From Trueperella pecoris (GTDB lineage Bacteria > Actinomycetota > Actinomycetes > Actinomycetales > Actinomycetaceae), in assembly GCF_014926385.1 (NCBI RefSeq), contig NZ_CP053291.1, positions 1-64,000 on the forward strand: a stretch of 64,000 nt of DNA, given 5' to 3'. Below the pieces are notes generated by a model. That model had not been told where the DNA came from and searched no databases. It saw only the letters and a list, made by a program, of their open reading frames with translations. Shown one piece after another: positions 1 to 64,000 of the stretch; positions within the stretch are counted from its first letter, which is position 1; every line of letters begins with the position of its first letter. The translations under genes and the position numbers were made by a program.

Positions 1-275
1 ACGTTACGGTGATCGCGACATTTGTTCAACACCGCGGCTGTGCTTTATTTTCGCTGGTGGTGTTAATTTCCCACAAAGGCTGGGCATACCGTCCGGGGGG
101 TTATGACGCGTGCGGGTCATACCAGGGGCGTACGCACTGTGAATTAATGACAATTAGCACCGAATAATCTGGGCTTTTGCCCGAAAGTCCCGCTAGAAGT
201 TATTCAGGGGATGCCTACCATCTAAGGAGTCCCTTAGTGCGACATTTGTATTCATCGGCCAAGGAGAAGACACAC

Positions 276-1001
276 ATGCCACAGAACCGGGCGCCCGTGA
301 CCGCAGGCGCAATTTATGCCGCCATTGCCTCTCTATCTCCCGCACAGCAGACGATGCTCACCGAGATCTCCAAACATGCCGAGCCCGTCACCGTCACCGA
401 ATTGGCTGACGCCCTCACGCTTCATCCCAACTCCGTACGCACCACCCTCGATTCGCTCATCGAGGTGCGCCTCATCGATCGCCAGGTGATCAAGAGCGGC
501 GGCCGCGGCCGCCCGTCGTGGGGATACTTCACGCTCGCGCCGGATACACAGACGTACGCGTCCACCCAGCTCGTCGAACTCACCACGCTTTTCTGTGACA
601 CGCTGCGCGAGAATTTCGAGGATCCCGAAGAGCAGGCCCGGAAGATCGGCCACACGTGGGGAGACAAGATCGTCGAACAGATCAACGGCGAATCCTGCAT
701 CGACCCCAGCATTCAGGCCGACATCGACATCGACGCCCGCATCTCGCAAATGCGCGTCCTGTTCACCTCGCTGGGCACCTCGGCGGCGATCAACAAGGAT
801 GATTCGCACGTCATCGACCTGCACTCGTGCCCTTTCGTCAACCGTGCCGGCACCGTCGACCCGCTGATCTGCCACATGCACGCCGGCTTCATCAACAGCG
901 TGATGGAATGCGCCTGCGGGCTCAGGGCCGAAGGCGAGCTGAGCCCCATGCGCGAGCCCGGCGTCTGCCAAATCTCGATCCGTGAAGGCGTGAATGCATG
1001 A
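276..1001 (+). CDS. SufR-like winged-helix regulator with four cysteines
   Basis: The start at 276 is preceded by AAGGAG at 261-266; an upstream in-frame start at 177 has no ribosome site. The 241-aa product has an N-terminal winged helix (repeated Thr/Leu-rich helix, then a basic wing around GGRGRP). Its C-terminal half carries cysteines in the contexts HSCPF, LICHMH and MECACG, the arrangement that holds an iron-sulfur cluster in SufR-type repressors. Cluster binding is inferred from the family. It is not next to suf genes: it overlaps a YccF gene by four bases, so its targets are unknown. It could equally be called an ArsR-like redox regulator. Confidence 0.75.
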   Translation: MPQNRAPVTAGAIYAAIASLSPAQQTMLTEISKHAEPVTVTELADALTLHPNSVRTTLDSLIEVRLIDRQVIKSGGRGRPSWGYFTLAPDTQTYASTQLVELTTLFCDTLRENFEDPEEQARKIGHTWGDKIVEQINGESCIDPSIQADIDIDARISQMRVLFTSLGTSAAINKDDSHVIDLHSCPFVNRAGTVDPLICHMHAGFINSVMECACGLRAEGELSPMREPGVCQISIREGVNA

Positions 1002-1369
1002 GCATTTTGCTCAACGTCATCTGGCTCATCTTCGGCGGCATCCCGCTCTTCCTCTGGTACGTGATCGTTGGCCTGATCAGCTTCATCTTTATCGTGACGA
1101 TCCCCGCCGGCGTTGCGTGCCTGCGCATCGCGGGATACGTGCTGTGGCCGTTTGGCCGCCACGTGGTTGACAAGCCCGGCGCGGGCGCTGGCTCGGGGTT
1201 GATGAACGTGGTGTGGTTCCTCGTCGCAGGCTTGTGGCTCGCCGTCGGGCACGTGCTCACCGCGGCTGGGCTTGCGTTGACGATCATCGGCATTCCGCTG
1301 GCGATCGCCAACCTCAAACTCGTCCCCGTCACCTGCTTCCCCTTCGGCAAGCGAGTCCTCACGCGTTAG
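998..1369 (+). CDS. YccF (DUF307) family inner-membrane protein
   Basis: This 123-aa protein is almost wholly hydrophobic and has two repeated halves. Each half begins with a LNVIW or MNVVW type segment and ends in a WPFG or FPFG turn, which is the YccF domain duplication. About four membrane segments are expected. It is translationally coupled to the upstream regulator through an ATGA overlap. The family function is not established. Confidence 0.8.
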   Translation: MSILLNVIWLIFGGIPLFLWYVIVGLISFIFIVTIPAGVACLRIAGYVLWPFGRHVVDKPGAGAGSGLMNVVWFLVAGLWLAVGHVLTAAGLALTIIGIPLAIANLKLVPVTCFPFGKRVLTR

Positions 1370-1504
1370 GGCCGACGACGCACGGTCGGCCGGCTCACGA
1401 GCGCAGGCTTGCGTTCGGCCGGATAGATTAACTGCAAGGCCGACGCGGCTCGCCCGCCTGGGCGACCGGCGGCTCCGGCGTCGTGAACCGGGCGTCGGTA
1501 GAGT

Positions 1505-2713
1505 TCAGGGACGATACTCGACCAGGTCGCCGTCGTCGAACTCGAGGCGAATCGACGGTGCGACCAGATCAATCTGAACCGTGAGGGAGCCGTCCCCGCG
1601 CCCGCTGACGCGGTACGTTAGCTGCTCGTTGGCTTTCTCCAGCACCTCGACCCGGGCGTCGACCAACCACGGATGACGACGCCGTGCCGCCACCAGCGCC
1701 TGATAGTGGCGATACATCCACCAACCGAACTCCGTCAGCTCGGCGGGGGAGGCGGGTAGGGGCGCGCGGATTTGATCATCGCTCGAGGCGCCCTCGCCCT
1801 TCACGCCGCGAAATGCCTGCTCATCACCCTGATATATCGACGGGATACCCGGCAGCGAGAAGAGGATGGAGGCGGCGATCGCGGCGCCGTCGTCGCCGAC
1901 GACCGAGGCAATCCGATCGACGTCGTGATTCCCTACGAAAATTTGCATACGGTGGTGCGCCGAAAACTCGTTATGCCGCTCGAGGGCGTGGGCAAGCTCC
2001 CACAGGTTGCGGTCCTTGAGCGACGACCAAATGCCCTTCCACAACTCGTACTGCGTGACCGTGTCGAGGTGGCCCTCATCGATCAGGCCAAGATAGTCGC
2101 CGTGAATAATTTCGCCGAGGAAGACCGCCCCGGGGTAATCGGCGCGAACGCGCTGCGTCACGCGCGCCCAGAAATCATTCGGCACCGAATACGCCACGTC
2201 CAGGCGCCACCCAGCGATGCCACGCGCCAGCCAGAACTCCATCGCCTCCACCACAAGATCCTCCGTGGCGGGGACGTTGTGATCCAGTTCGGCCAGGTCA
2301 AGGTGGCCCTCCCAGTGCTGGGGGTAGCCGTCTGCGGCCATGATCACCGGCGACGGTTCGCCGCGCTGCGCCGCGAGCGTGAGCGGATGCTGGACGCCCA
2401 GGTGATTGAAAACGCCGTCTAGGATCACGTGGAGACCACGGCGCTGACACTCGGCGATGAGCCAATCGAAGTCCTCATTCGTGCCGAGGCGACGATCGAT
2501 CTTCAGGTGATCCGTCGTGTCATAGCCATGCGTGGTCGATTCGAACAACGGGCCGAACAGGATGCCATTGCAACCCAGCTCCACGACATAATCGAGCCAC
2601 GGCTCCAGGTTGCACAGGCGATGGGCTTGCCCGTCGTCCTTCCACCCCCAGCGGATCGGGGCGCCCAATGCGCCCAACGGGTAAACCTGCCACCAGATCG
2701 CATGTTCTAGCAC
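1505..2713 (-). CDS. GH13 alpha-amylase family glycosidase
   Basis: The GTG start at 2713 follows AAGGAG (complement of 2719-2724) and gives 402 aa beginning VLEHAIWWQVYP. A longer frame to 2917 is Ala/Arg-rich and has no ribosome site. All four GH13 signatures are visible: DGVFNH, GWRLDVAYS (catalytic Asp), LGEII (acid Glu) and GNHDVDR. With no signal peptide, a cytoplasmic role in breaking alpha-glucan or maltooligosaccharide is likely. The size and compact form resemble cyclomaltodextrinase/neopullulanase-like enzymes without N-terminal domains; the exact substrate cannot be read from sequence. It is transcribed alone. Confidence 0.85.
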   Translation of the reverse strand: MLEHAIWWQVYPLGALGAPIRWGWKDDGQAHRLCNLEPWLDYVVELGCNGILFGPLFESTTHGYDTTDHLKIDRRLGTNEDFDWLIAECQRRGLHVILDGVFNHLGVQHPLTLAAQRGEPSPVIMAADGYPQHWEGHLDLAELDHNVPATEDLVVEAMEFWLARGIAGWRLDVAYSVPNDFWARVTQRVRADYPGAVFLGEIIHGDYLGLIDEGHLDTVTQYELWKGIWSSLKDRNLWELAHALERHNEFSAHHRMQIFVGNHDVDRIASVVGDDGAAIAASILFSLPGIPSIYQGDEQAFRGVKGEGASSDDQIRAPLPASPAELTEFGWWMYRHYQALVAARRRHPWLVDARVEVLEKANEQLTYRVSGRGDGSLTVQIDLVAPSIRLEFDDGDLVEYRP

Positions 2714-3111
2714 GGTAACTCCTTCGTTTGGTGCCTTCCAGCGTACTCCGTTGGGGCAGGTCGCGCGCGTGCCATGCCGGCCGCGCCCGCGAATCTGCCT
2801 GCCCCGCCCGCCGCCCGCCCGCCACCGGCCGCCGCTAGGCTGCCGGCCATGCCCGCGAGCCTGCCGGCCGCGCCCGCGCTGTACTAACCTGCAAAAACGT
2901 GTGTGAAATGTCCGCAATTTAGTGCGGTCGCGGCCACCTTAATACAGCGGGAGCAAAACGGGCCCGGCGCTACCGCGCTGCGCGGCCACCTTAATACAGC
3001 GCGAGCAAAACGGGGCGGCAAAAAGTGTGTGCTCCCGAGCCGCCGTAGAGGGGTGGGCCTTCCGTGTGTGAAAACGCTTCCAGAAATCGCGCAAATCAGG
3101 CCAGGAGTGTG
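2714..3111. other. Non-coding interval, GC-rich, with repeat fragments
   Basis: No credible gene is seen. The first part (2760-2880) is a run of GCC/CCGGCC-type low-complexity sequence. The second part holds degenerate pieces of the dispersed palindromic repeat that also occurs near 8.9, 51.4, 61.0 and 62.4 kb. Confidence 0.6.
2877..3013. repeat. Half-copies of dispersed palindrome plus 31-bp direct repeat
   Basis: A left-arm piece (cgctgtactaacctg) lies at 2877-2891. Two 31-bp copies containing the right-arm sequence ttaatacagcg lie at 2931-2961 and 2983-3013; they differ at one base and are spaced 52 bp apart. Both right-arm copies run on into the same gagcaaaacgg tail, so the unit was duplicated as a whole. 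Confidence 0.65.
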
Positions 3112-3160
3112 CCAAAAAAGAAAATGTCTCGTGTCACAGGCGAACCTGTGACACGAGACA
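3112..3160 (-). terminator. Rho-independent terminator of tRNA-Pro
   Basis: A perfect 16-bp stem (3125-3140 with 3145-3160) closes a CGAA loop. Read on the minus strand it is followed by a T-rich tract (complement of 3113-3124). It lies just downstream of the minus-strand tRNA-Pro gene. Confidence 0.85.
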
Positions 3161-3169
3161 TCCTAAGAG

Positions 3170-3243
<74 letters not shown>

Positions 3244-3466
3244 GTGTCTTGCGACTGATTAATCCTAACCAAAACTGCCCCCATTTTGAAATTGGGGTAA
3301 TCACTGCGCCGGACTTCACACTCTTTCGTGGCCGGTGCAGGTTCAGGCGGACTGTCGACGCCGGAGAAAAAGGTGAGTTTGTCAGCTATTTAGCGTAGCT
3401 GGGCATGGGGCCTGGTTTTGCCAATCGGCGCTGGCCCGAAGCCGCCAGCCCAGCGCCCAGCCCTCC

Positions 3467-4579
3467 TCAGGCATGCGCGCCGGCGAGCGGAATTGCATCG
3501 ATGATGATGGCCTCGGGCGGACAGAAGGTTCGCACGGGCATGTACGTTGACGACCCGATGCCAGCCGAAACCTGCACCCACGCGGCGCGCGGCTCATCCT
3601 TGGCGATCACCGCGCCGTCGCCCTTGATGGCGGGCGCGGATTGCTCATTCCTTGGCCACTCAAAAAGCCCCGACGCCAACGCCGGATCCAGGTCGCAATT
3701 CGACACGATCGCGTTGTGCGGCGGCAGGCACACCTGGCCACCATGTGTGTGACCGGCGAAAATGAGGGAACAGCCGTCGTCGACCATGCGCGACAACACG
3801 CGCTGGTATGGCGCATGCGTGACGCCGATGCGCGCATACGGCCGCGCCTGTGCACCTTCGACAGTGGCCGCTTCGCGCTCCCAGCCTGACGACGCCCCGC
3901 CGCCATTTCCCGCGAGCCCGGCCAGACCGGCACCGCCACCAGCCGCGCCCCCGGCCTCGGCGTCGCTCCCGACACCGCGCGCCGCGGGCGGCGGAAAACG
4001 GTCGAGCCCCATGTGGGCGTCATCAACGCCGACGAAGTCCAAGTCCCAACCGGCCACGCGCATGGTGGCCCGCGTGTTCGTCAGATCCACCCAGCCGCGC
4101 GCCTTGAACGCGGCCCGCATGTCGCGCCACGGAAGGGGGGTGACGCGCGCCCGGTCGGCGTCGTCGACCTGCTTGCTGGATGGCCCGCGCAGGTACCGGA
4201 ACGGATTTTTGAACGTGGGCGCGACGTAGTCGTTCGAGCCGAACACGAAGACGCCTGGGACGTCAAGCAGCCCGTCGAGGGCGTCGAGCACGGGGGCGAT
4301 GGCCTCGGCTTGGGCGATCATGTCGCCGGTGAGCACGACGAGGTCCGGCTTGGTATCTGCAAGGTCGCGCAGGAAGGCGAGCCGCTTCGTGTGCCGCGCG
4401 AGCGTGTGGGCGTCCGAGATATGGAGAATGCGTAGCGGCTTCGCGTCCCTGCTGGGTAACAGCACAGAACGGCGGCGCAACCTGTAGCTGTGCGAGTGAA
4501 TCAGCCCGTAGGCCAGCGACCCCAGGCCCACGGCCAGCACGCTCGCGCCTCCTGCGAGTGCGGCGATAGTTTTGCGCAT
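3467..4579 (-). CDS. Membrane-anchored metallophosphoesterase
   Basis: The start at 4579 has an AGGAG site at the complement of 4584-4588 and gives 370 aa beginning MRKTIAALAGG. A single N-terminal hydrophobic segment suggests an anchor. Metal-binding motifs of the calcineurin-like family follow in order: SDAH, TGDM, GSND (replacing GNHD), THAPYQ and the hallmark GHTHGGQ. A Gly/Ala-rich insertion lies between GVDDAHMG and the HAPYQ motif. It follows the PBP gene by 85 bp on the same strand, the usual ponA2-metallophosphoesterase pairing in actinobacteria. The substrate is unknown. Confidence 0.85.
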   Translation of the reverse strand: MRKTIAALAGGASVLAVGLGSLAYGLIHSHSYRLRRRSVLLPSRDAKPLRILHISDAHTLARHTKRLAFLRDLADTKPDLVVLTGDMIAQAEAIAPVLDALDGLLDVPGVFVFGSNDYVAPTFKNPFRYLRGPSSKQVDDADRARVTPLPWRDMRAAFKARGWVDLTNTRATMRVAGWDLDFVGVDDAHMGLDRFPPPAARGVGSDAEAGGAAGGGAGLAGLAGNGGGASSGWEREAATVEGAQARPYARIGVTHAPYQRVLSRMVDDGCSLIFAGHTHGGQVCLPPHNAIVSNCDLDPALASGLFEWPRNEQSAPAIKGDGAVIAKDEPRAAWVQVSAGIGSSTYMPVRTFCPPEAIIIDAIPLAGAHA

Positions 4580-4664
4580 TTTTCTCCTCTTTTCCAACGA
4601 CGCCGTCAGCCCCAGTGGCGCTGCGTGTCGCGTTGGCTGCTTGCCGGGCACTCCGCCGCCAGGG

Positions 4665-7085
4665 CTAGTTCCCGGCCGAAATCCAGATCTCGATACGTTG
4701 GCCCGGGGTGGCGGGCTCGCCGGGTGCGGGCACCTGACGCAATACCGTGCCGGCCGGCTGGTCGGAGCGCTCGGCCCGAGTGACGTAGCCAAAGCCCGCG
4801 ACGAGCGCCGCATCCTGAGCTTCCTGTTGCGATTTGCCGACGAGCGCCGGGGCGGCCGCTTTGGCGTTGTTCGCGTCGGGTGACTCGGCGGCGTCGGGCT
4901 CGGTAAGGTCGGTGCGCGATGCTGGGCGTATGCTCTTGGTTGGCTTCTTGAAGGGGATGACCGGCTCGTCGGCGAGGGCGGCGTCCATGAAAGCCTTGAA
5001 CGTCATGGCGGGGTAAAGGCCGCCGAAGACTTCCTTGTGGTAGACGCCCTTGATGACGGAATCGAACATCGACACGTAACCCTCGTGGTGGCCCTGCCAG
5101 ATGGCGGTGGCCAGCTGCGGGGTGTAGCCCACGAACCAGGCGTTAGTGTCCGAATTCGCGGTTCCGGTCTTGCCGGCTGCCGGGCGGCCACCGGCCAACA
5201 TTGCGCGCGCACCCGTGGCGCCGGGGGAGACGACGGCCTGTAGCGCCGTCGTCGTCTGACGGGCGAGGTCGGCTTCGATCACTTGCCGGCACTGCGGCTT
5301 GCGCTCGGACAGGACGTTGCCCTTCGAGTCCTCGATCTTGGTGTAGGACTGCGGCTCGCAGCGGTTGCCGTCAGCGGCGATGGTCGCCATGGCCGATGCC
5401 ATCGACAGCGGGGTCACCGGGTTGGTTCCGATGATGGCTGCCGGGTTGGGGACGAGCGGGAGGGGCTGGCCCTTCTCGTTGGGCAGGCCAAGGTTGACGA
5501 CCTGTTCGAATTCCTTATCGCCGTCGAGGGCGATGCGGCCGCGCTCGACGCCGAGTTTGGAGGCCATGTCCATAATCTTGCACAGGTCCATCTTGTTCGC
5601 CATCTGGGCAAACGCCGGGTTGACGGACTTCTTCGTCGCCTCAAGAACGGTCATCGTGCCCGTGCTCAGGCCTTCGAGCGTGCCCGGGCCCCACGCCTCG
5701 CCGGGGCGCGCGCCGGGGGCGCAACTGATCTTCCACGAGCCGGGCTGGAACTTCATGGGCGCGCCATTGACGCGATCCATCAGACTGTGCCCCTCGTTAA
5801 GCCATTCCATGAGTGCGAAGAGCTTAAATGTTGAACCGGCTTGGAAGCCCGAGCCGCCACCCATGTTCATGCCGGCGTTAAGGTTGAGCGTCATGTCGTT
5901 GGGGCGTTCCGCCGTGGGGTTGCCGTAGGCAGTGTTTTGCACCATGGCGCGGATGTGGCCGGTTCCGGGCTCGATCGAGGATAGTGCCAGGTTGATCGAG
6001 GAAGGATCGTCAACGGGGATCGAGTTCACGACGGCGTCGAACGCCGCTTTTTGCTCAGTCGGGTCAATGGTGGTGTGGATGACGATGCCGCCACGGTAGA
6101 GAGCCTGCGTGCGTTCTTCGCGCGTCTTACCCAGGGCGGGGTCGTTGAGGGCGTCCTTGACGGCCCACTCGCAGAAGTAGGCGGAGATGCCGGCTTCTGC
6201 GCAACCATTGGGGACGTTGGTGACGTTGAGCATGTCCGCGATCGGGACGGCGACGGCGGCCTCCAGCTCCTCGCGGGTGATCATGTCGAGCTTGTACATC
6301 TGGCCCAGCACCGTGTCGCGGCGCTTCTTGGCCTGCTCGGGGGCAGTGACGGGATTCCACTTTCCGGGCGCCTGCGTGATGCCCGCGATCATGGCCGCCT
6401 GCGGGAGCGAAACGTCCTTGGCTGACACGCCGAAGAAGTAGCGCGCCGCGGCCTCCACGCCCCACTGCGACGGCCCGAACTGGGCAAGGTTGAGGTAGCC
6501 GGTGAGGATCTCGTCTTTGGAGAGCTTGTTCTCGACGGCGATCGCGTAGCGTGCCTCGTTGAGCTTGCGTGAGATGGATCGCTTGGTGGCCGACGCGATG
6601 ACCGAGGCGTCCCCAAGTACCCGGCCCTCTTCGATGATGGCGTTCTTCACGTACTGCTGGGTGATGGTGGAACCGCCTGCGAGGCGTCCGCCCGTGAAGT
6701 TGTTGAGCGCCGCGCCGATCAGGCCCTGGGCGTCAATGCCGTGGTGGGAGTAAAAACGCTCGTCCTCAATGGCGACGGCGGCCTGCTTGATGAGCGGCGA
6801 AATCTGATCCGAAGCGACGACGATGCGGTTCTCCGCAAAGAACGTTGCCAAGCGGCTGCCGTCGGAGGCGAGGATGACTGACTGTTCGGAAGGCTTGGTG
6901 AAGTCGATGTCAGTCGGCAAATCGTCAAAGACGCGGGTGCCCGCGTTGGCAACAGTGCCCGTCGTTGCTGCGATCGGCAAAGCGGCAGCGGCAAGGATGC
7001 CGCCGCCAATTCCGGTCAGCAAAAAGAAGCTCAAGAGTGCAACGATGAGCTGTCGAATGGTCATATTCCGGCCAGAAGTCTGCAT
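4665..7085 (-). CDS. Class A penicillin-binding protein with C-terminal PASTA domain
   Basis: This 806-aa bifunctional peptidoglycan synthase resembles PonA2. A membrane segment lies at about residues 10-40. The GT51 transglycosylase domain has EDERFYSHHG (E107) and STITQQYVKN. The transpeptidase has S418-TFK, S487-V-N and K639-TGTAN. One PASTA domain occupies about 742-806 and ends VEIW-like (IEIWISAGN). No clear ribosome site precedes the first ATG at 7085, and ATG at 7064 is an alternative. It is divergent from the WhiB gene, with about 236 bp of shared promoter region, and is followed by the metallophosphoesterase. Confidence 0.93.
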   Translation of the reverse strand: MQTSGRNMTIRQLIVALLSFFLLTGIGGGILAAAALPIAATTGTVANAGTRVFDDLPTDIDFTKPSEQSVILASDGSRLATFFAENRIVVASDQISPLIKQAAVAIEDERFYSHHGIDAQGLIGAALNNFTGGRLAGGSTITQQYVKNAIIEEGRVLGDASVIASATKRSISRKLNEARYAIAVENKLSKDEILTGYLNLAQFGPSQWGVEAAARYFFGVSAKDVSLPQAAMIAGITQAPGKWNPVTAPEQAKKRRDTVLGQMYKLDMITREELEAAVAVPIADMLNVTNVPNGCAEAGISAYFCEWAVKDALNDPALGKTREERTQALYRGGIVIHTTIDPTEQKAAFDAVVNSIPVDDPSSINLALSSIEPGTGHIRAMVQNTAYGNPTAERPNDMTLNLNAGMNMGGGSGFQAGSTFKLFALMEWLNEGHSLMDRVNGAPMKFQPGSWKISCAPGARPGEAWGPGTLEGLSTGTMTVLEATKKSVNPAFAQMANKMDLCKIMDMASKLGVERGRIALDGDKEFEQVVNLGLPNEKGQPLPLVPNPAAIIGTNPVTPLSMASAMATIAADGNRCEPQSYTKIEDSKGNVLSERKPQCRQVIEADLARQTTTALQAVVSPGATGARAMLAGGRPAAGKTGTANSDTNAWFVGYTPQLATAIWQGHHEGYVSMFDSVIKGVYHKEVFGGLYPAMTFKAFMDAALADEPVIPFKKPTKSIRPASRTDLTEPDAAESPDANNAKAAAPALVGKSQQEAQDAALVAGFGYVTRAERSDQPAGTVLRQVPAPGEPATPGQRIEIWISAGN

Positions 7086-7321
7086 GTTTCAACAATAATA
7101 GGTGGCGCGAACGAAATGGCGTGAACTGGGCCATGTTGTGCCAAGAGTGGTGAAGTTGGCGTGGCGGGTGGGGGTGTGGGTGGCGTTGGACGGGAGCGCG
7201 CCGCTGGGCGCGGAAATGTTGGATGTGATTTTGTCGGTCGGCTTCGGTAACATGGTTATCAGGTGACCACGGTCACGCCGGTCCGGAAGCAAAGGCGCTT
7301 TCGGAGAAGGGAAAGAATGAT

Positions 7322-7660
7322 ATGACCCAAGTTTACGAGGATCAGACATGGGCAGTGCAGGCTCTCTGTGCTGATTCCGATCCAGATGCTCTTTTCGTTC
7401 GGGGCTCGGCCCAGGCAGACGCGCGTCAAATGTGTTTCTCCTGCCCAGTGCGTATCGAATGTCTTGCGGATGCCCTAGATTCGCAGATGGTTTTCGGTGT
7501 GTGGGGCGGAATGACGGAGCGCGAGCGCCGCGCTCTGGTTCGGCGGTTCCCGAACGTGACGGATTGGTGGGAGTACCTCACGCAGTCGAATGACGGGCTC
7601 GCGAGTGAGCTCCGCGCCGGCCGCATTCCGCGTCTTTCGCGTCGTCCCGCTGCGCGATAG
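7322..7660 (+). CDS. WhiB-family iron-sulfur regulator (WhiB4-like)
   Basis: The 112-aa protein has the four cluster cysteines (ALC, then MCFSCPVRIEC) and the GVWGGMTERERR turn that defines WhiB proteins. A basic C-terminal tail (RIPRLSRRPAAR) would contact DNA. Its place beside a PonA2-like gene matches whiB4 of mycobacteria, so a redox-sensing role is likely. An ATG four bases upstream runs into an immediate stop, which supports the start at 7322. Confidence 0.92.
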   Translation: MTQVYEDQTWAVQALCADSDPDALFVRGSAQADARQMCFSCPVRIECLADALDSQMVFGVWGGMTERERRALVRRFPNVTDWWEYLTQSNDGLASELRAGRIPRLSRRPAAR

Positions 7661-7938
7661 GGTTGGTGATGGTGGGGTCAATGGTGCCCCCTTCTACATC
7701 CGAGCTCGTGTGAGGGGTCCTTCCCGTCGTGGGCGTCTTCCCTTCGGGGTGCCCCCTGTGGAGAACTTCTGGTATCGGCCTTTGCTGGTTGGCCTTTGCC
7801 GGGTGGTCTAGGCCTTAGCCAGGCCCGTACATCCCTGCCTCAGGATTGCGTCGGATACCCGGCTCTCCGGTGGAAACGAAAGCCTAAGAGTGTGGTAATT
7901 TCTTGCCGGAGCTGGCGTTGTCTCACTACGCTGGGCGT

Positions 7939-8094
7939 ATGACTAAATGGGAATACGTCACTGTGCCGCTCCTTGCGCACAACACGAAGCAGATTTTGGA
8001 TACGTGGGGGAAGGACGGCTACGAGCTTGTTGCCGTCATCCCCGGGCCGAACGGGACCAACCCGGTCGCATACATGAAGAGGCCGGTCGAGTAA
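7939..8094 (+). CDS. Small DUF4177-like protein
   Basis: This 51-aa protein begins MTKWEYVTVPLL and contains WGKDGYELVAVIPGP, the pattern of short DUF4177-type proteins found beside the RidA-like gene in actinobacteria (Rv3678A from memory). It ends two bases before the RidA start, so the two are probably co-translated. Function is unknown. The 278-bp interval upstream of it shows no feature I can name. Confidence 0.75.
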   Translation: MTKWEYVTVPLLAHNTKQILDTWGKDGYELVAVIPGPNGTNPVAYMKRPVE

Positions 8095-8096
8095 TC

Positions 8097-8552
8097 ATGT
8101 TGGTTTCAGATCGCCTCGCCGAGCTTGGCATCGAGCTTCCGGCCGTCGCCGCGCCCGTGGCGGCATACATTCCCGCCCAGCGGATCGGCAACGAGGTGCG
8201 CACCTCCGGCCAGCTTCCGTTTGTTGACGGCCAGCTCACGACTGGCAAGGTCGGTTCGCGCGTCACTCCCGAAATCGCGAACTCGCTTGCTGCGCAGTGC
8301 GCGCTCAACGCATTGGCGGCCGCCGCGGATGCCGTTGGTGGCGTTGACCGCCTTGTGGGAGTTTCACATGTGACCGGGTTTGTGGCGTCTTCGCCCGAAT
8401 TCACTGGTCAGCCGGGGGTTGTCAACGGGGCCTCGGAACTGTTGGGAAAGATCTTTGGAGAGGCGGGTGCGCACACTCGCTCCGCCGTGGGTGTGGCGGT
8501 TCTTCCGCTCGATGCCCCCGTTGAAGTGGAAGTCACGTTTATCGCCGAATAG
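8097..8552 (+). CDS. RidA/YjgF/Rv3678c-like protein
   Basis: The start at 8097 lies two bases after the previous stop. The 151-aa product has the RidA fold features: SGQLPFVDGQL near residue 40, the alternating Ala-rich helix after PEIANSLAAQCALNAL, and a VEVEVTFIAE C-terminus. The GQLP motif and lack of the classic Arg-binding IPP region point to the divergent YjgF group typical of actinobacteria rather than canonical enamine deaminase. It is probably in one operon with the DUF4177 gene. Confidence 0.82.
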   Translation: MLVSDRLAELGIELPAVAAPVAAYIPAQRIGNEVRTSGQLPFVDGQLTTGKVGSRVTPEIANSLAAQCALNALAAAADAVGGVDRLVGVSHVTGFVASSPEFTGQPGVVNGASELLGKIFGEAGAHTRSAVGVAVLPLDAPVEVEVTFIAE

Positions 8553-8734
8553 TCCCGTCGGTGTCGGCGACTTCGCCGACTGATGTGGGGCCGATGTGAC
8601 GTCTGACGGTGCTCGATGAGGTCGGCTGGTGGGGCCTGTTGTCCGGCCGGGGTGCCGACCCACTTGCTCGAATCTCGACCGATTTGCCCGTTGCGTGCCG
8701 TGTTTCGGCGAGAGTGCCCTCGAGGTTGGTGACG

Positions 8735-8798
8735 TTCGATGTAGGAATATGGACCGATCTTCATATATACGAGGATCGGTCCATATTCCTACATCGAA
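8735..8798. repeat. Perfect 25-bp inverted repeat with AT-rich loop
   Basis: Arms 8735-8759 and 8774-8798 are exact reverse complements (ttcgatgtaggaatatgg...). They enclose a 14-nt loop containing catatatac. It lies in the RidA-Crp spacer and carries no T-tract on either side, so it is not a standard terminator. Confidence 0.85.
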
Positions 8799-8907
8799 GG
8801 ACGTCGTCTGAGGCGTGTGCGGCATCGTCGGCGCCGATGACGCCCGAATCGGGCTGCCGAGGCAGGCTGGCGGTGGGCTGGGCGCTAAACCGCCTTCTTC
8901 GCGCACC

Positions 8908-8968
8908 ATTAAAGTGGTTGCCGCTGTAGCAATCTACGCCAGATTACTACAGCGGCAACCACTTTAAT
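8908..8968. repeat. Dispersed palindromic repeat, near-full copy
   Basis: Arms 8908-8935 and 8941-8968 match over 28 bp with one mismatch and enclose the loop ACGCC. The inner arm is the family core (cgctgtagNaatct). The flanks are also shared with other copies: cgcaccatt on the left recurs near 51.4 kb, and ggtttcggcgg on the right recurs at 62.4 kb. Confidence 0.85.
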
Positions 8969-9009
8969 ATGGTTTCGGCGGGCGTCAGCGTCTCGCCCCC
9001 GCTCCGAGC

Positions 9010-9687
9010 CTAGTGTGCGCGGCGCTGCAGGCGGCCAACCTGGATGAGCAACACGGCGCGCCCCTCCAAACGGATCCAGCCACGGGCGGTGAAGTCAGCC
9101 AGTGACTTGTTGACAGTCTCGCGCGACGCACCAACGAGGTGGGCGAGCTCTTCCTGGGTGAGGTCGTGTGCGACGTAGATGCCCTCGGGGGTGCGCTCGC
9201 CGAAGCGCTCGGCGAGGTCGAGGAGGGCCTTGGCGACGCGGCCGGGGACGTCGGAGAAGACGAGGTCGGCCATCTGGTCGTTGGTGTTGCGCAGGCGGGT
9301 GGCGAGTTCGCGAAGCATGCCCTTGGCCATCTTCGGATGCTCGTCGATGTAATTCATCATGTCCTTGTGGGACAGGTAGAGGAACTTCGAGGGGGCGATC
9401 GCGGTGACGGTAGAGGACCGGGCGCCGAGGTCGAAGAGCGTCAGCTCGCCGATGATTTCGCCGGGGCCGAGGATGGCGATGAGGTTTTCGCGGCCGTCGT
9501 CGGAGGTGTGGGAGAGCTTGACCTTGCCTTCGACGATGACGTAAAGGCGGTCTCCGGCGTCACCCTCATGGAAGAGGGACTCACCGCGCTTGAGGCTGGT
9601 CTCCGACATGAGGTCGAGGAGGGCGTCACGTTCGTCGTCACCGAGCTCCTTGAAAAGTTCAACGTTGGCAAGGATGTTGGATTCCAT
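9010..9687 (-). CDS. crp: Crp/Fnr-family cAMP-type regulator (GlxR-like)
   Basis: The 225-aa protein has a cyclic-nucleotide-binding beta-roll. The phosphate-binding cassette has the GEIIGELTLFDLGARSSTV form, in which GE and RS are retained for cAMP binding. A C-terminal HTH follows, with the recognition helix in HLVGASRETVNKSLADF. This is the standard layout of actinobacterial Crp/GlxR, a global carbon and growth regulator. It is divergent from nth with a 220-bp shared region, as in M. tuberculosis. Confidence 0.92.
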   Translation of the reverse strand: MESNILANVELFKELGDDERDALLDLMSETSLKRGESLFHEGDAGDRLYVIVEGKVKLSHTSDDGRENLIAILGPGEIIGELTLFDLGARSSTVTAIAPSKFLYLSHKDMMNYIDEHPKMAKGMLRELATRLRNTNDQMADLVFSDVPGRVAKALLDLAERFGERTPEGIYVAHDLTQEELAHLVGASRETVNKSLADFTARGWIRLEGRAVLLIQVGRLQRRAH

Positions 9688-9907
9688 CCGAATACCTTTC
9701 TACTAAGGGTTGCCGCGGCGGGTTGCGCCGGGTTTCGCGCTGGCCGAAGCCGTGTGGGGACAGGCCAAGCGGGGAGCCGGGCTTGTGTCCGAGGTCATAC
9801 GCTTTCTATCTTGCCATGCTACGAGCGTAAACGCACGGTCTTGGCCGTAGAATTTCGCGCTAATCTGGTGGTGAGCATACAGTACTGGTGTGGGGAGGGA
9901 CCAAAGG

Positions 9908-10549
9908 ATGACGACGATGACGCCGGGTTCGCCGGAGCAGGTGTCGCTGATCTTGTCTCACCTTGCGCAACTATACCCTGATGCGACGTGCGAGTTGAAT
10001 TACACCAACTCGTTTGAGCTGTTGGTGGCAACGGTATTGTCGGCGCAGACGACTGACGTGCGCGTCAACCAGGTGACGCCCGCGCTGTTTGCTCGTTTCC
10101 CTGACCCGGTTGTGCTTGCTGGTGCGTCTTTGGCTGAGTTGGAGGAGATCGTGCGCCCACTGGGTTTCTTCCGGGCGAAGGCGAAGTCGTTGTCCGGCCT
10201 GGCGCGGGCGCTGGTGGAGGTTCACGACGCCGTCGTGCCCGCTACCCTCAAAGAGCTAGTTGCGTTGCCCGGGGTCGGGCGTAAGACGGCGAATGTGGTT
10301 TTGGGTAATGCGTTTGGTGTGCCGGGCATTACGGTTGATACGCATGTCGGCCGGCTGACGCGGCGGTGGGGGTGGACGGAGCAGACCGACCCGGTCAAGG
10401 CCGAGCGCGAGCTCATGGGCGTGATGCCGGAGGAGAATTGGACGATTGACTGCCACCGGATCATCTACCATGGCCGGCGCGTGTGCCATTCCCGTTCCCC
10501 CGAGTGCGGGGCGTGTGTGCTGGCGGACGTGTGTCCGTCGGCGGGTTAG
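9908..10549 (+). CDS. nth: Endonuclease III (base-excision repair)
   Basis: The start at 9908 ([11 protein letters not shown]) follows gggaggga at 9893-9900. The 213-aa product has [21 protein letters not shown], the helix-hairpin-helix [14 protein letters not shown] with the catalytic Lys, [11 protein letters not shown] with the catalytic Asp, and a C-x6-C-x2-C-x5-C iron-sulfur ligand set at the C-terminus. It removes oxidised pyrimidines and nicks the resulting abasic site. Confidence 0.96.
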
Positions 10550-10580
10550 GAACGACGCCGCCTCGCCGGCGTCGTTCCTA
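10547..10580. terminator. Convergent hairpin shared by nth and the hydrolase
   Basis: A perfect 14-bp stem (10547-10560 with 10567-10580) and 6-nt loop lies exactly between two convergent genes. The stop codons of both genes lie inside the stem arms. There is no T-tract, so it may act as an RNA 3' end stabiliser or weak bidirectional terminator. Confidence 0.6.
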
Positions 10581-11492
10581 GATCGTGATGTCAGCGAGGA
10601 AGTCGAGCAGGAGGCGCGTGGTGACCTCGGGCTGCTCTTCGGCGACGAAGTGTCCGGCGCCGGGAACGCGAACCTTGCGGTAGGGGCCGGCGGCGAACTC
10701 GAGGTCCTTGTGCCAGGCGCGGTCGGGGAGGAGTGGGTCGGAGTCGCCGCGAATGGCGAGGACGGGAATGTGGATCGTGTTGGCCGATTCGCGCAGGTAG
10801 GCCCGGCCGGAGGGGCTTTGTTGGGCGCGCCAGGTCCAGCGGAGTTGGTCGAGGGAGACTTTGGCAGCCCCGGGCAACTCGAGCGCTTGGGTGTAGATGT
10901 CGGTTTGGCTGGAGGCGCCGTCGTTGCCGGGTGCCGACCACTCGGACAGGAGGGCGCTGATCGACTCGCCGCTGGCAAGGCCGTAGCGCGAATGCGGGGA
11001 AAGCATGGAGCGTAGCACGTAACGCCAGGTACGTAGCGTGACGTGAGTGCCGATGCGGTGCAGCGTGCGCGGGTGCGGGGAGGAGATGGTGACGAGCCCG
11101 GCGAAGAGGTCTTGTTCCATGGAGACGGCGCTCCAAGCGAGGGCCCCGCCGCGCCCATGGCCAACGACGACGGCCTTGCGCACCCCGAGCGCCCGCACGA
11201 CGGCGATGAGGTCGGAGGCGAGGGTCAGGCCGTCTTCGGCGCCGGGGGTCTTGTCGGAGCCGCCGATGCCGCGCTGGTCGATGGCCACCACGTGATAGCC
11301 GGCCTCGGTCAGTGGCGCGATTTGGTTGCGCCACGCCCACCAGTATTGGGGGAAGCCGTGCACGAGTAGGACGAGCGGCTTGTCGGGGGTGTGGGATCCG
11401 GCCACGGCGGCGTGGAATTGCGCGCCGTTGGCCTGGATCTTTTCGTGACGCCAGGGGCCGGGAAGCGTGACGCAGGTGGTGTCGGCTGGCAT
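10578..11492 (-). CDS. Alpha/beta hydrolase, epoxide-hydrolase-like (EphE position)
   Basis: The 304-aa protein has the alpha/beta-hydrolase fold. The oxyanion HGFP lies near residue 45, DQRGIGGSD follows strand 4, IRGDSDPL is the acid region and GAGHFVAEEQP the catalytic His. At the nucleophile elbow the sequence is VVGHGRGGA, where family members have GHDWGG or GHSxGG, so Asp/Ser is replaced by Gly. Either the enzyme is inactive or the fold has another role. Its start overlaps the upstream membrane-protein stop (TAATG). Context matches ephE of mycobacteria. Confidence 0.8.
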   Translation of the reverse strand: MPADTTCVTLPGPWRHEKIQANGAQFHAAVAGSHTPDKPLVLLVHGFPQYWWAWRNQIAPLTEAGYHVVAIDQRGIGGSDKTPGAEDGLTLASDLIAVVRALGVRKAVVVGHGRGGALAWSAVSMEQDLFAGLVTISSPHPRTLHRIGTHVTLRTWRYVLRSMLSPHSRYGLASGESISALLSEWSAPGNDGASSQTDIYTQALELPGAAKVSLDQLRWTWRAQQSPSGRAYLRESANTIHIPVLAIRGDSDPLLPDRAWHKDLEFAAGPYRKVRVPGAGHFVAEEQPEVTTRLLLDFLADITI

Positions 11493-12682
11493 TATGCCTC
11501 GCGGTCGCTCAGCAGGTACTGACGCTGGGTGAGGGTGGCGGCGCGAGCCTGGCCACGGCGTCGTGCACCGTGCGAAACCAGCCCGGTGAGCAGGAGGAAC
11601 GCGCCGAGGAGGGCGATGCGGCCGGTACCGAGGTCGTTGCCAAGGTGGTAGACGACGTTGCCGGTGAAGTCGTTGTAGCCGCCGATGAGGTCGCCGAGCT
11701 GCTCGACGACGTCCTTGGCCAGTCGCGGCAGGACAACCGCAGCGGTTCCCGCGAGGAAGACGATCCAGCCGATGACCTGCGCGCCCAGCGACGACGCGCG
11801 CGCGGCGAGCCAGATGACGGCGAGGACGAGGATGCCGCCCGCCAGTTCACCCAGCGGCATGAGCTGTGGGTTGCCGGTCACCCATGGGCTGGTGGGCAGG
11901 GCCGCGAGGCGTGCGCCGGCGTCGGATATGAGGTACCAGGCCACCGGGACGAGAAGGAGGGTGAGGAAGAAGGTGCCTACGTGCGCCCAGGCTCGGCCCT
12001 CGGGTTCGGCCGGGATTTCTTCGACGACGACGTCGCCCGGGTCCTCCGCCCAGCGCTCGCGGCGGGCTTCCGATTCGGCCGGGGAGGCGGCCATGAAGGG
12101 GCCGGTCTCGATGGGTTCGCTGGTGACAGTCTCGCCTGCTGCCGGGGCGGTGGTCGTCGCGGGCGTGGGGTAGGTAGCGGTGGCGGCGGTTGTCGCGGCG
12201 GCGCCCATGACTGAGGTGCGGGTGGGGCCGCGGCGCTCGCCGGTGTTGTGCTCGGCGTCCATACGCACGATGGTGGGCTCGGCGCCCGTTTCGCCGTCGG
12301 AGACGTAGCTGGCGAGCGTGGGATTGTCGGAGTGCTCGGCCGGGTCGCTGGCTGCGCGAGCGGCGCCGTGGGTGTCGGTGCCATGGGTGTCGGTGCCATG
12401 GGTGTCGGTGCCGGCGGGCGGGAAGGCGGCGTCGCTCGGTGCCGCGCCGGTGTCGTCGTCGGCTAGCGTGGCGGTTGCGCCGGGAGCTTCGGCGGGAGAG
12501 CCGGGTGCGGCGTCGTCGGGCTCAAGGCCGGTCTCGGCGGAGGGGGAGGCGTCGGAAAAACGGTCCCACGCGTCCTGGTTCTCGGGGCCGTTGTCGGTCT
12601 GGGGCAACGGTTCGAGGATCGAGTCCTCGTCCTCGAAGGGGCGGCGGGCGCCGGAGTTGTACGGATCGGTGGGCGTAGACAC
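11492..12682 (-). CDS. Membrane protein with long disordered N-terminus
   Basis: The 396-aa product has about 225 residues of acidic, Ala/Pro/Thr-rich sequence, including three perfect GTDTHG-type pentads (15-bp repeats near 12363-12412). About four membrane segments follow in the C-terminal half, with a GYNDFTGN loop. The position next to the EphE-like gene and before the ssd/tad operon corresponds to the conserved membrane protein Rv3669 from memory. Function is unknown. It is translationally coupled to the hydrolase. Confidence 0.75.
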   Translation of the reverse strand: MSTPTDPYNSGARRPFEDEDSILEPLPQTDNGPENQDAWDRFSDASPSAETGLEPDDAAPGSPAEAPGATATLADDDTGAAPSDAAFPPAGTDTHGTDTHGTDTHGAARAASDPAEHSDNPTLASYVSDGETGAEPTIVRMDAEHNTGERRGPTRTSVMGAAATTAATATYPTPATTTAPAAGETVTSEPIETGPFMAASPAESEARRERWAEDPGDVVVEEIPAEPEGRAWAHVGTFFLTLLLVPVAWYLISDAGARLAALPTSPWVTGNPQLMPLGELAGGILVLAVIWLAARASSLGAQVIGWIVFLAGTAAVVLPRLAKDVVEQLGDLIGGYNDFTGNVVYHLGNDLGTGRIALLGAFLLLTGLVSHGARRRGQARAATLTQRQYLLSDREA

Positions 12683-12835
12683 GGTGATCTCCTATCGACA
12701 GTTCTGGCCCCAGCGTAACGACAAATGGCGTCATTTAGCCGGAACTTTCCGGCGTGCCGGTGTGGATAACGCCATTTTCTCCACAGATAGGGCGGTTGCC
12801 GGGCCCGCGCGCAGCCCAATTGGCAGACTCGGCGC

Positions 12836-13807
12836 ATGGAAACACACATGTACTCCGTGGTCTACACGGGCGCTGACCGCGTGGTCGGCGACGAACTCGA
12901 ACGGCTGGCCGAGCTGGTCGGCGTGGACTTCACCCGCGCCCGCGCCGCCGGGGTGCTCATGTTTGACGACGCCGACGAGGCCGGCGTCGTCCACGGCCAC
13001 TATCACGAGATGTTCAGCCCGTATTTCCCGCGGGGGCGGGTGCGGGTCAACCCACAGGAAGAATCGGCGGACATCCTCGAGCTCATGGCCGCGGTGGGTA
13101 TGACGGTTCGCGGAAAGGTGCTTGGCGTGATCGGCGCCCACGGCGGCGCCGGCACCTCCACGCTAGCGGCGTGGATTGCCCGCATTCTCGCGGAAGAGGA
13201 AGAGTGCGCGCTGGTGGACGTCAATCCTGCCTCCGCCGGCATCGATCACCTCCTCGCCATCGACGCCGAACCGGGCCAACGCTGGGCCGACCTCACGGGT
13301 AGTGGCGCCATCCTCGCCGGGCGCCTGGCCGGCGTACTTCCGCAGTGGCACGGGGTCAAAGTCGTCTCCGCCGACGACCGCGGGGGCGTCCCGGGAGCGC
13401 ACGAGGGCATCGCCGTCGTTGGGGCGCTGGCCCAGGTTCACGCGTGGACCGTGCTAGACCTGCCCGCCAGTGCCAGCCTCGCCTCCTCGCCCGACCGCGG
13501 CCTCATCGACTGGTGCGACGCGTTGGTGCTGGTCACAAGGCCAGACGCCGTCTCGCTCGCCCACGCCGCAGCCCGCCGGGTGGTGCTCGGAAAGGCGCCG
13601 ATAGTGGTGGCGATGACGGTTGGCTCCAAGTCCGAGGCCGCACACATCGCCGAAGCGATCGGGGCCACACAGGTGCTCCCCATGCGCGCCGTGAGAAACC
13701 CGCGTGGCGACGTCGACCACGGGGTGGCGCCCGGAGATCGCAAGAAATCCGGGGTGGATCGGGATGTGCGCGTCGTCGTCGAACGCGTGCGGGAGGCACT
13801 CTCATGA
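12836..13807 (+). CDS. Ssd/CpaE-like ATPase of the Tad pilus operon
   Basis: The 323-aa protein has an N-terminal receiver-like region followed by a MinD/ParA-type ATPase. The deviant Walker A is GAHGGAGTST (about residues 100-110), ALVDVNP is the strand 2 motif and VLDLPASASL is Walker B. In actinobacteria this Septum-site-determining-like protein heads the tad locus and is thought to position the pilus machine. Its stop overlaps the tadA start (ATGA). ATG at 12848 is an alternative start. Confidence 0.85.
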   Translation: METHMYSVVYTGADRVVGDELERLAELVGVDFTRARAAGVLMFDDADEAGVVHGHYHEMFSPYFPRGRVRVNPQEESADILELMAAVGMTVRGKVLGVIGAHGGAGTSTLAAWIARILAEEEECALVDVNPASAGIDHLLAIDAEPGQRWADLTGSGAILAGRLAGVLPQWHGVKVVSADDRGGVPGAHEGIAVVGALAQVHAWTVLDLPASASLASSPDRGLIDWCDALVLVTRPDAVSLAHAAARRVVLGKAPIVVAMTVGSKSEAAHIAEAIGATQVLPMRAVRNPRGDVDHGVAPGDRKKSGVDRDVRVVVERVREALS

Positions 13808-15042
13808 CGCTCACCGCCCAGCAGCTGGCGGGAATACGGCGCCGGCTCGCCGCCGGGGAAAACCTGCGCGGGGCGCTCGCGGCTGTTCCCGGGGCGATCT
13901 TCACCTCCGACGTGGCGGCGGTGGACATGCAGGTGCGGCGCGAAATAGTCGGCGCCGGGCCCGTGTTGGCGCCGCTGTTGGAGGACGCGGACGTCACCGA
14001 CGTCGTTGTGAATGGGACGGCCGTGTGGGTGGATCGCGGGCGCGGGATGGAGCCCGTCGGGGAGGGGCTCGAGAGTGAGGAGGCCGCGCGTGCGCTGGCG
14101 GTGCGGTTGGCGGCGTCGTGCGGGCAGCGGCTGGACGACGCGAGCCCGATCGTAGACGGCACCTTTCCGTCGGGGGTGCGGCTGCACGCGGTGATCCCAC
14201 CGCTGTCGGCCGAGGGGACGCTCATTTCGCTACGCACGCATCGCGCCCGCGTGTTCACGCTCGATGAGCTGCAGGCGGGAGGGGCTGTGGTAGACGTGAT
14301 TGGGCGGGTCGTGCGCGAGCTCGTGGCGCAGCGAGCGAACGTGCTGGTCTCGGGGGCAACGGGCGCCGGGAAAACCACATTTCTCAACGCGATGCTCTCC
14401 CTCATCGGGCCGGAGCAACGGATTTTGATTATCGAGGAGTCGGCGGAGCTGAGGCCTGCCCACCCGCACGTCGTGCACCTGCAGGTGCGCAAGGCCAACG
14501 TGCAGGGCGCAGGCGAAGTCACCATGAGCGACCTCGTGCGCGCCGCCATGCGCATGCGCCCGGACCGCATCGTGCTCGGCGAATGCCGAGGGGCCGAGGT
14601 GCGCGACGTCCTCGGTGCCCTCAACACTGGCCACGAGGGCGGGTGGGCCACCATTCACGCCAACTCGACTGCCGACATTCCCGCCCGGCTCGTCGCCCTC
14701 GGCGCCCTTGCTGGGATGAGCGAGGCGACCGTGGCCGCGCAGGCCGCGGCCGGCCTTGACGCCGCCATCCACGTGCGGCGCGAAGGCGGGCACCGATTCG
14801 TTTCCGAGATTTCCGTATTTGAACGGCGGGGTGGGGAACTGTTTGCGCCCGTTGCCATGCGGGTGAGAGGGGCTGTTGGTGCGGGTCGCGCTGGGTGTGA
14901 AGGGCCTGCCGGAAGTGGCGGCCCTCATAGCGGGGAAGTCGCCCTCGGTGCCGGTTGGCCGGCCCTAGCCGAGCGCCTCGGCCTGCCCGTCGAGCCTGGC
15001 CCGGATGGGTGGGGTGGCTCGGCTGGGCGGGGCGCGCAATGA
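13804..15042 (+). CDS. tadA: TadA/CpaF secretion ATPase
   Basis: The ATG at 13804 overlaps the previous stop and gives 412 aa. Walker A is SGATGAGKTTF, the Asp box lies around IIEESAEL, Walker B is RIVLGECRGAEV and the His box is GGWATIHANS. These are the motifs of the T2SS/T4SS hexameric ATPase that powers Flp pilus assembly. A Gly-rich tail of about 60 residues follows the conserved domain. The next gene starts inside its stop codon (ATGA). Confidence 0.93.
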   Translation: MTLTAQQLAGIRRRLAAGENLRGALAAVPGAIFTSDVAAVDMQVRREIVGAGPVLAPLLEDADVTDVVVNGTAVWVDRGRGMEPVGEGLESEEAARALAVRLAASCGQRLDDASPIVDGTFPSGVRLHAVIPPLSAEGTLISLRTHRARVFTLDELQAGGAVVDVIGRVVRELVAQRANVLVSGATGAGKTTFLNAMLSLIGPEQRILIIEESAELRPAHPHVVHLQVRKANVQGAGEVTMSDLVRAAMRMRPDRIVLGECRGAEVRDVLGALNTGHEGGWATIHANSTADIPARLVALGALAGMSEATVAAQAAAGLDAAIHVRREGGHRFVSEISVFERRGGELFAPVAMRVRGAVGAGRAGCEGPAGSGGPHSGEVALGAGWPALAERLGLPVEPGPDGWGGSAGRGAQ

Positions 15043-15701
15043 TCTGGCTACTCGTGATCGCGGCGATCGGCTACCTCACCGTGCCACGACGCAACGTCAC
15101 CAGACGGCGTCGTCAAAGAAAACGCCGACCGCGGCGCGAACGCCGCACGGTCGACATGGGTGCGATCGTGACAGAGGTTGCCACGCGTCTGCGGTCGGGA
15201 TCGAGCCCGGAGCGCGCGTGGGAACAGACCCTTGCGAACGCCGGTCTGGACGTCAGCCAGCCGGTGCTTGACGAATCGGGCGTGCCCTTTACGCTCCGAC
15301 GGATCGAACGTATGGGCTGGTTAGAGAGGCGTCGGGCGGGTGTGGATGAGGTCGTGGTTCATACGATTCCGGCCACCGTCGCCGTGTGCGTGATGAGCTA
15401 CCGGACCGGTGCGCCGATGGCGGAAGTGCTCGAGGCGTGTGCCGCCGGCATCACAGAATCCGGTGAGGCGGCTAGTGCGCGCGAGGTCGCGCTGGCGGGG
15501 CCGCGCTCGTCGGCGAGGATGCTTGCTGGCCTGCCTGCGATCGGCCTCCTGCTGGGGATTGGCCTCGGCGCCGATCCCATCGGTTTCCTCTTGACCACCA
15601 CGCCGGGGCGGATAGCCCTGGCAGCGGGCCTCGCCTTCGAGACTGCGGGCATGGTGTGGACGAGCCAGATGGTTGCGCGGGCCCGCGTGGAGGAGGAATG
15701 A
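15039..15701 (+). CDS. tadB: TadB-like inner-membrane platform protein
   Basis: The 220-aa product starts MIWLLVIAAIGYLTV with one membrane segment, then a very basic Arg/Lys stretch. A T2SSF-type domain follows (MGAIVTEVATRLRSGSSPERAWEQ), and two C-terminal membrane segments close it. It is short against classical TadB, as usual in actinobacteria. It is coupled to tadA by a four-base overlap. Identity rests on the T2SSF signature and on gene order. Confidence 0.85.
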   Translation: MIWLLVIAAIGYLTVPRRNVTRRRRQRKRRPRRERRTVDMGAIVTEVATRLRSGSSPERAWEQTLANAGLDVSQPVLDESGVPFTLRRIERMGWLERRRAGVDEVVVHTIPATVAVCVMSYRTGAPMAEVLEACAAGITESGEAASAREVALAGPRSSARMLAGLPAIGLLLGIGLGADPIGFLLTTTPGRIALAAGLAFETAGMVWTSQMVARARVEEE

Positions 15702-15708
15702 AGGAAGC

Positions 15709-16323
15709 ATGACGACGGTGGCGATCATTCTTGCGGCCGTGCTGGCATGGGTGTGGCTGACACCGCGCCCGGTGGGTGGGCCGGGCGGCCGCGGGGTCGG
15801 TGGCGGTTCGGTTACTCGGGCTCGCGGGGTTTTGCTTCGGCGCTGGCAGGCCATCGGGCGACTGCGGGGAACGTCGAGGACCGGGACCCGAACCCTGGAC
15901 AATGCCGTCGTGCTTGATTTGGCGGCAGCAGCGTTGGGGTCGGGTATGTCGATTCCTGGCATGCTCAAGGCGTTGGATGTGGCAACCGGAGGTGCGGCTC
16001 CGCGCTACGGCTCCGGTGGAGAACGGACGCGCGCCGCGAACATGCTCCTCATGGGAGCGCGATGGGACGAGGCGTGGGAGGGCCTGGGCCAGGAGCGGTT
16101 GCGTGAGGCCTTGCGAGCCGCATGGACGGATGGGGCTGCGCCCGTGCCACTCATTGAGCGCAGTGCACAGTCACTCAGGCTTCGGCGCCAGCGCAACGCG
16201 AAGGAGGCGGCGGCCAAGCTTGGTGCACGATTGGTGATGCCGCTTGGACTGTGCTTCTTACCGGCATTTATCCTCGTCGGGATCGTGCCGGTGGTGGCTG
16301 GCGCGGCCGGGAGCCTGTTTTAG
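15709..16323 (+). CDS. tadC: TadC-like inner-membrane platform protein
   Basis: The 204-aa product begins MTTVAIILAAVLAW with an aaggaag site just upstream. It contains LDLAAAALGSGMSIPGMLKAL, the GxS turn of T2SSF domains, and ends with two hydrophobic helices (LGLCFLPAFILVGIVPVVAG). It pairs with TadB to form the platform that TadA drives. Confidence 0.85.
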   Translation: MTTVAIILAAVLAWVWLTPRPVGGPGGRGVGGGSVTRARGVLLRRWQAIGRLRGTSRTGTRTLDNAVVLDLAAAALGSGMSIPGMLKALDVATGGAAPRYGSGGERTRAANMLLMGARWDEAWEGLGQERLREALRAAWTDGAAPVPLIERSAQSLRLRRQRNAKEAAAKLGARLVMPLGLCFLPAFILVGIVPVVAGAAGSLF

Positions 16324-16829
16324 TACCTACAGGTCTTTGATGGGACCGCGCTGCCGGATCCGGTCTTGTGGCGCGGGCGCCATCGGGTCCGCGCCGCAGG
16401 GCTCGTGCTGCCGGGCTCGTGCTGCCGGGCTCGTGCTGCCGGGCTCGTGCCAAATCCTGTGAATATTTGGTTTTTGGTGAACGCACTTGGCGTTTTGGGG
16501 CGAAAAGTCACAGCATTTGGCGGGGGTGGCGAGTACCCGGCTGATGCTGTGAGGGGAAAAGAGCCCGTAAGCCTGGCTGGCGTCCTTTTTGCTGGATTTG
16601 GGGACGGTCTTATTTGTTTGGGTGATAACTCCCGTAGCTCAGTTCAGGTTTGGTTCTAGTAATTCTGTCCACATGCCTCTCGCCGGGAGTTGCGTCCACT
16701 TTTGACAATTATCGGCGTCGTGCTGTGACGCGAATTTCGCAAACTAGCGGTGTCACACAGGGTGACGGGTCCCGCAAAGGGCGGGGCCAAGAAAAACCCC
16801 GCGGGGTTGTGAAGAGAAAGTAGGACAAC
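16324..16829. other. Long spacer before the Tad pilin, with 14-bp tandem repeat
   Basis: No gene is seen in these 506 bp. A tandem repeat of gggctcgtgctgcc (three full copies plus a part) occupies 16399-16450. A TTGACA hexamer at 16702-16707 could be the -35 element of a separate pilin promoter, but no convincing -10 follows at 17 bp. A short GC-rich dyad (gcgggg/ccccgc) lies near 16781-16802, just ahead of the pilin ribosome site. Confidence 0.5.
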
Positions 16830-17015
16830 ATGATCAAGCGCGTACTCACCAAGGCGCTCACTCCGAAGGTTGAGTCGGGAATGGTGTCGGCAGAATATGC
16901 CGTCGGCACGGTCGCGACCACGAGCCTTGCAGGCATTCTTGTATGGCTCGTCCAGCAGGAATGGTTCCGGGATGCCATCGTCGGCATCTTCAAGCTGATC
17001 TTCAGCTTCAACTGA
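16830..17015 (+). CDS. DUF4244 / Flp-like pilin
   Basis: The 61-aa peptide has a basic leader (MIKRVLTKALTPKVES), then GMVSAEYAVGTVATTSLAGILVWLV. A Gly-Met cleavage-like junction, Glu at +5 of the mature form and a hydrophobic helix are the hallmarks of type IVb pilins. It is probably the major Tad pilin. It is separated from tadC by 506 bp and followed at once by a strong hairpin, which would allow higher expression than its neighbours. Confidence 0.85.
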   Translation: MIKRVLTKALTPKVESGMVSAEYAVGTVATTSLAGILVWLVQQEWFRDAIVGIFKLIFSFN

Positions 17016-17021
17016 TCGAGC

Positions 17022-17058
17022 GTTGGGGGTGGCGGGCAAGCGACCCGCCACCCCCAAC
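17022..17058 (+). terminator. Hairpin directly after the Tad pilin gene
   Basis: A perfect 15-bp GC-rich stem (17022-17036 with 17044-17058) has a 7-nt loop and begins six bases after the pilin stop. No T-tract follows, so partial termination or protection of the pilin message is more likely than full termination. Confidence 0.65.
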
Positions 17059-17071
17059 TCGGGGAGAGGTG

Positions 17072-17587
17072 ATGTCAGTGATACGGCGGAATCTTAAGCA
17101 GATCGCGGTTGGGGGTGTGGGAGTGATGTGTGGGGTGATGCGGCACGCGTCGTTGCGAAAGCCGGTCCGGGAGTCTTTTATCAGCTTCCGGCCGGCGATA
17201 TCGGCCAAGCCGGCGATATTGGCCAAGCCGGCGATATTGGCCAAGCCAGCATCGACCGAGGCGGGCATGGTCACCAGTGAATTCGCCATTGTCTTGCCGA
17301 TATTCCTGTTCTTTGGGTTTGTACTTGCCTCGGCGATCGTCTCCGGTTGGCAGGTCATGCATGTTTCTACCGAGGCCAAGGAGATTGCTCGCGAGTTCTC
17401 GATTGACGGACAAACCACATTGGCGGCTCGTGCCAAAAGCACCGGCGCGGACGTTGATGTCTCCGTTGAGGGGAACATCGTCAGCGTCACTGTCCACAGG
17501 GCGGGCGGTGGTGTCTATGACTGGCTGGGCATTGAATTCGTTGGCACCCACGAAATGGTGGTGGAGCCAGGTGTGCGCCGCGGATGA
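17072..17587 (+). CDS. TadE-like pseudopilin
   Basis: The start at 17072 follows ggggagagg and gives 171 aa. A basic N-terminus contains an 18-bp tandem repeat (coding AKPAIL-type units, 17195-17252). The TadE core GMVTSEFAIVLPIFLFF follows, with the cleavage-site Gly and Glu+5, then an extracellular domain of about 80 residues. It is a minor pseudopilin of the Tad system. The repeat may vary in length between strains. Confidence 0.8.
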   Translation: MSVIRRNLKQIAVGGVGVMCGVMRHASLRKPVRESFISFRPAISAKPAILAKPAILAKPASTEAGMVTSEFAIVLPIFLFFGFVLASAIVSGWQVMHVSTEAKEIAREFSIDGQTTLAARAKSTGADVDVSVEGNIVSVTVHRAGGGVYDWLGIEFVGTHEMVVEPGVRRG

Positions 17588-17665
17588 GAGCGGTGGCCCC
17601 TTGGGTGAGAGGTCGGGACCCACGGGCAGGAGATGCGGTGAGTTCTAAAGAAAGGAGGAAAGGCG

Positions 17666-18052
17666 ATGGAGAGTGATAAACACGCAGAACCAGGTTCCGC
17701 GACGGTCTTGGTAGCGCTGGCGATGGTGACGATTGCAAGTCTTGCAGCGCTCATGTTCCAGCTGTTCTACAGCGCAGGACAGCAGGTTCACGCACGGGAC
17801 GTGGCTGATTCGGCGGCGATTTCGGCCGCGATCATTTATCGGGATCAGGGATCACAGGGGGAAGCATGTAGCCGGGCAGCTCAGATCGCGGAGGGGTATT
17901 CCGTTGATTGCGTGGTCGAGGGCGAGCGTGTGCGTGTGAGTGTCAGGAAGGAAGCGAGATTTGGATGGATCACGCGATCCTATAAAGCAACAGCAGTGGC
18001 GGGGCCGTCGGAGCGCGATGGCGTTCAGAACCTCCAGCTACCCACGAGGTAA
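17666..18052 (+). CDS. Rv3654c-like/TadE-like secreted protein
   Basis: A strong site (aaaggagg) precedes the ATG. The 128-aa protein has GSATVLVALAMVTIASLAALMF near its N-terminus, the usual opening of the small secretion/DUF proteins that end actinobacterial tad operons, then HARDVADSAAISAA. Two cysteines in the C-terminal half could pair. Its last 28 bases overlap the end of the convergent helicase gene. Confidence 0.8.
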   Translation: MESDKHAEPGSATVLVALAMVTIASLAALMFQLFYSAGQQVHARDVADSAAISAAIIYRDQGSQGEACSRAAQIAEGYSVDCVVEGERVRVSVRKEARFGWITRSYKATAVAGPSERDGVQNLQLPTR

Positions 18053-20367
18053 CGAAGGAGTTTGGTGGCGCCATGCTTGTCGAGTGGCTCGTTATTGTTC
18101 CCGCACTTGGGCGACTGCACGCACCGCGGGCAACCGTGGGTGCAGTCGCAAGACTCGAGGGCGTCAAGTGTGGCCTCGAGCCAGCTGATTCCGGCATCGA
18201 AGCCACGTTCGGCGCAACCAGACCCGCCGGCCATGGCATCGTGAACGATGATGGTTGGCATTCCGGTCTGGGCATGCACGGCCGTCGACAGCCCGCCGAT
18301 ATCCCAGCGGTCACAGGTGGCGAAAAGCGGGAGCAGGGCGATCATCGTATGCTCGGCGGCGTGAAGGGTGCCAGGAACATCGGCGATCCGGATTCCGGCG
18401 TCCTTGACAGCAGAGTCTTTGATGGTCAGCCACACTCCGGCGGTCTGCAACGTGCGTATCGGCATGGTGAGAGGGAAGGTGCCCAAGTACATCCCGTCGG
18501 AAATCCGCCGCACGTCGTAGCCGACCACTCGAGATTGCACGACCACCTGCCCGCGGCACCACGAACCGTGCTCAAGCGTGACCTCCTCATCGGTGGAAAG
18601 AATCTCCACATGCGTTTCTTCGCGTGGGAAGGTGCGGATCTCCTCTTCCCGGTGGCGGTGCACGAGCGCAACCTCACCGTCGCACGACTCCACCATGAAA
18701 GCCGCACCTTGATGGAGGTAGATCGCGCCGGGGTGGACGGTGGAATCGGCTCGCGCCTCATCGACCGTTCCCAGCAGGGCACCCGACTCCGAATCAATGA
18801 TCGACACCGAATGGCCGCCGCCGCGGATATCGACCATGTCGTGTGGATTGACCCGAAGGGAGGTGTTCCAGTACCAGCCACTCGGGCGCTCCTTGAGCAG
18901 TTCGGCGTCGGCAAGATCGGTGATGGGCTGCAGGGAATCTAGAGAAAAGATCTCCACATCGGCGGCGGTGAGCGGCACTTCCGTTGCTGCGGCGCAGAGG
19001 TGGCCCGGCAGGATCCACGGGTTCGTGGGATCGAAGACGCTCATCTCGGGGCTGCCTGTGGTGAGAGTTTCCGGGTGGGCGAGGATGAACTGGTCGAGCG
19101 GGTTATCCCGCCCGATCAGGACCGCCAGGCCGCCACTTCCGGCGCGGCCCGCCCGGCCGATCTGTTGTTGGAACGACGCGCGAGTGCCCGGCCAACCCGT
19201 TACCACCACGGCGTCGAGGCCAGAGATGTCGATGCCGAGCTCAAGCGCGGAGGTGGTAGCAAGGCCGCGCAGGTCCCCGCTGCGGAGATCCTTTTCGAGC
19301 TCGCGCCGCTCCTCGGGCAGGTAGCCGCCACGATATGCGGCGACCGTCCCCTCCAAATGCGGGGCGTGTTCATGTAAGTACTCTCGAGAGACCTCCGCGA
19401 CCCGCTCAGTTCCCGGGCGCGACCGGACGAAGGTGAGCACCCGTGCGCCGCCGGCGACGAGCTTGGCCGTCAGCTCTCCGGCCTCGGTATTTGCTGCTCG
19501 TCGGCGAACGTCCACGTTGCCCTCCTCGTCGACGACCGGTTCGCCCTCGTGGGGTACCTCGCGGCAGGCGAGCGTGCAAATGTCCCGCTGGCCGGCGGGC
19601 GAGCCATCCTCGCACACGGCCACGACCGGGCCAAATGCCTGGCCAAGGAAGCGCTGGGCAGAAATCTGCGGTTCATAGGCGGTGGCGGAGAGGAAGATAA
19701 CCTTTGGTTCGGCGCCATAGTGGCGGGCCACCCGCAACAGGCGCCGAACCACGAGCGCGACGTTCGAGGCAAAAGCGCCCCGGTAAGAATGGAACTCGTC
19801 GATAACGATGAACTGCAGACCCCGCCACAGGCGTTGCCAGGTCTCGTGGCGACCAAGCAACCCAAAGTGGGCAAAGTCCGGATTCGTCAAGACGATGTCC
19901 GCGTTTTGGCGAGCCCACGTGCGGGTAGGGCTGTCCGCGTCGCCATCCACGGTGGCCACCGCGATGCGCGGATCCACTTTGGCGGCCAGGCGCGTCAGCG
20001 ACGCCTCCTGGTCTGCACCCAGCGCCTTGGTTGGGCCGAGGTAAAGGGCGGTGGGATGGGAGCGGGTCGAAGCCAACGACGTCGTCTCCTCGCGGGCGCT
20101 CACAATCGCGCAGAGCGCGGGAACCCACGCCGCCAACGACTTGCCTGAGCCCGTTCCGGTGGCGACGACGACGTTGTTGCCGCCATGGGCGGCGTCAGCA
20201 GCTTCGGCTTGATGAATCCATGGCTGGCCAGCGCCGATGCTCTCTAGAGCGGCGCGAACCTTTTGTGGAACCCATGGCCCCCACGTGCCCAAACGTGCCT
20301 CGCGTGGGGGAACCACGATGTGACCAGTGAGCTGGTCGGCGGCAATGAAGGCGTCAAGCAAAGGCAT
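18025..20367 (-). CDS. DEAD/DEAH-box helicase with DUF1998 Zn module (MrfA-like)
   Basis: The 780-aa superfamily 2 helicase has Walker A ATGTGSGKS, motif II VIDEFH, FLSATA (motif III) and the C-domain motifs TTSALELGID and QQIGRAGRAG. The C-terminus holds the DUF1998/MZB cysteine cluster (CDCTHGCPRC, then PKCGN), as in MrfA, a Bacillus mitomycin-repair helicase. A DNA repair role is likely. Its place between the tad operon and topA matches Rv3649 in mycobacteria. Confidence 0.9.
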   Translation of the reverse strand: MPLLDAFIAADQLTGHIVVPPREARLGTWGPWVPQKVRAALESIGAGQPWIHQAEAADAAHGGNNVVVATGTGSGKSLAAWVPALCAIVSAREETTSLASTRSHPTALYLGPTKALGADQEASLTRLAAKVDPRIAVATVDGDADSPTRTWARQNADIVLTNPDFAHFGLLGRHETWQRLWRGLQFIVIDEFHSYRGAFASNVALVVRRLLRVARHYGAEPKVIFLSATAYEPQISAQRFLGQAFGPVVAVCEDGSPAGQRDICTLACREVPHEGEPVVDEEGNVDVRRRAANTEAGELTAKLVAGGARVLTFVRSRPGTERVAEVSREYLHEHAPHLEGTVAAYRGGYLPEERRELEKDLRSGDLRGLATTSALELGIDISGLDAVVVTGWPGTRASFQQQIGRAGRAGSGGLAVLIGRDNPLDQFILAHPETLTTGSPEMSVFDPTNPWILPGHLCAAATEVPLTAADVEIFSLDSLQPITDLADAELLKERPSGWYWNTSLRVNPHDMVDIRGGGHSVSIIDSESGALLGTVDEARADSTVHPGAIYLHQGAAFMVESCDGEVALVHRHREEEIRTFPREETHVEILSTDEEVTLEHGSWCRGQVVVQSRVVGYDVRRISDGMYLGTFPLTMPIRTLQTAGVWLTIKDSAVKDAGIRIADVPGTLHAAEHTMIALLPLFATCDRWDIGGLSTAVHAQTGMPTIIVHDAMAGGSGCAERGFDAGISWLEATLDALESCDCTHGCPRCVQSPKCGNNNEPLDKHGATKLLRYLVGSWRF

Positions 20368-20486
20368 GCCACCAGTGTGCCACTCGCTCCCGACGTGACC
20401 CCCAAGCAGTGTGGCACGGCGTGGCTGGGCGCTACCCGAACAGGTCGCCGGGTTGGAGACTACCCGGAAAAGCGCCGGGCTGGGCG

Positions 20487-20738
20487 CTACCCGAGTTTGA
20501 ACAGGTCGCCGGGCTGGCAGTCGAGCGCTTCGCAGATCGCCGTCAGCGTCGTGAAGCGAACCGCGCGGGCCTTGCCCGTCTTGAGGATTGACAGGTTGGC
20601 CATAGTCAGGCCGGTCTTCTCGGAAAGCTCGGTGAGGGTCATGCCGCGGGCGGCGAGGACGGCGTCGAGAACACAGGCGATGCGGTGGTCGGCGTCGTTG
20701 GGCGAGGAGTCGCCGGGCCGGTGGCGGTTAGATGACAT
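20487..20738 (-). CDS. XRE-family regulator paired with DUF2975 protein
   Basis: The 83-aa protein is essentially one Cro/C1 HTH (MTLTELSEKTGLTMANLSILKTGKARAVRFTTL...), ending DCQPGDLFKL. This short regulator type commonly sits after a DUF2975 membrane protein, and here overlaps it by 11 bp. It probably controls its own operon through the atcgata repeats upstream. The 3' end of the gene is partly duplicated downstream (20421-20458). Confidence 0.85.
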   Translation of the reverse strand: MSSNRHRPGDSSPNDADHRIACVLDAVLAARGMTLTELSEKTGLTMANLSILKTGKARAVRFTTLTAICEALDCQPGDLFKLG

Positions 20739-21321
20739 GGTCGAGCTCCTCCTGCATGCGGGTGCCCTGCCGGAACGCGGCCCACAGTGCGAATGCGAGG
20801 ATGCCGGCGAAGATCAACGCGGCGGGCAGGGTGGGGATGCCTCCGAGTGCGATGCCGAAGCCGTCGGGATAGGTGGCTTCTTGGAAGGCGATGGAGTCGC
20901 GCGAGATTGCGTCGTCGGCGAAGCCCTCGCTGATGTAGCTGAGGATGCCGCCGGCAACGAGAATGCTCGCGACGATCCCCATGCGGCGCACGGTTTGTGC
21001 GGCGAACCCGCGCCCGTGGCTGATTGACCGGATAATTCCTGTGCCGAGGATGAGCGCCGAAAGTAGGGTGAGAACGGTGAGGGTTTCTGACGTGACTGTC
21101 CAGTAGCGCGACGCCGCCGACACCCAGCTCATGGGCACAGATGACTCGCCGTTCGTGCAGAAGTGCGACAGGTCGCAGGCGTTGACCGGCATGAGGCCGA
21201 GGGGGTGGGTTCCCGTGAGTAGCGCGAGAATGTGGTCTATGAATCCGGCGATCAGGACGAGTGCGCCGAGCCAAATGAGGCTGACCGCGCCCCAGAGAGG
21301 CACTTTCTCCCAACGAGTCAT
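20728..21321 (-). CDS. DUF2975 membrane protein
   Basis: The 197-aa protein has four predicted membrane segments, with an extracellular loop holding CDLSHFC (two Cys that may pair). The RSISHGRGFAAQTVRRMGIVA segment is characteristic of DUF2975. The start has GGAGA in front (complement of 21326-21330). The protein and the XRE gene form a two-gene operon; the biological role is not known. Confidence 0.82.
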   Translation of the reverse strand: MTRWEKVPLWGAVSLIWLGALVLIAGFIDHILALLTGTHPLGLMPVNACDLSHFCTNGESSVPMSWVSAASRYWTVTSETLTVLTLLSALILGTGIIRSISHGRGFAAQTVRRMGIVASILVAGGILSYISEGFADDAISRDSIAFQEATYPDGFGIALGGIPTLPAALIFAGILAFALWAAFRQGTRMQEELDHVI

Positions 21322-21332
21322 GGTATCTCCTA

Positions 21333-21366
21333 TATCGATATTCGATGTTATCGATAAACGATAAAT
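21333..21366. promoter_or_regulatory. Candidate operator for the XRE/DUF2975 operon
   Basis: The palindromes tatcgata (21333-21340) and ttatcgataa (21348-21357), and a further cgataaa at 21359, lie in the 40 bp just upstream of the DUF2975 start. They are AT-rich against a very GC-rich surround. Autoregulation is inferred. Confidence 0.55.
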
Positions 21367-21546
21367 CAGCCGGCAGGGTTTCGCAAGTCGAAGCCGGCCG
21401 CGGTCGCAGTCGGGGCGCGACTCCCAGCCTGCTCGGCAAGCCGACCTGTGGGCAAGCCGGCTCTGCCGGCCACCCGGCCTTCTCGGTAACCCGGCCCTGT
21501 GGGGAAGCGTGCGGCCACCGCGCCGATCCGTGCCACAATGGGGACC

Positions 21547-23070
21547 ATGATTGACTCCCTCCGCGAAGACCTCTCAAGCTGGACCCGCGCAGCCATCCGC
21601 GCCGACCTTGGCCCGCGTGCCCTGGCCGCCCTCGAGCGTGACGTCGCCGTCCCGGCCGCCGTCGCCGCCGAATCGGGCACCCGCATCGCCCTCCTCACCC
21701 GCCTGTTCTGGCTGGGGGAGGCGCTTGACGACGCCGAACTGGCCCTCGCCCTCCCGCGCACTATGGCCACGGCCAGTGCCGCTGCCCAGCGGTTCTTCCT
21801 CCCCAGCGATGGTGGTTGGCGCAGCCCATGGCAGGTCGTCCCGATTGACATCCCGCCACACCTGGCGAGGGTCGAGGGCGCTCCCCTCACCAAGGGCGGT
21901 CACGCCGATCTTGACACGGTGTGGATTGCCTCCTCGCATGGGACTTTGCAGGGGGCACGCCATGGCGAGCACTTTGTCATGGGTGTCGGCGGGGCGACTC
22001 GCACGCTGGCGGCGCTCGCGGCCTACGAGCCGGGTCAGCGAGTTCTCGATCTGGGCACAGGGTCGGGCGTACATGCGGTGTTCGCGGCGCTGTCCGGCGC
22101 GCAGGTCGTGGCCACGGATATCTCCGAGGTAGCTCTCGACATGGCACGTTTCAATGCCTCCCTTAATGGCGTGGCACCGTCGATCGACTTCCGGCTCGGC
22201 TCGCTCTTCGAACCCGTCACGGGCGAGGGCGGGCCCGAGCGTTTCGACGTCATCGTCTCCAACCCGCCCTTCGTCATCACGCCGGCGGCTGCGCGCGCTC
22301 GAGTCGGCGAGCTTGACTACCGCGACGGCGGCCTCGAGGGTGACCAGCTCTCCGCGCAGGTGGTCGGCGGCCTGTCGAGTCACCTCACCCCCGGCGGGCG
22401 GGCGTGGATGCTCACCAACTGGGAAATTTCCTCCGACGAGGTCGATCCCTTCGCGCCGGTGCGTACCTGGGCTGGCCCTGACCTCGATATTCACCTCGTC
22501 ATGCGCGAGAAACTTCCCGTTACCTCTTATATAGAGATGTGGTTACGCGACGGGGGCCTCACGCCCGCCCATCCGGACTATGCCGATTCCTACTGCGCGT
22601 GGCTCGCGGATTTCGACACCCGACACGTCACCCACATCGGACTGGGCTATCTGGCTGCGGGCCGGGGAGACGGCGTCGTGATCGGGCAAGAGCTTCGCGG
22701 GCTGGCCCCGGCAAACGTGCACGACTACATGGAGCGCATCTGGGCTGGCCGGACACAGACCGACTTGACGGGGCTGGCGCCGGTGGCCACCGACGTCGTC
22801 GAGCATCGGTTCTACCATCCGGGCGAGGAAGAACCATGGATCATCAAATTCACGCAGACCAACGGTTTCGGCGAAGAGGTGATGGCGGATACGGCCCTGG
22901 CCGGATTCGTGTCGGTGGCCGATGGCGAACTGACCACCGCCCAGATCGCCAACGCGCTCGCACAATTATTGTCGGAGGAGGCGGGTAACCTGATGGAGAA
23001 GTTGGAACCGCAAATCCAACATATGAAGCGTTTGGGTATGCTGACTTTCGAAGAACCGGTGCGGGCCTGA
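21547..23070 (+). CDS. Class I SAM-dependent methyltransferase (HemK/RsmC-like)
   Basis: The ATG at 21547 gives 507 aa. An N-terminal region of about 140 residues precedes the methyltransferase fold, with motif I VLDLGTGSGVHAV and the catalytic VSNPPFVITP, the NPPF/Y signature of amide or exocyclic-amine methylases. A further 200-residue C-terminal domain follows. Proteins of this build sit before topA in many actinobacteria. The substrate (ribosomal RNA, tRNA or protein glutamine) cannot be settled here. Confidence 0.8.
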   Translation: MIDSLREDLSSWTRAAIRADLGPRALAALERDVAVPAAVAAESGTRIALLTRLFWLGEALDDAELALALPRTMATASAAAQRFFLPSDGGWRSPWQVVPIDIPPHLARVEGAPLTKGGHADLDTVWIASSHGTLQGARHGEHFVMGVGGATRTLAALAAYEPGQRVLDLGTGSGVHAVFAALSGAQVVATDISEVALDMARFNASLNGVAPSIDFRLGSLFEPVTGEGGPERFDVIVSNPPFVITPAAARARVGELDYRDGGLEGDQLSAQVVGGLSSHLTPGGRAWMLTNWEISSDEVDPFAPVRTWAGPDLDIHLVMREKLPVTSYIEMWLRDGGLTPAHPDYADSYCAWLADFDTRHVTHIGLGYLAAGRGDGVVIGQELRGLAPANVHDYMERIWAGRTQTDLTGLAPVATDVVEHRFYHPGEEEPWIIKFTQTNGFGEEVMADTALAGFVSVADGELTTAQIANALAQLLSEEAGNLMEKLEPQIQHMKRLGMLTFEEPVRA

Positions 23071-23158
23071 TTTGGTTGCGGCCAACACTCGTACACATAA
23101 TGTGGGATTGCCACACTAAAACTCTCGCCACCGGGCATGGGAATGGAAAGAGGATTAC

Positions 23159-25888
23159 ATGACGAAGCTTGTCATCGTCGAGTCTCCGGCTAAAGCGCGC
23201 ACGATCGGGAACTATCTGGGGTCCGATTACGTGGTGGAGGCGTCGATTGGCCATATTCGTGATCTCCCGCGCCCATCCGAGCTGCCTGCCGAGATGAAGA
23301 AGGGCCCATTTTCCAAATTCGCTGTGGATGTGGAAAACGGCTTCGATCCCTACTACGTGGTCAACCCGGACAAGAAAAAGAAGGTCGCGGAGCTGAAGAA
23401 GGCCCTCAAGGACGCCGATGCCCTCTATCTGGCAACTGATGAGGACCGCGAGGGTGAGGCAATCGCCTGGCACCTTCTCGAAGCGTTGAAGCCGAAGGTG
23501 CCGGTTAAGCGCATGGTCTTTCACGAGATTACGAAGGAAGCGATCGCCCGCGCGCTGGAAAATACTCGCGATATCGACGCGGAATTGGTGGACGCCCAGG
23601 AAACCCGCCGCATCCTGGATCGCCTCGTGGGCTATGAGGTGTCCCCGCTGCTGTGGCGCAAGGTGGCCCCGGGCTTGTCCGCGGGCCGTGTGCAGTCCGT
23701 GACCACCCGCCTTGTGGTGGAGCGTGAGCGTGAGCGCATGGCATTCGTGCCCGCCTCGTATTGGGACGTGTCGGTCCACCACGTCAAGGGCGAGGAGGGC
23801 TTTGACTCCAAGCTGTATTCGCTTGACGGCGCTCGCATCGCCTCGGGTAAGGACTATGGTGACGACGGCGAATTGACGCCCAAGTCCGTCAAGGCCGGTG
23901 TTCGTACGCTCGATTCGGCGCAGGCCACGGCGGTGGCCGAGGCCCTGGAGAAGGCGGAGTCGTGGGTGTCTTCGGTGGAAACCAAGCCCTACCGGCGCCG
24001 TCCCGCGGCTCCGTTTACCACCTCGACGCTCCAGCAGGAGGCATCCCGCAAACTCCACCTGTCCTCGCGGGACACGATGCGAGTTGCCCAGTCCCTGTAC
24101 GAGAACGGTTTCATCACCTACATGCGAACCGATTCCACGAACCTCTCGAGCGAGGCGATCGCGGCGGCCCGCAAGCAGATCAAGGAACTGTATGGTTCGG
24201 CGTCGTTACCGGACAAGCCGCGCTTGTATGCGTCGAAGGCGAAGGGTGCCCAGGAGGCTCACGAGGCGATCCGTCCCGCAGGCGATTCCTTCCGTACCCC
24301 GCAGCAGGTGGCCAACCAGTTGCGTGGGCGTGAATTCCAGCTGTACGAACTGATTTGGAAGCGCACGGTCGCCTCGCAGATGGCGGACGCCACGGGCTCC
24401 ACAGCCTCGGTCAGGCTCGTCGCTGATATCAAGGGTGCGGCGGATGCGCAGGAGGCGGTGATGTCGGCGTCGGGAACGATCATCACGTTCCGCGGATTCC
24501 TAGCCGCCTACGAAGAGGGCACGGACACGAAGCGTTACGAGGACAAGGAATCGGACTCGCGCCTGCCGGATCTGGCCGAGGGTGAGATGGTGGACAACGC
24601 CTCGGCGAAGGCCGACGGCCACGAAACCACGCCGCCGCCGCGTTACACGGAAGCGTCGCTCGTGCGCACGCTCGAGGAGCGCGGGATCGGCCGCCCGTCC
24701 ACGTATGCCTCCACGATTTCTACGGTTATTGATCGCGGCTATGTGGATAAGAAGGGCTCGGCGCTCGTCCCCACATGGACGGCGTTTTCGGTGGTGCGCC
24801 TTCTTGAGGACAACCTGCCTGAGCTTGTCGACTATGACTTCACGGCGGACATGGAATCCGATCTGGACGATATCGCCGCAGGTAAGAAGGGGCGAGTCGA
24901 CTACCTCCAGGGCTTCTACTACGGAAGCGGGGAGAACTCGGGCCTGCACGGGCAGGTTGACGGGCTCGGCGACATCGATGCGCGTGCGGTCAACACGATC
25001 GACCTGTCGGAGGCGGTCGCCGTGCGTGTGGGACGCTACGGGCCCTACCTCGAAGAGACCGATCAGGCCGGAACCGTGCTCCGGCGCGGCAACATTCCTC
25101 CGGAGGTGACCCCGGATGAGATGACGTTGGCCAAGGCCAAGGAAATCCTGGACTCGGCCATGCAGGAGGACCGCGAGCTGGGCAAGGATCCGGAGACCGG
25201 CTACTCGATCGTGGTCAAAGATGGGCGCTTTGGACCTTACGTGTCTGAGGTTCTTCCGGACGACGCCGTCGCCTACACTCCCACCGGAAAGGTGTCGAAG
25301 GTCAAGCCCAAGCCACGTACGGCCTCGCTTTTCGCGTCGATGAGCCCGGATACGGTGACGATCGATGACGCCCTGAAGCTGCTCTCGCTGCCGCGTGAGG
25401 TGGGCGAGTCGGACGGGGAGATGATCGTCGCGACGAACGGTAGGTTCGGCCCCTACATGAAGCGCGGCTCGGATTCGCGTTCGCTCGAGTCTGAGGAGCA
25501 GATTTTCGCGATCACGCTCGAGGAGGCCGAGGCGATCTTCGCCCAGCCGAAGGTGCGTGGTCAGCGTCAAGCCCGGCCGCCGTTGGCGGAGCTGGGCAAG
25601 GATCCGGTCTCGGGTGGGAATATCCTGCTCAAGGATGGGCGCTTCGGCCCGTACGTCACCGATGGTGAGACGAACGCGTCGTTGCCGCGCTCGGAGGACA
25701 TCAATCAGATCACGCCCGAGCGTGCGCAGGAGCTGCTGGTTCAGCGGCGCTTGAAGATCGCCGAGCAGGGCGGCCCGAAGGCGCGTAACAAGACGGCGAA
25801 GACGGTTCGTGGGCGGAATACGACGGCCAAGAAGACGACGGCAAAGAAAGCCCCGGCGAAGAAGACGGCTAAGCCGGCAGACAAGTAG
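23159..25888 (+). CDS. topA: DNA topoisomerase I
   Basis: The 909-aa protein starts with the TOPRIM domain (LVIVESPAKA) and has ATDEDREGEAIAW. The active-site Tyr is at about 321 in FITYMRTDSTN. The C-terminus has several KDGRFGPYV-type repeats in place of zinc fingers, then a Lys/Ala-rich tail, both usual in actinobacterial TopA and used for DNA clamping. AAAGAGG precedes the ATG. tmk follows 14 bp downstream. Confidence 0.97.
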   Translation: MTKLVIVESPAKARTIGNYLGSDYVVEASIGHIRDLPRPSELPAEMKKGPFSKFAVDVENGFDPYYVVNPDKKKKVAELKKALKDADALYLATDEDREGEAIAWHLLEALKPKVPVKRMVFHEITKEAIARALENTRDIDAELVDAQETRRILDRLVGYEVSPLLWRKVAPGLSAGRVQSVTTRLVVERERERMAFVPASYWDVSVHHVKGEEGFDSKLYSLDGARIASGKDYGDDGELTPKSVKAGVRTLDSAQATAVAEALEKAESWVSSVETKPYRRRPAAPFTTSTLQQEASRKLHLSSRDTMRVAQSLYENGFITYMRTDSTNLSSEAIAAARKQIKELYGSASLPDKPRLYASKAKGAQEAHEAIRPAGDSFRTPQQVANQLRGREFQLYELIWKRTVASQMADATGSTASVRLVADIKGAADAQEAVMSASGTIITFRGFLAAYEEGTDTKRYEDKESDSRLPDLAEGEMVDNASAKADGHETTPPPRYTEASLVRTLEERGIGRPSTYASTISTVIDRGYVDKKGSALVPTWTAFSVVRLLEDNLPELVDYDFTADMESDLDDIAAGKKGRVDYLQGFYYGSGENSGLHGQVDGLGDIDARAVNTIDLSEAVAVRVGRYGPYLEETDQAGTVLRRGNIPPEVTPDEMTLAKAKEILDSAMQEDRELGKDPETGYSIVVKDGRFGPYVSEVLPDDAVAYTPTGKVSKVKPKPRTASLFASMSPDTVTIDDALKLLSLPREVGESDGEMIVATNGRFGPYMKRGSDSRSLESEEQIFAITLEEAEAIFAQPKVRGQRQARPPLAELGKDPVSGGNILLKDGRFGPYVTDGETNASLPRSEDINQITPERAQELLVQRRLKIAEQGGPKARNKTAKTVRGRNTTAKKTTAKKAPAKKTAKPADK

Positions 25889-25902
25889 CGAAAGCAGGAG
25901 TC

Positions 25903-26604
25903 ATGTCCTTATTCATTTCCTTCGAAGGCGGAGACGGCTCTGGCAAGTCCACCCAGGTGCGCGCGCTGGTCGAATGGCTGGAGAAGGTCGGGCATGACGT
26001 GGTGGCGACCCGCGAGCCGGGCGGCACGCCTATGGGCAACGCGATTCGCGATCTTCTCCTCCATGGTGGGGAGATGGGTGCGCGCGCCGAGGCCCTCCTC
26101 TACGCTGCGGACCGCGCCCATCACGTGGATTCGCTGGTACGTCCGGCCTTGAAGCGCGGGGCGGTGGTGGTGACGGATCGTTACCTCGACTCGTCGGTCG
26201 CCTACCAGGGCGCCGCGCGTGACGTGGGCACGGATGAGGTCCGCGACCTCTCGCTCTGGGCAGTTGGTGGCCTCCTGCCCGACGTCACCTTCCTTCTTGA
26301 CCTGCCCGCCGCTGCAGCCGCCGAACGTGCGAGCCGGCGAAGCGGTGGCCAGCTCGATCGGCTCGAACGCGCTGGTGCAGAATTTCACGACGCCGTACGC
26401 GCCCAGTTCCGTGCCCTCGCCCGGCGCGAACCGCAAAGGTTTTACCGGTTGGATGCCACGCGTCCGATCGAGGACCTGGCCCACGAAATCCGTGAGGTTG
26501 TGGTCGGCATGTTTGAGGAGCGCCGCCGTGGCGATCGCCGGGAGGACGGCTCCTTCGTCGAGTCAGGTGACACGGTGGAGGCTGCGCAAGGCGGTCACGC
26601 GTGA
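25903..26604 (+). CDS. tmk: Thymidylate kinase
   Basis: The 233-aa product has the P-loop FEGGDGSGKST, the TREPGGTPMGN segment, DRYLDSSVAYQG for dTMP binding and a lid with RASRRSGGQLDRLE. It phosphorylates dTMP to dTDP. A short acidic/Gly tail extends beyond the usual end. The GTG start of holB lies in its stop codon. Confidence 0.95.
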   Translation: MSLFISFEGGDGSGKSTQVRALVEWLEKVGHDVVATREPGGTPMGNAIRDLLLHGGEMGARAEALLYAADRAHHVDSLVRPALKRGAVVVTDRYLDSSVAYQGAARDVGTDEVRDLSLWAVGGLLPDVTFLLDLPAAAAAERASRRSGGQLDRLERAGAEFHDAVRAQFRALARREPQRFYRLDATRPIEDLAHEIREVVVGMFEERRRGDRREDGSFVESGDTVEAAQGGHA

Positions 26605-27803
26605 GTGTCTTTGACGATCTGGTTGGCCAAGCGGAGGCCGTGGCGGATTTGAGCCGGGCGGCTCGGGCGTCGCGAGATATCGCCGGGGGAGGATTCGAGG
26701 GAGATATTCAACCCGGCAACTCCGCGATGAGCCATGCTTGGCTGTTCACGGGTCCTCCGGGTTCGGGGCGTTCGTCGGCTGCGCGTGCGTTTGCCGCTGC
26801 TCTCGAGTGCACGGGCGCGACCCCGGGGTGTGGAGAGTGTGCCCAGTGCAAGGCCGTCATGGGTGGCAATCATCCGGATGTCAGTTCACTTTCGACCGAC
26901 CTTGTGACGATCAAGGCGGAGGAAGTGCGCGCCTACGTGGCCAGCTCCTACCAAGCGCCGGGCACGGGTTCGTGGAAAGTATTCATCATTGAAGACGCCG
27001 ACCGCATGGTTGAGCGCACCACCAATGTGCTCCTCAAGGCGATCGAGGAGCCGGGTCCGCGCACGGTGTGGATCCTGTGTACTGCGGCAGTTGCCGACGT
27101 GTTGCCCACCATTCGTTCGCGGTGCCGCCACGTGAACCTTGTGACTCCGAGCGTGGAGGATGTGGCACGGCTTCTCGTCGAGCGCCAGGGTGTGGATCTG
27201 GATGCGGCGCTTGTTGCTGCACAGGCGGCACAGTCCCACATCGGCGTCGCCACCGCGCTTGCCACGGACCCGCAGGCGGCGCACGTGCGCAAGCTGACTC
27301 TCGATGCGGTCGTGTCCCTGCGCGGGGTGGGGGATGCGGCGTTGGCAGCCCAAATGCTGGTTGATCCCGAACAGATGACGGGCGCCACCGCCGAGTCAAA
27401 GAAGGAACAAGAGGCGGCGCAGGCCCGCGAGGAGGCCGAGCGTTTGGCCGCGATGGGCCTGGAGCCGGGGGCGCGCGTGCCGGCGGCCGTGCGTAGTCAG
27501 GTCAAGGCGGCGAGCGTGGACGTCAAGCGCCGGGCCACACGCAATCTTCACGACATGATCGACCGCGAGCTGACCTACATGATCTCCTTCTATCGGGATG
27601 TGCTCGTGGCGCAACTCGAGGCGGACGTTCGCCTCGTGAACGCGGACTATTCTCAGGCGATCGAGCGCATTGCCGCAACCACTAGTCCGAGCCTGACGCT
27701 GGCCCGCATCGACGCCCTCGGGCAGGCGCGTGAGCGTCTGCGTGGCAACGTCGCGCCGCAGTTGCTCATGGAGGCTGGGCTGGCGGCGTTGCGGGAGAGA
27801 TAG
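26601..27803 (+). CDS. holB: DNA polymerase III subunit delta'
   Basis: The GTG start overlaps the tmk stop (GTGA). The 400-aa protein has the clamp-loader P-loop FTGPPGSGRSS, a zinc-binding Cys set (C..CGECAQC), VFIIEDADRM as Walker B and the SRC sensor in TIRSRCRHV. The arginine-for-lysine P-loop (GSGRSS) is common in delta' subunits that do not hydrolyse ATP. Order topA-tmk-holB is typical. Confidence 0.93.
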   Translation: MSVFDDLVGQAEAVADLSRAARASRDIAGGGFEGDIQPGNSAMSHAWLFTGPPGSGRSSAARAFAAALECTGATPGCGECAQCKAVMGGNHPDVSSLSTDLVTIKAEEVRAYVASSYQAPGTGSWKVFIIEDADRMVERTTNVLLKAIEEPGPRTVWILCTAAVADVLPTIRSRCRHVNLVTPSVEDVARLLVERQGVDLDAALVAAQAAQSHIGVATALATDPQAAHVRKLTLDAVVSLRGVGDAALAAQMLVDPEQMTGATAESKKEQEAAQAREEAERLAAMGLEPGARVPAAVRSQVKAASVDVKRRATRNLHDMIDRELTYMISFYRDVLVAQLEADVRLVNADYSQAIERIAATTSPSLTLARIDALGQARERLRGNVAPQLLMEAGLAALRER

Positions 27804-27933
27804 GCGGCCGCGAGCAGACGGCGTCGTTACATCCGCGGGCGAATAGTTTTCCACATAATGCTGGATGGTGTCTCAGCCCCGAAGATGATCGCCCCGCTCG
27901 GAGAAGTGTGCGGGGATGGAATAGATTGAATGT

Positions 27934-29472
27934 GTGAAGAAGCTACAGATCCTTTCCTTGTGTGCGGCTGTGACTCTGGCACTCGCCGCTTGTACGTCTA
28001 CTGGTACCTCGTCGGAAACGACGGCGGGAGCCTCGGGTGCCACGCCTATCAAGGCTGAGATGCCCGCGGCCCCGGCAGGGCTCGAAGAGTTTTATGCGCA
28101 GGAAGTCGCGTGGACTGAGTGCGGCTCGGGCTTTGAATGCGCAACGATCACCGTCCCCATGGATTATGACAATCCGCAGGCCAACAGCATCAACCTGTCT
28201 CTCAAGAAGGCGCGTGCCGGTAAGAAGGCGCTGGGGAGCTTGCTGGTGAATCCGGGCGGTCCGGGCTCGTCGGGCAGGGAGATGGTGGACTCCGCAACCC
28301 ACTACTTCTCCGACAAGATCCGTGACAGCTTCGACATCGTGGGTTTCGATCCGCGCGGGGTGGGTGATTCGAGCCCCGTTGACTGTTTGGACGACGCCGA
28401 GTTGGGCGCGATGCTCGACAAATCATACCCTGACACGCTCGAAGGTAAAGCAGATGCGGAGGCTGATAAGGCGAAGCTTGTCCAGGGATGTAAAGATAAG
28501 TCGGGCGATCTGCTGAAATTCGTCGGCACACGCGAAGCGGCGAAGGATATGGATGTCATTCGCCAGGTATTAGGCGATCCGAGACTGTACTATGTGGGAT
28601 ATTCCTACGGTACAAGTCTGGGTGGCATGTATGCCGAATTGTTCCCTCACAATGTGGGGCGAATGATCCTAGATGGCGCTGTCGACACTGCTATCCCCTC
28701 TTTTGAGCAAACGAAGGCGCAGGCAAAAGGGTTCGAGAAAGCGTTCGGCGCGTATTTGGCACACTGCGTCGCCGGTGAATCGTGTGCACTGGGCAAGACT
28801 GTGGATGAGGGCTGGGCGAAGCTGAAGGAGCTAGTGGCGCAAGTTAAGAACAAACCTGTTCCAGCAGGCGCAGACCGCGTGCTTGGCGATCAGGGGCTTT
28901 TCTACGGCATTATCGCGCCGTTGTACGACGACTCTACGTGGTTCGCCTTGGATAGTGGTTTTGAGGAACTCATCAACCGTGGCTCGGGCGAGGTTTTCGC
29001 GCTCCTCTTCGACCAATACGTGGGGCGTGAAGGAAAAACTTTCAAGAACAATATGTATGAAGCGAACTTCGCTATCACCTGTGATGACACTTTCGTCGAA
29101 GGCACGGAGGCCGACTGGGATAAGAAGGCTGAAGAATTGAAAAACATTTCGCCGATTTTTGGTGCTTCTTTGGGGTATTCGCAGTATGCTTGCCAGCTGA
29201 TGCCGGGCGGTGAAAAGGGCCCTCTAGGTCCGTACGTTGCTGCTGGATCGGCGCCGATCGTCGTCGTCGGAACGACTGGCGACCCAGCAACCCCTTATGA
29301 ATGGGGCGAATCGTTCGCCAAGACTCTAGAGAATTCCCGTTTTGTGACGTGGAAGGGCGAGGGGCATACGGCATATGGGCGTGCGGGGGACTGCATTAAC
29401 AAGGCTCTGGACAAGTACTTGCTGACCGGCGAGGCCCCCGAAGACGGCTTGACCTGCAACGCGAAAGAGTAG
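27934..29472 (+). CDS. Secreted lipoprotein peptidase, tripeptidyl-aminopeptidase (TAP) type
   Basis: A GTG start gives 512 aa. A lipoprotein signal ends in LAAC (C20), followed by a Ser/Thr-rich linker. The alpha/beta-hydrolase domain has the NPGGPGSSG oxyanion region and nucleophile Ser224 in GYSYG. A TAP-like C-terminal cap follows, with VVGTTGDPATPY and GEGHTAYGR carrying the Asp and His. It should release short peptides from extracellular proteins at the cell surface. Codon use in its second half is visibly less GC-rich than in topA to holB. Confidence 0.9.
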   Translation: MKKLQILSLCAAVTLALAACTSTGTSSETTAGASGATPIKAEMPAAPAGLEEFYAQEVAWTECGSGFECATITVPMDYDNPQANSINLSLKKARAGKKALGSLLVNPGGPGSSGREMVDSATHYFSDKIRDSFDIVGFDPRGVGDSSPVDCLDDAELGAMLDKSYPDTLEGKADAEADKAKLVQGCKDKSGDLLKFVGTREAAKDMDVIRQVLGDPRLYYVGYSYGTSLGGMYAELFPHNVGRMILDGAVDTAIPSFEQTKAQAKGFEKAFGAYLAHCVAGESCALGKTVDEGWAKLKELVAQVKNKPVPAGADRVLGDQGLFYGIIAPLYDDSTWFALDSGFEELINRGSGEVFALLFDQYVGREGKTFKNNMYEANFAITCDDTFVEGTEADWDKKAEELKNISPIFGASLGYSQYACQLMPGGEKGPLGPYVAAGSAPIVVVGTTGDPATPYEWGESFAKTLENSRFVTWKGEGHTAYGRAGDCINKALDKYLLTGEAPEDGLTCNAKE

Positions 29473-29541
29473 CGTCATAGATCACGTTTGCCTATTTGAA
29501 AAACTGCTTCCCAGTTCGGTACATTGAATTGGCTGAAGCAC

Positions 29542-29614
29542 GCCGCCTTAGCTCAGTCGGTAGAGCGTCTCACTCGTAATGAGAAGGTCGTGGGTTCGAT
29601 TCCCACAGGCGGCT
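29542..29614 (+). tRNA. tRNA-Thr(CGT), integration target
   Basis: A 73-nt cloverleaf has acceptor gccgcct/aggcggc, the D-arm tagctcagtcggtagagc and anticodon stem tctca/tgaga. The loop ctcgtaa gives anticodon CGT (codon ACG). Its 3' 39 bases, plus one further base, form the left attachment core of the conjugative element. The gene stays intact after integration because the element brought the same 3' sequence. Confidence 0.95.
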
Positions 29615-29923
29615 CAGATTGGCCTCGGACTCGGAAGAGTTCGGGGCCAATTTCTTTTGCTCAACTGCGACCATTTCGTCGGAGAGCAACTCTGCCAGTG
29701 GAAGGTCTAGAAAGGCTGCTGCCTTGACGAGATCTGTAGCGGACCATGTGCTTCGGCCAGCAATCTTATGGGAGACGGCCGCGGGCGTGATACCCAGAAG
29801 AGCGGCGAGGTCGCGTTGCATTAGCCCTTTTCGCCGGAGCCAAATATGCACCCGCTCACCAATGTTCTCATCAAGCGTTTGAGTCATTGCGAAAGTGTCG
29901 ATAGAGGCTGTCATACTTAGCAT
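29570..29923 (-). CDS. XRE-family repressor whose frame crosses attL
   Basis: The 117-aa protein has a clear lambda-type HTH (MQRDLAALLGITPAAVSHKIAGR). It lies divergent from the excisionase gene, as expected for the element repressor. The frame runs through the terminator, the 40-bp core and into the tRNA gene, where it stops at 29570-29572. The last residues (WESNPRPSHYE) are antisense tRNA. In the circular form the codon after Tyr116 would be AAG from the right end, and the frame stays open to 49605. Internal starts at 29914 and 29887 are possible. Confidence 0.8.
   Translation of the reverse strand: MLSMTASIDTFAMTQTLDENIGERVHIWLRRKGLMQRDLAALLGITPAAVSHKIAGRSTWSATDLVKAAAFLDLPLAELLSDEMVAVEQKKLAPNSSESEANLSRLWESNPRPSHYE
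29576..29615 (+). other. attL core (40 bp)
   Basis: The 40 bases from gtaatgagaagg to ggcggctc are identical at 49929-49968. They begin in the anticodon loop and end one base after the tRNA. This is the typical crossover region for tyrosine recombinases that use tRNA genes. Confidence 0.92.
29618..29657 (+). terminator. Element-borne terminator for tRNA-Thr
   Basis: A 15-bp stem (29618-29632 with 29637-29651, two wobble pairs) and GGAA loop is followed by ttcttttgc. It starts three bases after the core. It replaces the native terminator, which integration moved 20 kb away to 49979-50016. Confidence 0.8.
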
Positions 29924-29933
29924 TCTACCGGAG

Positions 29934-29991
29934 CAGATTAATCTGGTGCAACTGGAATATCTTGACGAGATTAATTTCCTATGCCTAACAT
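29934..29991 (+). promoter_or_regulatory. Excisionase promoter with candidate repressor operators
   Basis: TTGACG at 29962-29967 and TAACAT at 29986-29991 are 18 bp apart and read toward the excisionase gene. The palindrome cagattaatctg (29934-29945) and a near copy agattaattt (29968-29977) are 33 bp apart, about three helical turns. The second copy lies in the -35/-10 spacer, consistent with repression. Binding by the XRE protein is inferred. Confidence 0.55.
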
Positions 29992-30035
29992 GGCATGTAA
30001 GTTGAATCTGACTTAATTGGAATAGAGATATTCAC

Positions 30036-30263
30036 ATGGCTACCGAACTACTGACTACCCGACAGGTTGCCAATCTAGCGAAAGTCTCGCGTCAGACTGT
30101 TGCGAGATGGGTTGCGGACGGCAAAGTCGCGGCTGTGACCCTGCCTGGGGGTCAGCTGCGCTTTGCCCGTGAGGATATTGAGGCGATGCTGACTCCCACG
30201 ATTGCGACTGAGCGTTCCGCTGATGAGGGTGAGTCTTTTCCTAGTCAGGAGGGCTTGTTTTGA
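30036..30263 (+). CDS. MerR/excisionase-like DNA-binding protein
   Basis: The 75-aa protein has a winged-helix excisionase domain: LLTTRQVANLAKVSRQTVARWVADGKV, then a LPGGQLRFAREDIEAML wing. Small proteins of this type at attL usually act as recombination directionality factors or activators of transfer genes. The stop overlaps an ATG that opens a 16-codon frame leading into the next gene. Confidence 0.8.
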   Translation: MATELLTTRQVANLAKVSRQTVARWVADGKVAAVTLPGGQLRFAREDIEAMLTPTIATERSADEGESFPSQEGLF

Positions 30264-30309
30264 TGGTTAATTGTTTGTCGTGTGTGTGGCCGCGCGGGGG
30301 TGAGGTGCG

Positions 30310-31083
30310 GTGAGTTGGCGTGAGAGGCGTGGTCTGCTTTTGCTTGTGGCCTTGGTGGTCGCTGCGTCAGTGGTTATTGGTGTGGTTTTGTGGCTCGTTC
30401 GTGGCGGTCAGGAGGCCAAGCGTGAGGCGCGGGCTGATTACGCTACCGCGAGGGTTGATTATGAGACCAGCTTGGCTAAGTGGGATGGGCTGGTCGAGCG
30501 TGCAAATAACCTCCGGCCTGATTGTGCAGTGGATGTCGGCGCATTTCCTGCGGTGTGTTCTGCCTTGTCGTGGATCACTGATGCCAATGAGGGCGTGCCG
30601 CGTGTGCCGGGTCTTGATTCACGGTCCCTTGATGCAGATAAGGCGAGGGAGAGTGAAAAGACTTTGCGGGCGGCTCAGGGCGAGATAGATGGCCTCGTGG
30701 GCAAGTACGTGGTTGACCTGGACAAGATTGAGACCCAGATTGCTCTTGCGTCAAAGACCTTCCGTGTTGAGTCTCTTGAGCCCGAACTTGAGCGGGGGCG
30801 GAAGATGATCACCACGGCGCGGGATGTTCTTGCTGGTGCGTCTGACGATAGCCGTGCGGTAGCTGAGAAGGTTAAAGGGCGGGTGGCGGCTTTGCAGAAG
30901 CTGATTGAGGATGTGGAGGGCCGTAAGAAGGATATCCGTATCACCGAAGGTCGTGATGTGATCACTGCTCTTGCTCATGGGCGGGCGCGTGTGGAAGACG
31001 CTGGAAAGCTCTTGGCCTCGTGGCCTGGTGTGCGCCCGGATTTGAAGAACCTGCAACTGGATACTGATCAGAATGCGGGTTAA
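30310..31083 (+). CDS. Membrane-anchored coiled-coil protein of unknown function
   Basis: A GTG start gives 257 aa. One membrane helix lies at about residues 8-29 (LLLLVALVVAASVVIGVVLWLV), followed by about 220 residues rich in Ala, Glu, Lys and Arg with heptad spacing, consistent with coiled coils outside the membrane. Two Cys (PDCAVDV, AVCSAL) could form a disulfide. The position between excisionase and initiator-like genes suggests an element-specific role; no family is recognised. Confidence 0.65.
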   Translation: MSWRERRGLLLLVALVVAASVVIGVVLWLVRGGQEAKREARADYATARVDYETSLAKWDGLVERANNLRPDCAVDVGAFPAVCSALSWITDANEGVPRVPGLDSRSLDADKARESEKTLRAAQGEIDGLVGKYVVDLDKIETQIALASKTFRVESLEPELERGRKMITTARDVLAGASDDSRAVAEKVKGRVAALQKLIEDVEGRKKDIRITEGRDVITALAHGRARVEDAGKLLASWPGVRPDLKNLQLDTDQNAG

Positions 31084-31116
31084 CCGTGACATGGGCGGGC
31101 ATGAGGGGTGTGAATT

Positions 31117-32454
31117 ATGAGTGATAAAGGGGATTTCTTTGTTGTTCGCAAGGGTGCGACAGCGGTTCCTAACTCACTGATTCACAATAAGTATTTGTCT
31201 TATCAGGCGCTAGCGCTTGCCTTGGTGTCATTGTCGATGCCTGCTGGGTCTAAGGTGGGCTACCGGCAATTGAAGGGGCGCGGGCTGGGTGAGGCTGCTA
31301 CGCGCAAAGCGCTTCTTGAGCTTGAAGAGCATCATTTGCGATTCCGGTTCCGTACGCGTCATGAAGGCAAGATTCGTGATGTCACGGTGGTATCGGATGT
31401 GCCGTTAACTGTTGGTCAAGCGCGGGCTGAGATTGTGCAGCGGGTCAGTAATCAGGCACTGTCATCGCGCGAGGTGTTAGCTTGTGTATCTCACCCGGGC
31501 GAAGACGCTGGAATTGAGCAGGTAGCGCCACAAGATGCGCTGCCTGAAGTAGCCGCAGAAGCGGTGACCATGAGCGCCACAAGTGCGCAAGAAACCAGCG
31601 CGGACCCTGTGGATAACCACCGTGCGGTACCTGTTACCGCACGGTGTGACCAGCACAAACGCTTGCCTGTGGATAACTGTGAGGTTCAAGGTGCTGACCT
31701 GCGTGAATACACTGTTTCCGCAGGTCGTACCGTGCCGCGGTCTACCGTGGCACGGTCAGCCGAGGCACATATAACTAAAGTTATATCCAAATCCTCACTA
31801 CGTTCGGATAACTCCAACCAAACCAGCGCGGGCCGTGTGGTCGGTGATGGTGTGGTGTGGGCTGCTCTTCCTGAGGTGTGGTGGGGTTGGCTAGGGCGGA
31901 GTGCGCGTGAGCGTGTGGTCCAGGTGGTCCAGGCCGGCTTGTCAGCCGGCTGGACGCCTGAGGCGATCCGTGCGCGTCTTGCGGGTAATGCGTTGCCTCC
32001 GCGTGATCAGGTACGCAACCTTGAAGGTTTGATTATCTCCCGGGTGCGGAGCGTGATGGAAGCAGGTGTGCCTACTGCTACCCGCCACGAGACTCGGTCT
32101 GAACGGGTGGCGCGCATGGCTGCTGCCCTCGAAGAAATTGCCGAAGGCCAATCACCTTTGAACTCTCGTGCTCAATTGCTTCGGGTCTTAGGGATCTGGA
32201 ACGAGTTTGACATTCAGAGTGACGGATCGCTGAATGCACTTGCTGAAAGAGCGTATGAGGTGGCGAAGGCCGCTAATGGCTCCGTTGAGCCTAGATCTTC
32301 CGGTCATATCCCGCCGTATTCGGCTAGTACCGATGACGGAAACTCCACGGGCTGTGACCGGTTTTCTCCCCCGACGGGGGAGGGTGCCAAGCATGTGTGC
32401 GGCACCTCAGTTTCTCCATTGAAAGGAAAATTCCATGCTACAAAGCGCAATTGA
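31117..32454 (+). CDS. Replication-initiator-like winged-helix protein
   Basis: The 445-aa product opens FVVRKGATAVPNSLIHNKYLS, then a winged helix around GYRQLKGRGLGEAATRKALLELEEHHL. This opening resembles the N-terminal domains of RepA/DnaD-type initiators in mobile elements. The middle (about residues 160-245) is low-conservation sequence rich in DNA palindromes. The C-terminal third (WWGWLGRSARERVVQVVQAGLSAGWTPEAI...) is helical. Its end overlaps the next gene by 20 bp. The initiator role is an inference. Confidence 0.6.
   Translation: MSDKGDFFVVRKGATAVPNSLIHNKYLSYQALALALVSLSMPAGSKVGYRQLKGRGLGEAATRKALLELEEHHLRFRFRTRHEGKIRDVTVVSDVPLTVGQARAEIVQRVSNQALSSREVLACVSHPGEDAGIEQVAPQDALPEVAAEAVTMSATSAQETSADPVDNHRAVPVTARCDQHKRLPVDNCEVQGADLREYTVSAGRTVPRSTVARSAEAHITKVISKSSLRSDNSNQTSAGRVVGDGVVWAALPEVWWGWLGRSARERVVQVVQAGLSAGWTPEAIRARLAGNALPPRDQVRNLEGLIISRVRSVMEAGVPTATRHETRSERVARMAAALEEIAEGQSPLNSRAQLLRVLGIWNEFDIQSDGSLNALAERAYEVAKAANGSVEPRSSGHIPPYSASTDDGNSTGCDRFSPPTGEGAKHVCGTSVSPLKGKFHATKRN
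31608..31786. other. Candidate replication origin inside the initiator-like gene
   Basis: Two exact tgtggataa sites (31608-31616, 31668-31676) match the DnaA-box consensus and lie exactly 60 bp apart. Between and after them are a 12-bp inverted repeat (31618-31629/31635-31646), a 13-bp one with a 2-nt loop (31729-31741/31744-31756), and an AT-only-core palindrome atataact-aa-agttatat (31769-31786) that could unwind. The two GC palindromes share accgtgc. Confidence 0.45.
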
Positions 32455-32632
32455 GCTCTTCACAAAGTTCGCCATCATCGGTGGTGGTATTTGGACGGTG
32501 TGGGGCGTGATCGTTCTTGCTGGTGGTCTGAAGGAACAAAACGGCCAGCAGATTCAGTCTGGCATGTGGCAGGCAATTGGTGGCGGCATGATTGTCGCGG
32601 CGGCTGCACTGTTTTCACAGGTCCAGCTCTAA
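32435..32632 (+). CDS. Small two-helix conjugation protein (Maff2/VirB2-like position)
   Basis: The 65-aa protein starts after gaaaggaaa and has two membrane helices, KFAIIGGGIWTVWGVIVLAG and MWQAIGGGMIVAAAALF. They are separated by a polar loop with NGQQIQSG. Small Gly-rich proteins of this form precede prgI in Gram-positive elements and may be the channel pilin-like subunit. Identity rests on size, topology and order. Confidence 0.7.
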   Translation: MLQSAIELFTKFAIIGGGIWTVWGVIVLAGGLKEQNGQQIQSGMWQAIGGGMIVAAAALFSQVQL

Positions 32633-32646
32633 GGGGGCGTGCGGGG

Positions 32647-33027
32647 ATGGCTCTCGAGGTTCAAGTTTTCGGCGAGATTAACCGTTATCAGCCAAAGGTT
32701 ATTTTTGGTTTGTCGTGGCGGCAGGCTGGCGTGGCTTTGGTGGCTTTGCCGGTTATCGGCGGTCTGTATGCGGCGTGTTATGTTGCCGGGCTCGAGGATC
32801 TAGGTGTGGTTCTCGTGGTATTGGGGGCCATTCCCGCTATAGCGGTCGGTTGGGTTCGGCCGATGGGTATCAAGTTCGAACAGTATGTGGGTTATTGGTG
32901 GGCACACCAACAAACTCATTCTCCATTTGTTTATGCAGAAATGAAGGTCGACCATGCGGATACGGATGAGAAAGGCACGCGGCGGGAAAGCAAAGCACGC
33001 ACGCGCCGTTTCGAAGCAACCAACTAG
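32647..33027 (+). CDS. PrgI-family conjugation membrane protein
   Basis: The 126-aa product begins MALEVQVFGEINRYQPKVIFGLSWRQ, the usual PrgI opening. Two membrane helices follow, then RPMGIKFEQYVGYWW and a basic tail. It corresponds to VirB3 of classical T4SS. It overlaps the VirB4 start by 74 bp. Confidence 0.85.
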   Translation: MALEVQVFGEINRYQPKVIFGLSWRQAGVALVALPVIGGLYAACYVAGLEDLGVVLVVLGAIPAIAVGWVRPMGIKFEQYVGYWWAHQQTHSPFVYAEMKVDHADTDEKGTRRESKARTRRFEATN

Positions 33028-35335
33028 GCCGCGTAAAGCCTCGCAGAATGCGATTGCATACGAGGCCATGGCTGAATCTGGGTTGTGTTATCTAGGTGGG
33101 AAGAAGTACTCGATCTCGCTGAGACTGTCAGATATTGATTATCAGCTAGCGCCTTCGAGTCTTCAAGAAAGCCTTGTTGAAAAGTATGCCAAGTTCCTTA
33201 ATGGTCACTTGGCTGGCCAGCATGTTCAGATCACGATTTTGAATCGTGTGCTTGATAAGAAGCAGTTATCTGAGGATGTGGCCTTGAGGCCGCGTCAGGA
33301 CGGGCATGATGAGGCAAGGAGCGAGTATAACTCGTTGATTACCTCTCGGCTTGAAACTGGGCGTAATAACACGTTAACGGAAAAGTTCTTGACTGTGACG
33401 GTGGAGGCGGAATCGGTTGAAGAAGCCAAAAGCATGCTTGCCCGTGTGGCTGCCGAGGATGCGGCAGTGCTTCGTGAGGTCGGTGGATGTCGAGCGAGTC
33501 AAATGAATGGTGAAGAGCGTGTGCGGATCTTGCAAAGTTTTCTTCGCCCAGGTCAGCCACATGGTTTTTCTTTTAGTGATTTGATTGGGCAGAAGCTCAC
33601 GACGAAGGACGCGGTCGCACCGTGGTCGATTGATCATGCTTCAAATCGTGATTGGGTCAAGCTTACCTCCGGGTCTACCCGGTATTGGCAGACGTTCGTG
33701 CTGCGCAAGCTACCGCCATGGATGAGTGATCGATTGGTGAGCGAGCTTGCGGATATTCCTGCTGATTTAGCGATTTCGATCCACCTTGATCCGCAAGATC
33801 AAGCTGAAGGGCTGCGTCTGGTTAAGCAGCAGATTTCTGGTATGGATATTCAGCGCTCGAATGAGCAGCGCAAGCTGGCTAAGCAGAATCTGTCGTATGA
33901 TTTGATGCCTCATGAATTGGCTGCTGCTCATGAAGAAGCCATTGCGTTGCGTGATCAGTTGGAGAAAACGAATGAGAAGTTGTTTTCCTCCACGATTGTT
34001 ATCGGGGTGGCCGGTGCGACGGTTGAGGAGCTAACTGAGACTGCTAAGCGTGTGTTGCGTGTGGCCGGAAAGCACTCATGTCAGCTGGAAATTCTGCGCT
34101 ATATGCAGCTTGATGGGCTTAATGCGCTGATCCCGTTGGGTGTATCAGCGTTGCCGGTTCGCCGGACGATCACTACAGCGGTGGCAGCAGTGCTGGTGCC
34201 GTTTACGACTCAGGAGATTCTCCAGCCCTCCGGCAATTTCTATGGCGTCAATGCCTTGTCGAAGAATTTGATTGTTGCTGACCGGTTGAAGGGGATGAAC
34301 TCTAACGGGTTCATCTTAGGTACGACAGGTTCAGGCAAGTCACAGTTCGCCAAATTTGAAATTGAGCAGACCTTCTTGCGTCGTCCTAACGACGAGATTC
34401 TTATTGTGGATCCTGAACGTGAATATGGGCCGTTGGCTGAGGAACTTAACGCTGCACGTGTGGTGATCTCTGCGGGGTCAAACCAGACGATCAATGCGTT
34501 GGATCTGGACAAGAATGCTCACACAGATACTAATCCGGTACGTGAGAAGTGCTCCTTTGTCTTGTCTCTTGCTGAGGTGCTTGTGGGCGGCGCTGACGGG
34601 CTCAGTGCTGAAAAGCGCTCGATTCTTGATCGGTGTTCTCAGCAGATGTATCGCGAGTATTGGAACGGTGCTGATAGACAGCCTCCCACACTCGAGACGC
34701 TCTACCGTCTTCTTGGTGCTCAGCCCGAGCCGCAGGCTCGTGAATTGGCTACTGCGTTTGAGCTCTATGCGCGTGGATCGGCCTCGGCCTTTGCTCAGCA
34801 AACTAATGTTGATCGCACGAACCGGGTGACGATTTTTGATATTCAAGATCTTTCTAACGACCTTCAAACTTTCGGCATGATGGTCATTTTGGAAGAAATC
34901 TGGGCGCGTATCACGCGCAACAAAGCTCGCGGTGTGCGTACCTGGGTCTACATTGATGAGTTCCATCTCCTCTTCGGTAACGATTTTGCCGCACAATACT
35001 GTAAGGCGATGTTTAAGCGCGTGCGTAAGTATGGGGCCGCAGCAACAGGGATTACGCAGAACATTGAAGAGCTGTTGGCCAATGATCATGCCCGGTTGAT
35101 GTTGTCTAACTCCAATGGGCTGTTTTTGCTTAACCAGCAACCTACCGATGCTGAGGCTCTGGCCGAACTCCTTAAGCTCTCTACTCAGCAGTGCGGCTAC
35201 TTCACGAATGTGACAGCCGGGTGTGGACTGATGAGGATTGGTGAGGCGATCGTTCCGTTTGATAACACGATGGACACCTCCTCACGTATCTTCAAGGTCT
35301 TCTCCACCAAGTTCCGTGAAGGTGGTGAGCAGTAA
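32954..35335 (+). CDS. VirB4-like conjugation ATPase
   Basis: The 793-aa protein has Walker A GTTGSGKSQFAK at about residue 456, ILIVDPEREYGPL, and Walker B WVYIDEFHLLFGN, then the ATGITQNIEELL motif of VirB4/TraE ATPases. It energises channel assembly. The start at 32954 lies inside prgI; a start somewhat later cannot be excluded. The stop overlaps the next start (TAATG). Confidence 0.93.
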   Translation: MRIRMRKARGGKAKHARAVSKQPTRPRKASQNAIAYEAMAESGLCYLGGKKYSISLRLSDIDYQLAPSSLQESLVEKYAKFLNGHLAGQHVQITILNRVLDKKQLSEDVALRPRQDGHDEARSEYNSLITSRLETGRNNTLTEKFLTVTVEAESVEEAKSMLARVAAEDAAVLREVGGCRASQMNGEERVRILQSFLRPGQPHGFSFSDLIGQKLTTKDAVAPWSIDHASNRDWVKLTSGSTRYWQTFVLRKLPPWMSDRLVSELADIPADLAISIHLDPQDQAEGLRLVKQQISGMDIQRSNEQRKLAKQNLSYDLMPHELAAAHEEAIALRDQLEKTNEKLFSSTIVIGVAGATVEELTETAKRVLRVAGKHSCQLEILRYMQLDGLNALIPLGVSALPVRRTITTAVAAVLVPFTTQEILQPSGNFYGVNALSKNLIVADRLKGMNSNGFILGTTGSGKSQFAKFEIEQTFLRRPNDEILIVDPEREYGPLAEELNAARVVISAGSNQTINALDLDKNAHTDTNPVREKCSFVLSLAEVLVGGADGLSAEKRSILDRCSQQMYREYWNGADRQPPTLETLYRLLGAQPEPQARELATAFELYARGSASAFAQQTNVDRTNRVTIFDIQDLSNDLQTFGMMVILEEIWARITRNKARGVRTWVYIDEFHLLFGNDFAAQYCKAMFKRVRKYGAAATGITQNIEELLANDHARLMLSNSNGLFLLNQQPTDAEALAELLKLSTQQCGYFTNVTAGCGLMRIGEAIVPFDNTMDTSSRIFKVFSTKFREGGEQ

Positions 35336-36990
35336 TGGGTCATTTTCGTGACCAAGGCAGTGTTGATCTGGTTTCCGCTCACGTCAAGCGTGACCATGGC
35401 TTTGTCCGCTCTGCACGCGTGCTGCATAAGGGTGGGCAAATCGTTCAGTCCCGTGATGGGGATGAGATGGCGAAAAAGATTACCACGTATGGTGGGGGCC
35501 GCTTGGTGGGGGCCAAGGGCCGCCAGCTCGGTAGGCGTCTGGAAGAAGCAGGTGAGGTTGCTCGAGCCGAGGACGGTGGTGAAGCAGTTGGAATCGTGAC
35601 GCGTAAGGCTGCTTGGGCGGCCGGACGCAGTGTTGGCTACCGAGGTGGCCGGGCGGTGCTTAACGTCCTGGGACGTGGTGTGCGGGGTGTCAGGGAACGT
35701 GCTGAATATGCCTCTGCGTCCTATGCAGGCTCGGGTAGTCGGCCAGTAGTGATGCGCGCTGGGACATACCGCAGTAGTGGATTTGGGCAGCGGGTGCGAC
35801 GTCGGCCGACTACCCCTACTCGTCAAAAGGCCCGTGGGGCCAGGCGGGTAGGAGACGTGGCCGTGCGTGTTGTGCGCGGGGTGGCGACTAATATTGCTAC
35901 GGCTGTGGCCGGCATGGCTGGAGCCATCGGCGGGCCGGCAGTCCTTGTTGTCTCAGCTTTGCTTGCCCTTGTTCTTGTGGTGATGTCTTTCTTACCGTCG
36001 TGGCTGGTCAATATCATTGCTGGGGAGCAAAGTGGGAACGTGTCCTTCATGGTGGGAGATGACTACCCATGGGCAGCCGATGTGCGCCTTGGTGATGGTA
36101 AACCCTCTGACGTTTACAACACACCTAACCCGTTCACCGGCTACTATTTCGGCAACTGTACCGATTTCGTCTACTGGCGCGTGAACCGTGACATGGGCGG
36201 GAGCCTGGGTGCGTGGGTCTACACGCGCCAGGATTTAACTCCGCTGGGTGGGAACGGTCGCCAGTGGGGCAAGGAAGGTAACTTGCCCGGGTGGGAAACC
36301 ATCACCAACCCACATAAGGCTCAGCCTGGTGACATCGTCTCGTTTGAAAGTGGAGTGCTGGGGCACACCTCAGAATTTGGACATGTGGCCTATGTGGCCA
36401 GCGTTGAGAATGGAAATATCACCACCGAGAACTACGGTGTTGCCCAGTATTATGTCGAGACGATCTCCAAAGCTGATGCGGTTCGCGAGATCGGGGCGGG
36501 TCGCCTTGTTATTAAGCGCAATCCGGCCTTAAAGGATCGTGTTAATGGGGGTTTTGGGAGCAGTAATGACGTCGTGAAGTATGCCATGTCCCAGGTGGGG
36601 ATGAAGTATGGGCGAGGTCGTGGACACGGGTCTGTTGATTGTTGCTGGCTAGTCCACAACGCTTATAAGCACGCGCGGGGAATTAGCTTACCGCTGTCAG
36701 TGCCGGGTAATCCTCCAGCAACTGCCAAGTGTGAATATGCCATGTATTCTCAGGGGCACACGTTTGGTGGGACTCTCGTTCCGTTGAGCAAGGCGCAGCC
36801 TGGTGACATCGTCTTCATGCAGCAAAAGGGCGTCTCGAAGCGTCAAGATAACCTCACTCACGTGGGAATCTTTGCTGGTGGGGGAAAGATCATTGATGCT
36901 ATTCCGGCCGGCGGAGTGGGTGTGCGTGATTTGAGTGCATACCGGTACACGGAAGATATTGAGCCGATGGTGATGAGGGTGGCTCCATGA
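35335..36990 (+). CDS. Bifunctional cell-wall hydrolase (CHAP plus NlpC/P60), VirB1-like
   Basis: The 551-aa product has a basic N-terminal half of about 200 residues, a membrane helix near 206-226 and two cysteine hydrolase domains in tandem. The first is CHAP (GNCTDFVYWRV, C275; EFGHVAYV with the His). The second is NlpC/P60 (SVDCCWLVHNAY, C436; THVGIFAGGG with the His). Both domains have a PGDIV turn. It would open peptidoglycan for the mating channel. It overlaps the next gene by four bases. Confidence 0.9.
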   Translation: MGHFRDQGSVDLVSAHVKRDHGFVRSARVLHKGGQIVQSRDGDEMAKKITTYGGGRLVGAKGRQLGRRLEEAGEVARAEDGGEAVGIVTRKAAWAAGRSVGYRGGRAVLNVLGRGVRGVRERAEYASASYAGSGSRPVVMRAGTYRSSGFGQRVRRRPTTPTRQKARGARRVGDVAVRVVRGVATNIATAVAGMAGAIGGPAVLVVSALLALVLVVMSFLPSWLVNIIAGEQSGNVSFMVGDDYPWAADVRLGDGKPSDVYNTPNPFTGYYFGNCTDFVYWRVNRDMGGSLGAWVYTRQDLTPLGGNGRQWGKEGNLPGWETITNPHKAQPGDIVSFESGVLGHTSEFGHVAYVASVENGNITTENYGVAQYYVETISKADAVREIGAGRLVIKRNPALKDRVNGGFGSSNDVVKYAMSQVGMKYGRGRGHGSVDCCWLVHNAYKHARGISLPLSVPGNPPATAKCEYAMYSQGHTFGGTLVPLSKAQPGDIVFMQQKGVSKRQDNLTHVGIFAGGGKIIDAIPAGGVGVRDLSAYRYTEDIEPMVMRVAP

Positions 36991-37820
36991 AAGACATCAT
37001 TATCTCCATGCTCACCGCTATCCTTGGCTCATCCTTTGCTACGGGCGCGGAGGCGCTAAAAACGTCGGTTTCTTCTTATAACGCGACGGCGTTTGAGTTT
37101 GCTCACACAGTGAACTCGTTGGCCGTTAAGCCGGTGGCTGCCTCGATTGTGGCGATTGTGTTAGTCATTGAGCTGGCCCGGATCACCACACGATATGAGG
37201 GCGATCAAAAGACGGGCACTCAGGTGGTGGCTGCAGCAGTGTTGAAAGCTGTGCTCCTCATTGTTGCCATCCAAAATGTTGATCTGATCCTGGGGGCGAT
37301 CAACGAGGCCGGAGAAAAGATCATCGGTGCCACATCTGCACTAACCCCAGATGCGAAGGCAGGAGAGCTATCTGAGGCAGTATCAAGCGCGGTTGAGGAT
37401 ATGGACACGATCGATAAAGCAGGGCTGATGCTGGTGTTGTTTGTCCCGTGGCTGCTGGCCACGCTAGGGAGCATTGCGGTTAAGATCGTAGTCTTTATCC
37501 GATTTGCCGAACTTTATATCCTTTCTGCGGCCGCCACACTACCTCTAGCCTTCTTGGGCAACCAAGATACAAAGGGGATCTCGATTGGCTATCTCAAGCG
37601 GTACGGCGGGGCTGTCCTGCACGGAGTCATGATCATCATCATTGTCGCTATTTATTCCATGTTCCAACTTGATGCGATCGATTTGTCAGCCGTCACCGGT
37701 GATACCTTGCTCAGCACGGTCACCGGCAACATCGGGGCACTAATCGCAGGCCCGGTCTTCTTCTTGTTCTTGATCTTCGGCTCTGGAAAGCTGGCCAGGT
37801 CAATGCTCGGAGACGGTTGA
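36987..37820 (+). CDS. TrbL/VirB6-like polytopic channel protein
   Basis: The 277-aa protein has about six hydrophobic segments. A loop at 45-80 leads into VKPVAASIVAIVLVIELARI, and the core reads LPLAFLGNQDTKGISIGYLKRYGG, the pattern of TrbL/CD0411-type proteins in Gram-positive elements. It forms the inner-membrane part of the mating channel and is last in the plus-strand transfer operon. Confidence 0.85.
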   Translation: MKDIIISMLTAILGSSFATGAEALKTSVSSYNATAFEFAHTVNSLAVKPVAASIVAIVLVIELARITTRYEGDQKTGTQVVAAAVLKAVLLIVAIQNVDLILGAINEAGEKIIGATSALTPDAKAGELSEAVSSAVEDMDTIDKAGLMLVLFVPWLLATLGSIAVKIVVFIRFAELYILSAAATLPLAFLGNQDTKGISIGYLKRYGGAVLHGVMIIIIVAIYSMFQLDAIDLSAVTGDTLLSTVTGNIGALIAGPVFFLFLIFGSGKLARSMLGDG

Positions 37821-37838
37821 TAGCTGAAGAAGAAGTAG

Positions 37839-37864
37839 TGGGCACCCGATTTTGGGTGCCCACC
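37839..37864. terminator. Bidirectional terminator between transfer modules
   Basis: A perfect 10-bp stem gtgggcaccc/gggtgcccac with loop gatttt lies between the convergent TrbL and coupling-protein genes. It is followed by tgtttaaaa on the plus side and by ttcttcttc on the minus side, so it can serve both directions. Confidence 0.75.
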
Positions 37865-37869
37865 ACTGT

Positions 37870-39543
37870 TTAAAAGCGCGGGGAGGGGAGTTTGTGCGAG
37901 AGGAAGGGGCTCACACCTCGTAGGACGTAGATGCACTGTGAGGCTGGGAGGCGGCCGATCTCGTCTGGGGTGAGCAGTTCCCTGCCGAGGCGGCGATCTG
38001 AAGTGGAGAAGGAGCCGTTGCGACCCTTGGAGCGTGAGTTATCGGTGCCCATGATGGTTTGTTTACCGAGGAGTTCCGAGACGTATTTGGTTGTAGAGTT
38101 TTCGTTGCCACCTAGGAACAAGAATGAGTCACAGTTGCCGACGATGGTTTCCCAATCGTCTTTGTATATGGCTTTTCCTTGGGCAAAGTTTTGGATGAGG
38201 ATCGATACTGACAGACCACGCGACCGCATGACAGCGATTTTGCGTTCGAAGGATGGGATGCGGCCGATGTTGGCAAACTCATCCATGAAGCACTGAACCA
38301 TGATAGGGAGACGGCCGGTATCTTTATGGTCGGCGATGTAGAGATTGGTTTCAAAGAGCTGTTCATAGAAGATGGAGACAATGAAGTTAAATGCGGCATG
38401 AGTGTCAGGGATGATCGCAAAAATCGCGGTTTTCTCTGTCCCAAGTTGGTCGAGGCCAATTGAATCTGAGGAGAGTAGGCGGCGTAGTTGGCCCATGTGG
38501 AGCGGGGCCATACGCACACCAAGGGAAATGATGACTGACTTTTTCGTTTCTCCTGCTCCTTGGGTGTAGGTGTTGTATTGGGCGGCGGCGAAACGAAGAC
38601 CGGAGTGGAGCTGGGATGCGTCGGCAGTAAATCGCGCCGGGTCTGCCTGGTCGAGCTCGCTGACGAGTTCATTGAGGGCTTCAAAGATCAGATCGACCTC
38701 GCTGCGGGCGGTCTCATTTTCTTCTGAAGCGCTCATTTTTGCAAGCAGATCGACGACGTCGATCAGCGTGCCTTGGGTCCCTTTGGTGAAGTAGATATAG
38801 GAGATTAAAGCGTTAAGTAGGGCGCGTTCGGCCTTTTCCCAAAAATCTTGGCCGGTGGCAGGTTTTTTACCGGTGGTGTTAGCGATGAAGTTTTCTGTCA
38901 GAATCGTGCAGCCAACTTCGGCCTGGTCGGGGTTGAAATACCTCAGTGGATTGAATGTGTCAGAGTTAGCAAAGTCGATCAGATTAAGCTGACGAACCTG
39001 ATAGCCGCGCTGACGCAGTGAATCAGCACTAGCGCGGTAGATCTCTCCTTTAGGATCAGTGATGACTAGAGAGGTAGAGGCATTAGCAATGTTGGGCAAG
39101 ACGAAGTAGCGGGTTTTTCCTGAGCCAGAGGAGCCGATGCCAAGGACATTGAGATTACGCTGAGTTTTCCTTGAGTCAAGCGAGAGGGCCTCGGTTTGCG
39201 TAAAAAGCAGGTTGTTGGCCTTGTGGCGATCCTTGAATGGGTTGATGTCGCTAGGGCGTGCCCATTTGGCTGATCCGTGCTCGACGTTCTGGCGTCGCAT
39301 GCTCTTTGTGGCGTTGTTGTAGAGCCAGATGAGTAGGCCGGTCAGGACAAGGCCTAGGCCGCCGGCGAGGTCGATGAGCTCGAAGGACAGATGTGTGGGG
39401 TCGGCGGTGAGGTCATCGAGGCATCGATCCACGATGGTGGACATCTCACGGCCGGCCAGATAGTCGGTTCGTACCTGCCAGGTGATCTTATTACCTGCCC
39501 AAAAGCCTACGAGGGTAAGGAGAAGGGAGAATACTTTGCTCAC
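37870..39543 (-). CDS. VirD4-type coupling protein
   Basis: The 557-aa protein has two N-terminal membrane helices, the NVEHGSAKWA segment, Walker A GIGSSGSGKTRYF, ITDPKGEIYR, Walker B MVQCFMDEFANIG, and SILIQNFAQ near the C-terminus. It is somewhat short for the family. It docks the relaxosome to the channel. The start is coupled to the stop of the preceding gene by a 4-bp overlap. Confidence 0.93.
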   Translation of the reverse strand: MSKVFSLLLTLVGFWAGNKITWQVRTDYLAGREMSTIVDRCLDDLTADPTHLSFELIDLAGGLGLVLTGLLIWLYNNATKSMRRQNVEHGSAKWARPSDINPFKDRHKANNLLFTQTEALSLDSRKTQRNLNVLGIGSSGSGKTRYFVLPNIANASTSLVITDPKGEIYRASADSLRQRGYQVRQLNLIDFANSDTFNPLRYFNPDQAEVGCTILTENFIANTTGKKPATGQDFWEKAERALLNALISYIYFTKGTQGTLIDVVDLLAKMSASEENETARSEVDLIFEALNELVSELDQADPARFTADASQLHSGLRFAAAQYNTYTQGAGETKKSVIISLGVRMAPLHMGQLRRLLSSDSIGLDQLGTEKTAIFAIIPDTHAAFNFIVSIFYEQLFETNLYIADHKDTGRLPIMVQCFMDEFANIGRIPSFERKIAVMRSRGLSVSILIQNFAQGKAIYKDDWETIVGNCDSFLFLGGNENSTTKYVSELLGKQTIMGTDNSRSKGRNGSFSTSDRRLGRELLTPDEIGRLPASQCIYVLRGVSPFLSHKLPSPRF

Positions 39544-39953
39544 GGTAGTGTTCTTTCTTTGCTTGCCTTGGTGGGGGCTGTGCGTGCTTGGTGATGACTA
39601 GCGATCTTTTCTTTCAGGCGTGCCCGAATGGAGGCCGTGGTCACGCGAGTCAGGGCCGAGTCATTGCTCGAGGAGTCATCTTCCTCAGATGCTGGCGGTG
39701 CCGCCTCGGGCTGGTTGATGCCAGTAAAGAAGTCCTCAATGGCGGTAGCGTCTGGTAAGCCTGGGAAAGCCACTATGAGCCAGGGCGAGGAATAGACCAC
39801 GGTATCGTGGGCAGGAAAGCCAAGGCGTCGTAGATACGGGTGGGAGTTGCCCATCAGAGAGATATGGGTGGCGGCGGCGATAGTCTCGTAGGACGCGAGC
39901 CTGTCAGCTTCAGGCACATCTTGGCAGAAGGCGAGGATGCGAGTGTTAGTCAT
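39540..39953 (-). CDS. Hypothetical element protein
   Basis: The start at 39953 (MTNTRILAFCQDVPEADRLAS) has GGAG upstream and overlaps the previous gene by 8 bp. The 137-aa protein has an ordered N-terminal 90 residues with VVYSSPWLIVAFPGLPDATAIEDFF, then an acidic Ser-rich linker and a basic tail. I do not recognise the family. Its tight packing between the OB-like gene and the coupling protein suggests a part in DNA processing. Confidence 0.6.
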   Translation of the reverse strand: MTNTRILAFCQDVPEADRLASYETIAAATHISLMGNSHPYLRRLGFPAHDTVVYSSPWLIVAFPGLPDATAIEDFFTGINQPEAAPPASEEDDSSSNDSALTRVTTASIRARLKEKIASHHQARTAPTKASKERTLP

Positions 39954-40239
39954 GCTCGCTCCGGTTGCGGTAGGCATCGAATGCCACCACCTTGGCCTCG
40001 ATAATGTAGGAGCCGGTCAAGCTTTGCTGGCTAAGGTGCCCATGAACGGTGATCCACGTGCCAGGATGGAGATAGTCTTCGGTGAGGAGCCACTGGGCTT
40101 GCTCATCGACCACGGCGACCGTTGTCGTGATCGGCTCTTCTGCTGGGCCTGTGGTTTTGATTCGGAACATGCAACTGTGGCCGTCATTGGAGGCAATGGG
40201 CACTGAGGACACTTCTCCGTGCACAGCGATGAAGGTCAT
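39946..40239 (-). CDS. Small OB-fold-like protein
   Basis: The 97-aa protein reads as alternating beta strands: FIAVHGEVSSVPIA, CMFRIKTTG, TTTVAVVDEQAQWLL, GTWITVHGHLSQ, GSYIIEAKVVAFD. This order resembles a single-stranded-DNA-binding OB fold lacking its acidic tail. The assignment is by pattern only. It overlaps both neighbours by a few bases. Confidence 0.55.
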   Translation of the reverse strand: MTFIAVHGEVSSVPIASNDGHSCMFRIKTTGPAEEPITTTVAVVDEQAQWLLTEDYLHPGTWITVHGHLSQQSLTGSYIIEAKVVAFDAYRNRSEHD

Positions 40240-41249
40240 CGGTTCAGTCCTCTCGTCTTCACTGGTGCTGGGGCAGGGCGAGTATTGTGCTGCTTTACCT
40301 TGGCCTCGATCTTGGAAGTGAGCCTGTCTTTGATCATTTTTGGGGTGATCGTGCCCTCGAAGGAATGGAGGATCTTCTCAGTTCGGTCAAGGCCAGGTGG
40401 GGTCGTGGACGCTATATCATCGAGGCGGGCCAAGATAAGCTTGGCGGGATTAAACATCTTCTCGGCTGGCGGCAGGGGCCGGCTTGAGAGCCGTTGGCTA
40501 ATCTGCGAACTCTTCCAGCCTTTATCTGCTGCCTGGCCGATAAGGATGCGTGCTTGGGTTTGAGCGTCGCGGCCAAGATAGGTCATCATGTGGGCAGGGA
40601 TCGTTGATTCGAGGCTGACGTTTGGGGCCAGGTCGGTGTCGTTGATCCATTCCAGGACGGTTTCTTCAACGATCTCGGTTTCCCCGGCCACGATGCCATC
40701 ATCAGCCAACGTCCACTCTCTAGGCTCGTCAAGTACGGCGTCAACGTCGATTGATGCTGTACCAGGATGGTCTTCGATCTCAATCTCGCTTGCCCTTTCA
40801 ATCTCGGTAGACTTAAGTGAGGTGTCGGGATCATCGCGGTCGGGATAGTGCCGGTCGATTGCTGATGCTACTTGTGCGATGGCGTGACGGACGGTGTCGA
40901 CGTCGGCACCCTTGAAGTGGAAGTATGTATGCCCGTCTTTGCCCTTTTCCAAGGAGAAGTCCAGCCCACGTCGTTTGAGGTCTTTCTTGAGCCGAGAGAC
41001 AAGTTCAGGGGCGATTTCTTGGGCATGTAGGTCACCGCCCGAAGAGCGCTGTAGTTTCTTCAGGCTCATTTTCCCTTGTGGCTCGGTATGGATGCCGGGT
41101 ACTTTCTTCAAGGCCCGTCCGCTGGCTTTCAAAACAGCGGAAGTCGATCTGGCGGTGCCATTCCATAGGGCTCCGCTGACTTTAATGCCAGCTTGGGTCA
41201 ATGCGATAGTGATTTGTTGGGCGAATTGTTCGCCTCCGAGAACGCTCAT
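40236..41249 (-). CDS. PcfB (DUF3801)-like transfer protein with extension
   Basis: The 337-aa product has an N-terminal part like PcfB: SLKKLQRSSGGDLHAQEIAPEL, LKKDLKRRGLDFSLEKGKDG, then YFHFKGADVDTVRHAIAQV. An acidic linker and a helical C-terminal region (GWKSSQISQRLSSRPLPPAEKM...) follow, which resembles the C-terminal region of the 445-aa initiator-like protein. PcfB-type proteins help relaxase processing at oriT. It overlaps the relaxase stop by four bases. Confidence 0.7.
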   Translation of the reverse strand: MSVLGGEQFAQQITIALTQAGIKVSGALWNGTARSTSAVLKASGRALKKVPGIHTEPQGKMSLKKLQRSSGGDLHAQEIAPELVSRLKKDLKRRGLDFSLEKGKDGHTYFHFKGADVDTVRHAIAQVASAIDRHYPDRDDPDTSLKSTEIERASEIEIEDHPGTASIDVDAVLDEPREWTLADDGIVAGETEIVEETVLEWINDTDLAPNVSLESTIPAHMMTYLGRDAQTQARILIGQAADKGWKSSQISQRLSSRPLPPAEKMFNPAKLILARLDDIASTTPPGLDRTEKILHSFEGTITPKMIKDRLTSKIEAKVKQHNTRPAPAPVKTRGLNR

Positions 41250-42634
41250 CGACGTCTTTTCCTTTCTGGTGGTGTGATCTGATTGCGAGCTGTTTTCAGA
41301 TGGTTAAGGTCTTTGCTTGCTTGGGTGATGTCATAGTCAAGGTCGCCTGTGGGTAGGTGGTGGTCTTCGCGATGCTGTCGGTCCAAGATCATGGTCGAAA
41401 TGGTTTGGCTTTGAACTTCGATGCGCTGATTGAGTGCCTGGCGGAAGAGCTCCTTGTGCTCAGGGGTGAGCGATCGATATTCGGTACGGAGATTGACTAC
41501 TGCTGCTTCACTACGCAGCTTTTCCACGCGTGAATCGATCCACCGGTAGTAGCTCTTCTGTCGTTCGGTTAGGCCGCGCTCGGTGTGTTGGGATGGCATT
41601 GTGGGATTGATGTTGCGTAGTGGGTCTGGCACGGAGAAGTATTCATAGAGTTCCGGTGCGGTGAGCTGACCGGCATAATTTCCATGCTTGTCGGTCAGCG
41701 TGATCTCGGAGCTTTCCGATAAGAAAATACGGCTGGTCTTGCCCAAGGAGTTGACCTGCTCAGAGTGCACGGTGAAGAATGTCGCCGGCCGTTTACCTGG
41801 AAGGCGTATACGCAACCGTTCCTCGTCGAGCGTGGTGATGAGAGAGGGCTGAGCAATAAACTCGCACACGGTCTCTCTGCCTAGGCGTGCCATGATCGCT
41901 GACTGGGTGTAGGCAGGACCCAGCCGACGGCCGCGGATGGGGCGCTGCATGGTTGTCGTGTCTTTGAACAGGACGTTTTCGCCTTTGAGCTCGACCTCGA
42001 CTCCCATCTCAGACAACGTGGTGACCATGTCTGGCCAAGCCGCGGTATCTCTTACGGCAACATCTATTTTCAAAGCAAGAAGTTGCACGGAAGACTTTCC
42101 GTGTGCGCGAGCGTAGATTTCATGAAGATTTCGGGCGCCGCGTTGGGGAATCTCGATCACTGATAAACCAGCCGACCGGCATAATTCGTCGGAGATTTCT
42201 CGGAATTCGAACACACGAGACTTCCCCATGCGATAACGCTTGAGGGTTGTCTTGTTAACGGGATTGAACATGATGTGGTTGTGGATGTGGGATCGGTCTT
42301 GGTGGGTGGCAACAACGTAATCGTGTTCGCCCCCGGTGATGCGCTCAATGAGCTCAACGCCAAGATCGTGAGCATCATTGGGTGAGACTTCACCGGGGGC
42401 GAAGGACTGGATGATGTGATGAGCAAGAATGGGTGTGGCTGATCCGCCTGAGCGGCGCATCCGCTCCGCAAGCTCGACCGTCCACCCGAAGGCCATAGCA
42501 ATATCTGAAGGAAATTGCGGTGCGGCACAATTTGAGGACACCATGATCCCGCCATTAGTCTTTGCGGGATTACAGATGTACTCAATCGCCGCTTTGAGGG
42601 TCGTCCTCACCTGCATAATCTTGATGATCGCCAT
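41246..42634 (-). CDS. MobA/VirD2-type relaxase
   Basis: The 462-aa protein has a relaxase domain in its first about 200 residues: AIEYICNPAKT with a candidate Tyr near residue 18, HHIIQSFAPGEVSPNDAHDLG, and the metal site DRSHIHNHIMFNPV. A long helical C-terminal part follows. It nicks at oriT and stays linked to the transferred strand. The start lies within the mobC-like gene (53-bp overlap), as in many MobP elements. Confidence 0.9.
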   Translation of the reverse strand: MAIIKIMQVRTTLKAAIEYICNPAKTNGGIMVSSNCAAPQFPSDIAMAFGWTVELAERMRRSGGSATPILAHHIIQSFAPGEVSPNDAHDLGVELIERITGGEHDYVVATHQDRSHIHNHIMFNPVNKTTLKRYRMGKSRVFEFREISDELCRSAGLSVIEIPQRGARNLHEIYARAHGKSSVQLLALKIDVAVRDTAAWPDMVTTLSEMGVEVELKGENVLFKDTTTMQRPIRGRRLGPAYTQSAIMARLGRETVCEFIAQPSLITTLDEERLRIRLPGKRPATFFTVHSEQVNSLGKTSRIFLSESSEITLTDKHGNYAGQLTAPELYEYFSVPDPLRNINPTMPSQHTERGLTERQKSYYRWIDSRVEKLRSEAAVVNLRTEYRSLTPEHKELFRQALNQRIEVQSQTISTMILDRQHREDHHLPTGDLDYDITQASKDLNHLKTARNQITPPERKRRR

Positions 42635-42998
42635 GGATACTCCCAGCTTTATCCTCCGCCACGAGACGGCGAATTTCTCGCAAGAGATCCAGAGCCTCCA
42701 AAGCCATATCTCCCGTCAAGTGACGTTCAGTATTGGCCCATCGAGCGATCTGGTTGATGTTATTGCCTACGCGGCCTATCTGCCCGAGCAGAGCTTGATC
42801 AGACTCGGGACGATAGACCACTTCGACGCGTCCAGTTGATAACACGTCACGAGCGTATTGCGAAAAATTCGTGATGTCGTTGGTGCGCATCCGGCGCAAA
42901 ATCCGATCCCACTCCACGGCGGAAAAGTACACATTCTTTTGTACCGTCCGCCTCCTTGTGGCTGACACTTGTGGTCTCCTTAAGGGGTTTGGGTTCAC
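42582..42998 (-). CDS. MobC-like relaxosome accessory protein
   Basis: The 138-aa protein has a basic N-terminus, then VQKNVYFSAVEWDRILRRM and a segment YARDVLSTGRV. The LLGQIGRVGNNINQIARWAN motif is the hallmark of MobC proteins. It binds near oriT and helps melt the nick region. Upstream lies a nested inverted repeat that is a likely oriT part. Confidence 0.88.
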   Translation of the reverse strand: MNPNPLRRPQVSATRRRTVQKNVYFSAVEWDRILRRMRTNDITNFSQYARDVLSTGRVEVVYRPESDQALLGQIGRVGNNINQIARWANTERHLTGDMALEALDLLREIRRLVAEDKAGSIHGDHQDYAGEDDPQSGD

Positions 42999-43020
42999 CC
43001 ATTCTATCTGGCCTCGCAGA

Positions 43021-43062
43021 GCAAGACAAGCAGTTGTGTCTAGACAACTGCTATGCTTGCTA
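43021..43062. other. Candidate oriT hairpin
   Basis: Nested inverted repeats have outer arms agcaag (43021-43026) and cttgct (43057-43062) and inner arms agcagttgt (43030-43038) and acaactgct (43045-43053) around gtctag. The site is 22 bp upstream of mobC, where oriT is usually found. A second perfect palindrome (12-bp arms, 43121-43148) and a weaker one (43158-43179) follow. The nick position cannot be fixed by eye. Confidence 0.55.
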
Positions 43063-43283
43063 CCAAATCACCCTAGGACTAAAAGCCCAGCGGGTTTGTG
43101 TTTTAGGGCATTGATAAATGAGCGGTCCAACCTCGAGGTTGGACCGCTCTTATGGTTCAGTTTCCGGCGTTGGAAACTGAATAACGGCCGGGAAAATGGT
43201 GGGGGAAGAGCGTTGTTTTTCGCGGGGGCGTGGTAATGTTTTTGATGGAGTTTCCGTCATCGTTGATGACGAAGGATAGTTAT

Positions 43284-43658
43284 ATGGCTACGAAGATGAG
43301 TCAAAAGGCGTTGGATGCGACGACAAAGGATCTATTCGCAGACGAGATCGGCTGCCTAGAACGGAAGCGTGTTGCGACCCAAGAAATCATCAAATTGATT
43401 GAGACTATCGAACCGCTCCATAGTGAACTATGTGAGCGCAGAGATGAACTGATCAGCCTTGGAGTTTCGCGCGCCCGTCTTATTAAAATGCTTGACGTCT
43501 CTGCCCTTAGTGAGAAAGTCTTGCGCGCAAAACCAGATGATCTTGTGCGCAGATCGCGCCGTGGTGAAGAACAAAATGAAAAGCAAGAATCTGTCAGTCA
43601 TGAAGAAACCCATGAAGGTATAGGTAGTGAAAGCGTTGACGAGCACCACGAATATTGA
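43284..43658 (+). CDS. Hypothetical coiled-coil protein
   Basis: The start at 43284 (MATKMSQKALD) is preceded by AAGGA at 43272-43276; upstream in-frame starts lack a site. The 124-aa protein is charged and helical, with a long leucine-spaced segment (residues 20-70) and a highly acidic tail. No family is recognised. It diverges from the mobC operon across the oriT-like region. Confidence 0.55.
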   Translation: MATKMSQKALDATTKDLFADEIGCLERKRVATQEIIKLIETIEPLHSELCERRDELISLGVSRARLIKMLDVSALSEKVLRAKPDDLVRRSRRGEEQNEKQESVSHEETHEGIGSESVDEHHEY

Positions 43659-43806
43659 TTGCACACATGTCCTCACCAGCGCTCATCGTGTGTCAGCTCT
43701 AAAGGACACTTGCGGTGGGTAGATGGAGAGAAATGGTTTGGTTGGCAGAAGAAAACTACCAGCCAAAACTACCGGACACGACGAGAGAGAATCGTTAGTG
43801 ATGGAA

Positions 43807-43853
43807 CGGGGACGCGCAACTAGCCTTGTTGGTTAAGGCTGTGCGCGTCCCCG
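43807..43853. terminator. Hairpin with 12-bp outer and 6-bp inner stem
   Basis: Outer arms 43807-43818 and 43842-43853 (cggggacgcgca) and inner arms 43822-43827 and 43835-43840 form a long stable stem. A pyrimidine-rich stretch cccttctcc follows, so it may end transcripts from the 43284 gene. Confidence 0.55.
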
Positions 43854-43981
43854 CCCTTCTCCATTCCTAGCGCGCTTCACCGATGTCAGCACGCTAGGTA
43901 ACCAGAGTCTGTAGTGTTTAGCCTACACGCAAATAATGTCGGAGGGCACCAATACAATCACAGACGAGGAAAGGAGGCATC

Positions 43982-44149
43982 GTGGCCGCACTCATTACGT
44001 TTCTAACTGCGTTTGGCCTAATAGTGTGGGAACTGATTAAAGCTATTGGCCGCCTCATCTTGTTTGCCATCAAACTCTACATTTGGTTGTGCCTGTTCGT
44101 CCTTAAGCTTGCCTTAGTTATTATCACCATCGGCCTGATCCGAATGTAG
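43982..44149 (+). CDS. Small membrane protein (55 aa)
   Basis: A GTG codon follows an AAGGAGG site (43971-43977, spacing 4). The frame reads VAALITFLTAFGLIVWELIK, then AIGRLILFAIKLYIW, then LCLFVLKLALVIITIGLIR and stops. It is almost entirely hydrophobic, with Lys/Arg at helix ends, giving two or three membrane passes. It sits alone between two hairpins and the insertion sequence. Such sizes fit a small toxin, exclusion or regulatory peptide; no function is shown. Confidence 0.6.
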   Translation: MAALITFLTAFGLIVWELIKAIGRLILFAIKLYIWLCLFVLKLALVIITIGLIRM

Positions 44150-44211
44150 AAAGCGCGGCAACATCAGTTTCGCTTAGGGCTGGGGTGGCCTAAGAATTAG
44201 GTCCACTTGGT

Positions 44212-45093
44212 TTAAGCGTTGACCGTGTTTTCTTGTTTCCATTGTTCCGCATACTTCCGCGGGCTGAGGTAGCCGAGTGCGGAGTGCGGATGGAAGTTAT
44301 TGTAACGTGATGACCATTGGGCCACGAGTAGGCGGGCATGCTCAAGGTTCTCGATACTGTTGTCCTCGAGGAGTTCGTCTCTCATCCGGTTATGGAACGA
44401 CTCAACGAACCCGTTATGCCATGGCTGGCCTGGCGGAATGAGCGCTTGGATCGTCTTATCCTCGGCCGCCCAGGCCTCGAGGGCGTGGGCTATGAACTCA
44501 GGCCCGTTGTCCATCCGAATCACCCTAGGGCGTCCTCCGCGCTCCAGACAAGCCACGTCGAGCAGTTCGATCACCGAGCCCGCATCAAGCTTTTTATCGA
44601 CCGCGAAGGCGACGTGCTCGCGGGTGTATTCATCAATAATGTTGCAAATCTTGATCATCTTGCCATGCCAGGTTGAATCGAACTGGAAGTCCAACGCCCA
44701 CACGTCGTTCGGGTACTGGCCAGCAGGAACATCACGCTGGCCGTGACCACTGAGGCGTTTACGCTTCTTGCGCGGCAACACGCGTAGACCTTCTTCACGC
44801 CACAAGCGCCGGAAAGTTTCCCGGCATACCCCATAACCCTCGGCGAGGGCGTTTCTCCAGGCACGCCGGTGTCCCCACCGGCGGTGATCACGCGCGAACT
44901 CGTGCATCCACTCGCGCAAGTCCGCGTATTTATCCGGCGTGCTTTCACGGGTCCTAGCGCGCCGGTAAGCACTGCGAGAGAGCCCAACGATCTGGCAGGA
45001 AAGTCTTTGGGAATAGCCCAGCCCAACGAGATGCCAGACGGCATCATGGCGGCGAGCTGGGCTTAGAAGTTTCCCTCCGATAATTCTTTCCAC
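44212..45093 (-). CDS. IS3-family transposase OrfB (DDE catalytic part)
   Basis: The 293-aa frame has an HTH_21 region (REWMHEFARDHRRWGHRRAW) and the rve catalytic domain: VWALDFQFD (first Asp), RMDNGPEF (second Asp) and GFVESFHNRMRDELL (Glu). It opens with GTG inside orfA and lies in the -1 frame relative to it. It is normally made as an OrfAB fusion by frameshifting near the tggaaag sequence. All catalytic residues are present, so the IS may be active. Confidence 0.9.
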   Translation of the reverse strand: MERIIGGKLLSPARRHDAVWHLVGLGYSQRLSCQIVGLSRSAYRRARTRESTPDKYADLREWMHEFARDHRRWGHRRAWRNALAEGYGVCRETFRRLWREEGLRVLPRKKRKRLSGHGQRDVPAGQYPNDVWALDFQFDSTWHGKMIKICNIIDEYTREHVAFAVDKKLDAGSVIELLDVACLERGGRPRVIRMDNGPEFIAHALEAWAAEDKTIQALIPPGQPWHNGFVESFHNRMRDELLEDNSIENLEHARLLVAQWSSRYNNFHPHSALGYLSPRKYAEQWKQENTVNA

Positions 45094-45347
45094 GCAGCCT
45101 TCTCCAGCTCTGCCTGACCCAGGAGGCGTTTGAGGCGCGTGTTCTCATCGCGCAGGCGCTGGAGCTCTTTCGCTTCGCTCTTGGTCATCGACCCATAGGT
45201 TGCCTGCCACCTATTCAACGTGGCTTCACTAATCCCAAGTTCGGTCAGGATCTGAGCCGTCGTCGAGCCTGATTCCTTCATCTCCCGCGCCTTATCAAGC
45301 TTACGAACAATCTGCTCAGGAGTATGCTTACTGAACTTCTTCACCAT
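45063..45347 (-). CDS. IS3-family transposase OrfA
   Basis: The 94-aa protein has an HTH (TPEQIVRKLDKAREMKESGSTT, then GISEATLNRW) and a leucine zipper (ELQRLRDENTRLKRLLGQAELEKAAW), the standard OrfA layout resembling the IS407-type group. It overlaps OrfB by 31 bp. Confidence 0.9.
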   Translation of the reverse strand: MVKKFSKHTPEQIVRKLDKAREMKESGSTTAQILTELGISEATLNRWQATYGSMTKSEAKELQRLRDENTRLKRLLGQAELEKAAWKELSEGNF

Positions 45348-45415
45348 TCATCCATTCTCCCCACCCACAGGCAGGGGATCAACGGACAACACTCAAGTCA
45401 CCTGGACCTAAAAAC

Positions 45416-46180
45416 CTAGGGCACTCCAGGGCCTTTGGGTAAATGTTTGGAGGAATTCTTCGGAATGAACCGTGCCGAAAGTTTCTCACCAATACGTTCT
45501 TGTATGTAAGTACGGACCTCGACGGCGCTCATCTTCTGTGCGGGGTCTGTTTCCGGAACAACTACTTGATCAAGAACGTCAGCTAGATGTGCGTTTGACC
45601 CGCTTACTTGGGAATGAAAACGTGCCTGAACAAATTTATCCCTTAGTGGTTGCCTAGCCAGTTTGTGCAGTGGCAACGGGTGGCCTGCCATTTCTGCCAA
45701 CTGGGCGAAGAAAACAGACTGAGTTCTAGTGTTGCCTTCACGAAAAGAATGAACAACATTGATCTCGCCCCATGCCTCCGCTAGCTGGAGGACAAATTCG
45801 TCACGGGGTAAGCCGCGGAGGAAGTCTGCCTGTGCGAGGCTAGCGAACTGGGCCTCGGCCGCCGCGGTGAGCCCAGGTCCGGGCGGATAATAGGGGTGAC
45901 CAGCTTTCTGCATACCGACAGTGCGCTCTTGGCCTGCCCACGGGTAAATGTCTTGAAAAATATGACGATGAACAGCCTTGAAGTGTGCATACGAAAAATC
46001 GCTCGCCAGTGGTCGGGAAATCCATTGGAGAATGCGCCAAGCGCTTAACTCATCCTCGGCGGCAGCCAGCATCCGACTATCACGAAGTCCAAGATGATTG
46101 ATAAGAACACCATTCCCATCAATGCCGATAGTCTCAGGGTAGAAATACGATTCCCAAGAAGATGCTTGGAAGTCCATCAT
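45416..46180 (-). CDS. Fic-domain AMPylator toxin (VbhT/FicT-like)
   Basis: The 254-aa protein has the Fic fold: FSYAHFKAVHRHIFQDIYPWAG, an ATP-site flap with MQKAGHPYYP, and the catalytic loop H144-SFREGNTRTQ-S155. The catalytic His, acidic residue, Gly-Asn and first Arg are present. The consensus HxFx(D/E)GNGRxxR would have Arg at 155; here it is Ser. It is preceded by a VbhA-like antitoxin with a TGATG junction. Fic toxins AMPylate topoisomerases or other targets. Confidence 0.88.
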   Translation of the reverse strand: MMDFQASSWESYFYPETIGIDGNGVLINHLGLRDSRMLAAAEDELSAWRILQWISRPLASDFSYAHFKAVHRHIFQDIYPWAGQERTVGMQKAGHPYYPPGPGLTAAAEAQFASLAQADFLRGLPRDEFVLQLAEAWGEINVVHSFREGNTRTQSVFFAQLAEMAGHPLPLHKLARQPLRDKFVQARFHSQVSGSNAHLADVLDQVVVPETDPAQKMSAVEVRTYIQERIGEKLSARFIPKNSSKHLPKGPGVP

Positions 46181-46368
46181 CAGCGCTTAACCGCGGCAAG
46201 AACCTCGGTAAGGTACTCCTCGTCGGTGATCTCACCGCGAGCAGAGCGGAGGATGCGGTCACGTGCTTGAGGGCTTAGCTCATTACCGCCAGCAATACGC
46301 ACAGCCGCGCCAGCCTCCTCAAGGGCTGCCTCAAGACTCAACCGCACACGTGCAATAGGTGTAGACAT
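46180..46368 (-). CDS. VbhA-like antitoxin of the Fic pair
   Basis: The start at 46368 follows a strong GGAGGAG site (complement of 46376-46382). The 62-aa product has LSPQARDRILRSARGEITDEEYL, the C-terminal signature of VbhA-like antitoxins. The inhibitory helix that should read (S/T)xxxE(G/N) aligns with A22-VRI-A26-G27, so both Ser and Glu are Ala. It sits immediately upstream of fic, the usual order. Confidence 0.75.
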   Translation of the reverse strand: MSTPIARVRLSLEAALEEAGAAVRIAGGNELSPQARDRILRSARGEITDEEYLTEVLAAVKR

Positions 46369-46470
46369 AGCAATCTCCTCCCTCTCTAACACCACCAATT
46401 CTACCAGCGGCCAACCCGTCACAATAGAGAAGAAAACTCATGATGTGAGCAGTTAGTACGTCATTTAACG

Positions 46471-46508
46471 GTCTGCGGTGGGCCCGCTTAGACGGACCCA
46501 CCGCAGAC
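46471..46508. terminator. Hairpin upstream of the antitoxin gene
   Basis: A 16-bp stem (46471-46486 with 46493-46508, one wobble) has loop cttaga. On the minus strand it lies between the 46607 gene and the antitoxin promoter and may insulate them. Confidence 0.5.
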
Positions 46509-46566
46509 TTCCCCATTGAGGTTCCTGAGAACGTGCGGCAATCGCGTCGCACGTGCGAGCGGGGGC

Positions 46567-46603
46567 GTTGGCCTCACCAGTACGAGGGCTTGGTGAGGCC
46601 AAC
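46567..46603 (-). terminator. Hairpin after the 121-aa hypothetical gene
   Basis: A 13-bp perfect stem (46567-46579 with 46591-46603) starts four bases after the gene's stop. No T-tract follows. Confidence 0.5.
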
Positions 46604-46606
46604 TAT

Positions 46607-46972
46607 CTAGGCCCATTGTGAGCGGAAAACGGGTTCACCGCTCCAGATGCTCGCTTCTTCACATTGATTAATGCTGACACTCGGGTGGCCTGCGTATGTG
46701 TGGATTTTGCGTCGGATTGGGTCGCCTAAGATGTTGTCGGGGTCGGGAGTAACGGTTTCCGATGCCCAGGTTAATGTCTCGTGTACGCGCTTGCCAATGG
46801 GCAGCAGCGTGACCATTTTGGCGGTTGCTTTGGTGACGATGTAGAAGTCAACGTTGGTTTGTTCCCATCCCCATGAAGAAACGAAAATCGTACCGACACC
46901 AATACGGCTCTCGGCCGTGGGACGCTGCGCAGTGAGTTGGCGTGCGTCAGCGTGGGTGACAGTGGTTGTCAT
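46607..46972 (-). CDS. Hypothetical protein (121 aa)
   Basis: AAGGAG precedes the start (complement of 46979-46984). The protein begins with a Thr/Ala-rich stretch, then VGTIFVSSWGWEQTNVDFYIVTKATAKMVTLLPIG, which reads as a small beta barrel. Related short proteins occur on actinobacterial plasmids and elements, but I cannot name a function. Confidence 0.65.
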   Translation of the reverse strand: MTTTVTHADARQLTAQRPTAESRIGVGTIFVSSWGWEQTNVDFYIVTKATAKMVTLLPIGKRVHETLTWASETVTPDPDNILGDPIRRKIHTYAGHPSVSINQCEEASIWSGEPVFRSQWA

Positions 46973-47267
46973 GGTTGTCTCCTTAGTTGGTGAATGCCAG
47001 CCTTGTGTGAGGCTTTGTTTTGCCTGCTGGCGATTGAAAGGAATAGGGCTGTTGTTGCCAGGTTGTGCAACCCGTAGGGCTAAGGGAGCGCGGTGGGCTA
47101 GTTCATGGCAAGAGAGCGCAGCGAACGGTCGTGAACTAGCCCATGGCTAGCAACCGAAGGCGCGTAGCGCTTGCACGTTCTGGCACAGGCCCTAGCCTTG
47201 AAAGCCAGCAGGAACAACAAATAGAAGAAAACCGGGTCCGCTTGCGGATTCCGTAGCCACGATAGTG
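46973..47267. other. Non-coding interval with one hairpin
   Basis: No credible gene is seen. A 12-bp inverted repeat (tgggctagttca, 47094-47105, with 47132-47143) encloses 26 nt rich in gcgcagcg. It may be a leader or a small RNA, but nothing identifies it. Confidence 0.4.
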
Positions 47268-47305
47268 GCAAAAGAAAGTGTGGCCGCCACAAAGGTGGCG
47301 GCCAC
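47268..47305 (-). terminator. Terminator of the par operon
   Basis: A perfect 11-bp stem (47280-47290 with 47295-47305) is followed on the minus strand by actttctttt. It begins 20 bp after the stop of the ribbon-helix-helix gene. Confidence 0.8.
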
Positions 47306-47325
47306 TGAGAAGACCCGATTTGGTC

Positions 47326-47661
47326 TTATACGATGCGGAAGTTTGGTACCACTCCGGCTTTCACGGCTGTAAATTGCTCACCATCGTTGAGTCGTTGCTC
47401 GGTTTCAAGGACGGCCTGCTCGAGGTGGTGTGTGGCCCAGGCTGATAGTGAGGTTATTCCTGAACCGGCTGATAGGTCAGCGAGGAAAGCTGCCCTGATT
47501 CTTCCATGGAGGTTATTGTCAAGGCGGATGGTTAGTTTTGTGCGAGCATCCTTGTTAACGATGCTGGCAGTGCTGGCAGTGCTGGCGGTGCCGGCTATGA
47601 TTGGGTCGTTAACGGGTGCTTTCGACAGGGTCGTCAAGAATTCTGGGTTTGGTTTTTTCAT
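47326..47661 (-). CDS. Ribbon-helix-helix partner of ParA
   Basis: The 111-aa protein has a flexible N-terminus containing AGTASTASTASI, then TKLTIRLDNNLHGRIRAAFLADLSAG and SLSAWATHHLEQAVLE. The short strand TKLTIRL followed by two helices is a ribbon-helix-helix fold, the type of centromere-binding protein in type Ib/III partition systems. It overlaps parA by four bases. Its own coding sequence contains four 9-bp units like those in the iteron arrays. Confidence 0.75.
   Translation of the reverse strand: MKKPNPEFLTTLSKAPVNDPIIAGTASTASTASIVNKDARTKLTIRLDNNLHGRIRAAFLADLSAGSGITSLSAWATHHLEQAVLETEQRLNDGEQFTAVKAGVVPNFRIV
47562..47597. repeat. Iteron array 1 (inside RHH gene)
   Basis: Four 9-bp units (tgctggcag, tgctggcag, tgctggcgg, tgccggcta) code for the STA repeats of the RHH protein. 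The same unit forms arrays 2 and 3. Confidence 0.65.
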
Positions 47662-48431
47662 CGGAGATTGTCCTTTAGCGTTGTGGTGATGGCTGTAAGG
47701 GCGGCTATAACAGCGTCGTCAGTGGTGGCAATAGGTTCATGTGCTGAGGCTGCTCGGGCGATGGCTTCGCGTTCTGGAATGAAGGGCTCGATGAGGTATC
47801 TACCGTAGTGCTCGCGCAATGCGCGTGCCCATTCTTGACGGTCGGTGCGATCTGGTCGCCATTCATTGACTGCAATGCCAGACAGTCTAAGACGCGGGTT
47901 GTAGTGTGCGCGAACGGTGGCGATGGTGTTGACCATTTCTGCTACTCCGTCAAAGGAGGCTTCGCGTGTGGTGGTCACGATCAGTGCGACGTCGGCAGCG
48001 ACGAGCGCGTTTGTTGTAAGCATTCCCAGAGAGGGTGGACAGTCAATGACAATATGGTCATAGCTGGTGCTCATGGCAGATGACATAGTTGCGAGCCGTG
48101 ATTCACGCCCAAGACTTGTGTCAGATTCTCTGGAGGCCAGAAGGCGATCCGATGGAAGTACATCAATATTCCAGGTGCGATGCTCGCTGGATGGGGATAT
48201 CGCTTGACGAGCGACGTCTCCGGATGCGCCTGTGGCGATAGCTGCCAAAACATCATTGAGAGTGAGTTGGCTAGAGCCAAGGCGTACATTCGTCACGGTT
48301 GTCGCGTTGCCCTGCGGATCAGCATCCACAAGTAACGTCGTCTCGCCACTGTTGGATAATAGATGGGCGAGGTTCGTGGATAGCGTGGTCTTGCCAACCC
48401 CGCCTTTTTGGTTACATACCGCGATAATCAT
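47658..48431 (-). CDS. parA: ParA-family partition ATPase
   Basis: The 257-aa protein has the deviant Walker A CNQKGGVGKTTLS (residues 7-19), LLVDADPQGN as motif A', and VIDCPPSLGML as Walker B. It is short and lacks an N-terminal HTH, as in type Ib ParA. Together with the RHH protein and the iterons it should keep the excised circle in dividing cells. Confidence 0.93.
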   Translation of the reverse strand: MIIAVCNQKGGVGKTTLSTNLAHLLSNSGETTLLVDADPQGNATTVTNVRLGSSQLTLNDVLAAIATGASGDVARQAISPSSEHRTWNIDVLPSDRLLASRESDTSLGRESRLATMSSAMSTSYDHIVIDCPPSLGMLTTNALVAADVALIVTTTREASFDGVAEMVNTIATVRAHYNPRLRLSGIAVNEWRPDRTDRQEWARALREHYGRYLIEPFIPEREAIARAASAHEPIATTDDAVIAALTAITTTLKDNLR

Positions 48432-48465
48432 TTGTGGGCCTCCATGTCCTTTCGTTAAAGAATTG

Positions 48466-48502
48466 GTGCCAGCACCTACGGCACTGCTGGCAGTGCTGGC
48501 GG
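48466..48502. repeat. Iteron array 2 (parA promoter region)
   Basis: A 19-bp sequence gtgccagcacctacggcac (48466-48484) and two tgctggc-type units (48485-48502) lie 35 bp upstream of parA. The 19-bp sequence is repeated exactly in reverse at 49844-49862. This is where a par operator would be expected. Confidence 0.65.
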
Positions 48503-48503
48503 G

Positions 48504-48815
48504 TTATTTGGTGCGGAATGTTGGTAAAGAGTATTTTTGTGCGATTGTGTTGAGCTCTTTACGGTAGGCGAGGATCGCTTTTGAGACGTGCTGTCCTTTG
48601 GATACGAGGCGCACCATTGCCTCAATGTCGTCGGTGTCAAGCACGGCTTGGAAGTGCTCACGGGTTTTGTCGTGAGCAAGATCGAGCTCGGCCGCGAGCA
48701 GCACGTTGGGTATCTGCCAGTAGGTGTTGGTTAAATCGCCACGCAAGAGCTTACGAGCTACGTCTCCATGCTTGGGATCACGGGTATAAGCGATGAGTTG
48801 TTTTATTGATGTCAT
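48504..48815 (-). CDS. Hypothetical protein coupled to integrase
   Basis: The 103-aa protein overlaps the integrase stop by four bases and is charged and helical (IAYTRDPKHGDVARKLLRGDL; REHFQAVLDTDDIEAMVRLV). It has no membrane segment and no recognised motif. Its position after int suggests a helper or regulatory role in recombination or maintenance. Confidence 0.6.
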   Translation of the reverse strand: MTSIKQLIAYTRDPKHGDVARKLLRGDLTNTYWQIPNVLLAAELDLAHDKTREHFQAVLDTDDIEAMVRLVSKGQHVSKAILAYRKELNTIAQKYSLPTFRTK

Positions 48816-49687
48816 GAGGGATTCCTGTTAGCTGAAGTTGGAGGATTTGAATCGGTCGTGGTGAATACTGGTAGGAGGTTGGTTGCTTCAGCCTCCTGGT
48901 TGTGCGCTACACGGGTATATAGCGCGGTGGTTTGAATAGATTCATGGCGAAGAAGTTCTTGAACAACGCGTATGTCTGCGCCGTGGCGAAGTAGCTCAGT
49001 ACCGTACGCGTGTCGGAGTTGGTGTGCGGTCATGGAAATTCCGTGTTTGGCAAATGCACGCTGAATTGTCGCGCCGACTGATGCTGGCCTGACGTGTCCC
49101 CCTACTGGTGAAGGGAACCAATATCCAGATCGTGGCATCGTTTCGAAGAGCGGGATTAATCCATCATTGATTGGGAGGAGCGATAGCTGTCCTCCTTTGC
49201 CTTCAACGGTAAATTGTTTGGCGACTAAGTCGAAGTCTTGACCGCGAGCTTTAGCGATTTCCGATACTCGAAGGCCACAGTTAAAAGCGAGGACGATCAT
49301 GCAGCGTGTTGTTTTGCGGAGTCCGCCAGCAAGTACTCTCGCAATATGCTCCGCAGCAATGGGCCTTGGACGATACTTAGGGCGTTTTGGTGCTCTCATA
49401 CCGAGAAGAGGGTTCTTTTTGCGTTTGCCTGTGATTTCTAGCCACCTGAAGAGCGCGCGTAAATGAGTAAAGTAAGTCCACTTCGTCTCTGCGCTGGGTT
49501 GGACAGAAATCCATTCAACGATCTCGCTTGTGGTCAATGACAAAGGGGAGCGATCCTGCGCTTCGCAGATTCTTTGCGTGATGCGCACGCGCTCCTCAAT
49601 GGTTTTAAGACTCAAGGCTTGTGCGTGCATGGCGGTTGTCCAGTCGCGGCAGATGTGAGCGGTCTGAATTTGGTTGTGTATTTCCAT
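48812..49687 (-). CDS. int: Tyrosine recombinase / integrase
   Basis: The 291-aa protein has an N-terminal SAM-like core-binding domain (SLSLTTSEIVEWISVQPSAE...) and a catalytic domain. The latter shows Arg in CGLRVSEIAKA, H-x-x-R in TAHQLRHAYGTELLR, then LRHESIQTTALYTRV with His and the nucleophilic Tyr. It is short and XerD-like. It lies 240 bp from attR, reads away from it, and should catalyse integration into tRNA-Thr. Confidence 0.93.
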   Translation of the reverse strand: MEIHNQIQTAHICRDWTTAMHAQALSLKTIEERVRITQRICEAQDRSPLSLTTSEIVEWISVQPSAETKWTYFTHLRALFRWLEITGKRKKNPLLGMRAPKRPKYRPRPIAAEHIARVLAGGLRKTTRCMIVLAFNCGLRVSEIAKARGQDFDLVAKQFTVEGKGGQLSLLPINDGLIPLFETMPRSGYWFPSPVGGHVRPASVGATIQRAFAKHGISMTAHQLRHAYGTELLRHGADIRVVQELLRHESIQTTALYTRVAHNQEAEATNLLPVFTTTDSNPPTSANRNPS

Positions 49688-49767
49688 GTTCCAAGATTGC
49701 GCCCATGAAGGCCTCCAAGGCGGCTATAGATATGCATTTGCCTTCGATGTCGATGATTGCTGCACTT

Positions 49768-49857
49768 GTCAGTGCTGTCAGTGCTGTCAGTGCTGTCAGT
49801 GCTGTCAGTGCTGTCAGTGCTGTCAGTGCTGTCAGTGCCAGCGGTGCCGTAGGTGCT
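49768..49857. repeat. Iteron array 3 (ten 9-bp units next to attR)
   Basis: Seven perfect tandem copies of gtcagtgct (49768-49830) are followed by three degenerate ones. The last bases overlap the 19-bp sequence shared in reverse with array 2. The array lies between the integrase start and the right attachment core. There are no spacers, so it is not CRISPR. Confidence 0.9.
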
Positions 49858-49928
49858 GGCACATGACTAACGAAAAAGATCCAGATATCCCATATGATTT
49901 CCCATACTGCCCACGAAGGGTTGCTCTT

Positions 49929-49968
49929 GTAATGAGAAGGTCGTGGGTTCGATTCCCACAGGCGGCTC
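49929..49968 (+). other. attR core (40 bp)
   Basis: It is identical to 29576-29615. The left flank (ttgctctt) is element sequence. The right flank (cagagggaag) is the original chromosomal sequence after the tRNA gene. Confidence 0.92.
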
Positions 49969-49978
49969 CAGAGGGAAG

Positions 49979-50016
49979 TCCCCGCGATCACAACGAAAAG
50001 TGGTCGCGGGGATTTC
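49979..50016 (+). terminator. Displaced native terminator of tRNA-Thr
   Basis: A 13-bp stem (49979-49991 with 50000-50012, one wobble) and T-rich tail tttctt lie right after attR, where the tRNA-Thr terminator stood before insertion. Confidence 0.8.
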
Positions 50017-50177
50017 TTCATATCGAGGCCCAAACGCGGATTTGACAGCCATGAGGACAGCCATTCGGCTTTACCCGGGCGTGTGAGCGGTTTCCGCGCT
50101 GGTGTGCCGGTTCTCGCTCCTAGGATAAGGGAGTGCTTCGGGGCGAGGCTCAACGCGAGATCTTATGTATAGACCGG

Positions 50178-50462
50178 CTAGACAAAAACGATGAATAGTG
50201 TTGCGGCGATGAGAAGTAGGGCAGAAAGCCCGGAGAAGATGAATAGCCGTTTTCTATGGGGCGTATTGTGTGCATCTCTTTCTGGATCGTATGCAGCAGA
50301 AATGAGGCCACTGCCCAAGAGGACGCACACAATTAGCCAAGTCTTGCCCTGTAGTGCGGTAGCTAGGCTATCTCCGGCGGCTAATGGTTTAGATACCACG
50401 ATAGCCAGCGAAACTAAGGCAAGTAAAAGGAAGTACGTTGCACGTTTCAATGTGACTGACAT
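50178..50462 (-). CDS. Three-helix membrane protein
   Basis: AAGGA stands nine bases before the start. The 94-aa protein has three membrane helices (about 8-26, 40-58 and 72-93) joined by a polar loop with DPERDAHNTPHRKR. It is 16 bp downstream of the broken secreted-peptide gene. Size and place fit an immunity protein or small transporter subunit, but no family is recognised. Confidence 0.6.
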   Translation of the reverse strand: MSVTLKRATYFLLLALVSLAIVVSKPLAAGDSLATALQGKTWLIVCVLLGSGLISAAYDPERDAHNTPHRKRLFIFSGLSALLLIAATLFIVFV

Positions 50463-50478
50463 GAGTTTCTATCCTTAC

Positions 50479-50914
50479 CTATTTGCATACGCTATTGAAC
50501 GGGATATAGGTGGAGGCAACGCTCCCGACCGCGCCGCATGCGAACCCGCCGACGCCGCCTGTGGCGGCAGAAAATGGGATGCATACCAAACCGTCCCAAC
50601 CAATGCTCCAAATGAGCACGCCTAGCCTCGCTCGCCAACAACCTTGGGCTGTTGATACGCGAGGATAGTTTCGAATAACTCTTCCTCCGCCCTCCGTTGT
50701 CGGTTCCATTACGGTAGCCGATGTTCTGATGGATTCTGGCCATGCTGGTTTACTGCCATCCCCAATCAGTTTTTGGGAATAGAGGGAAGTATCCTGGAAC
50801 AACTCGATGTTCGACTTGCTTCGGTCCCAGTCAGATGACGGGTCTTGGTTAACTCCCAACGTTGGATGTAGTCAAAGAAAGGGCAATTACGGTAGCTAGA
50901 GTGATGATGGACAT
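50479..50914 (-). pseudogene. Frameshifted small secreted (bacteriocin-like) protein
   Basis: AAAGGAG and an ATG at 50914 open a signal-like peptide (MSIITLATVIALSLTTSN) that stops after 21 codons. One base out of frame, an uninterrupted frame from about 50859 runs to 50479. It encodes about 126 residues ending in a Gly/Ala-rich hydrophobic segment with GGVGGFACGAVGS and a last VCK. The joined product would be about 143 aa with four Cys near the end. The C-terminus recalls halocin-C8-like or Gly-zipper bacteriocins; that is inference. A sequencing error is an alternative. Confidence 0.5.
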
Positions 50915-50927
50915 ATGTGACTCCTTT

Positions 50928-51303
50928 AGTAAGTATTCGTGTGTAATAACAGTAATATGCAAGAAGTCTGTGTATGCCGGTGTTACTGTAGTTGGCTTAT
51001 TAGGTAGATTGTGTCGAAAGTCCAGCTGTCCCTACAATCCTTGTGAGCATTGTTCGCCCATTTGGGGTGTCCCGCGTGTTCGTCGTACATCGTTTTGGTG
51101 CGGCAAGTAACGGCCTGGTTGTTCGCCGCACATGTGTCTGGGGTGTCTCGTTGGTGGCGAGATGAGGGGTTTTCTCGTGGGCGAGGTTGTTGCTATTGAG
51201 TGTGCTGGGCTTTGAACTGTGCTGTGACAAGGCAGAGAGTGAGCAGTACGTTCATGAGGATCTCGAGTCGTGTGAAATGGGAGCAATTGAACGAGAGCGG
51301 TAT
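50928..51303. other. Non-coding part of the remnant
   Basis: These 376 bp are less GC-rich than the chromosome. They hold short frames on both strands, none with a ribosome site and plausible protein. Nothing further is recognised. Confidence 0.4.
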
Positions 51304-51385
51304 GGAAGGTCGAGAGTTCCATTCTCTCAGGCGGCTCCAGAGGGAAGTCCCCGCGATCACAACGAAAAGTGGTCGCGGGGATTTC
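51304..51385 (+). repeat. Second tRNA-Thr 3' fragment and terminator copy
   Basis: Bases 51328-51385 are identical to 49959-50016 (58 bp: tRNA end, spacer and terminator). Upstream, 51306-51327 resembles the tRNA variable loop and T-arm, but the stem reads gagag/ctctc instead of gtggg/cccac, with pairing kept. No 5' tRNA half is present, so this is not a functional tRNA. It marks an older attachment event. Confidence 0.8.
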
Positions 51386-51433
51386 GGCTATTGCGGCGCC
51401 GGTATCCGCTGCTCCCGCACCATTAAGCTGATC

Positions 51434-51470
51434 CGCGCTGTAGTAATCTGGCGCAGGTTAATACAGCGCG
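51434..51470. repeat. Dispersed palindromic repeat copy
   Basis: Arms 51434-51449 and 51455-51470 (cgcgctgtaNtaaNct) pair with two mismatches around loop GGCGC. The left flank gcaccattaagctgatc is the reverse of the flank at the 62.4-kb copy (gatcagcttaat). A partial third arm (ttagtgcagcgcg) follows. Confidence 0.8.
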
Positions 51471-51644
51471 AGACACCTTAGTGCAGCGCGGAGCGAGGGC
51501 TGCCAGCGAGGCTCGGCAGCAAGGCTCGGCGGCACGGGGCGTGAGCCTCAGACCAGGCGGCAGGAGTCCGCCAAGTCGGTGGGGTAGCTGGTGTGGCAGC
51601 GACTCGACGCGTAGCGTAGTGGGGTATCGACTCAGTGAGGGAAG

Positions 51645-52400
51645 ATGTACGTCGCTAAACAACATGAAATTGCCCCGCACAAGGCGCTAGAAATCGCCAC
51701 GAGCATTGGCGCTGGTCAGCTGATCACGATTGGGTCGGGCGGACCCAATGCCACGTTTGTGCCATTTAACGTCGTCGGCGAATTAGGCCCAATAGCGGCC
51801 CCCACCGTCAGTCCGGCTGCTTCTACCAACCCTGTCGGCCCGGCGACCCCCACAGGCCCAGCCGACTCGGCCGGCGGCGTCGTGGTTCAGGCTCATCTGA
51901 ATCGTGTCAACCCGCAGTGGCGCGATGAAGGCGAAGCACTGCTGGTCGTCCATGGGCCGAATGCGCGCATATCTGGTCTTGACTTTCCGCCCGAGCAGCC
52001 CACTCAGAAGCTTCCCACCGTGCCGACCTGGAACTACGTCACGGTCCATCTGCGCGGCACGCTCACATTCCACGACGACGCCGATTGGAAGCTACGCCAC
52101 CTCGAACGCCTCGTTGACCAACACGAGGAAGAGTGGCGGATGGGGACGCATTCGCGCATGGAGTTGATTGAGGCGGCGTTTGCCGCGATGGTCGGGGTTG
52201 AGATTAAGGTGCGAGACGTCGTCGGGAAGGCCAAGCTGGGGCAGAACATGTCCTCGGCCAACATCGCGTACACGGCTGACAGATTGCGTGCGCGTGATGG
52301 GTCGGCGGCGCGTGTGGCCGACCTGATGGACGAGGTGGCCGTTCCGTGGGCGCGAAGTCGCGAAGCGCGTATGGAACGTGCGGAGCGTGGCTCGCTATAG
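51645..52400 (+). CDS. PaiB-like FMN-binding regulator
   Basis: The 251-aa protein opens MYVAKQHEIAP and has ATFVPFNVVGE-like, VHGPNARIS, VPTWNYVTVHLRGTL and WKLRHLERLVDQHE segments, all typical of the PaiB family with a split-barrel flavin fold. A Pro/Thr/Ala-rich insertion of about 30 residues follows the first strand pair. Family members act as negative regulators of protease and sporulation genes in Bacillus; the role here is unknown. Confidence 0.85.
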   Translation: MYVAKQHEIAPHKALEIATSIGAGQLITIGSGGPNATFVPFNVVGELGPIAAPTVSPAASTNPVGPATPTGPADSAGGVVVQAHLNRVNPQWRDEGEALLVVHGPNARISGLDFPPEQPTQKLPTVPTWNYVTVHLRGTLTFHDDADWKLRHLERLVDQHEEEWRMGTHSRMELIEAAFAAMVGVEIKVRDVVGKAKLGQNMSSANIAYTADRLRARDGSAARVADLMDEVAVPWARSREARMERAERGSL

Positions 52401-52409
52401 CATGGAGGC

Positions 52410-52781
52410 ATGACTGCTTCTCATGACCCTCGCAAGTACTCCGTCGACTACGACTGGCTCTGGACCCGGCCCCCTCACAACGACGGCACGCCGGCCACCG
52501 TGCGTTTGACGCTGACGGATGGCCGTGGATCACGTGCGCACGACGCCGTCGACGCATGGCTTGCGAGCCTGGGCCCTGCCGAGGACGGGATGTACGGGCA
52601 GGCCGGATGGGTCGTGGTTGAGAAGGAGAGAAGGCGGCGGAGCGTCGTCCTCGAGATTACCTCTGGTGGTGAGGACGTTGCTGACGGAATTGATGACGGC
52701 ACCGATGCTGCCTACCGCGCGGTTATTGAGGGCACCGATCTTGAGGTGACGTGGGAGCAACTCCCTCGGGAAGGTTGCTAG
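52410..52781 (+). CDS. Hypothetical protein (123 aa)
   Basis: The ATG follows tggaggc and lies nine bases after the PaiB stop. The protein has no signal or membrane segment. It has a Trp-rich start (SVDYDWLWTRPPHND), a strand region with GWVVVEKERRRRSVVLEITSGG, and an acidic end. No family is recognised; coding is supported by the strong site and operon-like spacing. Confidence 0.6.
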   Translation: MTASHDPRKYSVDYDWLWTRPPHNDGTPATVRLTLTDGRGSRAHDAVDAWLASLGPAEDGMYGQAGWVVVEKERRRRSVVLEITSGGEDVADGIDDGTDAAYRAVIEGTDLEVTWEQLPREGC

Positions 52782-52910
52782 TCGGAGAAGCGTCTCAGAT
52801 ATGTGCGAAAGGCGTGAAGCCGACGGTTGGGGCGTAATTGCCGATGGGTGGATGAAGTGCACCTATTTGTGAAGCGAGGCATAATGCTCGGGGTGTATAG
52901 GTGACACTTA

Positions 52911-52938
52911 AAGTACCTGTTATCTTTATACGGTACTT
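52911..52938. promoter_or_regulatory. Inverted repeat upstream of the pilus operon
   Basis: Arms aagtacc (52911-52917) and ggtactt (52932-52938) enclose an AT-rich 14-nt stretch with tttata. It lies about 80 bp before the adhesin start and could be an operator or part of the promoter. A regulator is not known. Confidence 0.4.
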
Positions 52939-53017
52939 GCATTTTCCCGGTTATCACGGGCTGCCAAATTTGTTGGGACGGTGCCACGCACGCCGTCTCA
53001 TGCTTAAGGAGAATTAC

Positions 53018-56000
53018 GTGCGACCTGTACGCGCATTATCAGCACGCCGTGCCATTCAGGCTATTTTTGGGCTGACGTTATCTATTGCGCTCATCGTCGG
53101 TTTTATGTCGGGAGTGCATACAGCGTCCGCTACGGGTGCGGGAGTGAACGCCGCGTTCAGCCCGGCGACCCGTATTAGCGACTCTGCCAATGAGCGCATT
53201 TCCGTCAGTGTTGAGGCTAGTTCGTCTAGTGTTCCCTCCGGCGGAGGCGAAATTACATACACGTATAAGATTACTAATTCGAGGGAAGAAGCTTCGCAAG
53301 AAGACCGCGGCCGTCTGGGGTTGGCAGCAGATGGTATGTATTTCCGGCTTACGCAATCGGATGTATGTAACAGCATTGACTGGGATCTTAAGCGTGGATT
53401 CGTTCAAGCGGATAGTGGCGAATGGTTGCTTCCAAGAGGTGCTACAGTCACTGGAACGTGCAAAACAACGATCACTCAGAATACAACGAACACTTTCATG
53501 GTGGAGCTTTACGATTATTACCATAATATCTCCAAGGCGACGGCATCCACAGCGGTTCAGGTGAAATATTCAGGAGATGCGGTGGGACTATCGTGCGATG
53601 GCTTGTGGTTCTCCTCTGGATCGCCAGAACAAAAGATGCAGTCATATGGAGTGTTGGGGACGATTAACTCATCGGGGTATTCGGTAGAGCCAAAGTTGAA
53701 CTTTGAGAATATAAAAGCCACTACTAAATTTTCTGGTGGACAGTCAGTTTCTATGAATGGTTCTGCGGCCCTGGCTGTTGATCCGAAAAGTCCGGAGAAC
53801 GTCTACTATGTGCCACGGTTGAGGAAAGCTGAAAACGAGCGTAAGCTTGGAGAACCCGAATATGCTCCCGGTGGTTTGTGGGTTTATAACGCCGAAACTG
53901 GCGCTAATACGCAGCTGACAACATGGGATGGAACTCCGGGTACTGCTCGCTTGGGAGTCTCGCCGGAGGGTGTTCTTTGGTCGGCCGCATCCAATGGTCA
54001 CTTACATCGATATGACTCCCAGAAGAAGACATGGACAGACCGGGGGAAGGTTACCCTCGGTAAGATTGGTGGCACCGGCGAAACTGCTGTCGAGTATACT
54101 TTTGAACCTGGGCGCAATAATTCCCTTGATTCTGGGGACCTTGCCTTTGATGGTTTGGGAAACATGTGGATCATCGGATCGGATGCAAAGACTCAGAAAG
54201 CCTTCCTCTACACAATCCCGCGTACAGAGCTAGAACAAAAAGAAAAGCCTATTTCCGCCACTATGGTCGGCAGCATGGGTCAAGGACGATTTAATGGAAT
54301 CGCCTTCGGGTCGGATGGTCAACTGTATGGTACAACTCGTGACGAGGGTGTAAATAAAGGTGGCCTGCACCTTATCGATAAGAAAACAGGAAAAGCTACA
54401 CGTTTAGCAAACTTGCCTTATTCGACGGAAGACCTGGGTTCCTGTTCGTTACCTAAGCCGGAGCTGCGTATTGAGAAGACGGCCAAGCCGAGCAAGGCCG
54501 TCGTCGACGGCGGTGAGATTGAATATACGGTGACGATTAAGAACACGGGCAACCTCGAGGCCACGGGTGTGAACTTCAAGGACGAGCTCGCCACGCACAA
54601 GATGACCATGATCTCCGGATCGGCCACGCTTAACGGCCAGAAGTGGGACGCCAACTTCACGACGGGGTGGGCCCTGGTCAAGTCGCCGAGCGCCGCCTTC
54701 CCTGGCACGGTCGCCGCTGGCGAAACCGCCACGATCACGTTCAAGGTCCGCAACAACCTTGGCCAAACCGAGGTGTGTAATTCGGCGGTCGTGGATTTCA
54801 CTGGTAACCCGGCGCGAAACGGCATCCTCACCGACGACCCGAGCACGCCCAAGCCTAACGATCCGACGTGTACGCCCGTCTACACCCCGGCCATCGGCCT
54901 CGACAAGAAGGGCGCGGACTTCACGCAGGGTGAGAGCGGGACGTTCAAACCCAAGACGACGGTCTCGCAAGGCGATGACCAGGTGCAATACCTGTACTAC
55001 GTGAACGTCAACCCCAACCAGCCGAAGGGCATGGCCGAGAAGCGCGACGAGAATGGTTTCCTTGTCGAGGGCCTAGTCAAGCAACCCGAGGCGAAGGTAG
55101 GTACCGAAGACCTGACGAACATTCAGGTCACGGACGATCAGTGCCGCGATCTTAAACCCATCTACCAAGAGGGTACGGACAAGAACATCGGCGACCGCAA
55201 CTCGGACGGCATCTTGCAAAGCAACGAGACGTGGCAATACGGATGCCGGCAGACTTTGCCGCTCGACGAGGTCACGACGAACAAAGCTAAAGTGACCGCC
55301 ACTTCCGTGCAGTCCAAGACTCCGCTAGAAGATACGGATACGTGGACGGTCGAGCCAACCGGTTTCAAGATTGAGAAGACCGCGAAGGTCACGGGTGCTG
55401 ACGGCGTCGTGACCTGGGCACCAACCGGCTCTCCAGTTGAGCTGAAGAAAGCGGAGGACGGAAAGCTACGCGGGACGGCCACCTACCGCGTGAAGGTGAC
55501 CAACGTCGGCCAGATCGAGATGTTCGCGCCCGCAATCACCGATAATTTCCCGACGCCGAAGGGCTTCGTCCTTGAGGGGCTCAGCTGGGCGGAGGTCGAC
55601 GAGGCGGGCCACGCCGGCAAGCCGAACCCACTCGGTAAGGACAAGGAGCTGCCGAAGGTCCGCATTCCCAAGGATGCGTCGAAGACCTATGAGATCACCG
55701 CACAGGTCAGCGTCGAGGACGCCACGCAGGTCGACTGGGAGAAGGCCAGGCAGTGCAAGACCGACAAGGGCGGCGAGCCCGAGTTCGGCCTGTTCAACCG
55801 CGTGACCATGCCTCGCGACGCGGACGGTGAAGAGAACAACGACGCCTGCGTCCCCGTCACCTCGCCGCTCCTGACCGTGAGCGTGACCAAGCTCGGCGAC
55901 AACTGCGACACCGACCAGCGCTCCTGCGAACTGCCCGGCGCGTCCTTCTCCCTCTACGACGCCGACCCGACTTCGGCTGACGCGAAACCGCTGGCTGACG

Positions 56001-56365
56001 CCATCACCGTAGGGGAGAACGCGGCACGCTTCACCTCGAAGGGACTCATCGCGGGAACGTACTGGCTCGTCGAGACCGCCGCCCCGAACGGCCACGTGCT
56101 CATGGCGGAGCCAGTGAAATTCGAGCTCGGCTTCGACGGGATCAAGCTGATCACGACGGCGAATGCGAGCGTCGCGCCCGACAACGCGTTCCACCTCCGC
56201 ATCACCGACCCGACTGCCGGCGAACTACCAAAAGCAGGCAGCAACGGCCCAACGGCCTTCATCCTCGCGGGCATCATGCTCGTGGCGATCGGCTCCCTGG
56301 GCTACCTCACGACCACCGGCTGTGGGCCCGCCTGGGTTCGAAACCGGAAACATTCGCGGTCGTGA
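53018..56365 (+). CDS. Pilus tip adhesin with DUF11/SpaA-type domains and LPKAG sorting motif
   Basis: The GTG at 53018 has AAGGAG at 53006-53011 and gives 1115 aa; longer in-frame starts have no site. A signal peptide (IFGLTLSIALIVGFMSG) leads into an N-terminal domain of about 450 residues with repeated blade-like strands (GLGNMWIIGSDAKT). Then come DUF11-type isopeptide repeats (LRIEKTAKPSKAV, FKIEKTAKVTGAD) and a prealbumin-like domain with GASFSLYDAD and LVETAAPNGHVL. The sorting signal is LPKAG, then a hydrophobic helix and a basic tail. It is first in the operon, as tip adhesins are. Confidence 0.88.
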   Translation: MRPVRALSARRAIQAIFGLTLSIALIVGFMSGVHTASATGAGVNAAFSPATRISDSANERISVSVEASSSSVPSGGGEITYTYKITNSREEASQEDRGRLGLAADGMYFRLTQSDVCNSIDWDLKRGFVQADSGEWLLPRGATVTGTCKTTITQNTTNTFMVELYDYYHNISKATASTAVQVKYSGDAVGLSCDGLWFSSGSPEQKMQSYGVLGTINSSGYSVEPKLNFENIKATTKFSGGQSVSMNGSAALAVDPKSPENVYYVPRLRKAENERKLGEPEYAPGGLWVYNAETGANTQLTTWDGTPGTARLGVSPEGVLWSAASNGHLHRYDSQKKTWTDRGKVTLGKIGGTGETAVEYTFEPGRNNSLDSGDLAFDGLGNMWIIGSDAKTQKAFLYTIPRTELEQKEKPISATMVGSMGQGRFNGIAFGSDGQLYGTTRDEGVNKGGLHLIDKKTGKATRLANLPYSTEDLGSCSLPKPELRIEKTAKPSKAVVDGGEIEYTVTIKNTGNLEATGVNFKDELATHKMTMISGSATLNGQKWDANFTTGWALVKSPSAAFPGTVAAGETATITFKVRNNLGQTEVCNSAVVDFTGNPARNGILTDDPSTPKPNDPTCTPVYTPAIGLDKKGADFTQGESGTFKPKTTVSQGDDQVQYLYYVNVNPNQPKGMAEKRDENGFLVEGLVKQPEAKVGTEDLTNIQVTDDQCRDLKPIYQEGTDKNIGDRNSDGILQSNETWQYGCRQTLPLDEVTTNKAKVTATSVQSKTPLEDTDTWTVEPTGFKIEKTAKVTGADGVVTWAPTGSPVELKKAEDGKLRGTATYRVKVTNVGQIEMFAPAITDNFPTPKGFVLEGLSWAEVDEAGHAGKPNPLGKDKELPKVRIPKDASKTYEITAQVSVEDATQVDWEKARQCKTDKGGEPEFGLFNRVTMPRDADGEENNDACVPVTSPLLTVSVTKLGDNCDTDQRSCELPGASFSLYDADPTSADAKPLADAITVGENAARFTSKGLIAGTYWLVETAAPNGHVLMAEPVKFELGFDGIKLITTANASVAPDNAFHLRITDPTAGELPKAGSNGPTAFILAGIMLVAIGSLGYLTTTGCGPAWVRNRKHSRS

Positions 56366-56406
56366 AACTGAATTATCAAATAATTAGCGCAGAGCTAGGA
56401 GAAAGA

Positions 56407-58155
56407 ATGAAGAGGAACAAGTTACGTGCGGGGGCTGCCATCGCGGCCATTGCACTGCTTGGCTCAATGGGCATGGGCGGGGTCGCGTTTGCTGACACCG
56501 CTAAGGCCCCGCAGAGCGCGGTTGCCGGCCAGGACCAGTCCGCGGCCAACCCCGCCCTTATCAACAAGAACGCAACCACGCAGCTGTCTATCCACAAGTA
56601 CCTCGGCACGCCGGTGGAACAACAGAAGAATGATGGCACGCGCCAGGAGATCAAGGATCGCACGCCGCTGCAGAACGTTAAGTTCGACCTGTACAAGGTT
56701 AATGGCGTTGACCTGACCACGAACAAGGGGTGGGAAGCCGCTAAGGCGCTTTACGAGCGCAAGGTGAGCGTTGCTGAGCTGAAGACGGGCCTCCAGATTG
56801 AGGGTACCAAGTTCACCTTCGCGAAGCAGGGCTCCGGGACGACGAATGCAGAGGGTTACGCTACTATCCAGGCCAAGGTTGGCCTCTACCTCGTCGTCGA
56901 GGACCTCGCGGGATCGGAGGGCATCACGGACGGAACCAAGAATTACACCGCGGCACAAATCACCGGCATCCACCCGTTCCTCGTGACGCTGCCGATGACT
57001 AACCCCGACAAGCGCGACTCCTGGATGTACGACGTCCACGTCTACCCCAAGAACCAGGCCGCCGAGATGACCAAGGAAGTCCTCGATGGTAACCAGGGCA
57101 AGGAGAACGAGGACGGCTACAAGATCGGTGAGCACATCACCTACCGCCTCGAGTCCACGATTAATGCCGTCGATTCTAACCAGGACGGCGAGGTCGACGG
57201 CAACGACCTCGGCTACTACTACGTGAAGGATCAACTTTCCGAGTACGTCGAGTACGTCAGCTCGACGCTCACGGTTGTGCCACTTCATGGTGAACCCGAA
57301 AAGCTTACTGTGGATAAAGATTACAAATTCACACAGAGTGAAAAGAAGCTGCTCGGTTTCTCTCTTACTCAAGACGGCTTAGGGAAGTTAGCGAAGGCTC
57401 CGGATGGCAAGCTTCGCACCGAGATCGTGACGAAGGTTGCTTCCATGCCGCAGGATGGCCAGGTCAAGAACAAGGCCTCGTTCTACCCCAACAACTACCC
57501 GTGGACCAGCAGGGGCCTCACCCCGCCGGAGCCTGGTGATACCCCGCCGAATACGCCTCCGAACACGCCTCCGGACGTCCCCTCGAACGAGGTCATCTCC
57601 AAGTACGGCGACATTCTCATCAAGAAGGTCAACGCTAGTGATGAGCCGCTCAAGGGAGCCGAGTTCGGAGTCTACCGTGCGACCTTCGACAAGGCCGCTG
57701 GCGAGTACAACTGTAAGGGCGTTGAGTACAAGAACGATCCCATTGCCCGCACTGAAAAGCCTTCGGACGGCGACGGCGCTGCAGTCATCAGGGGCCTCCA
57801 GCTTTCCAATTGGCGCAACCAGTCCGCCAAGAACGAGGGCGAGATCAAGAATCAGAAGGACTTCTACTCCTACTGCCTCGTTGAGACCAAGTCCCCGGAC
57901 GGCTACCAGCTCCTCGCCGAGCCGATCGAATTCGATCTGACCAAGGAAGGCACCATCGCCGACCTGACGAAGTTCGCTCAGACCGATCCGGAGGCCGGCC
58001 AGGGCCTGAAGGTCATCAACCAGCCCGACAACCTCAAGAACAAGCTCCCGCTCACCGGTGGCCAGGGCATCGCCCTCATCTCCGGCCTCGGCGTCGTGCT
58101 CGTTGGAGGTGGAGTTGGCTACTATGTCTACTCCAACCGTCGCAAGAATGCGTAG
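56407..58155 (+). CDS. Major pilin (fimbrial isopeptide backbone), LPLTG
   Basis: AGGAG at 56397-56401 supports the start at 56407 (582 aa). It has a signal peptide to about residue 30 (GGVAFADT). The pilin motif WMYDVHVYPKNQ carries the Lys that is cross-linked by sortase C. A Pro/Thr/Asn-rich linker (PPNTPPNTPP) follows, then a B-type domain with the E-box LVETKSPDGYQLL, and the LPLTGGQG sorting signal with helix and NRRKNA tail. It forms the covalent shaft of a SpaA/FimA-type pilus. Confidence 0.94.
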   Translation: MKRNKLRAGAAIAAIALLGSMGMGGVAFADTAKAPQSAVAGQDQSAANPALINKNATTQLSIHKYLGTPVEQQKNDGTRQEIKDRTPLQNVKFDLYKVNGVDLTTNKGWEAAKALYERKVSVAELKTGLQIEGTKFTFAKQGSGTTNAEGYATIQAKVGLYLVVEDLAGSEGITDGTKNYTAAQITGIHPFLVTLPMTNPDKRDSWMYDVHVYPKNQAAEMTKEVLDGNQGKENEDGYKIGEHITYRLESTINAVDSNQDGEVDGNDLGYYYVKDQLSEYVEYVSSTLTVVPLHGEPEKLTVDKDYKFTQSEKKLLGFSLTQDGLGKLAKAPDGKLRTEIVTKVASMPQDGQVKNKASFYPNNYPWTSRGLTPPEPGDTPPNTPPNTPPDVPSNEVISKYGDILIKKVNASDEPLKGAEFGVYRATFDKAAGEYNCKGVEYKNDPIARTEKPSDGDGAAVIRGLQLSNWRNQSAKNEGEIKNQKDFYSYCLVETKSPDGYQLLAEPIEFDLTKEGTIADLTKFAQTDPEAGQGLKVINQPDNLKNKLPLTGGQGIALISGLGVVLVGGGVGYYVYSNRRKNA

Positions 58156-58171
58156 CATGAACTGACTCAAC

Positions 58172-58200
58172 GGCGGGGCGGGAATTCTTCCCGCCCCGCC
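58172..58200 (+). terminator. GC-rich hairpin after the major pilin gene
   Basis: A perfect 11-bp stem (58172-58182 with 58190-58200) closes loop aattctt. No T-tract follows and the sortase genes lie directly downstream, so partial termination or message protection is more likely than full stop. Confidence 0.6.
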
Positions 58201-58236
58201 ACACATCCCCCACAACACCATCACGGAGGTTGCGCC

Positions 58237-59094
58237 ATGAAAGCACGATCGCTCGTCGTCGTCCTCACCATGCTCGTCGCCGCCGCAATAGTGTCCGTGG
58301 CACCACTCATCGAACACCTAAGCAACGACGCGGCCACCCTCAACGTCGCCAACACATACCTGCGTGAACACGCCACCACCGACCCGCACGACGCCGAAGC
58401 CCTCACCGCAGCCGCCGCCTACAATGCCGAACTCTCACCCCGCCTCCTCGACGACCCCTGGGCAGACTCCGCCGCCCACTCCGGCGACGCCTACAACCAC
58501 TACCTCTCCCTCCTCGCCGACACCCACGTCATGGCAACTCTCACCATCCCCGCCATCGACGCCCGCCTCCCCATCGTTCACGGAACCTCCGAAGAAGCGC
58601 TCTTCACCGGCGTCGGACACTTTTACGGCTCACACCTGCCCATCGGCGGCGCAGGCACCCACGCCGTCCTCGCCGGCCACCACACCTGGCCCGGCCACAC
58701 CTACTTTTCCAACCTCGAAAACCTTAAAATCGGCGACACCTTCACCATCGACGTCTATGGAAAAACCCTCACCTACGGCGTCGTCGAAACCAACCTCGTC
58801 CGACCCGACGACCTCGCAAAGATCCATCCACAACCAAACCGCGACCTCGTCACGCTCGTCACTTGCATCACCCCCGAAGGCGGAAAACTCAACGAATTCC
58901 GCCTCCTCGTCACCGCAGAACGAACCATGGAATCACCCGCCGACGCCGCACCCGCACCCGCCGCTGACATCCCCACCGTCCAGATCCAAACCTGGATGTA
59001 CCCACGTATCATCACCGCCGGCGTCGCCCTCGCACTAGCGCTCATCTTCACCGGACTATGGCTACACAACCGCAAAGGAAAAAATCATGAGTGA
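58237..59094 (+). CDS. srtC: Class C sortase (first)
   Basis: The 285-aa protein has an N-terminal and a C-terminal membrane helix. The lid motif is DDPWADS, the catalytic His148 lies in LAGHHTW, Cys210 in TLVTC and an Arg in NEFRLL. These are the features of pilin-polymerising class C sortases. It overlaps the second sortase by 8 bp. One of the two probably builds the shaft; sequence alone does not say which. Confidence 0.93.
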   Translation: MKARSLVVVLTMLVAAAIVSVAPLIEHLSNDAATLNVANTYLREHATTDPHDAEALTAAAAYNAELSPRLLDDPWADSAAHSGDAYNHYLSLLADTHVMATLTIPAIDARLPIVHGTSEEALFTGVGHFYGSHLPIGGAGTHAVLAGHHTWPGHTYFSNLENLKIGDTFTIDVYGKTLTYGVVETNLVRPDDLAKIHPQPNRDLVTLVTCITPEGGKLNEFRLLVTAERTMESPADAAPAPAADIPTVQIQTWMYPRIITAGVALALALIFTGLWLHNRKGKNHE

Positions 59095-60052
59095 ACGCAC
59101 CAAATCCCGCAAGGGAGCCACCATCGCGCTCATCGTGGTCTTCCTCGGGATACTTTCCCTTCTCTACCCCATCGTCTCAACCCATTACAACAACTACCGG
59201 CAACAACAATTCGCTGCCCAATACGGAAACAAGCTCCAAGAAATTGACGCCTCCGACCGAAGCGCAGCCCTTGCCTCTGCCCAGGAATACAACAAGAAAC
59301 TTCCCGGCATCCCCATTCTCGACCCGTGGCTGACACAGGTAGCTAATCCCGCCTCACCCGCCTACACGGACTACCAAAAACAGCTCTCTTTGACGGGAGA
59401 CATCATTGCGCGGGTGAGAGTCCCTTCCGTTGACATCGACCTACCCGTCCGACACGACACCACCCCTGACATTATCGACAAGGGCGTCGGCCACCTCTAC
59501 GGCACCTCCCTGCCCGTCGGCGGTGAAAACACCCATGCGGTTCTCACCACCCATACTGGACTATCAAGCGCCACCCTCTTCGACAACCTCCCCAAGGTCA
59601 AAGAAGGCGAGCTCATCTTTGTCGACGTCCTCGGCCAAACCCTTGCCTACCGCGTCGACCAAATCAAAACCGTCCTCCCCAACGACATTGAAGACTTAGC
59701 CGCCGAAGCTGGGCGAGACCTCCTCACCCTTTTCACCTGCACGCCCTACGCCGTCAACACTCACCGACTTCTCGTTCGTGGCGAACGCGTTGCCCTGCCC
59801 GACGACGCCGTCGCCGCACTTTCCGCCGAACCTTCCGTCTTCGTCATGCAGGGTTGGATGTGGGGGCTGCTTGCCGTCGCAACCATCGCTATCGCCCTCT
59901 TCATCGCGATGCTTGCACATTCCTACCGTAAGCAAAAGAAGGACGAGGAAGACCACGCCATCGAGCGTGCGCTTGACGGAATCGACATTGACGGCCCGAC
60001 GAGTAAACATTTTCAGCCGCATCACCGGCGTCGGTCCCAGAACATGACGTGA
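59087..60052 (+). CDS. srtC: Class C sortase (second)
   Basis: The 321-aa protein has an N-terminal helix, lid motif LDPWL, LTTHTG with the catalytic His, LLTLFTCTP with the catalytic Cys and THRLLVRGER with the Arg. A C-terminal membrane helix and a long basic/acidic cytoplasmic tail follow. Its lid and T-C-T-P motif are the more canonical of the pair. It may cross-link the tip protein or anchor the fibre. Confidence 0.93.
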   Translation: MSERTKSRKGATIALIVVFLGILSLLYPIVSTHYNNYRQQQFAAQYGNKLQEIDASDRSAALASAQEYNKKLPGIPILDPWLTQVANPASPAYTDYQKQLSLTGDIIARVRVPSVDIDLPVRHDTTPDIIDKGVGHLYGTSLPVGGENTHAVLTTHTGLSSATLFDNLPKVKEGELIFVDVLGQTLAYRVDQIKTVLPNDIEDLAAEAGRDLLTLFTCTPYAVNTHRLLVRGERVALPDDAVAALSAEPSVFVMQGWMWGLLAVATIAIALFIAMLAHSYRKQKKDEEDHAIERALDGIDIDGPTSKHFQPHHRRRSQNMT

Positions 60053-60114
60053 CTAAAACGCTAGAATGATGCACATGCGCGATAACGCGCCACCTTTCGA
60101 GCAGAAGGAAGAAC

Positions 60115-60855
60115 ATGGTTTACAAGTTGGTGCTCGTCCGCCACGGCGAGTCCGAATGGAATGCAAAGAACCTCTTCACCGGTTGGGTGGATGTGCCACT
60201 CTCGGAGAAGGGTGTGAAGGAAGCACGCCACGCAGGCACGCTTCTCACCGACGCCGGCGTCCTGCCGGACATCCTCCACACCTCGCTGCTTCGTCGCGCG
60301 ATCATGACCGCCAACCTTGCGCTAGATTCGGCCGACCGCCACTGGATCCCGGTCAAGCGCAACTGGCGCCTGAACGAGCGCCACTATGGCGCCCTCCAGG
60401 GCAAGAACAAGAAGGAGATCCGCGACGAGTACGGTGACGAGAAGTTCATGGAATGGCGTCGTTCGTTCGACGTCGCACCGCCCGCCATCGAAGCAGGCTC
60501 CGAGTTCTCCCAGGATGCCGATCCGCGTTACGCCGGCGAGCCGATCCCGTTGACCGAGTGCCTCAAGGACGTCATCGCACGCCTGACCCCCTACTGGGAT
60601 GAAGCCATTGTTCCGGATCTGAAGTCGGGCAAGACCGTCATGATCGCCGCCCACGGCAACTCGCTGCGCGCAATCGTGAAGATGCTCGATGAGATCTCCG
60701 ACGAGGACATCTCCGGCCTCAACATCCCCACTGGCATCCCGCTCTACTACGAGCTCGACGAGGAGACGCTCAAGCCGGTCAAGAAGGGTGGCACCTACCT
60801 CGATCCCGAGGCCGCCAAGGCAGCTATCGAGGCCGTCGCTAACCAGGGCAAGTAA
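60115..60855 (+). CDS. gpmA: 2,3-bisphosphoglycerate-dependent phosphoglycerate mutase
   Basis: GAAGGAAG precedes the ATG. The 246-aa enzyme has [10 protein letters not shown] with phosphohistidine His10, [27 protein letters not shown], and [12 protein letters not shown] with the second His. It interconverts 3- and 2-phosphoglycerate in glycolysis. In actinobacteria gpm commonly stands before senX3-regX3, which fits the kinase at the end of this window. Confidence 0.97.
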
Positions 60856-60942
60856 GCCTTGAGCTGGGCGAGGCCGGCTAGGCGGGCCCTCGCCCCGGTC
60901 GCCTCGCGCCCGCGCTGGGGGAGCCTTGGTTGGTCTTCGCCC

Positions 60943-60999
60943 GCGCTGTACTAAGCTGTTCGCCGCTGTACTAACCTGGCGTAGGTTAGTACAGCGGCG
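60943..60999. repeat. Dispersed palindromic repeat, perfect copy plus half-copy
   Basis: Arms 60961-60977 and 60983-60999 are perfect 17-bp inverted repeats (cgccgctgtactaacct) around GGCGT. A left-arm half-copy (cgctgtactaagctg) lies at 60944-60958. Downstream the flank reads gggtttcgaggcgg, matching other copies. The rest of the 302-bp interval after gpmA holds only short GC-rich repeats. Confidence 0.88.
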
Positions 61000-61157
61000 G
61001 TCATTTTACCCGGGTTTCGAGGCGGCCCCGCGCCGGGTACCCCGTTCCGTACACTCGGCCCTGACCGGCTGGCCTGCGCCAGATGCGTCGCGCCGGGTGC
61101 CCAGTTCCGGGTGCCCAGTTCCGGGTGTTGGGCGCGACGGCGGGTTCGGCGTCGTTA

Positions 61158-62216
61158 TCAAGCCGCGGTATCGGGCGTTCGGCGGGGTGACCAGGCGAAA
61201 CGAACGCCACGCGCCCGGGCGGCGGTGAGCCAGTTACCGAATGCCTCACGCGTCACCACGTCTTGCCAGACCACATGCAGCGGATCGAAGCCGGCGGCAC
61301 GAAAGTGGCGGTCGCGGTCGGTTTCGCGCGCGATGCTGGCGCGCACGTCGTTATCTCTTAGCATCGAGGGCGTATACATTTTGGTGCGGCCGTCGAACTC
61401 GTAAACGAGCCGATTCTCCCGATCAAGGAAGTCGCACCGGTACCGCACCGTCCCAAACTCGAACCAGACCTGAGGCTCGGCTGGTAGGAGACGAAAATCG
61501 TCGAGCCGGAGGAGAAGCAAGGATTCACCCACCGACTCGACGCGCCCATCCATCAGCCGCACCACTCGGCGCAGTCGTCCAATTCCCGGCGATGGAGGGA
61601 GCCGCTTCAAGATGGCGACGATACTCTCCCGCGTCGCCAACTGTTCATGGAGAATAAAGTTTGCGCATACGAGGGCATCCTCAACAGTTGCGAACCTTGC
61701 CAAATCGGCTACGATCTGCGCTGGAGAGGACACTTTGAAACCGAGGAAATCGATCGTCTCGGGCTCGATGGACGATCGATGCGTGCGGGCATTGGCTGTT
61801 CTGCTGGCCTTACCGCGCGGCCCGCACTGGCGTACCACGTGATCCGGATGCGGTGTCATGAGTGGCAGGCCGAGGAGCACGGCTGCCGAGTGTCCGGCAA
61901 TGGAAACGGCTTGCGAGTTTGCGCGGTCCATTCGGCGTCGCATGATGTAATTGATGTGATGGAGTGAGGCTATGCGGCTTCGGCGTTCGTCGTCGGGCGC
62001 GGGAGCAGGGCAAATGTAGCCCCGATGGGGCTGGGTGAGTCCCCGCCGGCGAGCAATCTTGCGAAGAGCGCGCGGGTCATTTTCCTCGACGTCATGCAGG
62101 CGCAGACCGCTGGCTTGGATCTCACGAAATTCGCTTTCGCGATCGCCAATCCAACGCTCGTAGTACTGCGTGCTGTTCGGGATGGGGTGAGAGTAGAGAG
62201 TTACGCCGTGCACCAT
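61158..62216 (-). CDS. AbiEi-like/DUF559-type protein (possible nuclease)
   Basis: The ATG at 62216 (MVHGVTLYSHP) has aaagga upstream; a longer TTG frame to 62276 lacks one. The 352-aa protein has an N-terminal winged-helix-like region (LRKIARRRGLTQPHRGYICP) as in AbiEi antitoxins. Its C-terminal domain is Vsr/DUF559-like: ESLLLLRL, then VRYRCDFLDRENRLVYEFDG and RDRHFRAAGFDPLHVVW, with the E, D and ExD spacing of PD-(D/E)xK nucleases. Such solo genes are frequent in actinobacteria; the role is unknown. Palindromic repeats lie on both sides. Confidence 0.7.
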   Translation of the reverse strand: MVHGVTLYSHPIPNSTQYYERWIGDRESEFREIQASGLRLHDVEENDPRALRKIARRRGLTQPHRGYICPAPAPDDERRSRIASLHHINYIMRRRMDRANSQAVSIAGHSAAVLLGLPLMTPHPDHVVRQCGPRGKASRTANARTHRSSIEPETIDFLGFKVSSPAQIVADLARFATVEDALVCANFILHEQLATRESIVAILKRLPPSPGIGRLRRVVRLMDGRVESVGESLLLLRLDDFRLLPAEPQVWFEFGTVRYRCDFLDRENRLVYEFDGRTKMYTPSMLRDNDVRASIARETDRDRHFRAAGFDPLHVVWQDVVTREAFGNWLTAARARGVRFAWSPRRTPDTAA

Positions 62217-62432
62217 GTTGGTCCGTCCTTTCCGCATCACCGAGGATACTTCGGTGACGCGTGGCCGGGCTGGCAAGATCCTCTGAATGTGGATTGTCCG
62301 TGCGCTGAGGCGTCTGTGGATAGCTTTCCGGGTGGCGGGTGGCGGGCCGGGCGGCGGTTTACGGCGGAGTTGGCGTGGTGGCGCAGGTGTGCATGGGTGT
62401 GCCGCGGGCGGCCGTTCGCCTGCGCTTGCCCG

Positions 62433-62465
62433 CGCTGTATTAAGCTGGCGTATATTAATACAGCG
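62433..62465. repeat. Dispersed palindromic repeat copy
   Basis: Arms cgctgtattaa (62433-62443) and ttaatacagcg (62455-62465) pair perfectly. The centre contains GGCGT. The right flank ggatcagcttaata then gggtttcggcgg matches the flanks of the 51.4-kb and 8.9-kb copies. The rest of the 312-bp interval between the DUF559 and phoU genes shows no other feature. Confidence 0.85.
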
Positions 62466-62528
62466 TGGATCAGCTTAATAGGGTTTCGGCGGAAGGGGCC
62501 GGCGGAAGAGGCCCCGGCGCCCCGCCGC

Positions 62529-63179
62529 CTACTCGGCGTCGGCCTCCATGCCGGTCACGAGGAAGCGCATCCGGTGTGCGACCGACACCCCGTGGTCGCC
62601 GAAGCGCTCGAGGTAGCGGCCGAGCAGGATGATGTCAACGACCTCTTGGCGGCTCAGGTCGCGGGAGTCGTCGAGGGCAATGTCGAAGGTCTTCGCGTGG
62701 AGCTCGTCGAGGACGTCGTCGCCGCGAATGATCTGGTCGGCAATGGTGAGGTCCGCTGTCTCAACGAGCGCCGCAACGAGCTTTCCCACTTCAGCGGCTT
62801 TGTCAGCCATCTGCTCGAAAAGGCCCTGAACGTCGCCCTGGACGACAGTATTCGGGAATCGCCCACGCGCAACATACGCGACGTGGCGCGCGAGGTCGCC
62901 CATGCGCTCAAGTGTTGCGGATAGGCGCAGGGCGGAGACGACGGTGCGCAGGTCGCCGGCTACGGGCGCCTGCCGGGCCAGAAGCGAAATGCCCATGTCA
63001 TCGATGCTTCGTTCGAGCATGTCGATGGAGTGATCGGCGTCGATGACGCGTTCGGCCAACGCGAGGTTTGCATTCTTCAACGACGCCGCAGCGCCATTCA
63101 TCGCCTTCGATGCGGCCTGTGCCTGCAAGATGAGGGTGTCGGTGAGTTCCTGCATCTGCTGACGGAATTGTTCGCGCAC
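62529..63179 (-). CDS. phoU: PhoU phosphate-signalling protein
   Basis: The GTG at 63179 follows AAAGGAG (complement of 63183-63189) and gives 216 aa. Two PhoU repeats of three helices are visible, each with the E/D-x3-D-x-metal motif (ERVIDADHSIDMLERSI, then ADQIIRGDDVLDEL) and LERMGDLARHVAY / LERFGDHGVSVAHR. It links Pst transport to a SenX3/PhoR-type kinase, and lies divergent from such a kinase here. Confidence 0.95.
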   Translation of the reverse strand: MREQFRQQMQELTDTLILQAQAASKAMNGAAASLKNANLALAERVIDADHSIDMLERSIDDMGISLLARQAPVAGDLRTVVSALRLSATLERMGDLARHVAYVARGRFPNTVVQGDVQGLFEQMADKAAEVGKLVAALVETADLTIADQIIRGDDVLDELHAKTFDIALDDSRDLSRQEVVDIILLGRYLERFGDHGVSVAHRMRFLVTGMEADAE

Positions 63180-63328
63180 GCGTGCTCCTTTCGGGTGTGC
63201 GCTCCGGGCGCCCACCGCGCTCTGACCGCGGGCCGACCCCGCAGCTGGTTCCGCGGGCCGACCCCGCTTGCGGCCGTGACGGGCGGGAGGTGCCTGTACG
63301 GCGTCGTGAGCCCATTTCACCAGCGCAA

Positions 63329-63372
63329 GGTAAACGTGGCACGCAAGGGAGGTTAACGGTTGGTTAATGATG
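63329..63372. promoter_or_regulatory. Candidate PHO-type direct repeats between phoU and the kinase
   Basis: ggtaaac at 63329, ggttaac at 63351 and ggttaat at 63362 are spaced in multiples of 11 bp, the spacing used by PhoB/RegX3-type response regulators. They lie in the 250-bp region shared by the divergent phoU and kinase genes. Confidence 0.45.
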
Positions 63373-63430
63373 GTCGAGCGGGTGGTTTTTGTTGCTATGT
63401 CGGGCAAAATGATGGTCTAGTGTTAGGTCT

Positions 63431-64000
63431 ATGGCAGATGGTGTTGCATTCGGGGTGGGTTTCTTCCTCGGAATATTTGTGGCGGTGGTGGCGATTGTTG
63501 CCTACGAGATTTCCCAGCGCCTTTTTGGCCAGACGGCCCGGGAGCTCCCGCCTGCTGACGACACGGATGTGACCGCTCTGCTCGCATCCCTTCCGCAGTC
63601 CCACATTGTTCTTGACGAACATAACGCGGTGGTGCGGGCGTCCTCGATCACTTACGCCTATGGCCTCATTGCCAACGGTGTGCTGCGGCCGGAGCTGAGC
63701 GAGCTCGCCGAGGAGGCGCGAGGCTCGGGCCAAGTCTCGGATCTTGATTTGCGGTTGCCGCGCCTGGATGAGGACGTCCCTGGGCTGCGCCTGTGGGTGC
63801 GTGCGACCCCGATGTCGGGCGACAAGGTGTTGATACTTTTTGAGGACAACACGAAAAAGCGGCGCCTGGAGGAGATGCGGCGTGATTTCGTGGCGAATGT
63901 TTCCCACGAGTTGAAGACGCCGGTGGGGGCCATTGGCCTGCTGGCTGAAGCGATGACGGAGGTGGCTGACGAGCCGGAGCATGTGCGCAGGTTCTCGGCA
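63431..64000 (+). CDS. senX3: SenX3/PhoR-like sensor histidine kinase (partial)
   Basis: The ATG at 63431 opens MADGVAFGVGFFLGIFVAVVAIVAYE, one membrane helix. A PAS-like domain follows (SHIVLDEHNAVVRAS...), then the HisKA box FVANVSHELKTPVGAIGLL with the phospho-acceptor His. The window ends about 190 residues in, before the ATPase domain. The single membrane helix and the PAS domain match SenX3-type phosphate sensors. A regX3-like regulator is expected just beyond the window. Confidence 0.9.
   Translation, partial: MADGVAFGVGFFLGIFVAVVAIVAYEISQRLFGQTARELPPADDTDVTALLASLPQSHIVLDEHNAVVRASSITYAYGLIANGVLRPELSELAEEARGSGQVSDLDLRLPRLDEDVPGLRLWVRATPMSGDKVLILFEDNTKKRRLEEMRRDFVANVSHELKTPVGAIGLLAEAMTEVADEPEHVRRFSA

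What the first reader, a model, noticed from the sequence alone, without database searches (positions are those of the whole stretch)
29570..29923. Repressor reading frame crosses the attachment core: integration would switch its C-terminus
The element's XRE repressor ends in the integrated state at a TGA inside the tRNA gene (29570-29572), 117 aa. The crossover core (29576-29615) lies inside the frame. In the excised circle 49928 would join the core. I checked the phase: the codon after Tyr116 becomes AAG, and the frame stays open through the iteron array to 49605, adding 107 residues and overlapping the integrase start. Repressor, attP and int would then be collinear. Mycobacteriophages such as BPs and Brujita use this layout for integration-dependent immunity, where integration truncates and stabilises the repressor. 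I know of no such case in a conjugative element of this family, but I could not search.
Basis: partly seen in the sequence, partly recalled or inferred. Interest (0 to 1): 0.85.

Follow-up and report, generated by a model that had tools for sequence, protein, structure and literature searches.

The report
Integration-switched repressor in conjugative element
A conjugative element keeps its attachment site inside its own repressor gene, so integrating into a tRNA gene shortens the repressor and separates it from the integrase gene, an arrangement known from mycobacterial and Gordonia phages and found here across a group of conjugative elements.

Summary
The 40-bp core (29576-29615 = 49929-49968) lies inside the XRE repressor frame. 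In the reconstructed circle the frame continues 107 codons to 49605, into the integrase start. It is not a one-off. Every XRE relative examined runs into the antisense 3' end of a tRNA gene, or of a tRNA-like remnant in one case, without an earlier stop. At least ten further conjugative elements (two T4SS types) carry the same repressor-attP-int order. The window's integrase (43%) and excisionase-like protein (46%) match Babsiella, a Brujitavirus. Babsiella's attP is 35/40 identical to the window core and is crossed by its repressor at the same tyrosine. So this is the phage integration-dependent immunity cassette carried by an ICE. I found no paper in the held library describing that. What is not shown is that the long form is unstable or inactive. 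Most ICE tails lack the phages' -AA(A) tag, are variable, and show no amino-acid-level constraint. The repressor frame is, however, the longest of three in 14 of 19 circles, and the tails tend to be hydrophobic (weak statistics). A further consequence is that the circle, but not the integrated copy, puts int downstream of the repressor promoter.

The parts
29570..29923 (-). XRE (HTH_3) repressor, integrated form, 117 codons as called (likely start Met4, 29914); C-terminus RLWESNPRPSHYE encoded antisense to tRNA-Thr
   Evidence: Pfam HTH_3 6.6e-7; PHROG 2328 'transcriptional repressor' matches residues 15-117, tRNA-encoded end included
29542..29615 (+). tRNA-Thr(CGT), host attB gene, kept intact at attL
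   Evidence: ARAGORN
29576..29615 (.). attL copy of the 40-bp core, inside the repressor frame
   Evidence: exact match to 49929-49968
49929..49968 (.). attR copy of the core
29616..29653 (+). element-supplied rho-independent terminator for the tRNA, overlapping repressor codons on the other strand
   Evidence: 17-pair stem plus T tail; -27.1 kcal/mol, native terminator displaced to attR
49605..49928 (-). 3' part of the repressor frame (107 codons plus stop) that joins the repressor only in the excised circle
   Evidence: longest of the three frames
48812..49687 (-). tyrosine integrase, 291 aa, no room for an arm-binding domain; directly downstream of attP in the circle
   Evidence: Phage_integrase 2.7e-26; 43% identity to Babsiella and Purky integrases over 262 aa, starting at residue 16
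30036..30263 (+). divergent small HTH_17 excisionase/Cro-like gene
   Evidence: HTH_17 3.3e-12; TIGR01764 excise above cut-off; 46-51% identity to phage counterparts
29934..29945 (.). candidate operator palindrome CAGATTAATCTG between repressor and the divergent gene (function untested)
49767..49838 (.). eight 9-bp iterons (TGTCAGTGC) between attP and int, read in frame by the tail; probable partition (parS-like) site
   Evidence: TRF; similar units at 47562-47595 and 48480-48500 beside parA
32954..35335 (+). VirB4-like conjugation ATPase (identifies the element as an ICE)
   Evidence: NCBIfam CD1110 family, 928 bits against cut-off 325
37870..39543 (-). VirD4-like coupling protein
   Evidence: NCBIfam CD1115 family above cut-off
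41246..42634 (-). MOB relaxase (with MobC at 42582-42998)
   Evidence: Pfam Relaxase 1.1e-30; MobC 5.9e-9
47658..48431 (-). ParA ATPase downstream of int
   Evidence: Pfam AAA_31 1.3e-42

Best explanation
The ICE (29576-49928, about 20.4 kb) carries the repressor-attP-integrase cassette of the phage integration-dependent immunity kind. In the excised circle the repressor promoter drives one collinear unit: long repressor (about 220 aa), attP inside its frame, then int. The long form carries a variable, mostly hydrophobic tail that I think makes it unstable or inactive, so the divergent excisionase/transfer operon is not shut down and integrase is made. Recombination into tRNA-Thr replaces the tail by a stop inside the tRNA gene, giving a short, active repressor, and cuts int off from the repressor promoter; both effects hold the element in the integrated state. 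Shown: anatomy, frames, homology of the three genes, conservation across elements. Inferred: autonomous excision, that the XRE represses the divergent operon, that the long form is weak, and that the repressor promoter reaches int.
For: Core, frame and stop verified. Gene order excisionase/Cro (divergent), repressor, attP, int is identical to Babsiella, Purky, Dogfish and Pipp. Int is 43% identical to Babsiella/Purky and 41% to Dogfish; HTH_17 is 46-51% identical to Babsiella/Dogfish; repressor HTH is 38-40% identical to Dogfish/Pipp. Babsiella attP is 35/40 and Purky 36/40 identical to the window core, crossed in the same frame at the same Tyr (SRLGESNPRPIHY|Q...ADAAA; window SRLWESNPRPSHY|K...). 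No relative has a stop between HTH and core (25/25); with a profile that excludes the tail, 20 of 24 order-wide hits end inside an antisense tRNA and the other four have no tRNA found nearby. Same cassette with both att sites in CD1110-type ICEs G060, G065, G062b, G131, G059, G056 and in elements with a second T4SS type (G113, G155, G054 by Pfam relaxase, and coupling protein for G113 and G155; G159, G162 by similarity). Repressor frame is longest beyond the core in 14/19 circles; in all 7 CD1110-type clusters counting G069 and G055. Median tail 54 codons against 21 in the other two frames. All alignment gaps between related tails are multiples of three.
Against: Most ICE tails end without -AA (only G070 and G079 end in -LVA). 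Differences between related tails fall equally on the three codon positions (9,7,11; 19,16,16; 5,5,5), so the tail's sequence is not conserved as protein. The 9-bp iterons lower the chance of a stop. Some circles give short tails (G054 10, G079 18, G077 21, G056 23). No excised circle was observed; the conjugative function of this copy is untested and it carries an IS3-like insertion. G069 is counted with the CD1110-type clusters by its integrase only; no VirB4 of this type was found in that genome.
Confidence: 0.6

Rival explanations
1. Promoter-operon switch only. The circle places int behind the repressor promoter and integration disconnects it; the extra repressor residues are a by-product with no effect on activity.
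For: int follows attP on the same strand in the resolved elements apart from the doubtful G082 and G010. Tail sequence is unconstrained and mostly lacks ssrA-like ends. Circle-specific int promoters are established in ICEs (ICEKp1, PMC13023037).
Against: It does not explain why the repressor frame itself, rather than just its promoter, is kept open through the core in all relatives and is usually the longest frame beyond it. In phage BPs, with the same layout, the long form is degraded (PMC4557955).
Confidence: 0.25
2. Passive overlap. The repressor gene simply ends in whatever stop the tRNA gene offers, which is easy because antisense tRNA 3' ends are open in all frames, and the circle form has no consequence.
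For: All three antisense frames through tRNA 3' ends are usually open; iterons of 9 bp suppress stops; one circle alone has P = 0.017 and many have P above 0.1.
Against: Gene-for-gene homology to phage cassettes of a studied kind, conserved order and conserved crossing across tRNA-Thr, Met, Arg, Lys and Asn targets.
Confidence: 0.1
3. The cassette is a phage remnant captured by the ICE and no longer used for regulation.
For: Homologues of all three genes are found in phages; some XRE loci are orphans without a related integrase nearby.
Against: Found with both att sites in at least ten conjugative elements of two T4SS types with diverged sequences and intact frames; attL and attR cores are exact.
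Confidence: 0.05

Closest known systems
Integration-dependent immunity of Brujita-type mycobacteriophages (Babsiella, Brujitavirus; Purky)
   Same: Gene order, homologous integrase (43%), Babsiella excisionase/regulator (46%), tRNA-Thr attP core 35-36/40 identical, repressor crosses it in the same frame at the same residue.
   Different: The host element is an ICE with relaxase and T4SS; the long repressor ends -SLES not -ADAAA/-DADAA; integrase ends -RNPS not -AA; the HTH region is not alignable with Babsiella's repressor beyond the tRNA-encoded end.
Gordonia phage Dogfish (Nyceiraevirus) and Pipp repressor-int cassettes
   Same: Repressor HTH 38-40% identical, Int 41% (Dogfish) and 31% (Pipp); order conserved; about half of the Gordonia phages with identified sites were described with integration-dependent immunity (PMC5559632).
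   Different: Tails not hydrophobic and ending -VAAA/-PAAA.
Mycobacteriophage BPs gp33 (136 aa viral / 103 aa prophage)
   Same: attP inside the repressor ORF, integration truncates the repressor, int collinear downstream (PMC4557955).
   Different: In BPs the long form's ssrA-like tag and loss of activity were shown by experiment; no such tag here.
M. abscessus prophages with integration-dependent immunity
   Same: tRNA transcribed toward the truncated repressor; several repressors also lack -AA tags (PMC8092301).
   Different: Phages, not ICEs.
ICEKp1 / ICEclc state-dependent int promoters
   Same: Excision rewires int transcription through the circle junction (PMC13023037).
   Different: A promoter switch; nothing in the abstract read points to an altered repressor coding sequence.

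Membership tests
Integration-dependent immunity system | attP core lies within the repressor reading frame | tested here: met
   conserved in relatives
Integration-dependent immunity system | Integration truncates the repressor by a stop at attL | tested here: met
   TGA 29570-29572 inside the tRNA
Integration-dependent immunity system | Tyrosine integrase gene directly downstream and collinear, divergent Cro/excisionase gene upstream | tested here: met
Integration-dependent immunity system | Arm-less integrase, as in Brujita | tested here: inconclusive
   291 aa; alignment to Brujitavirus Int starts at residue 16, leaving no room for an arm-binding domain; not shown biochemically
Integration-dependent immunity system | ssrA-like (-AA) degradation tag on the long form | tested here: not met
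   ends -RTSLES; typical but not universal in the known family (PMC8092301)
Integration-dependent immunity system | Long form unstable or inactive, short form confers immunity | not testable with these tools
   needs expression experiments
Integration-dependent immunity system | Carried by a temperate phage | tested here: not met
   element encodes VirB4, VirD4, relaxase, MobC. So: works like, and its int and HTH_17 genes are homologous to, the phage systems, but it sits in an ICE
Integrative and conjugative element (CD1110/CD1115 T4SS type) | VirB4, VirD4, relaxase, integrase between direct-repeat att sites | tested here: met
Integrative and conjugative element (CD1110/CD1115 T4SS type) | Excision and conjugative transfer | not testable with these tools
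   no circle observed

The most novel reading that the evidence does not exclude
Conjugative elements use integration-dependent repressor switching with their own kind of off-signal: a hydrophobic, membrane- or protease-directed tail instead of the phage ssrA-like tag. In one lineage (G159, G113; G122 by its attR side) the circle encodes an in-frame repressor-integrase fusion, so integration splits one chimeric gene into a repressor and a separate integrase.
Probability: 0.25. Interest if true: 0.8.

Novelty: new variant of a known kind. Interest (0 to 1): 0.62.

Why it matters
How an ICE that has just entered a cell knows it has integrated, and only then shuts transfer down, is an open regulatory question. 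Here the DNA rearrangement itself rewrites the repressor and cuts off the integrase, with no sensor. It extends a phage switch to conjugation, gives a simple test (compare two versions of one protein), and suggests that database proteins ending in tRNA-antisense strings such as WESNPRPSHYE, often dismissed as spurious, can be real repressor C-termini.

Tried and rejected
Tail conservation as protein: rejected by codon-position counts. ssrA-like tag on the window's tail: not present. Hydrophobic tail as a general rule: above the open-frame, dinucleotide-matched null in the five original CD1110-type clusters (Fisher p = 0.012) but not significant in two out-of-sample cases (p = 0.15), so kept only as a hypothesis; the idea was also formed after seeing the data. 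Native attP in viral contigs: the integrase scan found nothing and the repressor alignment was too diverse to search. Plasmid records: no close repressor or integrase relatives in ICE-like plasmids. A shared operator motif across relatives was not evident. Second att copies for G194, G192, G196, G180, G099 and others were not found within 60 kb, and no related integrase was found near them. G082 and G010 have doubtful boundaries and no integrase; they count as unfavourable cases in the 14/19. Literature: no paper in the held library joins 'integration-dependent immunity' with 'integrative and conjugative'; subscription journals are not covered, and the original 2013 Mol Cell paper is not held.

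Full report
Observation. On the repressor strand the integrated copy ends ...LSRLWESNPRPSHYE* with its TGA inside tRNA-Thr(CGT). In the circle the same frame reads ...SHY-KSNPSWAVWEIIWDIWIFFVSHVPAPTAPLALTALTA...RTSLES*, 223 codons, ending at 49605, 83 bp into the integrase gene. Relatives suggest that translation starts at Met4. The antisense strand of tRNA 3' ends is open in most frames, so the tRNA part alone carries little weight; the question is what happens before and after it.

The element. Between the att copies lie VirB4 (NCBIfam CD1110 family, above cut-off), VirD4 (CD1115 family, above cut-off), PrgI, a weak TrbL/VirB6 match, a CHAP/NlpC protein, relaxase, MobC and ParA. It is an ICE.

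Relatives. In 213 genomes of the family, 34 hold an XRE relative. All 25 loci read in detail, the window included, run without a stop into an antisense tRNA 3' end: Thr-CGT, Thr-TGT, Met, Lys, Arg and Asn; one (G062a) shows a tRNA-like end but no tRNA gene was detected. Because the first query contained the tRNA-encoded tail, I repeated the search with a profile lacking it: 20 of 24 loci read still end in or run through an antisense tRNA, and the other four have no tRNA found nearby. Both att copies could be found for 17 elements and the circle rebuilt; the repressor frame is open to the core edge in all 17, with a median further run of 54 codons against 21 in the other two frames, and is the longest of the three in 12/17 (binomial p = 0.003 if independent, which related elements are not). 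Two more, joined from separate contigs (G069, G055), agree. Seven carry the CD1110-type T4SS (window, G060, G065, G062b, G131, G059, G056). G113 and G155 have relaxase and a coupling protein of a second T4SS type by Pfam; G054 has the relaxase by Pfam and a coupling protein by sequence likeness; G079 has a coupling protein; G159 and G162 are alike by sequence. G077 looks like a phage from its open reading frames (terminase-, capsid- and tape-measure-like; read by eye).

Link to phages. The window's integrase finds 246 phage records, led by Purky, Xula and Babsiella. Babsiella and Purky have the same order: divergent excisionase/regulator, repressor, integrase. Their attP cores match the window's at 35 and 36 of 40 positions, and their repressors read SRLGESNPRPIHY| across it, then tails ending ADAAA and DADAA. 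PHROG 2328, a phage repressor family, matches the window repressor to its very end. For BPs it is established that the short form is active and the long form is degraded through its C-terminal tag, and that clusters I, N and P use the same system (PMC4557955). In M. abscessus several such repressors lack the tag (PMC8092301), so absence of a tag does not exclude the mechanism.

What differs. ICE tails vary in length (10 to 107, or 345-349 where the frame runs into the integrase, G159 and G113; G122 shows the same run on its attR side), mostly lack -AA, and show no excess of silent changes. They keep the frame, with all observed gaps multiples of three. In the original five CD1110-type clusters each tail is more hydrophobic than the mean of matched open shuffles (combined p = 0.012), while the phage tails examined are not hydrophobic; this was noticed after the fact and two later cases were only mildly in the same direction.

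A second layer. A strong terminator on the tRNA strand begins right at the core edge, within the repressor's codons (29616-29653), replacing the native terminator that integration moves to attR. Similar hairpins occur at this place in several relatives. The segment between HTH and tRNA therefore has two jobs, which may explain its poor conservation as protein.

Mechanism and verdict. Shown: layout, frames, homology and conservation. Inferred: state-dependent stability or activity, promoter reach into int, and repression of the divergent operon. I judge it 60% likely that the cassette acts as an integration-dependent switch including a repressor effect, and 25% that only the operon coupling matters. 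It works like, and shares homologous int and HTH_17 genes with, the phage systems, with a repressor HTH related to Gordonia phage repressors, but it is carried by an ICE and lacks the usual tag: a new variant of a known kind. I found no earlier report for ICEs in the held library, which does not cover subscription journals.

Noticed in passing
window 29616-29653 and 49966-50018: The ICE supplies its own terminator for the captured tRNA inside repressor codons and displaces the native terminator to attR.
   Followed up: yes
window 49767-49838, 48480-48500, 47562-47595: 9-bp iterons at three places around parA, including just beside attP and inside the small ORF after parA (47326-47661); probably a partition site. 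Similar short repeats lie beside attP in several relatives.
   Followed up: partly
G159 (L154-L156), G113 (L234-L236), G122 (L277): Across attP the repressor frame is continuous with the integrase frame; the circle would encode a repressor-integrase fusion of over 450 aa (G122 judged from the attR side only).
   Followed up: partly
own genome G000:C1:1483746-1484033 (L206): A second XRE of the same kind ends antisense in tRNA-Met; no related integrase or second att copy within 60 kb, perhaps a remnant.
   Followed up: partly
G060 and G065 (L117-L119, L143-L145): The two ICEs share an identical attP-int side over the compared stretch but carry different repressor types on the other side of attP, with the frame kept: module exchange at the attachment site. 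The G060 integrase is interrupted.
   Followed up: partly
window 44212-45347: IS3-like insertion sequence (two overlapping ORFs) inside the ICE, judged from the ORFs only.
   Followed up: no
window 45416-46422: Fic-domain protein with a small upstream ORF, a possible toxin-antitoxin pair carried by the ICE.
   Followed up: no
G230, G503, G353 (L247-L257): Elements in another family of the order also combine an XRE of this kind with T4SS genes; their att sites were not resolved.
   Followed up: partly
G271 (L262-L263): Two tandem integrase-bearing elements at one tRNA-Lys gene with three core copies; the first element's rebuilt repressor tail is 31 residues and ends -AVPA.
   Followed up: partly
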